Origin: Flammulina velutipes
Taxonomy: Eukaryota; Basidiomycota; Agaricomycetes; Agaricales; Physalacriaceae
DNA: 64,000 nucleotides
Direction: 5' to 3'
Assembly: GCA_011800155.1 (NCBI GenBank)
Contig: CM022368.1
Location: 2,232,001-2,296,000, forward strand
How positions within the stretch are numbered: position 1 is the first letter of the stretch; each line of letters opens with the position of its first letter. A program made the position numbers and the translations under genes. Positions 1 to 64,000 of this stretch are shown piece by piece. The notes under the pieces are model-generated. The model did not search any database, had not been told where the DNA came from, and saw only the letters and a program-made list of their open reading frames with translations.

Positions 1-57
1 AAGCAAGTCAGCTATGTTTTCGCTACCATCTCTCTTGATATTCTCACAAATCTCCAG

Positions 58-3000
58 GTGTTACAATTTAAGAAAGACTATAAAGACACCGTCTTGATGA
101 TTCGAGTCGGGTATAAATACAAGTTCTTCGGAAATGATGCTAAAGTAAGATCATCCTAATAGGATACTCTATTCTAATGTTGCCAGGTGGCCGAAAAAGA
201 ACTCGGAATGTATCCGTACATGGACCGCAACTTCTTGGTCGCATCCATACCTGACCATAGACGTAACATTCACCTGAAGAAGTATGCCTATCTCTCTAAG
301 CTCATGTTTGGCATCTTAACCTCGTTAGCCTTCTCTCACGCGCTTATAAAGTCGGCATTGTCGAACAAACCGAGACCGCAGCCCTCAAGAAAGCTGGCGA
401 GAACAGGAACTCGGTCTTCGACCGTAAACTGGACAAACTATACACTGCTGCGACGTGAGCAGGACCGTATCTCTTACCTCAGCCTGCTAAATACTTCGCA
501 GATATGTGGATGCCTTGGATTCAGCCGACGATGCTGATAAGTATGTGGCCCCACCATTCATGTGTGTCGTAGAAACTCCGAAGACAAGTCAACAAGGTCG
601 TGTTGTTATAGGGATAATTAGTGTATCTCCTAGCACTGGGGATATTATTTGGGACGACTTCGAAGGTATGATGCATTATCCGTGGAGTTTTCCGACAACT
701 TTAACAACCTATCTAGATGATGCAATGAGGCTGGAGCTCGAGGTCTAGTATTCTTCACGATGTGTTGCACGTAAATCTCATGTTCAATGCAGACCCGATT
801 CTCATACAGCAAGCCTGCGGAATTGCTCGTCTGCAAGAAGAACCTGACCAAACAGACAGAAAAGATGCTAAATCACTACGTGAAGTACTGCCTGTCTCAA
901 TATCCTGGACAAATGTTAACTTGGACACTTTAGCATCTCCAAAGATACGCGGATAGAATATTTCGACTCTGTAATGACTTTTACGGATGCCTTCTCCTTC
1001 ATCTCCTCGTTCTACGAGAAACGGTCGTCGTCTAAAGGGACTGGTCAGACAGGTAAGCCAGGGTTATGTCACGCTCTACGAATGCTGATGCCGTTACATA
1101 GCAAAGCTAATGGCAGAAGTATCGGGGTTACCCAAGCAAGTGGTTATTGCGTTGGCCCATACCATGTCCCACTTGGCCTCATTCGGACTGTCCGAGGTCT
1201 TCTGCGATGCCCGATTCTTCGTCAAGTTTTCTACGCAAACCCATATGCTCCTCGGGGCGAATACTCTGAGCAACTTGGAGATATATGAGAACCAGACTGA
1301 TTTTTCGAGCAAGGGATCTTTGATTTCGATATTGGATCGCACGAAGACGAAATTTGGGGCTCGGATGTTGAAGACTTGGGTTGGACGACCATTGACGAAC
1401 AAACTGTACGTACTATTCCCCTGCGTGAACTTGTCTGAATGGTATGTTGTAGAGCACTTCAAGAACGCATCGACGCTGTGGAAGAAATTTTGGAGAGTGG
1501 CTCCGACAAACTCGCCGCTCTGCGGCAGGTACTGAAAGGTCTACCTGATCTTGCCAAAGGCCTTTCAAGGATACAATTCGGCCAGGTATGAGCCACCCCA
1601 TGATTTTAGTCTTGGGACTTATCGTTCTAAGTGCACGACAAAAGAATTAAGCACAATTCTGGCCGCTTTCAAGCGTGTCGGGGATACATTCGAGTCCGTT
1701 GAAACTGTGGCGGATGTAGGCTTCCAGTCAGCCCTCCTTAACGAAGTCGGATTCTCCTTGCAGCACGCGAAAGGAGTCGTCGATGAAGTACTGAACATCA
1801 CGACAATCAGGCGACTTTCTACAAATGAGAAGCATGAAATATGGCTCGACGAGGATCGTTATCCAATCTTACAGGACCATATATTTGTGAGTCTTATCGC
1901 TCTAATGATGTGTATGTGACTGAGGAGTAAACGTCCAGTCTTTGTTGCAACTAGAATCTGAGCTGGATGATGAATTGCGCGCAGGTAAGGCGCATTTTTC
2001 CTTCGCAACCGTCTACTCATGAACTTCAGTTCGTAAAACATTGCGATACCCATCCCTCAAATGGAGCACTGTTGCTGGGGACGAGGTGAGCAATGCGGAT
2101 TCTCTCCCCATCATTAGCTCACTTAACTCCACAGTTTCTTATTGAAGTCAAGAAAGCGGACAACAGACCCATTCCTGACAACTGGTTATTGGTATCTAGG
2201 TGTGTCTCTAAACACGGCCAATACATGTCCCATTTTGACATGCGATGTCAAAGGACTAGGACGCTTGAACGATATCAAACACCCACCGTCAGACAGAAGA
2301 TCGAAGAGCGTTCACAGCGTCAAGAAAGTCTACAGGTCGGATACCGAGATTGCAGTAAGAATATGTGCTAAGTCTCTCGACAGGCGGAAGCGACAAAGGC
2401 CTTCAAGGAGTTCCTTCACGAGGTGCACGACAAACACTATGGGGTGCTGAGAAATGTCGTGAACAAATTGGCGATTGCGGATTGCCTACTCAGTTTGGCT
2501 CATGTTGCTCTACAACCTGGATATGTGAAGCCTATCATTAGCGACGAGAACCACCTGGAGATAGTTGACGGCCGACATCCCATCGTCGAGGCGCTGAGCT
2601 CAGACCCATTTGTACCCAGCTCTGTGTCCATGGGAGGTTCGGAGGCCAAAGTCAAGATCATTACTGGGCCAAATATGGGAGGGTGAGTCTTCGACGATAG
2701 CTCGGGCGTTCATGGGCATGGCTGACTGGAAGACAGGAAGAGCTCCTCAGTGAGGATGGTCGCGCTTATTGCTATCATGGCACAGATCGGCAGTTATGTG
2801 CCTGCGACTTCCGTGAAGCTAGGCTTACTGGATGCTGTCTTGACGCGGATGGGAGGTCGGTCCTTCTTCTTAATTCTTTGACTAGTGACGAAATTCTTGT
2901 CTAGCATCGGACGATCTGTTGAGAGGGCGGTCAACATTCCAAGTGGAGATGGCGGAAACCAGCGAGATCTTGCACACGGCGACAGATAACAGTCTGGTCA

Positions 3001-3604
3001 TATTAGATGAGCTGGGCAGAGGGACGTCAACATTTGATGGCGTACGTCTTTATTCGTTTGTCTTCTAGTCCGTGCATGACTGACAAATGGACCGTAGATG
3101 GCTATCGCCCATGCTGTACTCCAATTTTTGAGCGAAACCAGGCACTGCAAGACCTTGTTCATAACGCATTATCCCTCAATCGCGTTGGACTTGGAAAAGA
3201 GGTTTCCGAAGGACGTGCAAAATCTGCATATGAGCTATGCAGTAGACACAAGGATAACTGGATCTCGGGAAATCACTTTCCTGTACCGTCTTACCGAAGG
3301 CCTCGCGTCTGGTAAGAAGGTTTTCCGCGAGTTGATCATATCCTGACGATTAGTTCAGAATCCTATGGGGTAGAGTGCGGACGACTCGCCGGGCTCCCCG
3401 AAAATTTGTTGGTCACAGCAAGCGAACTGTCAAGCCAAATGAGGGAAGAAGTGTTGGAGAGGCTGAGGCGAAATAGGCGAGTATCGAGCGGCTGTCAAAG
3501 TTCGATCTAACCACTCTAATCACAGAGCACGGATCACAGCACGGACGATCGTGAAGCTGAGGGACAAGCCCCGGGAGTTGTTGAAGTACTTGAGTGGATT
3601 GTAA
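58..3604 (+). CDS. MSH3: DNA mismatch repair protein MSH3 (5' truncated by window edge)
   Basis: MutS-family ATPase that pairs with MSH2 to recognise insertion/deletion loops in nuclear DNA. The window opens inside an intron; the first exon seen (58-144) encodes the mismatch-binding start ([11 protein letters not shown]). Further exons I could phase: 187-281, 329-454, 502-665, 717-742, 793-884, 934-1052, 1102-1405, 1453-1585, 1632-1886, 1939-1984, 2030-2085, 2135-2199, 2254-2335, 2384-2682, 2737-2855, 2905-3041, 3098-3311, 3359-3476, 3526-3604. The C-terminal ATPase is intact: Walker A GPNMGGKSSS is split by an intron near 2683, Walker B is [16 protein letters not shown], and the signature helix is THYPSIA. 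MSH3 rather than MSH6 because of the N-terminal domain and the segment after the clamp. The last intron (3477-3525) appears to use a GC donor. The gene ends 45 bp from the convergent neighbour. Confidence 0.93.
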
Positions 3605-3649
3605 TATTGATACAGTGTAATTGGAATGAGTAACAAGGACGCTAAATGA

Positions 3650-4308
3650 TCATACCCACAACGCCTGAATGACTTGAGAAAATGTGTTTTGAAGAAGCAG
3701 AGATATGCATACCGTGGCAGTCTGCGTTTCGTGTCCATCCTTGTCCTTGGTGTTGGTAACCGAGGCAGGATCGATGCTGGGAGTATTGATGTGTTTGGAT
3801 AGATTTTTGAACGTTCCCAAGTCGAGGCCGTGCTTCTTTACGAGACTGTCCAGTTGGGAGGCATTTGCGGACTTGGCTTCTGTCAGTAACATTGTAAGAG
3901 TTTGTGCAGATATGCCTGTGGGAGCTGATTCCTCAAGTCGTACGCGAGATTGTACGACTTTGTTAGGCATTTGAGACTGATTAATGCGTGTCAGAGGAAA
4001 GTGGACGGAAAGGGAGAAACAGGCGCTGACAGGTTTGACTGGCTGGACATGTTCGTGGTCTACGCGCACTTGACCCATCTTGGTCAGATTTGACAGGAAT
4101 TGAGGATCGTGCGCGTCCTGATCAATTTCTGGCTATGTCGGTGAACTGTCGCGTAAATTGGGGCGGCACACTCACCTTTCGTTTTTATTTCACTGGCTTT
4201 CTGCGACGGAGCAGTAGAAGGCATGTCTCCCTTTCGTGAGCCGGCCCATTCTGGTCTTCGAACAGTTTTCGGATATGATTTTACTACTTTTGATGTCGCA
4301 CTGCCCAT
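3650..4308 (-). CDS. small conserved fungal protein, probably N-myristoylated
   Basis: Function not recognised. Three exons (4308-4176, 4128-3713, 3664-3650) give 187 residues. The N-terminus MGSATSK fits the N-myristoylation pattern (Gly2, Ser6), suggesting attachment to a membrane. It is followed by a basic-aromatic stretch (VVKSYPKTVRRPEWAG) and a Ser/Thr-rich linker; the middle holds a helical segment rich in Leu and Ala (TLTMLLTEAKSANASQLDSL). The protein ends in ALWV after a 48-nt in-frame intron. No membrane span or catalytic motif is visible. The first intron (4129-4175) was placed at the only acceptor that keeps the frame. It converges with MSH3. Confidence 0.72.
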
Positions 4309-4639
4309 GATGGAAAGAGAACAAGACGAACAAAGTTCCCACGCTCATGCGTTTCGCGTGGCGTATCGTTAGGGGAATTCTGATCCACGACAGGACGGAA
4401 CCATATCTAGTCGATCTTGTGTGAACAATGCAAGCAAGGGGAAACATAATACATGTGTGAGTAAACAACGAGGCAAATTATAAGCTACATATTTTACACC
4501 GAGTCCTGTCAGTGAGTACAAAGGAAGATATACAGTATTTGAAAGTCGCAGAGGACAATTAATAAATGTCCGTGAGGCATGGAATCGTGATAAGCATCAT
4601 CACGAACGATCTAGTGATCACAATGATATACAAAGAAAA

Positions 4640-5985
4640 TTAGGCACCGGAGGAGGGATGGGTGTCTTGGTATAATCCAAATGGCAAAAACGCGTCGGGA
4701 GGTGGTCGACCTATGACCTGCTCAGTAAGAACAACATCGTAGTGGGGTGCTCCCGTGTTCTCATCCGGAAACACCGGCTGGCCATATGAGTCATGCGAAC
4801 CGAAGAACTGCGCGGGCTCCCATGGCGCGTACTGCACATCCTCAGGTTGAACCATCGGCGGTGGCATGTATGGGGTATAATAGAATGAGTCAGGATTTGG
4901 GGCAGAGAAGTTTGACGTTTGGGGCCAGGTTTGAGAGTTGACTGGCCGAGGTCGGACCGGAAAGTCGTTCCTGCCACTATCCCAGCCAGTCTGGTTCGAA
5001 GCAATTGCAGCGAGAGGGGAAACTTGATAGAGGGTGCTACCTAAGCTCCCCTCGGGACGGTCGAATGAGTTGCTTCCATTGTCATACTGTTCGGCCGTAA
5101 ATCCAGTTTCCTAGAGAAAGTTGCTTCAGTGGTGAACACCAGTGGTTAAAATAAAGCAATACGTACCTGGTAGCTCATGAAGTCTGACGAAAAAGTCGTT
5201 GCGAACGGGTACTGGGACAAATATTCCCTATTTCCCGTCATCGAGGTGAACGAGCGTGAGCGTCGCTTCAGAGAACGGTCCGTTGGTTGGGAAATATTCT
5301 CCTCGAACGCAAAGAGCTGCGCAGACGGTATGATAGGCACTGAAAGTGAGCGCCTATGCATTGCTTTACGAGAATACTGCTCCTCCGCTCGAGGTGAGAT
5401 TGTATCGGTGGGAGATGGCGGAACGGGTGTTGCAGTACCAGAGCGTGATTGGGTGAGGTCGAGAGCAGAAACCGCGGCTCTACGATTTTGTTTGGCGCCA
5501 CGGGATGAGCGAGAGCGGCGCGAACGTTTCTCAGATTTAGAGCGATGTCGTTGAGGGCGAAAGATATAATTCGGGTTACGAAGAGCGTGTTCTTCCTTTG
5601 CTTCCTCCTGGCGTTGCATCCAGTACGCCTTCTCCGTATCTGGTAACGAGCGCCACATTTCGCCTGCCTGTTTGGACAATATACCAGGCGCCCTGGGAGA
5701 GTTTTTGTTACGCCGCGTCCTAGGACCAGGTTTGGCATGGTCCTTTGAGAACTGCCGACGAAACAGGATAAAACCGTTCGGGGGCCGAGGGATATGCTCT
5801 GGCGCGCGCGCAGGCCCAGCGTCTTCTTCTGGGTCTACAGCATTGTCGTCGATGTGGAAGGTGCTAGCAAAAGTCTCCCATGCGCCAGTATGAGCTACAG
5901 GCTCGTTGGGAACCGGAAAGGTAGCCTGCTCGCTGATGTAGTCCCCGTCCTCGTTCTTGGGGATCCAACCGGAGGGAGACGACAT
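4640..5985 (-). CDS. HMG-box transcription factor (MATA/SOX type)
   Basis: Two exons (5985-5167, 5110-4640) give 429 residues. A single HMG box at about residues 66-140 starts IPRPPNGFILFRRQFSKDH and continues through ISKQAGEMWRSLP-like helix-2 and YWMQRQEEAKEEH helix-3 residues, the sequence-specific (TCF/SOX/MATA) class rather than the nonspecific chromatin class. The box carries a basic insertion (RTRRNKNSPRAPG). A strongly basic Arg/Ser stretch just after it probably serves nuclear import. The rest is Pro/Gln/Ser-rich and low in complexity, as in fungal HMG activators that act in mating or development. A TATA-like run lies about 53-61 bp upstream of the ATG. I cannot say whether this is a mating-pathway regulator: no homeodomain or pheromone genes are nearby. 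Confidence 0.85.
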
Positions 5986-7608
5986 GTCGGATGAGAGGAG
6001 AATTTAGAGCCAAGACGAATGTCCGGAAAACGCTGCCTATATATATCCCTCAGATGGCCACGGGGATCTTTACCGTTAGGACAATGGAGACTCGACACTG
6101 GACAGGTTGAATCTTGAGATTGGATTTGGGGCAAACGATCATGATCGACCAGGGGTGTGAAATCTCTTCGAATAACTGTTGATATTGTGAGGAGGATTGC
6201 TAAAGACCTGACTGAAGAGATAATCACTCACGCAAGCATAGCTGATGTAGAAAGTACCACCTGCTACTAGCCCATGGTCGCAAGAGACAGTAATCCAGGA
6301 CTTCCTATTTTGGATAACTAGGGGACAAGTGTATGACCCTTGAACCAAGCATTCACTTACCGCCGGAGACTGAGACATTACCGTCACATAATTGAATGCG
6401 GGTTCGGAGCCTCTTTCTGCGTGTCTGTGTTGTACTAACGACCCTCCAAGTACCATAGATCGAGATAAAGCGTGACAGATAAGTCCGAGCACATTCCCCG
6501 CTACACTGGAAGCCCTCCAGCAGCTGGCACAAGGATATTGCCATCAGATATATTCGCCAGGAAAGGCAAGTTGAAGACGTCTGTTGTAGAATTTGTCCTG
6601 GAAGGCGTAGAAGAAGCATATGATTAGCATGTGGCGTCAGATCCATTTGTTTTTCGTTCGGGGCCAGTCCGAGCTCCGAAGTATGTGCGTCTGTGAGTCC
6701 TCGCTCGTAAGCGTGCGTCCAGGGCTCTCAATTGGGTATCAAATATGTGCAATTACTGATATCATCGAATGCCCGTAAATCCTCAAAGATTTAATCAAGC
6801 TCACATGTAATATCGATACCTCTTGCCATCCGAATTCTGGAAGCGGTAAACAGGCTCATCCACGTGTGAATAATGCCCACGGCGTCGTGAAACTTGAAGG
6901 GACTAGGTCAGCGCGATACATCTGGCTAATCGGAGAAGAAATTCAAACCATTATAGCAAAAATTGCTCGCAAGTTACTTGAAGAATTATTGACAAGAAAC
7001 AGCCCCTCGACTGCTCGAGAGATATACAAAAGAGCTAGACGTGGTAGTTAGCACTAAGCAAATCGAATCCGGATATCGGACCGGAGCGGGTGCCAACTTT
7101 TTCCTTGTCACCACCATGGTTCACATTAAAGAACTCAAAGTTCGCCCGAGAAAGCGTATGGCTCTCGTGAAATGAGCCCTGTTTCGTTCTCAAACTCTTG
7201 CAGGAAACATGCAGGGCATGTGTGGCCTGCAGCTCGTTGCAATGCTGGGCTGTTGGTCGGCGACAAAAGACTATCATTCCCTCGAGGCATGCAAATCCGC
7301 GTCCGAGGCTCTGTTGCATTGCATGCGGTCAACTGTACGTGCTCTCTGTCTGCTCAACAGGATATCAACTCATCTCGAATAGGTTCCCGAACGAAGGCTA
7401 CACCGGCCTGCCATCAACTACCATTTAGCGCGCCTAAAGAAACGAATCTAGTTGACGTGTATTTGCTCTCAACAATAACTCAATTGATCACACACATGTC
7501 CTATTGCACCACAACACCGTGGTAATGTCAGCGTTTGGCGTGTTTCCCTGTTCTTAAGCGCTCAAGCACTCGCCTCTCCCACCAACTCAACAAACAACCT
7601 CCTACCCC
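5986..7608. other. gene-poor interval (about 1.6 kb)
   Basis: Between the divergent HMG-box and NYN genes. Apart from the TATA-like run, only short open frames (all under 120 codons, no family resemblance, no consistent splice chain) are present. The length is unusual here, where most gaps are under 700 bp. A long regulated promoter for the HMG gene or a noncoding transcript are possibilities, but nothing in the sequence proves either. Confidence 0.5.
6038..6046 (-). promoter_or_regulatory. TATA-like element upstream of the HMG-box gene
   Basis: An alternating TATATATAT run lies 53-61 bp before the ATG at 5985 in an otherwise mixed-composition stretch. Placement suits a fungal core promoter; no direct test. 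Confidence 0.35.
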
Positions 7609-9022
7609 ATGCAATCTTCAAACCGAGTGGGTATCTTTTGGGATTATGGTCAGCAACCGTCCGTCCGTTGTATGCACTCTCTAAATACTATTCAAGACAC
7701 CTGTCAGGTCCCTGGTGCATCCGGTTATGCTGTAGTCAACAGCTTGCGGACTTGTGCGCAAAAGTTCGGCGAAATACAGCTATTCAAAGCGTACTTGGAT
7801 GTTTCCGAACAGCCAGCCGACTTGCGCTCAGAACTACAGCTATCTGGAGTATCTCTCACTGACGCTCCTCGCAATGGAATTCGTAGTGTCGCTCAAGCGA
7901 TGATGAACGGTATGTCCATTTGCACATGGAAACACCAAAACCATAACATTGTCAGTCGAGCTTCTGCTGCATGCTCTCGATGGACGTTCTGAGTCCGCTA
8001 CGACTGTCATAGTTTCAGGCGACCGTAGCTTTTCCTACGCCGTGGCAATGATGCGGTTCAGAAGCTGCAAAATCGTCGTCATATCGCCATCCGATATCAT
8101 TGCCAATGCTTCGGTATCCATCGACTGGCATGTCGTGGTCAAAGATCTCCTGCGCGATGCGTCTTCCGAACAGGCCAGAGACAGTGTTTCTATCCCTCAT
8201 CAGTCACCAATCGCTCAAGCACCTCCCCCAGGCGGCTCTCATTTTCCCCCGCCAAATGACCATATTCGCCGTGTAGAGACACCACAAAGACCTTCTTCGT
8301 TATCAAGCAGGTCCTCTACGAGTCTCGAAGACGTGGCTGAGACCGACCCTCGTCCGCGAAGCGCTTCGTTCTCGTTTCCTTCAGCTTCAGTAAACTCTGC
8401 TCCGTCGTCTCCAAGTTCAGCGGCCATCATTCTCGAGAGGTCGTCTATGACGACCTCGATCTCCAGCCTGAGTCGCTCCACGCCATCTAGTCCCAATGTC
8501 GTGCCCCCAACGCCTCTGACCACATCCTCCCCACCGCCTCCCGCCCCAGAAAGTGTTTCGGCTCTCCTAGCTCCAGCGCTTCCAGGTCCAGCCGGTGCTT
8601 CGACATCTGTAGCTGCTCACGATCCGCCTGCGCCCTCAGCCCCAATCAGTGCTCCGGCACCTCCACCTCCCGTGACACTACTTCCACCTCCAATCCCTTT
8701 GCGTGTTTCGAAACCATCTCCGAGTCCTGCGCCCAGGCCTGCGTCAGCACCAGTACCAGTAGCGAGTACGAGTACCACACCGCGCGCAGTGCCCCCACGC
8801 TTCCATCCCCTTGTCAGTCTCCTCAATAAACTTCGAGCACAAGGCAAGCCTCGGATTGATCGGTCGATCTTGGGGAGTTCGTTATCCCCAAATATCTACA
8901 AGCAGGCCGGAGTCAAGAAGCTGAAAGATTACCTCGACCTCGCGGTGCAGGCAGGTATCGTTGATACTTTCGGAAATGGGAACAGCGCATCCGTATCGTT
9001 GAGGCCAGAGTGGCGAGCCTGA
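7609..9022 (+). CDS. NYN-domain (MARF1/limkain-like) putative RNase protein
   Basis: Three exons (7609-7648, 7697-7909, 7956-9022) give 439 residues. The N-terminal about 160 residues form a NYN (PIN-like) nuclease domain: opening strand VGIFWDYD with an acidic metal ligand, then SGYAVVNSLRTCAQKFG, VIVSGDRSFSYAV (second acidic site) and CKIVVISPSD. A long Pro/Ser/Ala-rich linker follows (about residues 190-360). The last about 75 residues (FHPLVSLLNKLRAQGKPRID onward) look like a small winged-helix/LOTUS-like fold with a fold-ending IVDTFG. NYN plus LOTUS-like domains occur in MARF1-type cytoplasmic RNases; the catalytic role is inferred. The first intron (48 nt, donor GTCAGC) is in frame and was removed because it breaks the conserved first strand. 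Confidence 0.82.
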
Positions 9023-9463
9023 GATAACGCAGTATTTAACTTGCATGACATATGTACCAAATGTGTGTGTACATTGTATTTATCCTTAGTCTACGCTGAC
9101 TAGATTGACCAATATCTATTGAAGGCTAATCATCGAAATTTGCAGCGCCCTGACCTGCAGCGCGAGTCATTCTTCTAGGTATTCACCGACGCCGCGTGGT
9201 GATACAACCCGTTGAACTTTGGGTCTCCAAAACATACGGTCAACTGAAGGCAAGTAGTGACGGTGAAGTCTTAGGCAACGGGATATGCCGATGAGACCAT
9301 AGATTTAGAACGCACTGTGTTAGACCAACACACGTTTGCGCCACAGTTCGCCGCTGAGGTTCATCTAAAAATACGGCACACTCGCGGACATGTAGCCCAG
9401 ATCGTTGTCTTACAAACTACATTTCGAGTAGTACAAATGCCGTTAGGGATACAGGGGGCAATC
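9023..9463. other. convergent intergenic interval
   Basis: 440 bp between the stop codons of two convergent genes. No open frame or structure worth naming; presumably holds both 3' UTRs. Confidence 0.5.
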
Positions 9464-11261
9464 TCAAATAGTTGATACAGCAAGGCAATGATACTCCTCC
9501 ATCTCCCTCTGCGGTACTGTTACACCAGCTAGAAACTTGTCCGTGCCAGCCACCATACTCTTCATCAACTCCACATTAAAATAACCCATATTTCTCACCG
9601 ACACAAACTCGTCCACGCTCATTACACTGAGTGTGGTCTCTAGCGTCATGAAGTTCACCCATAACAAAACCTCAGGCCGCGGAACATGTGGGTGTGACCT
9701 CATGTAGGCTGCACGCATCGCGCGCCCTCTCGGCCGAACACTGTCCTTGTATAGCTCTGCTTGGGCAAGGGCGATGAACCATTGATCTTCCGTTGGAGAC
9801 ATTGTCCGTGGGTACCCTACAGCAAATTGCCTTTGAAGCTCCAAGCACTGCTTTCGATGTCCTTCTCTCCAGCCACGTTTGGCATGCTCGACGGAGCAAT
9901 AGTACGCGTACTGGCACCCAGAGCACCGATGGTCGCGTTCGCCAGAGCCTACAACTGGACGACACTAGAGAGATGTGTGTGAGTCAGAGAAAGACGTCCC
10001 AGAAAGAGAAACTCACGCCGTCGACTGCACATGTCCTCCCCCGAGCTATCCGATACATGGGTCTGAACCCCCACCGCGACTCAGTTGTCTCCTTGAGACG
10101 CTTCCAGGCATCCAACAACGGCCCCCTTAAAGTCTTCACCTCCTCCATCTTCGAAGCATGTATGACGCAACGGTTTGCGCGCCGTAACACACTCTGATAC
10201 ACCGTCATGAGGGTAATGGTTCCGAAGATATCGACGAATAACGATTCGAGTGTGGCGGCGACGCTGCTCTCGCTGCTGAGATATGGCTGGGCTTTGATGA
10301 TGGACTCGATAATATGCTTGTCGAGGGCGTCGCTGACCCATGTGAATCCTCCCTTGAGGTTCTTCTTGAGGTATAGCGCGCATAGCTCCATAGACCGTCG
10401 GCTGTCGACAGATGGGGTGATTCCTCGACGCACCAGCCGCGAGGTGACGTAGGCGGTCCACGTTACCGATTTCTTGGACAGAAAAGAAAGTCGGAGGGCA
10501 GGAGCATTGCCAGAACAAAGGAGCATCATCTCCAGGCGGGAGATGAGATCAAGGTGCGATATTTCTCTTGCTTGAGAGAGTTCGATCATGCGCTGTACGG
10601 TGTTTTGGGCAACAAGAGGCGGAGTGTTGTCGTGGAGGGCATCGTACACTTCGGAGGACCATCGTACATTTGGCGTCTTGCGACTGTCGACAGACGCCAT
10701 GACTTTGCGTATAATGTAGGATGCATCGCGGAGAAGGCTTGAATCCGAGGTGACAGATGTGGCAACAAGAGCAAACTTTGCGATGGTTCCCATGAGTTTC
10801 GGGTAGTTGGAGACCTCTATTACGCGATCCGGTAGTTTGACGAGATTGCGTGCAAGACGAATCACGTCTGTCTGGACAAAGTTGTCGCTGATCGGGATGT
10901 CGGAGTCGAGCGGATATTTGCAGAGGAAATGAACAATCCATGGGTACATAGCAGAGTAAATCTTGTTTGTGAGGTGGGGTGGGGTGGGGAGCATATCGGT
11001 TTCCAGTCCATGAGTTATGGATTGGATGACAGTGAGCGCAGCGCATTCGAGGTTGCCGTCGGGATTTGGGGGAACACCTGGCAGGACCTTTTCAATGTAA
11101 GGGATAAGGTTATTGAATTTTCCTCCGATGCGGTGTATGCTTCTTTTCGCTAGCTCTTCAATGGCTGGTAAGTGACCTTCCCGAGCTGCTTGCTTCAGAA
11201 CCGTCGTGTCCTTGTTTTGTTTGTCAGTAGGAGTACCATCGGGAATAAACAGCGCGTACAT
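9464..11261 (-). CDS. MYND-type zinc-finger protein with helical repeats
   Basis: Two exons (11261-10017, 9964-9464) give 581 residues. About the first 400 residues are helical and HEAT/ARM-like with regular Leu/Ile spacing and no enzyme motif. Splicing at 10016/9965 completes a MYND finger around residues 411-452: CAVDGC, then CSGCQYAYYCSVEH, then GHRKQC, giving the usual C-x(n)-C...C-x2-C-x4-YC-x3-H...H-x3-C ligand set. A 130-residue tail follows. MYND fingers bind proline-rich peptides; here without a SET domain, so probably an adaptor rather than a methyltransferase. This architecture is common in agaricomycetes and its role is unknown. Confidence 0.85.
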
Positions 11262-11991
11262 CGTGGTGTACAGTGCTGGGCATGATCATAAGAGAGATTA
11301 AATACTTATTGTACAAGGGACGGTCGTGGTTAAAAGCAAAGTGCGCTTTGATCCTGCAATTCCTGCTTTGATCATCCGGCCCGATCCACCCGGGCTTCTG
11401 TTAAATGTTGTAGTTGTCCCACGATTGCACTGCCGTCTAGTGGTTGTTAAGAAGTATAAGTACAGAGACCAATAAGACAATAAGTACGTCGAACAAATCT
11501 TAATCACGCTTCTTGTAAAGCCAAGTACAGCGAATTGAATTGCTGGGCATTGGTGGCGCAACTTGTGAAATATGATTTTAGCATTCTCAAACCATTATGC
11601 TCCAAGTATATGGATCCCTGTGAGTATCGCTTCATCCAACTAGCACATCCTGAAACATACCTACGTGTTACTGACTTAAGATCATTTAGAATTCGAATCA
11701 AGTGTACGCCAGTCGAAATGTTCAACGATGTGTTTAGTTTGTTTATGTAACAGCACGGAATCATAAAATCGACTAAGCATCGCGCTTTCACTCCAAACAG
11801 TGAGGCCTAGTGAGGAGCTACATATATAATTCGGAAATTTACGCCTTTCCTATGACACAGGCCTCAAAGTCTTACTAAATCGCCTTATAACCGACAGAAG
11901 CAAGGTCAATGGGTGTTGTGTTGATCATAAATTTATCACCACCGCGGAATGTATAAAAGATAACGAGATTCCACTAGTAATCAGTATCAAC
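11262..11991. other. divergent intergenic interval (730 bp)
   Basis: Shared upstream region of the MYND and NmrA-like genes. AT-rich toward the NmrA-like gene. No supported gene or RNA was seen; short frames on both strands lack splice support. Confidence 0.5.
11952..11958 (+). promoter_or_regulatory. TATA box of the NmrA-like gene
   Basis: TATAAAA begins 40 bp upstream of the ATG at 11992, a typical distance for a compact fungal promoter. A TATA box often marks inducible genes, which fits a stress or redox responsive reductase-fold protein. Confidence 0.5.
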
Positions 11992-12997
11992 ATGTCCCCG
12001 AAACTTGTCGTCGTATTTGGTGCCACTGGCAAACAAGGCGGATCCGTTGTTGACGCCTTATTGAAGAGCTCGGAATCTTACTCAGTACGAGCTGTCACTC
12101 GTAATCCCGACACCGATAAAGCACGCGCGCTCGCTGCTCAAGGCGTCGAAGTCGTCGCTGGTGATCTGGACGACTACGATAGCCTTCTGAAAGCCTTCGA
12201 TGTGCTCATTATCTGTATCTCCACATATTCATGATGACTGACTTACCATCCAGGGCGCTTACGCCGCGTTCGGCGTCACCGATTTCTGGACCACATTCGC
12301 CACGACTCAAGACAGCGAGCAATCGTATCACACAGAGTACGAACAAGGCAAGCGTCTCGCCGACGCCGCCGCCACCACTCCTACTCTCAAACACTATGTC
12401 TGGAGCACAATCCCCTCGGTCAACAAATCCGTCCCTCACTTCCTCAGTAAGGTCCGCATCGACGAGTATATCACCTCGAAGCCAGCGCTGGCAAAGATCA
12501 CCACTTACTTGATCATCGGTTACTACGCTTCCAATCTCGTGGATTTCGATTCTCCGAAATTGGTGGGAGGAAAATACGTGTGGAAGCAAGTAGGAAGGCC
12601 ACACGGGGTCATACCAATAGCAGGTCACACGCAGGTTAATTGCGGCTTGCTCGTTGAGGCCATATTGCGCCAACCCGACCTCACCAAAGGAAAGGCCGTC
12701 CCGGGCTTTGTCGCAAACACATTCGAAGAGATAGTGCAACTCTGGGGCAAGGTCGTCGGGAGGGAGGTGGAATTCATCCAATTGCCATTTGACGAATATG
12801 TGAACCAGTTTCCTTTCGGCCCAAACTATGGCACGGAGATTGGGTTGAATATGGCGTACTTTGATAAGTACGGATTGGAGGGATTTGTCAAGCCTGGGGT
12901 CGAGGTTGTGACGAAGGAGCAGCTCGGAATCAAGGGATGGGTGGGCACGGAGGAGGCCTTTCGTGTCATTGACTGGAGTTCGGTCTTAGCAAAGTAG
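11992..12997 (+). CDS. NmrA-like NAD(P)-binding protein
   Basis: Two exons (11992-12201, 12254-12997) give 317 residues, full length for the NmrA/HSCARG family. The Rossmann fold starts with VVFGATGKQGGSVVDALL (GxxGxxG) and continues with VRAVTRNPDTDKARAL, VEVVAGDLDDYDSL and, after the intron, GAYAAFGVTDFW, a family hallmark. The downstream segment HYVWSTIPSVNKS takes the place of the Ser-Tyr-Lys catalytic site of true SDRs, so the family usually senses NAD(P)/NAD(P)H or regulates transcription factors. The intron donor (GTGCTC) is weak but is the only one that restores the conserved glycine-rich turn. Not a dedicated NmrA nitrogen regulator by context. Confidence 0.88.
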
Positions 12998-13132
12998 AAA
13001 TGTTTGTGAACGCTAGATCCGTTATGGGTATGCACAGAAGAGGCACCAGGAGGTATTTCAGAGCAATTGTATAAAGCCAAGTTGGTGAATGTGAGCGCCA
13101 CCGTCAATTTCTTTTTGGAGAGCGTGTCTGTT

Positions 13133-14229
13133 CTACAACAATACCAACTGAACTTTTCCGGTTTGAAGTGCGGTCATGACCTTCGGACATCCTAATACTG
13201 TCTTGAATATTTCGTCCCTTGTCTCCGGTATATCGAGTAGGGTACGAGTCTTCGCATCTCGGAACGATACATCCAACATGATATGGGATAAAGCCGATAT
13301 TGACAGCGCGTCTGGAAATCGGTCAGTTGCAGTATACTACACGATACAGCGGCAACAGACCTGTTTCACACAGAAGCTTCCCTATCCTACCGGGCGTACC
13401 AACGGCGGAGCCAACTTTCGTTCGTTTTAGATAAGTGGCATGTTCAGAGAGTTTGAAGTGCCTGGCGAAGAGTTTGGCCACTTCACCGCCCTTGTCTCCG
13501 CGTAGCTTTGTATCTTTCAAGATACGTGTGACGTCTGCGACACGAAGGGCAGCACCAGAGACGAACAGTAGTGTTGGTGATCCATTTGCCTTTGATTTTT
13601 GTCCCAGTCGCGTGTGTAGTGAAGGAAGACCTGTCCACTGATATCAGTTATTTCTTTGCAGGTCTAACATGGAGGCTGACTCTTCATTATGAAATCGACT
13701 AGATGATCGAGAGTCCGAGGACCGGTCCAAGCTGTGGTGTCCGATATAGCAGAGGCTGGTAGAAATGGGCTGTCAGGAAAGACGTTCGGAAGAAAGATTG
13801 ATGGGTCGCCAACCAGGTATTCGTCGGTCCTCCAGCTCGATTTCGGAAAGATCGGGAAATGTTTTCTTCTGTAACGCAAGAAGGTAGTCACTAATTTCAG
13901 AAGGCGGTTGAGCAGCAATGTAATAGATATTGGTAGGCAATGGCGGGGCTTCAGCGAGCTTTCTTTTCTAGAATCAGAGTCAGCGTGCCGTTCAGAGCAG
14001 TCAATGATGATACCTTTACCTTGCGCTCTTTCTCCTTTTCTCTCCGTTTCCGTTTCTTGTCTGCTGCGTTGGCTGTACTGGGTCCAGCTTGGAGGGGTTC
14101 CTGCGCGGCACTGTCTTCGATCTCTTCGCTGAGGTAGCCACCTGTGTCTTCTACTTCAGCAGCTGGTGTTTCCGATTCAAAGTCATTGAGAATAAGGTTG
14201 TCGTCTAGATCGTCTCCTCCAGTGGCCAT
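13133..14229 (-). CDS. CMS1: CMS1-like nucleolar protein (ribosomal small subunit)
   Basis: Five exons (14229-14014, 13967-13814, 13755-13681, 13630-13361, 13311-13133) give 297 residues. An acidic N-terminus leads to a very basic cluster (DKKRKRREKEKERKVK), then the conserved core: PPLPTNIYYIAAQPPSEIS, DYLLALQKKTFPDLSEIELE, TWTGPRTLDH-like, then LFVSGAALRVADVTRILK and GTPGRIGKLL, the last two resembling degenerate RNA-helicase motifs typical of Cms1. Yeast Cms1 associates with the 90S pre-ribosome, so a nucleolar role in 40S assembly is the likely job. Splice sites were chosen by frame; every intron phase closes. Shares a 140 bp promoter region with the ERI1-like gene. Confidence 0.85.
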
Positions 14230-14369
14230 TGCGGTGTAGATGGTAGTAAAAACAAAGTAATTTGATCGAGAGTGCTTAAATTATTTTCCACGTGGTTGCA
14301 CCCGGCCCGCAGATTCCTTGAACCTAACGTCCACGACTTGTCCCAACGCCCCAACTCTCGAATGTCAAT

Positions 14370-15483
14370 ATGATCCTGTATCTTGTACTTGTGCTTATCC
14401 TTCTTGTGGCTGGCCTAAAATTCCTCCAAAATCAGCGTGTCAAATATCTTCAAGGTCATACAGCTCGCCATGAGTCCGGCACACCTCCCAGTAAACAGCA
14501 GGAAAAATGTGTCAGGCAGCCCTTCGATGCCTATCTTGTCGTAGACTTCGAAGGTACTTGTCAAGAAAACTCTGATTTTAACTACCCAAACGAAATTATC
14601 GTGAATCCAAACACGTTCATCCCTTTCCGTCATTCTCATCCCGTTCTCAGGAATTCCCCATAATTCTGTTACGTTGGGCAAACAAGGAGCAGGATGGCAC
14701 AGCGAGTCAGCTCACCGTGGAAGCCGAATTTCACACATTTGTTCGTCCAACTTGGAGGCCTGAACTATCCGATTTTTGTACGACGTTGACGGGGATCACA
14801 CAGGTGCGCATATCTATTTGTGTCTAAGTAAACGGGAATGAACAGAGAGCAGGGCCAAGTGGACGCTGCACCTACTTTCTTGGAAGCCCTCCCTCTCGTT
14901 CATCAGTTTCTGGTGAAACACAAACTGATTGACCAGGACAGTAGTAAAGCTATACAGCGTTATTGCTGGTGCACCGATGGTCCTTGGGATTTTCGAGATC
15001 ATCTAGTTAAGCAGTGCTTCATGTCCAAGGTGAGTCAGTGACATCGTTCGTGTAAAAGTCTGACACGTTTTGTAGATCGCCGTTCCAACCTGGTTCTGTC
15101 GCAATCTCGTCAATTCGAGAAAACTTGTCGGTTCATATGTTCGCTCCCAGGTACTCCATGCCCATGCATTTTCAACTACAATTACTAACACCTACACGAG
15201 CATCAACTGACACGGTCGTTATCCATAATACAACAACTTGATGCATTGGATCTTCCTCGCTTTGAAGGGAAGCCTCATTCCGGCCTAGATGTCAGCTCTT
15301 TCGCTCAATATCTTCATCTCCCGACAATGATATAAACTTCTTTAGGATTCCAGGAATATAGCCAAAATTGTCATCGAGCTAGCTAGACGCGGAATCTCTT
15401 TGTACCCCAACGAGCGGGTTGACCCTAGTCGGCGATGGCCTTGGATGGGAAAAGCTGGAAGAGTGTTGGAAGACCGGATCTGA
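14370..15483 (+). CDS. ERI1-like DEDDh 3'-5' exoribonuclease, membrane-anchored
   Basis: Six exons (14370-14600, 14651-14803, 14850-15029, 15076-15150, 15201-15290, 15346-15483) give 288 residues. The exonuclease fold carries Exo I VVDFEGTC (Asp/Glu pair), Exo II around WCTDGPWDFRDHL, and Exo III KPHSGLDDSRNIAKI (His and Asp of DEDDh). This is the ERI1/Snipper subgroup, which trims structured RNA 3' ends (histone mRNA, 5.8S rRNA, small RNAs). Unlike cytosolic ERI1, residues 1-17 are almost wholly hydrophobic (ILYLVLVLILLVAGLKF), a signal anchor or mitochondrial/ER membrane segment. No SAP domain is present. The fifth exon begins at an acceptor without a strong pyrimidine tract, so that boundary is the least certain. 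Confidence 0.85.
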
Positions 15484-15585
15484 AAGGCCTTTCTATCAAT
15501 GACAGGAAGTGTGTATGTGCGGACCGATATTCCCCCATTTTTCTTTCTATAACACTCTCGAACCAACAGTGGCAATCTCCAAGAA

Positions 15586-16877
15586 ATGGATTCCTCCCCC
15601 ACAGAGATTGTCGATTCCATCCTACGAGAAATCATTCTAGAGGACACAGAATGGGATCCCAACGACTTCGAAAGGATACCAAAACAATCCTTCACACGCA
15701 CGTTAAAACATGTATGTCCTCGGTGGCGCGATATCTTGACGGCTATGCCTGTAGTTTGGGCAGATATCCGTATCTTCGACTTCTGCCTTCCCCAGGTTGA
15801 CACAGTTCGCCTTGCGATATCTCGCGCGCATACCGTCCCTCTTCAAATCTGGACATGCCACCCGTCCCCCGTTCTCGCCACCGATATGTGTGCCTTTTCC
15901 CCCCTCTTAGTCGACATCATGGGCGTCTCTGGCAAGTGGCAGGATCTCCGTATCGTCACGGACAGCGAGACCTTCGACCGTATATATGCCCATTCTGCAC
16001 CCAAGAACCCACCTTTACGGGGTCCTCGAGCTCATCGGCTCAGCGAACTCACAATCCAGTAAATCAGGCCTTCGCCTATCTGCCACACCCAAACTACGCC
16101 GTCTCTGCGTCTGGGAATGCCGCCCTGTTTGGGATTACCGCTTCGTATTGTCCTCACCTCGAACACTTAGAGATGAGTTCTCCCCATATGCTCGAAGGCG
16201 TATTGCCATTCCCATTCCTACCGTCATCGGTACCAAGTCCAGTGCCCAACCTACATACGTTACGTATAGGCCTGCGCGAATCTCGTTTTCCCTTTTCAGC
16301 CATCATCGATCTCTTTTCCCACCACTTCCAATCTCTCCATTCCCTTGCTCTATGAGGCGATCAGAAAGAATTCCGTCGGACGAATGATAGATTTTTGCGT
16401 GCGATGGTTCAACTCCCACGCTTCTGCGAATTGACGCTGGTCGATGTCCGGTGGAAAATTCGACCGTGCACGCTGCACAGCACCGTTCGGTCCTTGACAT
16501 TGTTGCACACAGGAGTGTCCTCCCCGTTCATTCTGACTGACGATAACCTCATATCTGTCTTTCCCCGTGTTGGAAGGCTTGTGCTGGAAGGCTTTCCCCC
16601 GTGGGGCTTGCTTTCTGCACTCAAGCGTAGTGGTACGCTCCCAGCGCTGACTACACTCTCCTTGAGGAGAGGGAGAAACTCAAATGATGGACAACTCGAT
16701 CTTGGAAAGATCCGTAAGTGGGTGGAATGTCGTAGGGCTTTGGGGTATGCGTTAACGACGTTAGAGCTGGATTCGTCGGATAACCTGGATGCTTTCTGGA
16801 TAATGTTGGTGTATGACTTGAGTATCTCTTTCAGTAATGTGTACATTGTTGAGGCTTCTAGCTGTCAAAGCAGCTAA
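15586..16877 (+). pseudogene. decayed F-box/LRR-like gene
   Basis: Coding similarity jumps between three frames. 15586-16062 reads as an F-box-like start (SFTRTLKHVCPRWRDILTAM, then MPVVWADIRIF) as in agaricomycete F-box proteins. At about 16060 that frame hits TAA, while good LRR-like sequence (TPKLRRLCVWEC) continues in another frame to about 16120, and a third frame then carries ITASYCPHLEHLEM and PNLHTLRIGL. That frame has an in-frame TGA at 16353-16355 before a further leucine-rich block (FCELTLVDVRW, LPALTTLSLRRG) to 16877. No intron pair I tried repairs all three breaks. Either a pseudogene with two frameshifts and a stop, or sequencing indels. Confidence 0.6.
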
Positions 16878-17042
16878 AGTACCGACCGAATACATGCTTC
16901 TACACTATGAACATCGTTGATTGAATCTAAAACAACGTAGACGTAATATGATATGTACTAAGAGGTCTAAATAGAGTAATCTAAGAGCATGTTGACTGTG
17001 ATGATAGTGCTTCCAATGTTCCAGTGCGTAAGATTAGAGAAA

Positions 17043-19207
17043 TCATGTCTTCTTTTTCCTTGGTGATACCATTTCCTCGTCATCTCCCTTCCTCGTCCTC
17101 TTCTTTGATGGTGTGCCAGGAGGGCAAAAGGCAGGTCGGACCGTTGTGAACTGGTTGATATCGAAGGAACCGGCAGATACAGTACGTCCGAAACTCCTAG
17201 TTTGTTGGCGGGGTGTTGAAGGCAATTCCACCACCTCGGGGTTCATCTTCCTGAGAATGGCACGATAGCCAGCCTGAACGTTATAGAAGTATCTAAGAAC
17301 AGTGAGCTTCCCGGAGCATAGATGAAAAGATAGATATCATACTTCGGCTCTTTGGTATACACCCGCAGCATATACTCTCCAAAGACAGAGGGCATTAGAC
17401 TTGAATAATCTCCAGGTTGCGCGGTGAGCGCCACTAGGGCACGTCAGATGAAGAACACATAGATATGAATGAATCATACCATTTGGACGTGACTTCGAGT
17501 AGAACTTGACCTTCAAGATAGGGTTTTCGTCCATCATCCCGTAATGCATTGGGGACAGGGATACAATAACGTCGTCTGGTGTCATAAGAACAGGATCGAT
17601 GAGCGGATAGCTTTGACGAAGAACATCGCTTTCGTCGTCATCTCTGTTGTTGTCCACGTCCATGGCATGGTTGTTGTGCGCGTTGTTCACGTAGTCCTCC
17701 TTGGCTTCCTCGACAATCCGTTCGGAGGTTACACAGCGCTCAAATATCTCCTTATCTGCCCAGGCGACGACCTTGTAGTCAACACTCTTGTAAAGGTCTC
17801 GATTCTTGATCCTGTCGAAGATTGCACGGGCTTCAGAAAAACGCTGGGGAATCGTCAGCGGGAATATAAAGCTGGGGGGATGTGCTTACGTTGTCGGTTT
17901 CTGCCTGGTATTCAATCTGAGCCATGATGTCGTCTGTCAGGAAGGTAAACAGCTTGGGATCGAAGACTTTGGATGCGATGTCTGTATGCTTTTGGGCTGC
18001 CTTGAGCCCGTCGATGATCATATATTCGATGGCCTTCGCTGTATAACCATGAGGACATATTTACAGAGAGAGAGAGAGAGATGCTTCAGAAACTGACCTG
18101 TTTTGTGGTTATATATTGTCTTGTGAAGACGAAAGCGGGTGTTGTAAATCTCGTAGATATTGTTAATATCCTTGATATCAAAGCAAATCTCGTCCCCAAT
18201 AACTCGAGCAGAGTTCAGCAACCTAGAACAGGTTCATGCGCGTGCACCAAAGTCATGAATTACACTCGTACCTGCGTAGGTTGATCTTTATTGGTTCGCC
18301 AATCATGTGCGAATCACGAACGAAATAATCCCACCTAGGTGCGATCAGCACTGAGTATCGTAGGTTTATGGAAGGAGTACCGATCGACATCCAGACCATT
18401 GCGCTTGTTGGCAACAATGTCGAAGAGGAACTTCTTCTCTGATCTGATTCTTGTGAGTTTAGCTCAAGTCCATGCATAATGGTACGCACTGTTCACAGCG
18501 TGTCTTCTCACCAGCAATCAAGTCTTTGATGAACAGTACATCCGCAGGAGCCATTTCAATCTTATTCGTAGCGATGAGATGGTCGAGCATGAGTTCTGAG
18601 CCTTGCTCGTGTTTCCAAGGTCGGTCTGGTCTAAACAAAGGTCAGATGTGGGTAGGAAAAGTGACGAATGTGAGACGCACAGGACTGCAGGCATAAACAT
18701 GTTGTCCCATACGTGAGACCACGGGCCGTGTCCGAGGTCATGACATAGAGCAGCGAGGACGACACATTCGACGTCGCGATCGGTGATTCCCAATTCGGGC
18801 TGCTTCAGCTTTAACGTGGTAACAAGTGTTTGAGCGAGGTGGGCAACACCTATTGAAGCAGCGTAAGTATAAGAGGAGAGATAATAGGCGTGAACGCACC
18901 GAGACAGTGTTCAAATCGGTTATGCGAGGCTCCAGGCCAGACATAGTAGGACGTGCCCAGTTGTTTGATAGAGCGGAGGCGCTGGAATTGTCGACTAGGA
19001 GTTTGTCAAGAAAGACAAAATGCCGGTCGTGGGTGACATACGTATCAATGAAAAGAGACATTTTATTGGTAACCTCGACTGAACCAATGGAGAGTGAGCT
19101 ATCACTCCAAGAATAATGAAGTCATGTAACGCACTAAGGTCGTGAATAGGATCCTTGATAGACCTCTGAGCATCCTGAATAATTGAGGCATACACGTTCG
19201 TCGACAT
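17043..19207 (-). CDS. SAMHD1-type HD-domain dNTP triphosphohydrolase
   Basis: Twelve exons (19207-19135, 19078-19042, 18994-18900, 18849-18681, 18630-18512, 18438-18381, 18334-18272, 18222-18098, 18038-17890, 17843-17480, 17433-17343, 17292-17043) give 530 residues with every phase closed. SAMHD1 family landmarks: [36 protein letters not shown] (first HD ligand His), [15 protein letters not shown] (His-Asp pair plus downstream His) and [14 protein letters not shown] (last Asp ligand). It should hydrolyse dNTPs to deoxynucleosides and triphosphate, controlling nucleotide pools. The SAM domain of the animal enzyme is absent; the protein begins directly at KDPIHD. The C-terminus has a basic motif ([16 protein letters not shown]) suggesting nuclear import. 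One intron holds a short (GA)n run. Confidence 0.92.
18065..18080. repeat. (AG)8 microsatellite in a SAMHD1 intron
   Basis: Uninterrupted dinucleotide repeat in the intron between exons 8 and 9. On the coding strand it forms a CT-rich tract upstream of the acceptor, so it may act as an extended pyrimidine tract. Confidence 0.8.
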
Positions 19208-19400
19208 GGCGCGTAGCGTAGCCAGCTGTAGCGCTCGATGAAGTCAAGATGGCGGTGAAAGGACACGAAGAAACGTTATGTGTTACGCCACGTGACGTGA
19301 CCTGAACAACGCGCTCGATAGACTTGACCATAGATGAATGTGAGATAGTATACAAAAATAGTGAAATAACTTAAACAGCTACTATAAGACGGACGTGCCG

Positions 19401-21693
19401 TCATGAAACCTGAGTCTCAGCAAACTCCTTCATCTCCATCAAGTGCTTTGAAACCTCGGCCTTGAACATGGCAATGTCATGACTACTCTTCACAATCGCT
19501 CTGACCGTCTGATCCTTCAACTTGGAAACTTTCTCAGTTTGTTCTTGATACCTAATGTAGAGTAAGCGGCCTGTCCCATATTCTTAAAGAAAAGGTGACT
19601 TACTCGATTTGTAATGCCTGAAGTCTGTGCTTCGCGCCCATTCCATGAGCTTGTGCCATCTTTCTGGCGTGAGCCAAATCGCGTTCTAGGCGTTCGATCT
19701 CTTTGCTCGCAACGAGCGCTTCTTGTTGAGCGGTCTACCAAAGAAGGATGAGAAAAAGTCGTCAAACAAAAGTTGGGATATCCTACGTCGCGAAGATCAT
19801 CAGCTTGTTGATTTAGCGCAGCAACCTTCTTGTCCAACTCGCTGGTGTCCAGATCAAGATTCTCGCACTCCGTCATGAGCTGGTCCAGCTCGTGATCCGC
19901 CCGTAGGCGCTCGTTCTCCACGTCCGCTCTCTCCATTCGTTTCGTCTCCGCAACAAGGTTCAGATTGGGCTTTATCAGCGTCTTGATATCAGAACCAATA
20001 AGGAGTTGGGATGGGTCAGAGGTAGCAGTATTGAGCTCGAGGACAAAGTTGACCCCTTCCAGAGGCGGAGGGAGTGGAGGGAAAAGTCCCAGTGCCGATA
20101 ACATGGAAGTGTACGTGTCAAGCTCCTCCTCAGTGGAGGTTGCACGGTTGGTTACGTTGACCTCGAGAGACATGACGGCGCTGTGAGTCCTCGCAATATT
20201 TTGCTTGAGATCCTCCAGGTTCCTGGCCAATGTTTCGTGATCAGTCGTCATTCGAATGACCTCCTCTGGGGTGAGGTTCTGGCTCTTGACGACGTCGTTG
20301 AGTCTGTCTAATTCCGAAGCGGCTTGGGCTAGATTATCCTCTGAAGACATCATTAGAACGTGAAAGAAGAAGGAAACATTTGGCCTACCCTTCCGCGCCA
20401 ATTCCGCTTTTTCATGCGCAATGGTGTCGATTATCTTCGTCTTGCGGATATCGTATTGCTTCAAGATCTTCTGGAACTTTTCATGATCCACTTTGAGCAA
20501 ATCTATCTCATTCTGTATCGTGGAGATGGGGGTCTGTTCGTATCGTATGAGCACAGGTAGTACAGAATAGATGTAAGCCATACCGCTGATCGTCGAAGTT
20601 TCTCGTATTCAACCTTTGCTTTGTCAATAGCAGCACGCTTCTCTTCGAGGTCGTCCTGAATGTTTTCATTCTTTTTGTCTAGGCAAGGGCATTAACGTTA
20701 TTCGAGCACGTCGCGAAAACGCTTACTATATCTCCTTTCAAGGTCGATTTTGACCTCCTCCATCTTGTCATCTTGATGTTCAAGCCATAACGAGTACATC
20801 TGTTGATACATCTCAAAGACGAGAGCCTTATGGTCGATGGGATCGTCGAACTCTTCTGGAATGTCGGACGTGATTTGTAGGGTAGGATCTCCGCTTGCAT
20901 GGTAGTGGTGCATATTCTGGTGAACACCGAATATTAGTACGCGTTGGATGAGTGAAGCGCCAACTCACTTCACAGAGTTTTACAAACCAATGTAGAACAC
21001 CCAGCAAAGAAGGCCATGAGTGCATACTTGCTGGAGCGACCAGCCATTTCGAGTCGATTTGAGAGACGTAGGGATATCGGAAATTGGTGATGGTCTGCTT
21101 GAAATAATCCTCTAGCTTCGTCTTGTTTGGATCGGGTAGATTGTACAAGGGGTCCAATGTCAGGATAAGATAGTCGAATATGGAGCGATAGTCTTTGGCT
21201 TGAATGTTGGTCAAGGTAGACATGGAGATGTCGACTCCTGCCTTTTGAAGATAGGCCAGGACATCTTGGCGCATAGTCGATTGGTACGCCTTGTCGCGTA
21301 AAGGACGCGTATCCTTGGTTACCTGAGTGCTGCTAGACGCTGCCGCAGCGCCTGGCCATAATGATGTGCGGCGCGTGCTACTGATGACGAGTTCATTAGT
21401 TCTGTTCGCCAGACAATGAATGAAACGTACTTGTTTAGAGGCGTCCGACCAAAGGTTGGCTTTGACGCGCTCTGCAGCAATGGATTCTGGCCCTGGGAAC
21501 GATACATGGATTGACGATGGCCACCCGAGCCCTGGCCTGAGTATGGCGTCCGCAATGGCCCAGCTAGAGATGGACGTCCGCTGCCACCCAGCGATGGAGC
21601 TGGCTGCCGTTTCGTAGTCGCTGGTACTGGAATGTTCGACCTTCCGCCATGAAAGTCTGGCGGAGGCATCATCGAACGACGATGCGGGTCCAT
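19401..21693 (-). CDS. NDC80: kinetochore protein NDC80 (HEC1)
   Basis: Eight exons (21693-21431, 21380-20969, 20916-20727, 20678-20584, 20533-20389, 20340-19787, 19734-19604, 19551-19401) give 646 residues, usual size for NDC80. A basic Ser/Pro/Arg tail (GSGRPSLAGPLRTPYSGQG) precedes the calponin-homology microtubule-binding domain: RPLRDKAYQSTMRQDVLAYL, FDYLILTLDPLYNLPDPN, YPYVSQIDSKWLVAPASMHS and WPSLLGVLHWFVKLCE. The rest is a long coiled coil rich in Glu/Lys/Arg/Leu heptads that would pair with NUF2. An upstream in-frame ATG at 21732 would add 13 residues. It couples kinetochores to microtubules in mitosis. Divergent from MOG1 with a 157 bp gap. Confidence 0.95.
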
Positions 21694-21850
21694 AATTGAC
21701 GCGTCGCTGTTTGTTGATAAGTTCGATAGCAAGACGCGTGTGTCACATCACGGTCACGCCTTGACTCTTCCTGACTCTTCATCAAATCCGCTCTGCCGAA
21801 CGCCCTCAGAATATAAAGCCTTACAGCTTTCAAGCTTGGATTCCCAAATC

Positions 21851-22479
21851 ATGACCACTAGAGAGCTTTTTGGAGGCGCAATAACCGCTGTAGCACCCAC
21901 CAATCTCATCGATGCCAGGCAAGTGTCATGATGCATACTCGAACATCCTATTCAAGTCTACGGTAGCGACATCCGCCAAGTGCCAGACACCCAAGAGGTG
22001 TTTCTCTATCCAGACTCAAGCATAAGCATCATCGTCGAGATCCTGCAGAGAGTAGAACAATCAGACTATCGCAACGCCGCCAAGTGAAGTGTAACGTCCC
22101 CTCACGTCCATCCGAACATAACCTTGCCTTTAGATTTCATTTCGACTCTCTGGCGCACGATAACTCTGCTACGGATACGAGAGTCGAGAACATCGAACTC
22201 ATCCCGAACGATAGAGGGGACCGAACACCAGCTGTGATCGTACTCTCGGGCGCTCAGCTTATCCAGAAATTCAACCGCACATCCGTGGATGAAGTCTACA
22301 TCCTTATGGCCATCTACCGCGTTGAAGAGAAGAACACAGACGTCGTGGTAACGTTCAATATCCCTGTCGTCGCCGAAGATGGCGGAGGGGTCGGTGCACA
22401 AGGTGTAAACCACGCCCGCCAACAGTTCGAACAATTTAGTCGATCTTTGAAGATCGTCAACTTCGAACTTTTTGCGTAG
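21851..22479 (+). CDS. MOG1: Ran-binding nuclear import factor MOG1
   Basis: Three exons (21851-21918, 21967-22083, 22134-22479) give 176 residues. Conserved MOG1 features: RELFGGAITAVAP at the N-terminus, then, after splicing, DASDIRQVPDTQEVFLYPD and SISIIVEILQRV, the acidic patch that touches Ran. It releases nucleotide from Ran and supports nuclear protein import. The first intron begins GCAAGT, a GC-AG intron: no GT lies in the right phase, and the junction rebuilds the near-invariant SDIRQVPD block. The C-terminal half (VDEVYILMAIYRVEEKNTDV) is typical. Confidence is high because both blocks flank the intron. Confidence 0.9.
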
Positions 22480-22779
22480 GTAACACAGAACAATTCAACA
22501 AAGGGTGTAACATGTCATTCCAAATATGTGATCATGCTTGCTTCAGACGACCACGTATTTGCTAACAGAAATGCGTTTACAACAGGTATGTTGCAAATTT
22601 GCCTTCAAGTTTTCGTTGTACAGAACACATACAGTAACGTTCAGATCAACGCACATAAAGTTAGAGAAGGGTTATCTTTCCTTTGCCACGCACTTTCCAG
22701 TTCAATGAGCAGGCCATTGATTGAACAATTCTACGGCATTGCATAACATCGGACCCCCCATGTCTCATCTGAGGACGTT

Positions 22780-23067
22780 ATGGAACTACCCATAGGCTCC
22801 CTTCGCCCACCTTTGGCTTCGAACAAGTCCGATCTTAACGATGGTATTGAAGACCTCCGTTTGAAGGAAACCCTGGGTGACTTTTTGAGGCGCCGCACGG
22901 CAAATGTCCTACATAATCGTCGAGTACATGGGAAAAACGACTTTACACTGTGCGCCACGCATAATTTGGCCCCCATTATACAAGAAGCAATAGGCCTACA
23001 GCGTGGTTTCGACGAAACGAAGGCATGGAAAAAGGCATATAAAACATGGGAGAAGAGTTTGCGGTAG
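22780..23067 (+). CDS. unrecognised short open frame (95 residues)
   Basis: One ATG-to-stop frame without family resemblance, with acidic-basic alternation (LKETLGDFLRRRTANVLHNR) compatible with a helix. It lies in the 1 kb between MOG1 and the mobile element. It could be the last exon of a small gene, a remnant, or chance; the opposite strand also has an open frame here. Reported only because the gap is otherwise empty. Confidence 0.2.
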   Translation: MELPIGSLRPPLASNKSDLNDGIEDLRLKETLGDFLRRRTANVLHNRRVHGKNDFTLCATHNLAPIIQEAIGLQRGFDETKAWKKAYKTWEKSLR

Positions 23068-23177
23068 TACCTGGATTGTACTGTCGATTGTCGTACGTAT
23101 ATTACCAGGCAAAGGAGGTGGGCAAGTAGTACTCTTTAGACCTGAAAGAAATTCGGGGCACGGGCGATGCCTGTGCT

Positions 23178-23244
23178 TAAACGAAAACTAAACTAAAATA
23201 AAATAAAAATAAAAGAAGGAAGAGAAAAGAGAAAGAGAAAGACG
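23178..23244. repeat. A/G-rich low-complexity tract
   Basis: About 65 bp of nearly pure purine on the + strand (runs of AAAAT, then GAAAGAGAAAG). It lies about 270 bp outside the left candidate terminus of the mobile element. No coding potential. Confidence 0.7.
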
Positions 23245-23510
23245 TCGGAATACACCAAGTCACGTACCTGAACGTATTTGTTCACAGAACGGAGACGATA
23301 GAGGCGACGGTCAACGTGCAACGACCTCCGCACATTGACGTGTATGTAAGCAGATGCCGCTATCAACCGTGCGGTAGCAGCAACAATTATGCTGCCTCAA
23401 TACCTTCTCAAATCGTCCCAATTTTTTTTTCATAGCTTCTTATATATATGTAGTACATGCGATAAATTTTATACGATATTACAAGGATGTCTTGCCCACT
23501 GATAAATCAT

Positions 23511-23550
23511 TTGCTATCGAGCTGCTATCTGCTATCTAGCGGAGTTTCAA
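23511..23550 (+). repeat. left candidate terminal inverted repeat
   Basis: Begins TTGCTATCG, contains AGCTGCTATC and AGCGGAGTTTCAA. Compared with the right repeat it carries an extra TGCTATC unit, so the two ends are not identical. A related palindrome-like sequence (GCTATCAA...GCGGTAGC) lies farther out near 23349-23375, so the true terminus could extend there. Confidence 0.55.
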
Positions 23551-23621
23551 TATGGCATCACAAACGATTCGGCCGCTTACCAAACGCACGCACTTCACTC
23601 TTCAACATCGATGTTCAACGT

Positions 23622-26600
23622 TCAACGCCCAACCACATCATCGTCGACCGTGTTCTTCATCGGACAAGGGTGCGTTGGTCGTCTGCTATTCCGTCCTATA
23701 CAAAGCTTACTCCCACAATCCTGGCAAGCCCGCGGACAATTACGCCTGTTATTATTCCCCGGACATCCCGCCTCGCCACATTTCCAGCACGACCGTTCTG
23801 CTCGCTGACGTGTCGCAAGCTGGCGCGACTTTTTTACTACCGGCTCGCCACCCTGTACCATATCGTTAGACTGGTTGGATATAGGTGTGCTGAGAGCCTT
23901 GCGCTTTCGGCGCTGATTGTCATTGGTGTACGCGGGAGTAGGAGCATATGAAGGCCCGGGTTCTGACATGGGTACTATGGTGCGTAGCGCATCTTGTGCA
24001 TGATGTGTACTGTGCTGACCAGATTCTTGTATGCTCGGTCCCGCCATGTCTGAAATGTGCAACAACGGCGAAGATATACGATCGGATATTGGAGATGGAG
24101 GGATTGAAGTGGAAGGGCATGATGGACTCGATGGCGGTAGCACTATAGGTGATACGAGGGGCGTATTAGATGGCGAGGATGGGAGATCAATGATACGAGA
24201 CGATAGAATTGGTGATATTTGCAGTTGCGGCCGTGGTTGTGGATGAGACTGGCTGGATGAGGATGGTGTCGGTACTGGCATAGAAGAATTCTGTGGGATG
24301 ACTCGATAGCCAGAACTTGGTGTACGATAGTTTGATTTATCAATCTCTGGTACGGCGGGCATATTCATGAGACGAGCAGTGTTCAGGACCAATTGATCCG
24401 TGGGTTTGCGCTTGTCAAATGTTGCCTGTCGGGTATTGCGTGCATTGCCCAAGGTCTTATATGTTGTGAAGTATGCTTTGAGATGTTCAGGTAGCTAGAT
24501 AAGATAGTGTGAGTTGGAGATTTAATTAAATACTATCTGCTTACCTTGTAAAAGATGTCAACACCATTTACAGAGTCATTCCATGTGACCACAGCAGTAT
24601 CCCATTTCCCAAGTGCTGCATCATTGAAGGTTGGATCACTGTATATCTTGTTATTGAACAATTTCCGCTCTGCAGCGGTATGTACCGACAAGACAGCATG
24701 ACGTGTCCCTTGTTTCTCTGCAAGATATGCATATTTGCGGGGAACTAAAGCAGAGTTAAATGGCTGAATACCACACTGTGCGTGAACATCAGACGGGATA
24801 GGAAGGATGCCAAATGTCTCGATGGTTTGTTCAAACATGTTTCCGTTGACCCAACGTCCAATAGGTAGTGAGTCTGGTACGAGTCTCCGTATCTTTTCGG
24901 AGTTGAGAAGCTCTTGCCGTTCATTTATCAACCACAAATCAAAATGACCCACATAATGCTGGCCAGTACGGTTGAAAGTTCCGACCTATATAGATGTTCT
25001 TGTTAGTATTGAATCTCAAAGAAACACTAGTTAATTACCAGCATGTTATGATTGAATGTAAATTCAAGTAGTCGATTATTAATATGACGGGGAGATACAC
25101 GTCCATGGTTTGGAAGATGATGACGCATCTTTCGATGAACACCTCCTTCAGTGAAGTTGGTGCCACGAAAGCATCGGTAAACGGGTAGGCCATTTGATGC
25201 TGTTCGGAGACAATAATATAATGGAAAGTCTGGTGGATCAGATAGATAACCCATTTTCACTAGAACAAGTAGGTTCTTTGCAATTTTCCAGGTTCCAGCA
25301 CTGAATAGTGGCTCATTTGTCTGTGCATCCTGGAGAGATCCGTAGGTACGGAAGAGTTGTACAAGAATATCATAGAGAGCTTCCGCTGGGGGAATAATAA
25401 ACTTGCAATGTCGTTTGATAAACCGAGGATCTGACTGTATTTGTGTATCCCATGTTGTACCTTTTCGGGCGAGATATGCTGAAATGCGACGCTTATCTTC
25501 AGCATCAGGGAGAAAGATAGCATCACGAAGAATCCGAACAAATGTGACACGGAGCCCATGCCGTTTTGGAATCTGAAGCATTTGAAAGAAATGAAAACTA
25601 TCTTTCAGTACACGACTCCGGGGATGTTTCGGCCAAGTAATGTTTGTGATAGCCGTAAGAATGGCTCGACAAGCTCCTACACCTTTATCATCTTGTTTAA
25701 AGGACGAGAGCTCCTTGACAGTTACAAATCCATCACCAAGAGGCTGCTCAAAGTTAAGATCAGGACCAATACTGTCATTGAGAGAGTCAGGTTCCATTGA
25801 TATTGCCTCCTCAATGAGAGCCTCCCGTTCCTGTGAGATATCCATTGTAGATATGTATGAACTCTGAGAAAGTGACAAAGAGTGAGAGTTCACTGTGGAT
25901 AACTCGAGATGATGATAATTTGGAACATATGACTTTAGCCGTGTCTTTAGACAGACCACATCAAAAGGAGTTGGGCCAAAGTTAGCTAGCTTTTTGTCAC
26001 GATGTGTAGAGACCTTTGCAGCAGGAACAAAGACTTTGGTAACTTGTACAATAGTACGAGTAGGAGAGATATTGATACCATCAATAGATATCTCACTTCG
26101 TAAAGAAGGTGACAGAATTCCTCGTGCAATAATAGTTGTGCGATCATTCTGATAGAGAAACACCTCTGTACCAATTGCAGGTGGGCTTGCATTAGTGAAG
26201 CAGAGAGGAATTGGAACACGCATAGACATAAGAGCTTCATATATTTGTAGAGAAATCCAGGCGTCAAGTCCTGCATAGCTGATTTGATCAGCAGTCAGCT
26301 CTAGACGGCTCCAGTCCGGACGGAGCCGCTCATCTTTGTTAAGCTGTTTCTTGAGTACTTGAGCACAAAGATCTGCAAGACCGATCCTAGCATCAGAAAC
26401 AATGCCTCTACTCTTAGCAAGATGCCCAAGATCAATGCCACTCGGAAATGGTATTGGTGAATTGCTCTCCTCCTGCAAATGTCGGAGATCCAAAGAAATA
26501 TTCCGGCCTACTTTGACAACTTGGGGACTTCGTAAAAGAGTCAGAAGCTGACTTGGAAAGTGACCATCTGCTATGTGTTTGCTAAGCTAAATCATAATAT

Positions 26601-29176
26601 TGTTAACCGTACTATTCAAGCTGAGAGAACAATTTACTTACTTGAAAGATCCATACAACATTCCCATGTGAAAGCTGAAGAATAGCTGTTTGAGCTCTTT
26701 CTGATTGACCAGCTCGTCGGGCATCCACATCCACATCCCATTCAGTATCTAAACCAACAACTATTTGATCATCTTCTTTGTGAGATGCAACATTCATAAG
26801 TGATAGAATAGCAGTATCTATCTCAACAATAGTTGATTTCACAAAGACTGTGACTGTTTCAGGAAGTGTAGCCATAGGCAATGCACCATACTTTGTATAT
26901 GGAACAAGCTCATCTCGTAGCGTTGGAAATGATGTCTCCAACATATGTTTATCCTTCATTGTGTCAGAGAAGAATAATTTTGGTTGACTCAACCCAAATA
27001 GGTCAATCATCTTTCGCATCTTTTCAAGCTCTCCCTCAAACTGTGAGTGTGCCGTTGTTGCTACAAGATCGCACATCCGGATCTCACCATACTTGTTGGT
27101 AACAGTCAAAGCAGCACTAAAAATAGGCTCGCCTCCAGGTTTCTGAAGGAATTTTGGTAGCTATGTATATAGAATATTGAGCTCGTAGCACAATGAAAAT
27201 GAAAAGATAAACATACCTTATGACTATGATCAATAGCATATACATCACTATCTAGAAGTGAAGTATGCTGCGTGTACTGTGCTTCATGTTCCTCGATAAA
27301 CTGATTATAGATCGCAGAAAGTGTCTTTGCTGAGGGTAGTAAAGAGCGAAGACCATTCGGATCATCAAATGTAGGAAAGGACTCGTATGTGCCACGAGCT
27401 GAACCAGCTGTATCACGTGCAAGAAGCTCCTGAAGATATTGCACTTCAAGAGTCTCATAGTGAGCACGATGCATCACCTTTAGAGAATCAGCAAACTGCT
27501 TTGATCCCATCCCGTTTGAAAAACATCGCCGCATCATTGCAAAGACAGACTTGGAGATAGCAGTACGATGCGTAAGAATAGCGGGAAATTCGGTAGCAAG
27601 GGATCGAGGAAGACATGCAAGTATACGAGAATCCCAAGACTGGAAAGTAGCCATAGGGTTTACACAAAGATTGCAGCGGTAACGGTAACCAATAATGTAA
27701 AACACATCATCAAGATCAACAACATGACGAGGATACTGAGGATAACCATGCCGCACTAAAAAGCCTGAACATGGATGCCCATCATGAACCTTTGGACAGG
27801 GAATATGCTCTACAAGAGGAAGAGGGTCCCAGTAAAAGAAACGGGGATTGAAGAGCAACGTGGGATAGATGTTTGTACGTCGGAGGATGAAATAAGTGTC
27901 AATACGGGGAAGCCAAAATGATTTAAGTTTCTCGTAGAAACGTATCCGAGTACCACGACCTTTACCATCAGTCATGGACTTGATATACTGCAGCTTCGCC
28001 GTGAAAAGGTCCATGACCCATTTAGGTGGTGCACGCTTGAGACGTATCTCCTCATCATCATTGGGATGAGTGCGCGTAGCAGGAGTATTGTCCTCATCCG
28101 ACGAGTCATCATCAGACTCCTCCTCTGATAACTCGGACGAGCTCCCGTCATCGTTGTGTGTATGCGTATGGACAAAGCGCTGCTGCGGCGGGATAATATA
28201 ACTCTCCTGCCTCGAATCTTGCCAGCCCGAGAAATCAGGGGGCGCGGCAGTGGTTTCATCTCGTGCTACCTGAAAGATAGGTGCCGCCCTTCTCGATTCT
28301 GTGACCGGATACAGATTTCGCTTAGGTTCGTAAAGCTAAAAAGAGGGAAGCCGTGAGTAGAGAGTAGTATACATACAGAGTGGGAGCTCACCCTCTTCTT
28401 CGTTATTTTAGCACTACTTGAGACCTTCTTTGGCCGGCCTGGTGGTCGCTTCTCAGCGGGATCAGGAATAGGGTTCTTGCGCGGCCGCCCTCTTGGTCGT
28501 TTGGGCTCAAGCGGCACCGACTCGTCCAAAGTCTTCCGTGGCCGGCCGCGGCCTCGCTTGGCAGGTTTTTCGGTAGCGAGAGCAGGGGTTTTGGCGTCGG
28601 AGTGCTCACCAGCTACGCCTGCAGAGTGGTCCCGGTCATGATCGGGGGATGGGGTGTGGCGCGGGCGCATAACGATGCCGCCGTCGCTATCGTCTGCATC
28701 CGCATTGTCGTTGTCGACATCAGCATCAGCATCTACTATATTTTAAAGCAGTTCAAGTAATTAAAGGAATACAACGCACCATATTCCGCGCCAGAGTCCA
28801 TGCGCACTTCCAATAAATCTCCTGATTCATATCCTCTATCATCTCCATCCCAGAGGTCTGGCATACCCTCAATGTATTCGTCTCCGGGATCCGTTGACAC
28901 ATCGTGGTCAAGCGCGTATATGTCGTCCGTATCGATATCTCCGTTATTGGCAGTGGCATCGCCGCCATCTGCACCATCTGTATCAGGTCTGTACAGCGCA
29001 TCAGTAAAGAGTGAGAGTAAAAGTAGAATAACAAACGTTGTATAGTCGTTGTAGTCGCCAACGGCCTCGCCATACGGCGAGGTCGTTGGACCAGTGACCT
29101 CGCCATAGGGCGAGGCCACTGGCGAATCATACATGGGATAGATTGGCTCCATTGGAGGAGATAGACTGGTGTCCAT
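23622..29176 (-). CDS. multidomain element protein: AT-hooks, Cys cluster, DDE-like region, DEDDy exonuclease, Cys-rich tail
   Basis: Eight exons (29176-29037, 28988-28780, 28735-28392, 28335-27217, 27160-26642, 26586-25039, 24985-24545, 24494-23622) give 1,730 residues, all phases closing; an ATG at 29248 would add 24. In order: acidic N-terminus with two SPYGE repeats; three AT-hooks near 176, 195 and 212 (KRGRGRPRK, KRPRGRPRK, KRPPGRPKK); Asp/Glu stretch; Cys 411/420/452/455 likely a zinc site; an RNase H-like region with YAIDHSHK (Asp600) and LFFSDTMKDK (Asp670) resembling DDE transposases; a full DEDDy 3'-5' exonuclease with Exo I GLDTEWD (Asp742/Glu744), Exo II ISLDLRHL (Asp810), Exo III YAGLD (Tyr881/Asp885), closest to WRN-type; a 550-residue unassigned region; a Ser/Pro linker; and eight Cys at 1676-1717. 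I recall similar basidiomycete proteins annotated with DUF6729. Mobility role is inferred. Confidence 0.8.
29065..29115. repeat. paired 18-bp hairpin repeats inside the element gene
   Basis: CCTCGCCATACGGCGAGG at 29065-29082 and CCTCGCCATAGGGCGAGG at 29098-29115, each an inverted repeat with 7-bp arms. They lie in the first exon of the element gene, where they encode two SPYGE repeats, so the hairpins could be a by-product of a coding duplication. Confidence 0.75.
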
Positions 29177-29320
29177 GGTCGGTGGTCGTTGCTGAGAGAC
29201 GTCAGACGCGTGCACGCGTCGAAGACGCGAAATAGGCGTGTTCAACAATCAAGCAATCAAGATGGACGGAAGGATGGAAGGATCGGTGCCGCGCGATCCG
29301 TATGATCGGACATCTCCGTG

Positions 29321-29358
29321 AGTTCAAAGTCCGCTTGATAGCAGCTAGCTGCTATCAA
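29321..29358 (-). repeat. right candidate terminal inverted repeat with a 24-bp perfect palindrome
   Basis: The outer part, 29335-29358, is a perfect palindrome with half-site TTGATAGCAGCT. The inner part reads (minus strand) AAGCGGACTTTGAA, matching the left repeat block at 11 of the 13 aligned positions. The palindrome could bind a dimeric protein or extrude as a hairpin. Confidence 0.6.
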
Positions 29359-29368
29359 AAGCACAGGC

Positions 29369-31331
29369 ATGGCCCTTGACCCAGAAATTCGCAATGTCAA
29401 TAGTAAACCCGGGCCGAAAGTTCCGCTCTTCCTCGTCCTTGACTTCGATGATGTATCCTGGCAAGCACTTACACAATTTAAATGGGGGGAAACGTATCCT
29501 GACGCCTTCTCAGCTACCGCTCATGCCGTTCGAACTTGTGAGAAACTCGTAAAGCTTTTACCAGCCGCAGAGCAAGGCAAGGTTTGCAACAGTCTCAACA
29601 AACCAAACATCGGATACTCATCTATCCTGTTAGCCTCAAATTCTTCTGCTTGCAGGAGAAGTCACACCGTTCAGAAATGACACGGATCGTGAAATGACCT
29701 TCCGCCAGGAATCCAATTTCTACTATCTCTCTGGCTGTACTGTCCCGGCATCGTATCTCCTCGTTGCGTATCAGACTGGCACCTCTCTTGAGAAAACGCC
29801 TTCCGTCCAACTCTTCATACCAAAGGCCGAACTCGCGGACATGATGTGGTCCATTCCACCCCCATCCATCGACGAAGCCTCTACCTCTCACAATGTCTCC
29901 CATGTTCATTATATTGCTGCCCTCGAAGACGAGATCGCCACACTAGTCAAGGCCTTCCCAGACGCCCTGTTCCACACCCTCCCTAGGAACTCTCCACTCT
30001 TCCCAAACCTTTCCGACGATTACTCTCAGATCGTCCTCTCAGCAGAAGGAGGCGCTGTCACCGATGCCTACCTTTTGTCAGCCCTCCATCTCGCCAGGCT
30101 GATCAAAGACGAGGAGGAAATCGCTCTTATCCGCCAGGCGAACCAAATCAGCTCTCGGGCGCACGAAACGGTGATGAGGGTGTTAGGAAAGGCCGTAAAG
30201 GGTGGAATCGTACCTCCAGCACCCGGTTCAACCAGACCACTCCTTCCAGGAGAATGGCTGATCGAGCAAGAGGCCGAAGCTGAAGCCATCTTTGTCGCGT
30301 CCTGTCGACGAGAAGGGTGAGTAGTATATAGATGATAATACTCGTTCAAGATACTCACCTTCCCCATCTAGCTCTGTTCATCAGGCATACCTTCCTATAG
30401 TAGCTGCTGCCTCGCGTGCCTCGACCTTGCACTACTGCTGTAATGATCGCGAGTTTGCATGGGGACCTGTAAAGCCAACCGACCATCACAACCACGACCA
30501 CTTCGCCCAGTCAAGCCAGAAGGAGTTCGATCCTCAGGTGTTGCTCATCGATGCGGGGTGCGAATGGAACTGTTATGCCTCCGACATCACGCGGACGATG
30601 CCAGTCGGAAATGGAGGCAAATTCAACCCCGAAGCAAGAGATATATACAATCTTGTTCTGGAGATGCAGAAGGTACCAACGGCTCTGATAGCTAGAACAC
30701 TGCCTGATCCCGGTTTTCTTCTTAGGCCGCAATGGAGATAACCAAACCCGGAACCCACTGGGACACAATCCACCTTCTCTGCCACAAAGTCCTCATAAAT
30801 GGCTTCCAGAAGTTGGGAATCTTCAAGTCGCCGAATTCGCCCAACTCGGGCTCATGGAATTCTGCTGAGGCTATCTTGGCGTCGGGGATTAGCAGCTCCT
30901 TTTTCCCTCATGGACTTGGTCACAGTTTGGGCATGGACGTACACGATGTTCCCAGCGCCAGCAAGCCAAAAGTGAATACTACGATCAGCGAAACCTCGAA
31001 GGTTGGCCATCCAAGTTTCTATGAGTATCTGCGATTGAGACTTCCGCTGGAAACAGGCATGGTTGTGGTACGCATAAGCTTTCTCTTATACTTTGCGCCT
31101 CACTTAGCCTTACTCCAGACTATTGAACCCGGCATTTACTTTTCCCCGCATCTCTTAGCGCCCATTCGCAACTCGAAGCAAATCAATCACGATGTCCTCG
31201 GTCGGTACGAGTCAGTGGGCGGTGTTCGTATAGAAGACGTGGTCCTGATAACGAAGGAGGGCTTCGAGAATCTTACAACTGTGAAGAGCGAGACCGACTG
31301 GATTGAGGGTGTATGCTCCGGAGAATTGTAA
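29369..31331 (+). CDS. M24B metallopeptidase (Xaa-Pro dipeptidase / aminopeptidase P-like)
   Basis: Five exons (29369-29581, 29634-30316, 30372-30672, 30726-31067, 31119-31331) give 583 residues. N-terminal AMP_N-like domain with TPFRNDTDREMTFRQESNFY and YYLSGC, then the pita-bread catalytic domain with metal ligands in LLIDAGCEWNCYASDITRT (two Asp), FFPHGLGHSLGMDVHD (His), TIEPGIYF (Glu) and VRIEDVV (Glu). It should cleave Xaa-Pro bonds in the cytosol or mitochondria, recycling proline. The first 70 residues include an atypical hydrophobic stretch (VPLFLVLDFDDVSWQAL) where a small intron may have been missed. The ATG is 10 bp from the mobile element's end, so its 5' leader and core promoter must lie inside the element unless transcription starts further in. 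Confidence 0.9.
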
Positions 31332-31438
31332 TGAATCACAACTTGTATTATACATTGGATGCGCGTGCTCGTTACATAGTAGTGCCTGTTACAAAGTTAT
31401 CCAAGATGTTCATAGTATAATTGATGTAGGTAATAGCT

Positions 31439-34136
31439 TTAAGATGATGTTGAGGCGGACGCGCGCTCTAAGCTGCTTTCTGCGGCTCGCACTGCGGCGT
31501 GAAGATCCAAATGGAAAAATGGTGTGTCTGTAGATAGCACAGGCTCGGAGGATGACGAGTTTGAGAATTTTGAAGACACCCTCTTCAAATCTCCGGCTTC
31601 TAGATCAGATGCGTCTGCACGCAGCTCATCCATTCTATCCCGAATCCCATCTCGGTAGGGGACGACTGCTGCGACTTCAACCGATGGTAAGGGGCGCGCA
31701 CTGTGGCGAAGGCCGAAGCCTCCAGCAACAAGCGCACGACGTATCCACGGGGAAAGAAGTGTAGCAAAGTGGAACTGTTGTAGTGATCAGCATGCGTTAT
31801 GGGTTGGAATTGGAAGGACACTTACTTCGACGGGACGATCAGTCCATCTTTCTATTTCGTTACGGGCATCTATTAGAGCCTGCGTGGCGGTTGTATCAAT
31901 TTGAGAACTGAATTGGATCAGTTGATAGGTCAGAGAGAAAGAGGATGAAGAAGACAAGACATACATGGTTGAGAAATCAAGAACAATAGCATGTAACAAG
32001 GGTAGGGCAAGGTTGGTCGCCTGAGGATCGATTGCACCTCGAGGTGGACCAGGATCATTCCATGCTCGGTCGCTGAGCTTGATGGTACTTGCGTCCTGTC
32101 CACGTCGTGTGTGCTCCTTCACATAGTCCACCAACGCTGAGTTGACCATTGAACAATTCGGGTAGAGGAAACTCTCTTCGAATCTGTACACGATGACACC
32201 TGGTGGAGGTGGAAGGACCTCGACATGCTGGTTGGTAACACCGTTGTTCGTCAGAGGTACGAAGACCTCTCGGGTCTCCTTGTTGTCGTCGAGGTGGACT
32301 TGAACTTTGCCGAGGAAGGCACCTCTGGGGTGGGCGAGACGAACTAACAGAAGCGCCAGTGATGCGCAAATGGAGACGTAGATGCCGTTCTCTATGCTGG
32401 AGAACACGGTGACAAGAACGGCAGCGGCCCAGATGACGAACTCGAGAGGAGATACTCTCCAGTACGAGTAAACCTGTTGAATTGTTAACCATGGTCCTGA
32501 TGAAGAGCGTTCTCTGACTAACCTGATCCGGAGAAGCGACGAGATCGGCGACAGCATGAATAATCACAGCAGATAGTCCTGCGGAAGGGATCCAGTAAAA
32601 GGCAGGTGTAAGTCCGTAGAGGGCGACGATGACAACGACTGAGGTGAGGATACCAGCTGCTGGTGTGCGAACGCCAGACTTGGACTTGAGGGCAGACCTG
32701 GAGAAAGATCCAGTGGCAGGGTACGCTCCGAAGCAAGAACCAATGGTGTTGGTCACGCCAATAGCGATGAGCTCCTGGTTGGGGTTGATCTTATAGCCGT
32801 TCAGTCTACCGAAAGCTGAAGAAAGGTTTAGCGGGCTGTGCGATGGGGAGTTGAAAGTATGAACTTACACTTGGAAATGGCGATGTGCTCCAGTAACAGG
32901 ATGATGGTAGCGACGGGAAGCTGGCCAGCCAGAGCGGAGAGCAGCTCTGGGTCGATGTCCGGTTGCTTGACGTGACGGAATCCACTGGGAACATCCTGTA
33001 AGATCTTGATTGGGTATTTTCCAGCTGCGTTCTTGCGGTGGCGCGTATAGAGCCATGCAGCGATGGTGAGGACAAGGATAACGAAAGCGTTGCGGAGGAC
33101 AGAGATGAAGAAGAAAATGCGGGCTCTGCGCGGGTAGCGTGCGGAGAACTTGTCGCATGCAATGCGAATGGCGTAGAGGGATACTAGGCCAGTCAATCCC
33201 CATGCTGCATCGAGCTTCGTTCGGGGTAGTCCTTTTAGCGTGTTAATTATGACCTTGTACGATGCACCACGGGTACTGAACAAGAATGTCAGGACAAGAA
33301 GATGGACATAGACTATGTAACTTACTCGAAGCCTGAGATGCCCAAGAGACCTGGGACTTGGCCGGAGACGATGCTGATGGCAGAGCCAGTCATGAAGCCA
33401 CTGACGGCGGGGGCAGGAATGAACTCGACGAGCCATCCGAGACGAAGGAGACCGATGCCGAGGACGATGAATCCACAGATGAGCGCTAATGTGGTGGCGA
33501 TCTGAGGACCGTCGAATTGACCTGGATGACTCTCCTCGACGTGCTTGATGACCTGAGCTACGGTTAAGGACATGACCGCGACGGGTCCGATTGAGACATC
33601 TTTTGAGGTGGCAAAGAACTGTGAAAGAACGTGAGTACTTGTAGAAAGGAGCGTAAAAAGCAAAACGCACGCAGTAGATGAGCACACCGACGAAGGACGA
33701 GTAGAGACCGTATTCAGCGGGGAGTGTGGCGATCTGGTATATTTGATAAGCGACGGCAGGGATTGGCGCGCAGATCACATACCAAAGCGTAAGACATTCC
33801 CTGCGGTACCACAACCATGCCGACCGTGAGACCAGCAATGATATCGCCAGTGAGCCATCCCAGGTCTGAAGAGGAGATGAGAGACGAAAACACCGCAGTA
33901 TGGGTGCTGCTTACTGTAGCGAGTTATCCATCCAAGGATTGGGAACAGACTAACAACATAGTTTCTAATCTAAGAACCGGTCAGCTCTATTACCATCCCG
34001 AGAAGATCAGGAAGGGACGGACATGGTGTACAGGATTTTTCGTGTGCTGCAAAAGGTACTCCTTGGTCGTGATAACGGGTACGACCTCTTCTGGATAGCC
34101 AATGACCTGCTTTCCAAACCTTTTCAAGTTGGACAT
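31439..34136 (-). CDS. SulP sulfate permease with STAS domain
   Basis: Ten exons (34136-33994, 33949-33915, 33865-33783, 33733-33671, 33618-33326, 33275-32869, 32815-32523, 32473-31965, 31907-31826, 31774-31439) give 747 residues. SulP landmarks: GWLTGDIIAGLTVGMVVVPQ, MSYALIATLPAEYGLYSSF, GPVAVMSLTVAQVI and TNTIGSCFGAYPATGSFSRS, with about 12 hydrophobic spans. The C-terminal STAS domain begins near PGVIVYRFEESFLYPNCS and includes VLDFSTISQIDTTATQALID. It should import sulfate with protons at the plasma membrane, the first step of sulfur assimilation. The Ser/Glu-rich tail (SSKFSNSSSSE) could be a phosphorylation site for control by sulfur status. It converges with the prolidase gene (107 bp gap). 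Confidence 0.92.
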
Positions 34137-34763
34137 GTCGACGAACAGGAGCAGATTCAGAGACGACAAGTACAAAAGCAGAAGGACAAGCGAAATATAT
34201 AAATAAAACTCATTGCGTGTGCGAAATGTGCGTGATGAGCAAACTTGGTGCGATCGCAGCTAGCGATGGCGCAATACCTTATATTCTTTCCGCAATCAGC
34301 TACATTACGCCACCTTCGTCCAATCAACGTAACGTAGTGCCTGTTCATGCTTTTTTCGACAGCTCCCGCAGGTGGCTGAAGAATATCCGCAACCTCGCCC
34401 TCAGGCTGGTTCAGGACTCAGGCCAGCTCACGTCTCGTCCGTACGCGTTAAGCAAATAAGAGTAAAATCAGATATCACTACAGTACTACTAGCGTACCCA
34501 TTCTAAATTCCGGCTGCAGATATACAGCCCGTCCTTTGTTGTACAAGTATGAATATAAAGAAAATAAGCCAGTCGTCCCCTGTCCTTTTTGGAAAGCATC
34601 GGACATATACAGTTGCAGATATGGGTATGGTGTAATGAAAGCGGAACAACCAAAGATAGACCGACCACACAGCGTATGAGAAAACTTGGACAAGGAGCGT
34701 CTTGGATAGCAGCATGATGGATCAGGAAAGGAGAGGCGTCATCAGGTGGGTCGTATCTGGCAT
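34137..34763. other. intergenic interval (promoter of the sulfate permease, 3' region of the Pumilio gene)
   Basis: About 630 bp. An AT-rich TATTTATA-like run (around 34194-34206) sits about 60-70 bp upstream of the permease ATG. No other supported element. Confidence 0.45.
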
Positions 34764-37700
34764 TCAGGCGTGGAATGCGCCCATGTTTTGAGGGTTTTGC
34801 GGGTAGCTTTGGTACATGAACGTCTGATACATTTGAGGAGGGATGGATTGCGAGGGAGGCATGGCGTAGCCTTGTTGTTGGTTCATGCCCATCATGGGTG
34901 ACTGTCCTACGTTGGGTCCTTGGCCGTTGTAGTTTGAAGCCATCGATCCATGGGGACCACCACTTCCACTACGCTGGAGCATCCTCGGGCTCTCGTTCAT
35001 GTCGGGAGAGCGCATGGCGAACGGATTGAAGGGGTCACTCGATGGGGAGAAGGCAGAGGAGGGGTTGGGTTGGCGCCGTTGGTTGGGATTGTAGCCAGGC
35101 TCAACATGGAGTTGCGGTTGCGGAGGCCCGGCCTGGGGGTTCTGGCCGCCCATCTGTAGAGCAGCCATCATGGATGCCAGACCCTGATCGTTAGAAGGAT
35201 AGCCAGACGGGAGGCCCGACATTCCGAACGTGCCCTGGTTGGTATTTTTGTTCTTGCCTGATGGGGGAGCGGTGGCGCTGTATGCCGGCTGGAAGTTGGG
35301 AATAGGTAGGCCAACCTCCTCGATTAGACGCCTGTAGGCCTGGGTGGCGATGACCTTAAGCTCGATAAGGACTCGTTTGGTAGCCTCCATGTATTCGTAC
35401 TTCTCCGTAGGGTCGATGAAAGGACTCGTGAGTATTTTGTGGACGACAGCGACGCCATTGACCTGGTCACCCAAAACGTCTGTCAAGACGTGGTCACCTG
35501 GCGAAGAAAAGAGCGCTTCGACTATCTGCCGCGACGCCTCGGGCTCGATTTTCTGGTTCACGATGCGCAAGACTGTGAGGGAGGCGAGTTTATGGGTACA
35601 GAGATGAGAGAGATGCGGCGTGAATCGGGGGGCAAGAAGATTGTATCGCGAAGGGAAGCCGGACGTGTCCAACAACCAGGTCAGGAGGAGAGCTCCATTG
35701 GGATTGGTGGCCAATGGAATAGAGTTTAGGATGACAGCAGTCGCGATACGCCGCTGCTGGCTCAACGTGATATGAGGAGACTCGAGGCATGCTCTCATGC
35801 TGCGCGCGCCAAAGCGGCCTTGTGCCACTTCCCACATACGATCGACAATAGCGTCAAAGATAAAATCGTTGGCAGGAGCCCCGAAGCGGAGACAGCACCT
35901 AAACCAAAATGAGACAGGACCATGAGGACGGAATGAATGAACTTACTGCACCACATAATTCCCGAACTGGTCAAGGAGCAGGGGAGGAGCGTAAGGTCGC
36001 AAGTTCTGCGCAATGATACCAATTTCCTCAGCACTCTGCACACATTCGATCATTTTCTGAGCCGCCCAAGTACCGTTCTTGTGAATGCCGATCATTGCCA
36101 AGTTAGGCGAGATACGCTCAAGCATGGCAAATCGAGGGCTAGCGGAGCATTTCTCGAACAGCTTTTGCACCACCTGGAGTAAGATTAGCATCATTTGACG
36201 GAAAATAATATTAAGAAACAAACAGTGTTGCCCAGCCAGTCGGAAGCCAAGTCAACGATCTCTCCATCCAGAAAGTCGGCTGCAACATTGTCCACCTCGT
36301 CCGTGGTCATCGTTCCGGAATCGAGGCGTTTGCGCAACTCGCGAAGCTTCGACGCATCCCAACGTCGATTGTTCGTCCTTTCAGATACAAGAGGAATTGT
36401 AGTGTAGTACATCGTCGGAGGGCGGAATTCTAGGACGCGTTAGACCGATACCCTGGATATCGTCAAGCGAACTTACCAGACAGTGATTGGATATCAGCCT
36501 CCGCGTCGTTGCTGCCCCCACTCAACTCCATCAGGATCATCTGCTGTTCAGTTAAGTTGGAGGTCCAGCCAACTGGCTTCTCGACATCATCCGGGCCAAA
36601 CGCAGCGGCATGAGTACCTGAACTGATCATACTGAGCAGCAGATTGGAGCGGTAATTCTCTACTGCGCCACTCAGGACTTGTTGATCGGAAGGAATTGTC
36701 GAGGCACCCTTCACATGCTGCAACGCCCGAATAGTGCCGCTGACGCTCAAGTCTCCAACGCCCTGCACTGTAACCGTGGTGCTTTCGTCTGTTGCACCAT
36801 CTTGTCCGTTCTTGACGGGAACTTTGGCGAATCCGATGCGGATGGCGCCTACATCACTACCAAGAACGTCACGCCCATTGAGAGCTTTCCTAGCACGAAC
36901 TGCGTCATCAAGACGTTCGAAGTTGACTACGACTAGTATCAGTAAAGAGAACATGAACACAGTAAGGTAAGACATACTGAAGCCACAGTTCTTGTGAGTC
37001 AAGACGCGCGCAGACTCAATGGGACCGTAAGGACTGAAGACACTAAGGATAGTCGCGGGAGTGGTGGTTGAGGGAATCGAGCCGATCCATAGGGCCCTCG
37101 TAGGGGTCGATTGGAGTTGTGCATCCATACCACCCATCGAGTTGCCAGTGCTCGTAGCTTGCGTCGTTCCATTAGGAGAGTTAGGATTCGGGCTTGCTGG
37201 CGAGCCTTTTGCGGGCGCAACAGGAGCACTCTCAGCCTTTCCAAAACCGATACGAACTGTCTGCCCATTCTGCATTCCAATGTTTCCACCGAGGCGATTG
37301 AGAACATCATCCTTAGCTCGGATTGCGTCTGACTGGTCGACGAAGTTGACGAAACCGCATTCCTACGGAAAAGGTCAGCGGGCCGTGCGGGAAGGATATA
37401 TAGATCGCATACCTTTTCAGGCAACAGCCTCAGGCTCTCAATAGCACCGTAAGGGGCGAAAATATGAATGAGTTGTTCACTCGTGACCGCGCTGTCCAAA
37501 TTTCCAATCCAAAGGGATCGAGTGGGAGTTTGGACCTGCGAAGTCAACTCTGCCTTCGGAGAGACGGAACGGTTGGTTGCACCGGGAGGTAGGAGGTAAG
37601 CAGATGCCCGACTGGACGTTTGCGGCTCTCCAGAAGGAAAGTGGACTGAGGGAAGCATGCGCGAATTCATATTCTTGTCTTGTTTCAACATTCCGCCGGG

Positions 37701-38885
37701 ACCCATGTTGTTGCTTGAGACTACGGACAGACCGGAGCTTTGATGGCTAATCTCGTTGATGTATGAGTTGGCGTCTACAGCAGCGGCACGACGCTGAAGA
37801 GAGTGCATGGGATCCTCGAGCGTGCCGACAGAGATAGCACGGGGCCGTGCGATGTTGAGATGGTCACTGGACTTGAAGCCTTTGGCGATGTAGGACGAAT
37901 AGCCGCCATTATCGGCATTGGAGGAATCGTACGAAGAGAGTGGAGGGCGTTGGAAAGCATGTTCGTCGTACGCGTCGAGGTATTCATCTTCCTCCGTGGC
38001 AGAAGGTGTGCCCAGAAGGGACGTAGGCAGGGCCGGACGGGAGCGGTACGGGTTAGAGACGGTACTGGCGCGAAGACGCGACTGGGGCGCCGTCAGGTTG
38101 CTAGCGATGGCAGCCTGAGCCTGGTTGCGCAGCTCGGTGATGGTAGCAGCTGGGGGTGGCTGGCGGTGCCCATCGTCCAATCCGAGATAATCGAGGGTAT
38201 GGACATCAAAGTCGTCTGCCTCTGATCGAAGCTCGTCAAGGATGGGAAAATTGCCGTTACCATTGGAGGAAGACAACCACGAGGACGAAAAGATGGAAGA
38301 GCCAAACGCATTGGAGAGACCTCCGGACGGGAGAGTAAGCGACTCTGAACGCAAGCGGCTGTTGGTTGGGATCGAGGACGTAACCGAAGCGGAATGCCGG
38401 AGGTTTGGGCGAGCTGGGGCAAGGCTGGCTGCAGGAGGCATCTGGCGTTGCGAAAGATCCGCAAGCGACTCTGCCGAGCCTGGAAGGCTGGTAAGGGTAT
38501 TGGAGGCCGCAGCGAAGCGTTGAGCAGCAAGTTGAACGTTGGATGGAAGGGTGCCAGCCCTTGCTCTCCTGAAGCCTTGGGGATAAGTCGTAGGAGGAGG
38601 CAACGAGCCTCCATCCACTGGGGTCGTAACGGAGGGAGAAACCTCATTAGGAGGGGAACCACCAGAAGCGAGGGCGCGTAAGGCAGGCGGTCGGTACCGA
38701 CCACTGCCCATCCTTTCCTCGGCTTCTCTGGCTCTAAAGCAAATAGAATGAGCGGCGAATAACTCCTAGAATGTTACTGTAACGCACCTTTTAGCAAAGG
38801 CAGCAGAGGGCGCAGGCGGTGGCGTCTTTCCCGAGGGAGGAATCCTCGAATAGGAGCCGTTGCTGTCGGAGGCTGATAATGACAT
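34764..38885 (-). CDS. RNA-binding protein with two RRMs and Pumilio repeats (JSN1/PUF1 type)
   Basis: Seven exons (38885-38788, 38733-37413, 37362-36978, 36926-36477, 36429-36224, 36173-35947, 35898-34764) give 1,273 residues. A long Ser/Pro-rich N-terminus (about 430 residues) is followed by RRM1 (TRSLWIGNLDSAVTSEQL; ECGFVNFVDQSDAIRAK), RRM2 (TRALWIGSIPSTTTP; INFERLDDAVRARKAL), then a Pumilio region around residues 800-1130 with PUF-repeat cores NGTWAAQKMIECV, DQFGNYVVQCCLRFG and HVLTDVLGDQVNGVAVVHK. The tail is Gln/Met/Pro-rich. In yeast this domain order defines Jsn1/Puf2, which bind mRNAs of membrane and mitochondrial proteins and also recruit Arp2/3 to mitochondria. The PUF cores are divergent, as in that subfamily. 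Confidence 0.92.
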
Positions 38886-39686
38886 TATACCGTGTTGAAT
38901 GAACAAAAATTAGGAATTATGAATGTGCTGGGCGAGTACTGGCCAGTCAGAAAAGGCCCGATTAAGTGGAGAGCGACTGGTAGGTGGGCAAGAGTCGTTC
39001 CCTGGTCGTAAAATCGGCGGCGGACGCTGAAAACTTGTGCGAAAGCCGGTATTCGACGCTCAGAGGAAAGACTGAACGGTTATGCCCACGACTACTGGAA
39101 TAGATGCCTCCAGAAAATAGTACTAAGTAGTAGTAGTGATGAGAGCAGACAGAGCGTTCGTCCTTCTTTGCTCACGTTTGTTCCAACTCCGCTCAAACTG
39201 GCATTGGTCCGTGCTTTTCACTACATCTTACAAAGGCTCTCTCAAGACGTTCATTGTTTTCTTTTCTGCACTATGACGCCAGTAGTGTTCAAAAATTATA
39301 TACCCAGCTTAAAACGTCGAGAAATGGGCCCATGCGCTCCGAATACGTATCCACGTCGTCTTCCCGTGCCACCGATTTTGCCGCTTCCCTTTGATTTCAG
39401 GACACACAGTAAATTCAAAGCAAGCATCATAAAGCATCATAGGCATAGCAGTCTAATAGCCCGTCGTATTGTATCATATGTATGAGAATGGCGAAGTGTA
39501 CAGTAGGTGGAATAAAAGCGGTTTCATACGGTACTTTGAACAATGGGCTCGTCGACGACAATGCGAAGACTAGGGTGGGATGACTGATGATGACGAGCAG
39601 GAGAAAGGGAATATGGGATACAGCTTCTAGGTTCGACGACAATTGCGACACAAATGAAAGAAAGATAACGAAAGAAATTCCGACAC
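38886..39686. other. intergenic interval (800 bp)
   Basis: Upstream of the Pumilio gene and downstream of the next minus-strand gene. Frames up to 112 codons are open but lack splice or family support. Nothing else recognised. Confidence 0.5.
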
Positions 39687-42600
39687 TCATCTTCGCGTCC
39701 GAGTCTTAGCCGCTTTAGCGTCTGCGACGCGTCTAGACCGACGAAGTGGCCGCGAATCCTCTGAGCAGCTCGCTTTAGGGACATCAGGATCCCCTGCGGG
39801 CACAACCTCTTCTGTGGATAGGCGGGGAGTAGGTTCATCCTTCTCCCACTCCAGATTGACACATATTGACTGGAAGATCTCCTTCTCTGTCTCGGTGAGG
39901 GGTCCGTCGTAAGGCGACGACGCTGGTCGCTCTTCCTCTTCCAGTATAGGAGGAATCGGAGGTACGACCATCAACGCTGCTTGGCTGGCGAGATCTTTGG
40001 CCTGTGGTGAGCCGAATCTCTTCCCAAATTGACCTGGGACAGTGGTGCGTCGACTACTTTGGACGAAATCGCGTAGGGCAGGGGGGAAACGGTCCGCGAG
40101 CTTGTCGCTAAGGAAGAGATGCAATGCACCCGGAGAAGTAGAAGTCGAAGGTATAGGATGATCCTCGATGTAAGCTTGAGCTGCTTCCAGAGGGACCCAG
40201 ACGCCATTGACGGTGGAACAGCAGTCCGTGATGACATTCGTGGAGGGAATGGTACTTAGAATTGGCGTAGGTGTTTTCGAGTACGCAAGGATGGGCGTCA
40301 GGTTCACGTAGTCCGTGTCAATCCGACGTAAAACGACTTGATCACCAAGCATGGTTCGGTAGACGGAGATTCCTATGACAAACAGTCAGTCAAATCGGAG
40401 AGGAAACAACGCAAAGAATAAAGACCTTCAATCTGTGTAGCAACAATCGCGGGGTTCGAAGGTTGACACGTATTAACGACGACGGCTTGCTCACGGTCAA
40501 GGAAAGATGTGGAGGATCCATTGGCGCACAGTCGAATATCACTAGGCGAGACACAAACTGGTTGAGGTAACGAACCAAACCTAGAGAATTCTTCTGGGTT
40601 CGACGGGGTTGGTGGCGCTGAGGGCGCAGTCACAGACAGCGACTCGATAAGGGAGGAAAGGCTCTTGGTCAATGTCGTCCTGTCAGACCCGTATTCCTCG
40701 GATGTGAACATGCCACCCAGAGACGCGACCGTATTTGCTCGAGGACGCAACGTGTCTGAGTGCCGTGGCTCGTCCTTGTCCCAAAGTGATTCGCTTCCAC
40801 GTCGATGGGTTGGAGACGAGAAGAACTCATCGAATTGAAAAGGATCCGGGCCAGGCGGTGACGCAGATAAAGGAGATATTGGGAGGTCGCTCGTGCGCCA
40901 CGAAGTGAATGACGGAGCTCCAAAATCCAAAGTCAGATTCGACGAATCTTCCTCCTGCTTCACGGCAAGGGGTGAAGCAGACCAGCGAGAGCGCTGCGAG
41001 TCCCAATCACTACCGTCTTGCTCATGTAAGAAATCCTCGTCAGTCATATGACCTGATTCCTTCAGTACACGCGTCGCGGCCTTCCCTATGACCTCAACAA
41101 CTCTCGCCTCCTCGTCTGTAGTTGGCCCAAAATGCATAGAATCTAAGCCTTCCCAGGCATCAAGGATGCCTTGAACATCACGAGGTTCCTGTTTGATGGA
41201 CGGCAAAGATATGGGAGCGGCCGAAAATGGGGAACGAGGCCCAGGTGATTCAAAGGACGTGTCAGCATCGTTATCACCGAACTCTGAAGAAAAGTCGGAG
41301 GATGCGTAGTCGTCGTCGTCGACATCGAAGGGTGATGGCGACATCGGAAAGGAGGTACTGCGGTCATCATCATCGAACGATGAGTCCTCGTCTTCGTCAT
41401 CTGAGTCAGGAGGCGGGGATGCCATCGAATCTGGTACCGATGTTGAACGACGAAACCGAGTTAAAGACTCCGGGACGTTTGCAGGTGGGTACGAGCTTGG
41501 GGTTGAGAAGGATGATGGAGTATACGGGGGGATTGATATTGACCGTCCATTGGCCATCTGGGGAAACGGATCAAACTGTGCTGAGTCCTCGAGAGAGGAC
41601 GCAGAGTGGCTGTCGTCGTCTTCATCTACCGACATCGAGTCGCTTTCGTCATCATCGTCCATGTCAGCTGAGAGGTCGATGATTTCAGAAGGTGGCGGCG
41701 AACGACTGGGAGGTGTAGTCATGAACGTGGCCAAAGGCTTCAGCCTCACGACTAGTTTGACTTTGGCAGGAGGTTCCCCTTCCAGATCGGAGTGCTCGTT
41801 GTCTGAGTGAGAAGAATCAGGTAGCTTCGTGGAACGAACGACACATTCCCTAGTAGATCGTCGTTTACGCTTCTCTCCACATTGGTCTTCGCGTATTTCC
41901 TTTGGCCGCTTTACGTTCGTTCTAGACGTGGCGGGAACTGCCGTTTCAACGTGATCGCTAAGCCGAATGCCTGCACGCGCGAACGGGCAGGGGGCACCAG
42001 TAACCCGGCTGAGATACCATATAACAGTGCCTTTGCGGAAGTTGGTGATGCGCTCGACGGTATCAAGGCGAGGATCGCGGGGGCATCCTCCCCCAGATGT
42101 TGAATAGAGCGCGGGAAGTAGGAGATCGTCGGCAGGATTGCCGGATAAAATGTGGCGTAGAAGCAGTGGTTGATCCTGCTCTTGGTCACAGCGCTTGATA
42201 TGATCACGGGTGTATGTCGTTATTGCTTGCGATGCGGCGTTGACGCTGGGAAGGAAGTGAGAATGAAGATAGGCGCGTAATGGACTCGGACGCACTTTTG
42301 GCATTGCAATCCCTGACTCAAACACATTTCGGCGAGGTCTTTGACGGTCATGGCGCGATTATTCTGGTGGCGCGTCAGTTATGAAAGGAATAGTTTCAGG
42401 AGATGTTATAGACGCACCACGGACAGGAGGGCGCGCGCAATGGCGTGAAAGACCTTGCTGTTGGCATCGTCGGGATGAAGGACCACATTTAGCGAGGGAA
42501 AGGGGGTTTGTGGAGTGGTGAGTGAGTCCGGATGGTCCTCGGGTGGTGGAGGTGCTGGCCTGATGGTTCGTTGTGGCTCTGAGACGTGCTTGATACGAAT

Positions 42601-42690
42601 TGAAGGCTTAAGGGATACGCTCTGGCGGACACGGGTGGCATAGGAGTGGGCTTGTTGAAGTGAAGTTGTTTGAATGGATTCCGAAGTCAT
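39687..42690 (-). CDS. nuclear regulator with GDS1-like winged helix and KilA-N/APSES-like segment
   Basis: Four exons (42690-42418, 42363-42296, 42245-40426, 40372-39687) give 948 residues. Near residues 70-170, VFHAIARALLSV joins NNRAMTVKDLAEMCL and NVNAASQAITTYTRDHIKRC, a winged-helix-like block found in fungal GDS1-type and Asx-homology proteins. Residues about 690-790 hold ATQIEGISVYRTML, VVLRRIDTDYVNLTPIL and VWVPLEAAQAYIED, the signature of KilA-N/APSES DNA-binding domains (StuA, Swi4, Xbp1). Between them are acidic-Ser runs (DDDDESDSMSVDEDDD) and basic patches. The end is strongly basic (RRSRRVADAKAAKTRTRR). Two DNA-binding-like segments in one chain suggest a chromatin or cell-cycle regulator. 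Targets cannot be told from sequence. Confidence 0.82.
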
Positions 42691-43076
42691 TCAGAACATG
42701 AATATAGGCGATATGAAAGCGTCCAGCGACAGAACAGAAGGAACAGTGGAAGGACGGTTGGGATGGAGAGACAAGGTCGTGGGGAAAGGGAAACAAGCAA
42801 AATCACCAGCTGCGAATTTCTGACTACAGGGACAGGACATGTACAAACAGGGCCACCTTGCAAGGGCCAGCTCGCCGGATGTCAGCGGCTCTGATGAATG
42901 ACATATTGTCAGCCTAATTAGGCAACAGCTCATCATTCTTGTCGTCAACACCCCCTGCCACCAGTCCGGGGTCCTTCCTTCTTATCACAGGCGAATTATG
43001 AATAGGATTCGCTAAATAGTACACAAATAAACATATAAAACCGAACCAACACAGCCAATGAAACCCGAGTCATGAA
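42691..43076. other. intergenic interval (386 bp)
   Basis: Upstream of the GDS1-like regulator gene, downstream of histone H1. Short open frames on both strands without support. Confidence 0.45.
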
Positions 43077-44219
43077 TCATGCCTACGTTTCAGTCAGTCG
43101 CTGTTGAATGTACCCCAGTTTTCCACATACCTTCGCCCTGGACTTGGATCGCGGCTTTGCAACTGCAGTCTAGTTCCCATGTGCTTGAATCAATAACACC
43201 ACTCAACATTGATATCAGCACGTTGCTTACCTTTCTAGTCGCGGTCTTTGTCGTTGCTGCAGCGCTCACTTTCTTAGCCGCTGGCTTCTTTGCAGCTATC
43301 TTTGATCCAGTTACGGCCTGTAAACAAAACCCTGTCAACCAAAGTCAACTCCGCAGCGCAAATCCCAAACCTTCTTCGCAGCATCCCTCTTGGACGCTAC
43401 TGTCGTCTTCTTCGCTGTGGCGCTAGCCTTAGGCTTGCCGGCCAGCGTCTTCTTGGGTTCGGCCTTCTTCGTAACAGTCTTTGCGACGACCTTGGAGGTA
43501 CCGACTTTCTTCGTCGCAGCCGTAGCTTTGGCCGCAACAGGCTTCTTTGTAATGGTCGCCTTCGTCGCTTTCTTGGTCGTAGCAGCAGGTTTCTTCGTGA
43601 TAGTCTTGGTGGCCTTAGCAGCGGCGGGCGCAGCCTTCGTGGCGGGTTTAGCGTTCTATATACTTGCAATTAGATAGCTATACACGTCGAAGCATGGGTC
43701 ACTTGCCTCCTTAGTTGCGACAGCCTTCGTCTTGGGTGCTAGCTTAACCTTGCCAGCAGCGCCCTTGGGCATAACGAAGAGCTCAGTCTCGCATCCAGAT
43801 ACGAGAGCCCGGCTGAGTTGAGAGATGGCGGCGGCGTTGACCTCGATGCCATAACGTTCTTCGGCGAACTGAGGGTGGTGTGTGAGGATTATGTCAAGTA
43901 GACTAATGAATACCGAGCCCACCTTCTTGATAGTGCTTCGAGAGACCCCTTGACGGGCGTCTTCCTTATTCGTAGTGATACATTCCTGCAGAACATGAAG
44001 ATAGGCAGGCGTGCAGGACATTGGTGGGGAACGTACGGTGATAATTTCTTTCCAGGTAGGACGTCCTGCAGCTGCAGCCGCAGACTTCTTGGTCGCTGGT
44101 TTGGCCTTCGCGGCGGGCTTCTTGGTTGACGCCTTGGATGCTGGCTTGGATGCTGGCTTGGATGCCGGCTTGACGGTGGAAGAAGGCTTCTCAGATTCAG
44201 CGATGGTGTCCGACGACAT
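43077..44219 (-). CDS. linker histone H1 (copy A)
   Basis: Seven exons (44219-44037, 43985-43923, 43868-43707, 43655-43371, 43317-43231, 43169-43131, 43082-43077) give 274 residues. An Ala/Lys/Pro-rich N-terminus leads to an H15 globular domain at about 50-130 (GRPTWKEIIT, GVSRSTIKKFAEERYG, QLSRALVSGCET, AAGKVKLAPK), then a long Lys/Ala tail (TKKPAATTKKATKATI). It binds linker DNA at the nucleosome entry-exit. The intron 43656-43706 starts GCAAGT (GC-AG). The last exon is only 6 nt, coding Ala plus stop, after an intron from 43130 to 43083. A TATA-like TATATAAG lies about 90 bp upstream. Confidence 0.9.
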
Positions 44220-44305
44220 GTTGAATGAGTTGAGATAAAGTTGTAGAGGCGATGGTTGAGATTTCAGAGGTGGGGAACTCGAGAACACGACGGAAAGGTC
44301 TGTGT

Positions 44306-44313
44306 CTTATATA
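44306..44313 (-). promoter_or_regulatory. TATA-like box of histone H1 copy A
   Basis: TATATAAG on the minus strand about 87-94 bp upstream of the ATG at 44219, a common core-promoter spacing for histone genes. Confidence 0.4.
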
Positions 44314-44497
44314 TTGCGATCAACGCGTTTGGTCACGTGATATGCAACATGATCAACAAAGAGGTTTTGGGCACAGCCACACGTACCACATTGTTCGGCG
44401 TTCGCACGGCCGGGATTGTCCTTGGGCCTAATTGGGATGACAATAACATCCGTCTAGATATCCTTTTATTGTATACGCAAACAAAATATTTATCTCG

Positions 44498-46854
44498 TTA
44501 CAGTATGAGGAAAGAACCGTTAGGTTGTACTCTTGCCCGAGCACCGATCCCCACCCAACCTTCGTCATCTTCGCTCGAAGTAGGGCTGTTACCTCCACTG
44601 GGAATATCAACATAATCCTCTCCTAACAACTTCCCAACAGGAGGCCCACGGACAACTAAAGCACCTTCAGGATCTGAACCCTTCTCGATAGCAGCATCGG
44701 AGACGCCGAGCAATCTAGCTTCAACGTTAATAGTGGGAGGCCCAACGTGAGCCGATGCAATGTCCTGTGCAGGGAAGTCCTGTAGGTCGAGCGAGTGGGA
44801 GGAAAGGATAGGGCCTGCTACGAGGGGGTGGGTAAATGCGTTCACGAACGGTGTCGAGAATGCCACCCGCGCAGGAGTCAGGAGGCTGGCAGGTATTGGG
44901 CCTGTGGCCAGCGTAAGTTACCGCCCATATCTCGTAAAGTTTAGGACATACCTCCGCTCACAATCACGGCCGCTAGTGTTCCTGCTGCATTTCCTATAAC
45001 TTTTGCCCGTGCAGCGTCAAAGACGAGGCGATCCCACAAACTATCTTTGGTTAGGAACCCTTCAGAAATGCCGGCCAACTTATGGCGCCATGCAAACGAA
45101 TAGAGAACAAAGCTCTTCTTCGCGTTATCCAGAACTGAGGACACCAGGTGCTGCAGATGTCCAGGATGAATAAATAACACGGTGGGCGAAGGAATTCTAT
45201 AATATTTGATGCTTGCAATGTCGGCGACGTCGTGCTCCGGCATAGCTGGACAATGGTCAATGTATGTCCCGCAAAAAAATGACGCTCTTACATTCGTTGA
45301 ATGAGAAGAGCTTGGAGCTTGCCAACGTCGCGAAGCTGGTTCCTTCGTAGATAGCAGTGTACGCAACTGCTCTCCCGTACGCGGTGCTTAAAGAGTGCGA
45401 AGAGACGATAGTATCCAGTGGTGAGAGGGGGTGAGATGCGGGCAACAATGCGCGGGTAGCCGTGACTCCAGCGGTGATGTTTTCATGCGTTAGCTGGGCC
45501 CCTTGAATCTGGCCATTGCTCGCAGTGAAAAAGGATACGGAAAAGACATCCCCAGGTTCTAATGACTGATTTGAGGAAAATCTGATTCATGGTTGAGCGA
45601 AATGAACGTACTCGGTATTGGGCTGAGATTCTTCTGAACCTTCATACCGTCGCGTTCTACGTCATCCCAGTTGAGTACCTTGACAGTGCTAGCAACAGTA
45701 GCCATTGCTTGAGGTGTTGGTTCACCGACTACGACGATGGTGTGATGCTGACCGACTTCACCGGCATCGTATATGAGTTCGAGGAGTTGTGGAAGAAGTT
45801 CGGCATGGGTAACAATAGCCGTGGGAGGATGAGAGTCCAAAATGCCAGACAGTAGGTCGGAAGAGGAAATTGTAAAGGAGGGGATTGAGTGCGCAGCCAA
45901 AGCCATGTCAGCGATGATGAATTCTGTGACACGGTCAATATATTGTTATGGGCACGACGACAGGACTTACCGATGCTGTCGTTGAGCAAAAGGAGGACAT
46001 TTGATTCTTGAGCCTCAAGTTTGGCGAGACGAAGGAGACCGGTTCCGAAAGACGCGACACGATCTTGGAGACCAGAATTGGTGATCTGCGGAGTGCTAAG
46101 CTTACGCTAAAGTAGGTATAGTTTTATCACTTACTTTGGTATTCCACAGAGTGCGAGGACTGTCTTGTTCTGGCTTTACTAGGTCTGCGAGGATATGTAC
46201 ATCTTTTGTTGGTCGCAGAGGGAACTGGAACACCAATGTCAGTATACCAACAGACGTCACCCAAATGATATACACACCCGGCCCATTAGCCCAGTACCGT
46301 AGTTCCTATAGACCGCACTCTCGCCTGCATTGCGTACCCTAGCAACATCGCTCTGGCGTCCGAGCAAGATCGGGTGAACGAGCGGTTGGGGCTTGTAAAA
46401 GTTGTGGAGAAGGAAAACGGTGGCAGAGATGAGACCCAGTAGCACAGTCAAGTCGTCTGTGACGAGATAGTGGGAGAATTCAAGACCCATCTCGTCCTTG
46501 AATGAGCTAGCGAGCTCTGTGTATTTACGAAGATGGCCGTCGAACGAACGATGAGGTGGACTTGCTGGCAGGGTAACCGTGGGACGAGGTACGGTGGACC
46601 GAAGCCGAGCGAAACGGCCGGCGGCAAATTCGTTCCTCCAGTCCTCCACCTTGAAATGCACGAGTCTCACAGCGCTGGCGTCCTCTGCGACATCGACTAT
46701 CCATTTTGTATGGAAACAAGAGCTCGTCTAAGACTATCCTAACGGTGTCGACCTGGCTGGCGCTCTGCTAACTTGCCCGGCACTCACGATGTGCAGACGC
46801 GATGAACGGTCGCCCAATATGTGTCGTGTCGAGTTCTGTGGTCGTCTCTGCCAT
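44498..46854 (-). CDS. AMP-binding (acyl-CoA synthetase-like) protein, probably inactive
   Basis: Eight exons (46854-46788, 46696-46278, 46224-46135, 46085-45971, 45923-45612, 45558-45292, 45245-44952, 44901-44498) give 655 residues. An N-terminal hydrophobic segment (DLTVLLGLISATVFLLHNFY, about 92-111) may anchor it to a membrane. It then follows the ANL fold of long-chain acyl-CoA synthetases: AVYRNYGTGLMGRFPLRPT, DRVASFGTGLLRLA, EFIIADMALAAHSIPSF. The phosphate-binding loop, normally TSGTTGxPKG, is FTASNGQIQGAQLTH and lacks the lysine; the A7 motif with its ATP-binding Asp is not seen, and the chain stops at NGSFLIL before the hinge and the catalytic Lys of the C-terminal domain. Likely a truncated paralogue with a structural or regulatory role. 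It sits between two histone H1 genes. Confidence 0.75.
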
Positions 46855-47074
46855 CAAACTACATCGCCACGATATACCTGAAGCTTTACCCTCCAATCAC
46901 AGACTTTCCTGGCTGTGCTCGACGCGACCATTGTCTGTTGGACCGTGCGCATCCAGCGAGATCCCGTGACTGCAGGTTCCGAACAAATAGACCGTCTCTG
47001 TGCCTCCTTTCCTTCCTTTATCCCATCACTTTCCGACCTCGCGTATCACCATCCCGTCATCTCCGCCGTCTATC

Positions 47075-48182
47075 ATGCGTATCTCTACCAAGAAACCTGC
47101 CAGCAAGACTACAGCAAAGGCTACAAGCGCTGCCAACAAGTCTCACCCATCGCCCCATCCGACATGGGTCGACATGATCAAGGTCAGCAGCGTCGACCGC
47201 CTTTACCCTAGGATCTTGGCTTACAGGCGTTAGGAATGTATCGTTGCCCATCCAGACGACGCTCGTGCTGGCGTCTCTCGCCCGACAATCAAGAAGGTGA
47301 CGACTCATCGCCTGTCTAGCACGCTGCACAGAACATTAACTCGCCATCCCTAGTTCGTTGAATCCAAGTACAAACTCGAGCTCAATGCTACTGCAAACAG
47401 TCAGCTCAGCCGTGCTATCCAGTCTGGGCATGAGAAGGGCGTCTTCGTCCTCCCCAAAGGTCCGCACGCTGTTGACATGCATCATGCGCACCATCTCACT
47501 CCCCCCAGGTCCCTCCGGCAAAGTCAAACTGGCGCCCAAGGCTCATTCGGACCCAGCAAAAGAGGTGCGTAAGACAGTCCCACCATGCGTGTAATCGCTC
47601 ATGCCGTATCCAGAACGCTAAACCCGCCGTCAAGAAGCCGACATCGACCGCCGCCGCCGTCAAGAAACCAGCAAGCAAAGCCAAACCTACTACCACCAGA
47701 CCATCTAGGACCGCCAAACCAGCTGTCGCTACCAAGGCGGCTGCTACGAAGAAGCCTGCAACCAAGACCGCTGCAAAGGCACCTGCCACCAAGGCCAAGA
47801 CACCCGCTAAAGCTGCTGCTACCACCGTCAAGAAACCGACTACGAGGAAGGCGACGGCAGCGGCACCGTCTAAAAAGACGACAGCGAGTACCAAGAAAGT
47901 TGTTGCGGCCAAGAAACCTGCCACTGTCAAGAAGGCCTCCACTGCAAAGAAAGCCGTAGTTGCGAAGAAGGTACATTCAACAAGCAGTTTGTACTATTCC
48001 CTATACTAATACCATCTTAGGCGATTGCAAAGGCCCCCGCTGCGAAGGCCAAAGCCACCAAGACAAAGGATACGACTCCTCCTAAGGCGAAGGCAGTGAA
48101 GAAGGCCAAAGCATCCCCCGCAAAGGCTCCCGCCTCGAAGAGCAAGCCATCTCCCAAGAAAGTTGCCTCCAAGAAGGCATGA
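47075..48182 (+). CDS. linker histone H1 (copy B)
   Basis: Six exons (47075-47182, 47234-47296, 47354-47459, 47509-47564, 47614-47970, 48021-48182) give 283 residues. Globular domain PHPTWVDMIKECIVAH, GVSRPTIKKFVESKYK, QLSRAIQSGHEKG, PSGKVKLAPK; then a long Lys/Ala/Pro tail ending VASKKA. Introns fall at the same codons as in copy A (after MIK / IIT, after TIKK and before NAKP), which shows common descent, plus an extra intron in the KG-PSG turn. The N-terminus (MRISTKKPASKTT) is shorter than in copy A. The promoter is the 220 bp shared with the AMP-binding gene. Confidence 0.88.
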
Positions 48183-48349
48183 AGGGGACGCTTGAATCTG
48201 GACATTTTTTTGGGCGGCTTGTATCTACATAGCTATCTTATTCTCGTTTTGTCTTGTGTAACTGTAAGCAAACTGTAAATGTAACTGTACAATGTATGTC
48301 TACTTGTCTTGAATGCCTGTAACAATCATTGAGTTGATGGCACTTGACA

Positions 48350-51300
48350 ATGAACCATGATGACGATGACCGCGTTCGCGAAATCATCAAGCAACTGCAG
48401 ACGCCTGTTGCAGATGTGCACACTTTGCTAGGTTTGTTAACAGCTCCTCTGGACTGCCTCGGTCTTTTACCGCCGCGATTTCGACCCGACAATGTACATC
48501 CGCTTCCTGACGGTGCTGTTAACGTTCGCAGGCATATTCAGCCACTGCAGCGCATTCTACTGGAGGAAATCTATCCGACTTGGGAACCCATTCTAACTCA
48601 AATGAGCGCCATCACTGTGGTTGACCAGTACTTCTGTCCAGATAGTTTTCATTGCGTCCTTGCCGTGTCTGGATCCATAGCTTTACAGGCCATCTCCACG
48701 CTACTATCCACAAAACTGTCCAGTTACTCCGTCCTGTTGTTGGAGAGATTAACTCGACATTATCCGATTGATAGGATGTATCAAGCAATTGTTCCAGAGC
48801 ATCACAAAACTATCACCTGGGAAGACTATATCCAAAATAGTGTGGCGATTCCTGCAAAGGTTGCCAATCATGTTGGCGATGGAGAATTGCCTTCTATCCT
48901 CCGGCAAGGAAACTATTTCCGCCATATGTTTCTGCGCTTCGACGCACTGGTGGCAGCCGTGTGCCCTAACACTCCAGCGAGAACCAGTCAGTCAATTTCT
49001 TTTTGGTTTCCTTCAATTTCCTCACGCCCTATTCGAGCTGCGCTGAATTCTCTAACCTTCGTCATTACGAAATGGGTTCACTTGGGCTTATTTCCTGCCA
49101 CACCACCCGCTCTACCTTCCGAATCGTCATTTTTCCAAACGGTCCTGCCTTCTATGAGGCACCATGTTCTCCAGCAAAACCGGGAGTATCTGGAATATTG
49201 GTCAGGAATCGTCTTTGCGATTCCATCAATGATTACATCGCAGACCGTTCTGGCGTCGTTGTTTGGGTCACTGGAGAGGAAGGACTTTGGTCTGGCAGAC
49301 GAGCATTGGCAAAAAGTTACAATCAAAAAGGAGGCGCTCTTCCTATATGAAGTTCTTGGTGCGCCTAACGCCTACGACGGTGATCAGTTGGATCTGGTCA
49401 TTTCTGTGATCCTTGGTCGCAACTTCGAAGACGTCCAGGCCCGTGTATTCGTATGCTGGATGGCTTATAATAGTGGAACGCGAGGTAGGCTATCCTCCAC
49501 TTGAAGTTCCGTTCTTGATTCTGAACGACATCTGACAGCTCTGGAAATTTTCCTAGATGAAGTAGTCACAAAATGGTCTTTGGCGGAACACATCAAACAT
49601 TCATTGTTATCCCACCATCGATGTGGGACACCTTCTGTTCAATTCATCCTTTTTTACTGACAACGCGTTTTCAAAGATTTGACGACTCTTCTCGTTGTGG
49701 CAATTTCGTACCTTGGCTCAGAATCTCCGGTGGTTCGTGGTCTGGCTTCGGATGGTCGCTTCATCACAGGTGTAAGTACATATATTGGCCATATGGACAA
49801 GACGGTACGGATGTGCGGCATGCTCGCAGCTGAAATCGTTGCGTCCTTCTCTGGGAAGCAACTTGACTTCGGAGTATGGGATGGGGACGAACCAGGGAAA
49901 GCTTGGATCAGACAGCTTCGACGCCTTGTTGTGGCAAAGGATGGAGATACCGAATTGGACGCGGAGGAACAAGCAAGTCCGCCAATACTCTCAACGACGG
50001 AGACGGAGGTTACGAACTCGACGTCTACCATTACGGTGCAAGATTTAGGATATGACTCTGACGATTCAATCACCGGATACGCCTCGCCGTCTTCTTCGAG
50101 ATCACCTTCGCCGACGCCGTCTGAAATGGAAGAGCGGGAGAAGGATCCTAGTTTGAACGTGACTGCAAAGACCGTCCCACGACCTGTCTACCTAGCACAA
50201 CTCGGGGAACTACTTCGCGAACCTACAGCGTTCAAGCAGACAGATGGAGCGTACGATGCGGATCGTATGGAGATGGCATTGCGGGAAGGTGAAGGTTTGA
50301 TTCGGAGGAAACAATTCTTCGGAACAGAATTAGGTCAGTGTCTTGGTGAACACTCACATTCTTCTACTGACATGTCTTGTCCTTTTCTGTAGATGAGAAC
50401 GCTGTGAATCTCGTCCATGGATATCTCAATCTGCAGGACAAATTTGAGCTCGATGGATTCGAAGTTCGATGTCAAGAAGCTCTTATTGCTCTTGTGGCCT
50501 GCTGTCCCACCAAAGCAGCACCGTAAGTATTTCTTTCATGTTCGCTCTTTCGCTTTGAACCTGATAAATCTTTAGCTGTGTCGCCGAGGAATTCTTCAAG
50601 AATCAATACTCAATCCAGCAGCGATACATGATGCTGAATGCTCTTGTTATGGGTGCTCGTCAGCTTAGTGGTCAGCTACCACAAACATCACCCTTCCCAA
50701 GCAAGCTTCTCCCTCCGGCACTACATGAAAAATATCTACCTGAGCAAGATAAAATCCCAGCATCGCGACTTTTGGACGACGGCGCTCAAGCATCCAACCC
50801 AGGAAATCGCACTCGAAGACTTCGGATGCAAAAGGCACCACTCGTGACCGAGTTATCCAAATCCACAGTGTCTACTCCTCCAAGTAGTCGAACGCACACG
50901 TTCACCTCAGTAGCCACTGAACACTTCATCGGACCACTCATGAACCGGTTTTGGCTCTTCTTGCGGGACGAGCAAGCGCGAGAGGAACGTACTGCCCATT
51001 TACACGGACGTCAACAGTACTACGGGGCGGGCAGCGGACTCATCCTCAACCCCACCGTCCTAGGCTACTTTATAAGCGCGATGACTGTGTTAGTGCACCT
51101 GGCGCGTAATGCCCTCGAATGGTCTGCTGTCGTGGCGCCTGATGTGTTGGAGCTGGCATTGGCGATTGGCACAAGACCTGTTTCTCGACTGGAGGAAGAT
51201 GAAGACCTATCAACAGAAGTTGGAGGCTCGGGTGCTTTGCGGAAACAAGCGTCGGTGCTGACAGCTGTGTTGGAACTTGTGGTGGTGGTGTTGGATGCGG

Positions 51301-51527
51301 CCATGGAGTCGGACGATGGCAGGTCTTTGAGTTTGGAGCATCCTTCGTTGATCTTGGGTGTAGGGGAGTGGGCATCCGCGTTGTTTGAGCGGCTCGACAA
51401 AGGAGAAAGAGCTCAAGGTACCGGAGGGAAGTCTGAAATCAACCTACCAAATACCTGCGCGGCAGTCGTTATCAAGGTCGACGCTTTGACTTCCAAGTGG
51501 AGGCGATCCATGATCGATGTAATATAA
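48350..51527 (+). CDS. TEL2: telomere length regulator TEL2 (TTT complex)
   Basis: Six exons (48350-48986, 49038-49484, 49539-49622, 49677-50333, 50393-50522, 50576-51527) give 968 residues. An all-helical repeat protein; characteristic blocks are FITGVSTYIGHMDKTVRMCG followed by MLAAEIVASFSG, and the C-terminal signature YSIQQRYMMLNALVMGARQL with the trailing ATEHFIGPLMNRFW. TEL2 with TTI1 and TTI2 chaperones PIKK kinases (ATM, ATR, TOR) through HSP90. An acidic Ser-rich linker (DSDDSITGYASPSSSRSPSP) between the halves matches the CK2-phosphorylated site that in yeast and human recruits R2TP. Intron 1 (51 nt) is in frame; it was removed on its good donor and acceptor. Overlaps no neighbour; the stop is 50 bp from convergent ARP8. 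Confidence 0.88.
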
Positions 51528-51577
51528 CTCAGTACATAGTGTATACATACAGGTACAATCGCTCTATCTCATACCAC

Positions 51578-54150
51578 TCAAAGGAAGAAACAACGTTCTT
51601 TTAGGCCTCGCATCCCCAGGATGCCCTGCTGGCATGTCAGTTTTGCATGATATTGGGAAGGGGGGAAGATCTTACCCAGTCTGACGGTGTTACCCAGAGC
51701 TCCGAACACCCGTCCATCTTCCCAAGCACAGCAGCGCCCTTCCAAGCAAGAACCTGAGGATCAACCTCCTTTGGCGGAGCGATAATCTGTACTTTCTCCA
51801 TATTTTGGACCAGGGGAGTCGCTATTGCTTGCAGTCGGCTTTCCAGCGCATGGTTCATGCCAGGTATACGGGCAGTGCCACCTATGATGAGTACAGCTTG
51901 AAGGTATTTGCGTATCTTTTCGTCGCCACCTGCCGCACGCGTGGAATTGAAGATTGCGACATCCAGAGGAAGTTTGCCAGCCTCAAAGACCACGTCGACG
52001 TCGTAAGCTGTTCTGTCTTCTACTGACGGAACAGGTTCTGCAGGTGTTGACTTCGCCATTTCTGGCGGATTTGTTGGCGATTCATCCCGAGTTTTCGTGT
52101 CACCGTCAATTGCCATTGCTGCGGGATCCTGAGTCGCGGAGGATTCATCTCCCTTAGATTCTAGAGGAATTGAGATGCTAGAAGGGTGACTATTCTGATG
52201 AAGGTCCTGACCTTGTACCGGAGTGATACTGGTTGGGGATGGAAACAGATGTTGGGTCGATATCATCATCGCTTGCGTCTAACAAACGCTCAACTATGAT
52301 CCTGGCATGGATGGGACAACGTACCACATTCAGGTCTTGGAATTCTACAACCTCTTCTGAGACATCTGGGTGACCATTGGGACTGAAGCCTATGCGCTTT
52401 CGATCGAACTCGATAACTCGTGGTTCAAATATGCACTTGAGAACTATGAGTTCGAAGCAAAGACTCAGAGGCAGACGGAACTTACCATGGGCGCCAATAT
52501 CACTTCGTTGTAAGCCCGTAGTCCGTACTTTTCCGTAGGTTTCCCGGGTCGACGAACGACGAAATCGTGCAAATTCAAGGCCACATCGCCCTGTGATAGC
52601 AAACAGTCACTATTATAGGCAGGGAATGAAGGCGTAAGCAGACCTCTGTTAATGTACACATCCGAAATTTGAGGTCCTCCAAAATGTTCCAGTCATACGC
52701 ATGCGCAAGATTCACCTCACGGTAAGGAAAGGCGATTCGCTCTAGTAGAACGAAGAGAAACTCGGTAATGTCATCGCCACCCATGTTGAGGGACATCCTG
52801 GAGTTGCATTGGCGCCAGAAATGGAGAGAGAGAAATGGATATACCTGCTGTCTGCTATAACTAGTCCCTCATCAACACACGCAATAGATGTAACTTTCGC
52901 TCCGATGTCAACAACACATGCATTCGATACGCCAGCACCATAAGTCGCGGCGAGTGATTCCTAGGCAGATGGTATAGGTATTCTTGATATGATGGAGGAA
53001 AGAGACCAAACTAACCTGCTGAACACATAATTGCTTGAACCCCATACCTACAAGTATGATGTGCACAAACTCCCGAATGTATGTTCGATCCCATATGTCA
53101 GGTATCACAAGAATCACGGAGAAGTTCTGTGAAATGTTTGTCTACCGATGTAGCGAGACATAACGGTACATACCTTGTAGTCTCGAGGATGTATATTCAA
53201 TTTGTTCTTCAAAGTAAACCGCAGGATGGTCTCAATATCACCGAGGATAGAACGAAAGGAAGGGTAGTCGCGCGTATTGAAATTTGGGCCATATATTGGC
53301 CATCGTACAGAATATCCAGCACGTTCGGGGTCGGCTATTCGCAACGCCTAGGAAGTGGTCAAGTACTGAGGCTGGCAAGCAATGTGCCAGGTACCTTTTC
53401 ACCGACAATGATATCTTCAGGACAAGACTCGTCCATCCACTCAGCCTGGAAGGGATCGTTGTGCTCAAGAATAATTTCAGGTTGGAAGGAGCTATTGAAT
53501 GTTGTTGCGACTTGAGGCGCGTTATGTATTGCACGCATTTTGTAGAACTTCATTCGCTCCCGCAATGAAGATGTGATCTCGGCAACCTTTGCTTCGAACT
53601 ATGGATTGGTGAATATGGTAGGTTAAGCTGATAACGAGTCACGTACTGGGTCCTCGGCAGATAGTCCGGGTTCATCGACGGGAGATACAGCATGTTTCGC
53701 CTTGCGATTCATTGGACGCGAAATATTCTCGACATAGGTAGGCGGCGAAGGCTGCTTGGTCTTTCGTGCGATAACATTTGTGATTGTTACTGGAGTAACA
53801 TCCGAGGCGCGGCCGATACGTAGATTTCTGGAGCCTGGGTGTATCACGAGCACCTGTGAACCCCGTCTTGAACGAGTTGGTATGCTTGAACAAGCACTGA
53901 CAATGTCACATACCGCTGGTCCTGTAATGTATCCTCGACTGGTTCTTTACGCTTCTGCAGTGAATTGCGATACCACAGCGTCTGGGACTCGGATTTGAGA
54001 TAGCTGGTGCTTATGTGCTTTGGATTTGGCCTGTAGACCGTTGAGTGGGGTATCAAAAATCAATACTAGAACTTGCAGCAGAGGAACATGGAACGAGGTG
54101 TATCGCAGTCCGGTGTCATCTCGCTTGACATTTGGGATGCCTCGGGGCAT
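51578..54150 (-). CDS. ARP8: actin-related protein ARP8 (INO80 complex)
   Basis: Twelve exons (54150-54073, 54017-53910, 53853-53647, 53598-53395, 53347-53174, 53126-53016, 52960-52845, 52797-52644, 52590-52486, 52435-52325, 52278-51676, 51628-51578) give 673 residues. Diagnostic blocks: KRDDTGLRYTSFHVP, TSYLKSESQTLWYRNSLQKR, YVLVIHPGSRNLRIGRASDV (actin phosphate-1 loop), ILVIPDIWDRTYIREF, NACVVDIGAKVTSIACVDEG (phosphate-2), MSLNMGGDDITEFL, and the Arp8-type ending LIIGGTARIPGMNHALESRL with CSELWVTPSDW. The Ser/Pro insert before RTAYDVD is as in other ARP8s. ARP8 binds linker DNA and actin for INO80 nucleosome sliding. The exon 1/2 junction is the least certain. Shares a 218 bp divergent promoter with NDUFV2. 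Confidence 0.93.
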
Positions 54151-54368
54151 GGTGGTGGTTGAAGAGCAAGAAGGACGAGGCGTCGAACGCGTCGGTCACG
54201 TTTGTTGGTCAGTCTGAGCACCCCGCATTCGTTTCTGCATGAATAAATGTGCGCATTCTGGTTGTTTTATGGAGGAAACAGAGTCGAGTTGGATTCGTGA
54301 ATGTAGGCGATGTGATTGGTCCATCCCACGTGGCTCCCGATCCCTCCTGCACTCAACTCTCATCTGCC

Positions 54369-55345
54369 ATGTTCTCAGCAGTCGTTCCTCGATTGACATC
54401 GCGCTCGCTGGCCAGAGGATTATCGACGACATGCGCAAGGCGCTCAGATGCCCTTTTTGTGGTGCGTCCGCTCCGTCTCTCTCTAGCACAACGTACCCAA
54501 CCGAAAACAGCACAGAGATACTCCCTACAACAACTCCAAGGTATGTCTTCCATTCCATTCAAAATGACACACTCTCATTTCTTCAAGATTGCATTCGCCT
54601 TTGACGCGGAGAACACCAAACGGGCGGAAGAAATTATCTCTAGATACCCCCCACAGTACAAGAAAGCCGCCGTCATTCCTCTCCTCGACTTGGGCCAACG
54701 GCAGAACAAGGGATGGACGAGCATTAGTGTTATGAACTACGTGGCGAAGCTCCTGGAAATGCCTCCCATGCGAGTGTACGAAGTGGCGACCTTTTACACT
54801 ATGTTTAACAGGTGCGCTGTCGCGGCCGTCTTCCGGCATGCAGAAACTTACTCAGTGCGCCAGGGAACCCATCGGCGAACACTTTGTACAAGTCTGCACC
54901 ACTACGCCGTGCATGTTGCGAGGGTCCACGGAAATCTTGAATACGGTCTGTAGTCACCTGGGCGGAATACATCCCGGCGAAACCACCAAGGACGGAAAGT
55001 TCACCGTGGTTGAGGTCGAATGCCAGGGTGCTTGCAGTAACGCTCCCATGGTCGTTATTGGCGATGATTTCTACGTGCGTTAAACTTTTCCGAGTGGTTC
55101 CTGCCTTTTGACCGCCTCTGTAGGAGGATCTTACTCCGGAAAGCACCAAACAAATCCTAAACGCCTTCGCAAAAGGAACGAAGCCAAAACCTGGCCCACA
55201 GAGCGGTCGCCAAACTTCAGAAAACTCTGCAGGCTTGACATCACTGACATCCAAAGTATGCATTTCGCCACATTTACGGACCGTTCACTCACATTTCGCG
55301 CAGCCATATGGACCGGGAGAGTTTTGTACGGCAGAGTTCCAGTGA
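54369..55345 (+). CDS. NADH dehydrogenase (complex I) 24 kDa subunit, mitochondrial
   Basis: NDUFV2/NuoE-type. Six exons (54369-54461, 54511-54540, 54588-54811, 54864-55074, 55124-55255, 55304-55345) give 243 residues, the usual size. The N-terminus ([20 protein letters not shown]) is Arg/Ser-rich without acids, a mitochondrial targeting peptide. The mature domain shows [45 protein letters not shown], and the [2Fe-2S] N1a ligands in [11 protein letters not shown] (Cys-x4-Cys) and [11 protein letters not shown] (Cys-x3-Cys). It sits in the peripheral N module next to the FMN subunit. The small 30-nt second exon was placed to restore the VHRDTPYN block. The end PYGPGEFC matches the family. Confidence 0.94.
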
Positions 55346-55432
55346 TCGTAGTATTTTTGCGAATAGACTGTGAATTATCATTGCATTTGCCAGGGTATTT
55401 CGTGCTCATTTCGCACTCCGTTAATGCTATCA

Positions 55433-57344
55433 TTAGTCGTCCCCTTCTCCGTCATCATAACCATACACCCCTTCTGTCATCTCTGGCAAGCGATTGATCA
55501 GGAAGCTAAAGGGAAAAGCTGTGAGATGATACAGTACAGGCAGAAGTCGGAAGCAAGACATACTTGACTTCTTCCTTGAGATCCTGACAATAGCGATCTG
55601 TAAAACGGTAGTCAGTGGCTGTTCAGGTCGGGTACGAATAAAAATTACCTAGCGGAAGGTCTCCTGTATCATTGCCTGTATATGCTTTCGTCAGGGAGAC
55701 CATAGGAGAGAAATGTTTGGACTAACCGAATGGCATTTCGATCTCGTCAGCGATTCCTTCAATTCCCATGAACGTGAACGCAACCACAGTCACGATGGGA
55801 ACCATGGTCCAGCCCAAATCCGAGACGAGAGTCAGAGGCAACGCAAAGAGATACAGTGTCACACATTGCTTCAGATGGATTGAGTCTGAAAATAATTGAG
55901 AAGATGTCAAAGAGTAGGATGCTTGCCCTTACAAGACACAGGAATTGGTGTGTTGGCGACACGTTCCATGGCAGACATATGGTCAACCATACTCTGTACC
56001 CTGCGCAAGATAGTAAGTCGCCAGACCTAGTGACAATCCAAAAAGTACTCACAGTTGGCTCATAGCATTGGTACCTAATCCCAGCATTGGTAACCTTGGA
56101 TTTAGATTAAATGGACAAGAGCTTACCTGCTGGGCCAACCGTTTCGAGTAATCCATCGCGTCGGAAACGGAACAGTCTGCGGGTTATTTCGTGTGCCAGG
56201 CTATACAGGTTTAGCGGCATTTGACAAAGTTGTCGACATGTCAACTCACACCAATGGAAGGGGCATCGAGTCGTCTGTCAGTGGTTCGAAGTCAATTGTG
56301 CGGTGGCCGAGAAGCGGTGTATGCTGTCCTGGAAGGTCCTTCTTGCTACGCTTGTGTCGAACGCGTTTAGTAGCGTCGGCTTTTGAGACGTTGATGGGGT
56401 CCGGCGACGAACGACCACTTCCTCCGGGGGTAGCATTTCCACTGGGACTAGTAATTGTTGAATAAATGGAACCAGTCATGTCCGTTCTAGGACCCGACAC
56501 GTTTTCGTCGAAACGGTTGAACGATGCAGGCAAAACGCCGCGGTAATCTTCGTACGCGATTCCGTCTTCACCTCGAAGATAGTGTTTCACGGCATACGAG
56601 AAAGAAAGACAGAGCTGAACTGCTTCGATCTTGCGACGGCGAAGCTGGGAACTGGTTATGGGAGTGGATGGCATTTTACCCTTTATCGTCGCCTCATGAT
56701 CTGCAGGCTGCGTGGCGACATTTACCCATATTTGACGACAAAGGTTACGGATGTTGGAGTTCATTCCAGCGAAGGCTTTTCTTCCCTCCCAGTACCGGTC
56801 ATATGATGTCCTATAGGACGCCAGTCAAAGTTGAGACCATGGGGAGGAAGAAGCTACCCACGAGTTTCTAGAATGTGGCAGTGAGTAACAGAAAGCAGAT
56901 GGAGGAATGGACATACCTGAATACGAGAATGAGACCAACTACAACCGAAAGCAGGGGGACAACCGAGTTGGTAAGTACAAGGTTGTAGCCTTTGGTGTTG
57001 GCATAGGCGATGATGGAAGCGAAGAGGGTGACTGTGATGACTGGGCCTACTATCCTAGGTATAACCTGGAGGTGCGTAAATAGGTAGTTTATTGGTGAGG
57101 TTCAGGTGAACACTTACGCTACCTTTGATGCGGAGGACGTCCGGAAGCCATGAGTACTATCCAATGTGGTCGGTTAAGAATCCAAAGGGCACGAAAGAAA
57201 GTGTATACCCGTCGAAGGTGACGTCTTTTGATTCTTGGAGCCTGAGGAACACGACTTGAGCTGCGTCCAGTTCAAAGTCAAGTCTTGACTTACCCGTAGC
57301 TTGGGAAGCACCGAAGAAAAGGAGCTCTTCATAGTCGTGGTCAT
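55433..57344 (-). CDS. bestrophin-like anion channel protein (UPF0187 type)
   Basis: Thirteen exons (57344-57294, 57241-57209, 57156-57118, 57065-56917, 56867-56862, 56810-56250, 56200-56127, 56074-56053, 56000-55933, 55885-55727, 55675-55649, 55597-55564, 55505-55433) give 431 residues. Family marks: YSWLPDVLRIKGSVIPRIVG, membrane segments VGPVITVTLFASIIAYANT and LLSVVVGLILVFR, the block NSTSYDRYWEGRKAFAGM, NIRNLCRQIWVNVA, then TPIPVSYSIHLKQCVTLYLF, PLTLVSDLGWTMVPIVTVV and GIEGIADEIEMPFG. A Ser/Pro-rich loop sits between. The end has the acidic tail YGYDDGEGDD. Probably a chloride or anion channel in an intracellular or plasma membrane. Exon 5 is a 6-nt microexon that restores the RNSTSYDRYW motif. 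87 bp from the convergent NDUFV2. Confidence 0.9.
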
Positions 57345-57539
57345 CTTGGAAACTTTACGGTCTATTGACCATGCAACTTGAACGTCGTAACAGCGAGACG
57401 ATGACGGTTACTGAACAAAGGTTGTCGACAGTTTCGATCATCATTGTACGTAACGGCCGATGACTTATTTACGATAATGTAGACAGTAGGTAGAACGCGT
57501 ATTATACTGATACAAAACAATGAGGATTACAGGAACGAG

Positions 57540-58431
57540 CTAGAATGGATTGACGCGAGGAAAGTATTGGTCCAGGAGACTGTCTCCAGCTGGAGAGCAA
57601 AGTAGAACCGGGGATTGGAGATCAAAACACGTTCGTCGTAAGCCCGAGGAGGCGCCAGCCGCTGGCGAGCCAAAACCAGAAGGAGCTTTTCTATACGACA
57701 GTCGCCTAGGAAGAACACGCACTCGGTGTGCTTGCGGAGGAGAACGACACGAACGCAGCTCAATTGGCGTGAGTCCACGAGAATACGAAGCAGTGCGGAT
57801 GTCGAGTTTTGTGTGACGCTGGAGGCAAGGAGGAGGAGATTGGGGTGTTGTAAGAATTTGATCAAGAGGTGTAAATGGAAGGTTTTCTCCTTTCACGGGT
57901 AATGAGTTGGGGAGGCCGAATGAAAGATGTCGTTGCAAAACGGGAATGTTGGTAGCAAGGCGGCGTTCTGACATAGATGGCGGAGGAAGGTGAAGGATGG
58001 GGATGCTCTGGAGGTTGTAAGAGGAAGGATACGCAGTAGTGTCCTGAGTGAAAGAGGATTCAGTTGGAGTATTGGAAACATCATCGCTGGCTACTAAAGC
58101 TTATCAGAAAGGATATCCTGAATTTGAAGAATGGATGAAGGGACCTTGGTTTGCGAAACACATCTCTATGTTCTGCATAGAACGACGCGCGGCGCTCCAG
58201 GTGGACGCGCCAAAGTTCTTGATAGCAAATCGATGTATAAGGCGGCATCGAGCACTCAGAGAGGAATTTCTCTTTCCGTGAGACGGAATGTTGATTTCTT
58301 CCATTCCTGACATCGAAATAGCGTCAGACAGTGACAATGTTCCACCGGTGCAAGGACTTACCTTGAATGTAGGCAAGGCGATTAACGCGAGAAAGGGTAG
58401 CTTTTGTTTGAGTCAAGTGGAGGCGTGGCAT
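57540..58431 (-). CDS. unrecognised protein, Ser/Pro/Arg-rich
   Basis: Function not recognised. Three exons (58431-58362, 58306-58145, 58093-57540) close in phase and give 261 residues. The chain starts with MPRLHLTQTKATLSRVNRLA, continues through a charged, Arg-rich middle and a Ser/Thr/Pro segment (SNTPTESSFTQDTTAYPSS) to an Arg/Leu/Pro-rich end. No domain, signal peptide or transmembrane span was identified. Support rests on three open exons with good splice sites and on Pro/Ser-biased codon use. An upstream in-frame ATG at 58530 would give a longer start. Other frames in this stretch are also open, so moderate confidence only. It is divergent from the 21-exon gene with a 161 bp gap. Confidence 0.5.
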
Positions 58432-58592
58432 AGTGAAAATGGAAACGCAGAGATGAGAATTGGGGTTAACGCGATGGCGGAAGGAAGACAGGCTGAGGCT
58501 GAGGTTTGCGAATCTGTCGCGACTGGTCACAATATCACCTGACTTGGCTCCGTCACGCTCTAAGCGGCTCTTTCCTCCACACCACCAGCACG

Positions 58593-61500
58593 ATGGTCGC
58601 GACGACCTCCATAAACGATATCAAGAAGGCTCTTTCCTCTCTTACTGCTGCAACGTCTTCTCAGAAGAACAGCTCAATCCGACAATCCATGTCGCAGTTG
58701 ACCAGTGCTCTCACTCTGCTTGTAAGATCAATTGTTGACTTTGACGCTACCTTTTTCATCACATACATCAGGAACTTTCATCCCCTACATGCTCTACAAT
58801 CGATAAACTAGTTAAAATGCTTCGCCAACCAATGCTTCCTCTGTACCAACATCACAGCTCGCCTGCTTATACCTTTTGTTCCACGGTCCTCGATTTTATC
58901 TTCACCAAGAAGCTTCCTGCACACAAATCTGATACTGGACTCACAAAGTCCTGGGAAGGCGTCTTGCATGCGCTTCTATCCGGCGTCTTGGTGCGTCTTC
59001 ATTCATGCGTGATCGATGCATGCCCTAAATTCATCTCAGGACTTCCTGGAGGAAAACCCCAAGGGTACGGTCGATATATGCGTGTGTTATGGGCTAATCA
59101 AACTATCTAGCAGATGCAGTGAAGACTGCCATCGGAAATCTACTGTATCCAATCCTCGCGAAGCAGTGTTTTCATCGTTCGAAGACAGATACGCATGGCC
59201 TCAGTGCCAACTTGATATGCGTCGTAAGTTATCCTTTTCCACGTTCTTATACTGTAACTTATGTGGCTGTAGGCATACGTTTTACTCACAGAGACAGCGA
59301 TGGGACATACCGACAATCGGAGAAAATTGCGAAACGCCACACTTCTAGGAGGGTCAGTAAATCGGTGCCGCCTCATTGTCGTATCTAATCTTTATACTAG
59401 GAAACGGATTGGACTTACCCTCTCCCTCTGTCGAGGTATGTTCATTCGAAACAATGCACCCACCAGCTAATAGTAATACCTTGGCAGAATATCTCGTTAT
59501 AGAAGCCCTTCTGGAACTCATGGCCGGTATCCTTCCCCCATCCGAGACCAAAGGATCGAAACTAGACAAACGTCGTTCCTTCGTGGAATCGACCTTCGAT
59601 CCGAAATTCTTCTCCTGCAGCTCCGACCTACGTGACATCTTGTTGTTTCCAAATACCACCGACTGGGACGTGTTGTCTCTGAAATTGAGTGATACCCTGT
59701 CTGCTTCCAGCATAGATTTGTGAGTGATCTCCTGGACTTACTACACACGTGGATAAACCATTTCTAGCCCTCAACCTTTCACCATCCATTCCCTCAAAGT
59801 AGGAGACCTTACGCCCAACGTTGGTAGTCGCATCTACCTTGATAAGAACGGCTTCACGTCCAATATTGACGAGGTGTGTCACATCCCTGGACCCCTCGGA
59901 CCACAGAGATCTCATTGTTACCAGGACGGCACCTTCGAAACATTCCACGTCGCGGCAGCGACAGTAGTGAGCGTGCAAGTTCTTCCAGCGTCCGGACCAG
60001 AAAGTGTTGTCGCGTTGCAGCTCACTGCATTTCCTGTTATCGGCAAGACTCCGCCATCGGAGCAGAAACCTACGAAGATGACTTTCAAGCTGACGGACAT
60101 TGATGTCAAACGATTTCTTTCCTCGGTGTCTGCTAGAGATATGGTAGATCGTCTTTCACCTCAATGCTTAATGATCTCATATAGTCTAGTCGAAGTGCAT
60201 CACTCGTCCAACTAGAAAAATGTCGAAGCTCAATGTTGACCTTCCGCTTGACTTTGACTCTGTTGGTGTACCCTACCACGTAAGCGTGAGCATCCTTTGG
60301 GCTTTTTATAATGCTGACCTACTACACAGGAGAAGGCTGAGCTTGGTATGTGGTCACTCACACATCTACCGAATGAAATCAAACCCTAGAAAGTCTTGAG
60401 CCTCTCGCCGACCTGCGGTCGGATGCCTCCAACGCCCACGAAATCGACGCCGACAAACCTGATGCTAACGTCTCCTTTAACTCCTATAGCCGACAAGTAC
60501 AAACCAACAATGGTTGTCTGTCCCCAGTTATCAACTCCTGCAAAACCTCTGAATTCGTCGGGTATCCCTCCTCGCGTCCATTTTGCTACTTCCCCTTCAT
60601 TGAACTCCAAGGCATCTGAAGCCAGTTCAGTTGGATTTCACTATATCAATATCACCTTTGTACTGATTCTCCCACAGCGAATGAAGTGACGATATCACAT
60701 CCTGTCGTGGGCAGAAAACGTCCTAGGACACCTGAAGACGAGGTCGGCCAAGATGTCGAGAAGGCTAAGCGAAAGAAAGTCGAACCTACTATTTTCGGTA
60801 CCGCTGCCAGGCCGAACAAACGTTACGGCCGGAAAGGAAGGTCATCGTCGCCTCTTCCAACATCTAATCCAGCCTCAAAGGATGTTTGCGATGACATTTC
60901 ATCGGATTCAGAGCCTCCCAAACTTCCTGGTCGCCTGCCTAATGTCTCCGTCAAGCACAAAAAGGCTAAACCTCAGGTTCCCGCGAAGAAGGCCCGTATG
61001 TCGGCTGCGCCGAAAGCGAAGCTAGCAGTGAAAGAAGACAAAATGGTTGATACGGTTAGCACTACCCTCCTGATGCTTTTGGAAGACGCTAATGCTGAGT
61101 AGGTTCGTCGTTCGGCTCGTGTCAAGAATACACCTGAGGTATGCCTTTGAATTGATCTCAAAGCGGAAAACTAATGACACAAGCCTCCACCTCCAAACAC
61201 CGACACGTCGCCATCGCCAGAACCACTGCGTTTGCGACATGGAGAGAAAAAAGTCGTCCCTCCAGTTGAAAGCTCGCCGCCATCTGCCCCAGCTCCGGCT
61301 GTCCTTGATACTGATGATGACGACGTGCGCCCTTCTGTGCATGAACTCTTGCTCAGTTTCCTAACTACTCAGTAGTTTAAACTCCCTCCCAAACCTGCTA
61401 AATCCTCACGCCCAGTTCCCCGACCAGTGACGAAAAAAGCTCCAACTAAACCTCAAGTCACTTCCGCACCTAAGGTCATCCCCAAAGGACCACCTCGAGC

Positions 61501-63055
61501 AAAGGTATAGTTCCAAACTAGAACTTAAGCTCTGGCGACACCTTATGGTTTCACAGAAAGAATCTTTGGCCGAAAAACAGAAACCTGTGCGGGACCGGAA
61601 ACCGTCCATTCCAAATGCCCAAATTTCAGACGAGCCTATACTATCCCATATGCCTGAATCAGAACATACTGAAGAAGATGCCACGATGGCCCCGGGATCG
61701 CTGGCAGCCAAGGAAGAAACGGTACTGCTCTTAAGCGATTACTTTGAAGACTTCATTGAAATTATGATAGCACACTCAGAAACTAGACGCCGTGCCAGTT
61801 CGGCTCCCCCTCCAAGCGGTCAAGCCTACAATCGACCTGACGCAAGACGCACCACCGAAACTGTCGACTCTAAACCGCAAACTGCAAAAGCCTGAGGTGA
61901 TAGCCCAGCACCAAGACACTGTTCACAAGAAGAAACCTATTCGACCTGCTGATTCACTGCCAACTACTGCTCCGACCAAGTTGCCTGCATCGAAGCTCGA
62001 GAAACTGCCTCAACCTGCTCTCACCCAGAAGATCTATACTATGCCTGACAATGCTCCTCATGTCGACGTCTTCGAACCTCTAGAAATCGTTCTCTCGCCT
62101 CGTGCCTCGCAAGATATCCCTCGACCAGTAGTACTCAAGAAACTACCTTCCGAGAACGCTGCCGATACACAAAACTGTGACGAATATCGTACTCAGCGCT
62201 CGCCGTCGATTATGGAAATCGACTCCATGCCCCGACCTGAACCTATGAAGACTGAACCTAAGTACTATACTGATAGACGACATTCTGACCTACACGCTCC
62301 GCCGATGAAACCTGCGACTCGTACCACTGCACCTAGATCGCAATACGCTGTTAAACAAGACTATGGCAGCCACAGACATTCAACACCTGAGAAGACTGGT
62401 AAGTCTTTTTCAACGGTTGACCTCTTTTATGCTCACTGTCTGTTCAGAATACGCGAAAGATGGCATGTCAAAACGAGATCACAGGAATCGTCGCGACGAA
62501 AACGAAGTAGCCAACACGGATGCCAGCATTATAGAGGTCAGTATTGATCTATGCGCGCAGTGTTGGGGCACATCTGACATTTATGTACTCTAGGTTCTGA
62601 ACGAAATACAGGGCGTAAGAAAATTGGAGCTTCTACATGCCCTCAGAATTCAATGTCTCTACAGGTCCTCGTGAATAGGATTTCTCGCAAGTTTAAGTAC
62701 GTGCGGAGTGATGTGCGCGCGGGTCGTATGAGCATTCTGCAGGATGCCGCCATCTCGTTGGAGAGCATGCGCTTGGAAAGGTTCAATTTGACCTATCATA
62801 TTCCTCACCTATAGCTGACATTAACACCGTAGTGTTGGGCATTTCAATGCGCTGATTGACTTGGAGTCCGAATACGCGAGCTATAGACGTCGGTTGGTAG
62901 ATGGTTATGGGGCTATGGCGGTGGTTAACAGTGAAATATCGGAGAGGCTGGGAGAAATTCTGCAGGCGCATGATCGGCGGATGCTCTCCAAGTCCTTCGA
63001 GGACGTGCTTGCACGCCCTCCCAGTGTATTGCTTGCTAGAGGACTGGCTGCCTGA
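58593..63055 (+). CDS. 21-exon protein with architecture like meiotic axis core proteins
   Basis: Not recognised with certainty. Exons: 58593-58721, 58772-58990, 59040-59064, 59111-59223, 59273-59352, 59401-59435, 59488-59719, 59768-59873, 59925-60143, 60190-60279, 60330-60345, 60394-60624, 60678-61054, 61103-61138, 61184-61324, 61376-61504, 61557-61721, 61780-62398, 62448-62536, 62620-62780, 62833-63055; 1,144 residues, all phases closing. Residues 1-240 are helical, ARM/HEAT-like (LELSSPTCSTIDKLVKML). About 270-390 look like a beta-rich domain (FTIHSLKVGDLTPNVGSRIY; FETFHVAAATVVSVQVL). A long basic, Pro/Ser-rich disordered stretch follows with a possible nuclear signal (GRKRPRTPEDEVG, KAKRKKVEP), ending in a helical coiled-coil-like block (ESEYASYRRRLVDGYGAMA). 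ARM, PH-like, disorder and coiled coil is the order in SYCP2/Red1-type axis proteins; this remains a hypothesis. The last-but-one acceptor (62619) is weak. Confidence 0.6.
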
Positions 63056-63371
63056 GTAACGAGTGTCTGTTGTACGTCACCCGGCCGGACTCTTTTGTAC
63101 TTAACGCCGGGAAAGTGATTTTGGCAATTTCATCCGACCCGTCACTGGGCATTTTTTATTGTGTATGGTTCTGGTCTCTTGTTCAGCGACATTCATCCAA
63201 CGTGTCCAAGCACAGAGTCGTGGCTGCCGTCTTTACGCGTTCCGCTCGTTTTCCAATGTCTTCCGGCCGAGTCCAAGGCTAGCTGCCAATGCCATATGGA
63301 AGAGGCAGTAAGTAACGTGGTGATCACATTGCTGCTTCTTGCTGACTGCCATCGACAGACAACACTCCACC

Positions 63372-64000
63372 ATGGCATCCCCAGTTAAATTGGACATTGA
63401 CCCCAACCGTCTTCCACTCAACGTGAAGCCGACCCACTACGACCTAACCATTCACACCGACCTTGAAAACCTTACCTTCAGTGGTTTGGCCAAAATCAAG
63501 TACGTTCCTCGTCTCGCGACTCTGAACACCCGGTTGAACGAATACTCAGGCTGGATGTCAAGGAAGACACATCGACCATCGTGCTCAATTGCAATGACTT
63601 GGCATTCCAGGAAGTGTGCGTGGTACTCCCTCTCTCTACTTGCCACCCTTTGACCGCCGCATAGATCTCTCGTATCCGATGTCAGCGCGATAGCAGAACA
63701 GAAGCCCTCCACTCAACGACTCGAAGCTGGCCGTCTATTCCTCACCTTCGACTCGCCTCTCCCTGCAAACTCGACGGCTGAGCTGAAGCTCGGCCCGTAT
63801 ACCGCGCCTTTGGGAGACAGTATGACTGGATACTATAGATCGGCCTTCAAGAAGGACGGCAAGCAGAGCTACTACTCGTTGACGCAATTCGAGGTGCGCT
63901 AACCCCAATACCCATTAGACTCAATGTTCATTGTAACACATCTCTACAGCCGATCGATGCGCGTCGTGCGTTCCCGTGCTGGGACGAACCACTCCTCAAA
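63372..64000 (+). CDS. M1-family zinc aminopeptidase, N-terminal part (runs off window)
   Basis: Exons visible: 63372-63499, 63550-63615, 63665-63893, 63950 to the window end. The N-terminal domain reads RLPLNVKPTHYDLTIHTDLE, then LDVKEDTSTIVLNCNDLAFQ, SLPANSTAELKL-like beta segments, MTGYYRSAFKKDG and FEPIDARRAFPCWDEP, the hallmark of puromycin-sensitive/AAP1/APE2 aminopeptidases. The catalytic GAMEN and HExxH motifs lie downstream of the window. It should trim N-terminal residues from peptides in the cytosol. The start at 63372 is the first ATG with a good context (ACCATGGCA). Confidence 0.93.

Follow-up and report, generated by a model that had tools for sequence, protein, structure and literature searches.

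The window, a stretch of 64,000 nucleotides from Flammulina velutipes, contains at 23155-29382 what is with good confidence a single autonomous DNA transposon, belonging to the branch of the DDE transposases that is Dada-like and has the IS256 fold. The protein that it encodes is very probably a DDE transposase, in which the fold carrying the predicted catalytic acids is interrupted by a 3'-5' exonuclease. Fusion of a transposase with an exonuclease was already published in 2013 (PMC3706591). As far as the literature searched shows, the new features for an exonuclease-bearing member are defined ends, 8-bp target duplications and 24-bp inverted repeats, with no small-RNA target found.

Ends and insertion sites of the element

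Reading of the junctions gave the element termini as GGGGCACGGG... and ...CTTGACCC, which form 24-bp inverted repeats, and the motif GCTGCTATC..AGCGGA(G/C)TTT was found inside both ends in inverted orientation (Table 1). With positions 22700-29700 as query, a DNA search of the genome to which the window belongs (23 contigs, 38.1 Mb) returned the query element itself, a lone end on contig C13 and three elements about 813 bp long. The three short, non-autonomous elements were similar to the query element at both ends, over 82 bp at one (87-89% identity) and over about 60 bp at the other (84-95%), and the copies on C8 and C4 were 97% and 95% identical, respectively, to the copy on C2. A perfect 8-bp duplication was present at all four insertions read, different in each (AGAAATTC in the window, AGGACCAT on C4, ACATGAAG on C2 and GACTGACG on C8) and in no case TTAA, and the four insertion sites were unrelated to one another. 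An earlier note on this DNA had suggested a mobile element, and this is borne out by the three short relatives, each of which has both ends and a duplication of its own. Two decayed relatives (C13 and C4:3620382) had no definable left end or duplication on inspection. No second full-length transposase gene was found in the same genome, in which C7 holds a partial relative of the gene; recent activity of the element, with a single full gene copy in the genome, is plausible.

Table 1. Features of the element and of its transposase gene (positions in the window; fractions are aligned sequences with the residue conserved)
Feature	Position	Strand	Remarks
Whole element	23155..29382		6,228 bp; set by ends shared with relatives and 8-bp duplications
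Left target-site duplication AGAAATTC	23147..23154		Same letters as 29383-29390
Right target-site duplication AGAAATTC	29383..29390		
Left terminal inverted repeat GGGGCACGGGCGATGCCTGTGCTT	23155..23178	+	88% complementary to right end; common to three non-autonomous elements
Right terminal inverted repeat GGGTCAAGGGCCATGCCTGTGCTT (reading inward)	29359..29382	-	
Left subterminal motif GCTGCTATC...TAGCGGAGTTT	23521..23547	+	Recurs inside right end and in non-autonomous copies
Right subterminal motif, palindrome GATAGCAGCTAGCTGCTATC and AGCGGACTTT	29326..29356	-	
Transposase gene	23622..29176	-	8 exons, 1,730 aa; splice sites predicted from frames, GT-AG and homologs
Exons	29176-29037, 28988-28780, 28735-28392, 28335-27217, 27160-26642, 26586-25039, 24985-24545, 24494-23622	-	
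AT-hook-like motifs GRGRPRK, RGRPRK, PGRPKK	28426..28556	-	Putative function
DUF6729 domain, residues 358-576	27301..27957	-	Conserved C411, C420, C452, C455
D600, first DDE acid (YAIDHSHK)	27229..27231	-	57/57
D670, second DDE acid (FFSDTMKD)	26963..26965	-	61/61
WRN-type DEDDy exonuclease, residues about 733-898	26224..26776	-	D742, E744, D810, Y881, D885; coding sequence split by intron 26641-26587
DxxH motif, D1106-H1109 (KDSFHFF)	25591..25602	-	59/60 and 60/60
RGTNFTEGGVH motif with E1257, third DDE acid	25135..25167	-	56/57
C-terminal cluster, eight aligned Cys, C1676 to C1717	23664..23789	-	Putative zinc binding

Gene structure and predicted active sites

Removal of seven GT-AG introns joined the eight exons into one open frame of 1,730 residues without internal stops, as the earlier note had stated, and the residue numbers that it gave (D600, D670, D742/E744, D810 and Y881/D885) were exact in this spliced model. 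An alternative acceptor for intron 4, giving a 1,724-residue model, was dropped; the six residues absent from that model are present in 21 of 22 aligned homologs. Both the Pfam run and the conservation counts were made on the 1,724-residue model, in which the numbering past residue 604 is six lower. Pfam returned DUF6729 (PF20499, E 1.1e-17) and DNA_pol_A_exo1 (PF01612, E 2e-15) and no other domain, KDZ-type included, at E<=1; no mention of DUF6729 was found in the literature searched. The AT-hooks and zinc-like clusters described previously were recovered as AT-hook-like GRGRP/GRPRK motifs and as Cys clusters that may bind zinc.

Structure models of two homologs had the RNase H strand order in the region N-terminal to the exonuclease, in line with the RNase H fold that had been suspected upstream of it. 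In the P0010 model, E737, the counterpart of E1257, sits in a helix. One of the homolog models matched ISCth4, which was absent among the matches listed for the other, and the significant matches of a PDB profile search covered the exonuclease part alone. The assignment of D600, D670 and E1257 as a DDE site inside an RNase H fold is a prediction from alignment and models, and a well-supported one. Equally well supported is the reading that this fold is broken by a complete WRN-type 3'-5' exonuclease, placed between the second Asp and a helical DxxH insertion domain. Of the original proposal of a DDE-like region fused to a WRN-type DEDDy exonuclease, the single intact chain stands, but the two parts do not lie side by side: the exonuclease is nested in the DDE domain, between D670 and D1106/H1109, and the catalytic Glu E1257 comes after it. 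E1257, the DxxH residues D1106/H1109 and the element ends are features beyond those noted earlier.

The RNase H fold and the helical C/DxxH insertion domain between the second Asp and the Glu are shared with ISCth4 of the IS256 family (PMC7780238; PDB 6xgx), in which the two Asp residues are 66 residues apart, compared with 70 here. Unlike the bacterial protein, the protein of the window has about 400 additional residues, the exonuclease among them, that separate DxxH from the second Asp, and it has Cys domains, of which the accessible text on ISCth4 makes no mention. The five catalytic residues and the fold of the exonuclease were matched to those of WRN (PDB 2e6l, 2fbt), which is a host repair helicase, whereas here the domain is placed within a transposase.

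Conservation and possible role of the exonuclease

Conservation was counted over 61 aligned sequences, the denominators being the sequences with a residue at the site. The DDE and DxxH residues were nearly invariant (Table 1), as was D674, which lies in the same motif as D670 (61/61), and the exonuclease residues were conserved in 58/59 (D742), 56/59 (E744), 54/58 (D810), 56/60 (Y881) and 59/60 (D885) sequences. Among the 49 sequences readable at all eight sites, the DDE acids were present in every one and all five exonuclease residues in 46. In a separate alignment of 22 homologs with the protein of the window, from which P0069-P0071 were excluded as incomplete or as differing in domain content, the same layout with every residue intact was seen in a chytrid protein and in 12 others. 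As judged from the alignments, conservation of the DDE and exonuclease acids is far above chance, and the exonuclease appears to be under selection to be kept.

The exonuclease fold could instead be a structural or nucleic-acid-binding module, the catalysis of which is irrelevant to transposition. The DDE acids were present together with damaged exonuclease sites in P0036, P0037, P0048, P0058 and P0055 (a partial sequence), and P0056 of Laccaria, as modelled, had none of the five exonuclease residues, so that the exonuclease can evidently be lost; in addition, the accessible text of the 2013 paper names an exonuclease for the Laccaria and Ectocarpus elements only (PMC3706591). Retention of the five residues in 46 of the 49 assessable sequences, and in the chytrid protein and its 12 companions, argues against such a module, which we consider rather unlikely.

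A catalytic role is possible, and is put forward here tentatively: the exonuclease-bearing Dada-like elements would form a lineage of their own, in fungi and in metagenome sources that are probably eukaryotic, with unrelated insertion sites, 8-bp duplications and inverted repeats, and the exonuclease beside the DDE site would be a working step of transposition, in the processing of donor ends or of an intermediate. Binding of the element ends would fall to the AT-hooks together with the DUF6729 Cys domain and the Cys cluster at the C-terminus; the DDE site would nick these ends and join their 3' termini to the target with a stagger of 8 bp, and the nested exonuclease would trim a 3' end within this complex. 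Since the ends were exact in all four insertions, any trimming of the transferred 3' ends must stop precisely. These exact insertions speak against imprecise trimming at the joined ends, which makes the donor flank or an intermediate the likelier substrate; the flanking 3' end remaining at the donor site may be the more likely one. The element may move by cut-and-paste or, as in IS256, by copy-out/paste-in. Few proteins have a nuclease nested in a DDE active-site fold, and the use of this design has so far been guesswork. With its gene intact, its ends defined, its duplications exact and the 813-bp relatives as short natural substrates, the present element moves in a way that is testable by experiment.

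Relation to known elements and distribution

The comparison with Dada was made by published description, in the accessible parts of the papers cited. In the Dada elements of Laccaria bicolor and Ectocarpus siliculosus, a DEDDy exonuclease follows the second Asp and precedes DxxH (Kojima & Jurka 2013, PMC3706591), and KolobokD elements have a DEDDh exonuclease of their own (PMC9587614); the statement in the earlier note that known DDE transposases lack a 3'-5' exonuclease is therefore incorrect. Nor is end processing a new transposition strategy, as had been supposed, since the same idea is in print for Dada, the exonuclease of which was proposed in 2013 to likely process cleaved 3' ends (PMC3706591). 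KolobokD resembles the present element as a DDE transposon encoding a 3'-5' exonuclease, and differs from it in the type of exonuclease (DEDDh, compared with DEDDy here) and in the duplication (TTAA in Kolobok, 8 bp here). The 8-bp duplication also agrees with KDZ (Zisupton) elements; the protein gave no KDZ-type Pfam match at E<=1.

The DDE triad, DxxH, the N-terminal Cys cluster, the introns and the placement of the DEDDy exonuclease are all like those described for Dada. In zebrafish Dada (D567, D635, E811) the two Asp residues are about 68 residues apart (PMC3706591), and the longer Asp-to-Glu distance of the present protein is due to the exonuclease insert. The CCCC cluster is spaced 8/31/2 here (C411, C420, C452, C455) and 4/34/2 in zebrafish Dada, and the C-terminus has eight aligned Cys, in which no clear CX2CX9HX8C was found, in place of the CCHC finger of that form in Dada. 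Dada as published has 6-7-bp duplications, no terminal inverted repeats and sites in tRNA/snRNA genes (PMC3706591), and a 2022 account likewise gives 6-7 bp and small RNA genes. Because its duplication length, inverted repeats and target differ from these, the present element is filed as a variant beside Dada rather than as a plain member.

An ordinary Dada of the published type, specific to a small-RNA gene that is here decayed or unrecognised, would fit the shared architecture, and an 8-bp duplication was left possible for Dada-U1 by the 2013 authors (PMC3706591). This reading is nevertheless improbable, given four insertion sites with four unrelated duplications and real inverted repeats, which the accessible 2013 text reports as not found in Dada. 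Furthermore, the joined flanks of the four insertions contained no tRNA, and neither the window nor the surroundings of the three 813-bp copies and of one relic gave a tRNA or an Rfam match at gathering score; the Rfam scan covered sequence still containing the element, and a gene split by it could escape. Three further matches were all far under their gathering scores. The variant reading suggests that the small-RNA-gene targeting of Dada is not general to the exonuclease-bearing branch. The Laccaria Dada family names bear no target (Table 1 in PMC3706591), and the ends of these families were therefore apparently undefined in 2013; no earlier description of the ends of exonuclease-bearing fungal Dada was found in the literature searched (Repbase being outside the search). 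Other basidiomycete records of Dada include 15 families in Agaricus bisporus (PMC7473861) and an occurrence in Ganoderma (PMC8955403).

At least 60 similar proteins were found (7,998 candidates scored), those assigned to an organism being mostly from mushrooms, with one from a chytrid. No protein named as an animal Dada was among the matches listed in the protein searches (the 7,998 and 7,975 candidates with most words in common scored in two of them, the second of which listed 20 matches, and 12 matches, the query included, in the last). A host gene, that is a domesticated transposase-exonuclease fixed at this locus for genome defence or repair, would agree with the single full-length copy and its intact frame, but is very improbable in view of the inverted ends, both still in place along with a perfect target duplication, of non-autonomous copies with the same ends and of several copies in other fungi (for example, Arthromyces matolae, with 8 of the 60 proteins listed); the locus is an insertion, in keeping with the earlier reading of the gene as part of an element. 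No relative was found in viral contigs; a WRN-like stretch at one locus there matched the exonuclease part but nothing else of the protein.

Relatives of the transposase

A second gene in the window's own genome (locus L017, table) carries AT-hooks and an N-terminal half that is DUF6729-like (31% identity, E 5e-21). At its C-terminus it also has the Cys cluster, with 50% identity across 44 residues. Between the DUF6729-like half and the Cys cluster, DDE or exonuclease matches were not found, and the gene was unmatched by the Pfam DUF6729 model itself. It may encode a host protein that originated in the putative DNA-binding ends of such a transposase. In two clusters of related transposases, P0036 and P0037 (8 and 21 sequences, respectively), the DDE acids were intact and the exonuclease site had E-to-K and Y-to-C changes.

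Non-autonomous elements of about 813 bp

The resemblance of the three non-autonomous elements (L013, L014 and L015, ~813 bp) to the window element lay chiefly in their ends and in a single inner motif. Their interiors were mostly unrelated to it, and another autonomous relative may therefore once have been present.

Insertion site and exon 1

The element is inserted immediately upstream of an aminopeptidase-P-like gene, and may therefore affect the promoter of that gene. Within the transposase, a repeated SPYGE(V/A) stretch is the product of the exon 1 inverted repeat.

Locations of the features described
Feature	Location	Strand	Remarks
Aminopeptidase-P-like gene and region beside the element	window 29383-31331		AMP_N, Peptidase_M24 domains
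Inverted repeat, 35-nt arms, 1-nt spacing	window 29055-29125		inside transposase exon 1
Second gene, AT-hooks, DUF6729-like half and Cys cluster	L017 (G000:C7:399000-408900), 4220-5961	+	similarity to window transposase
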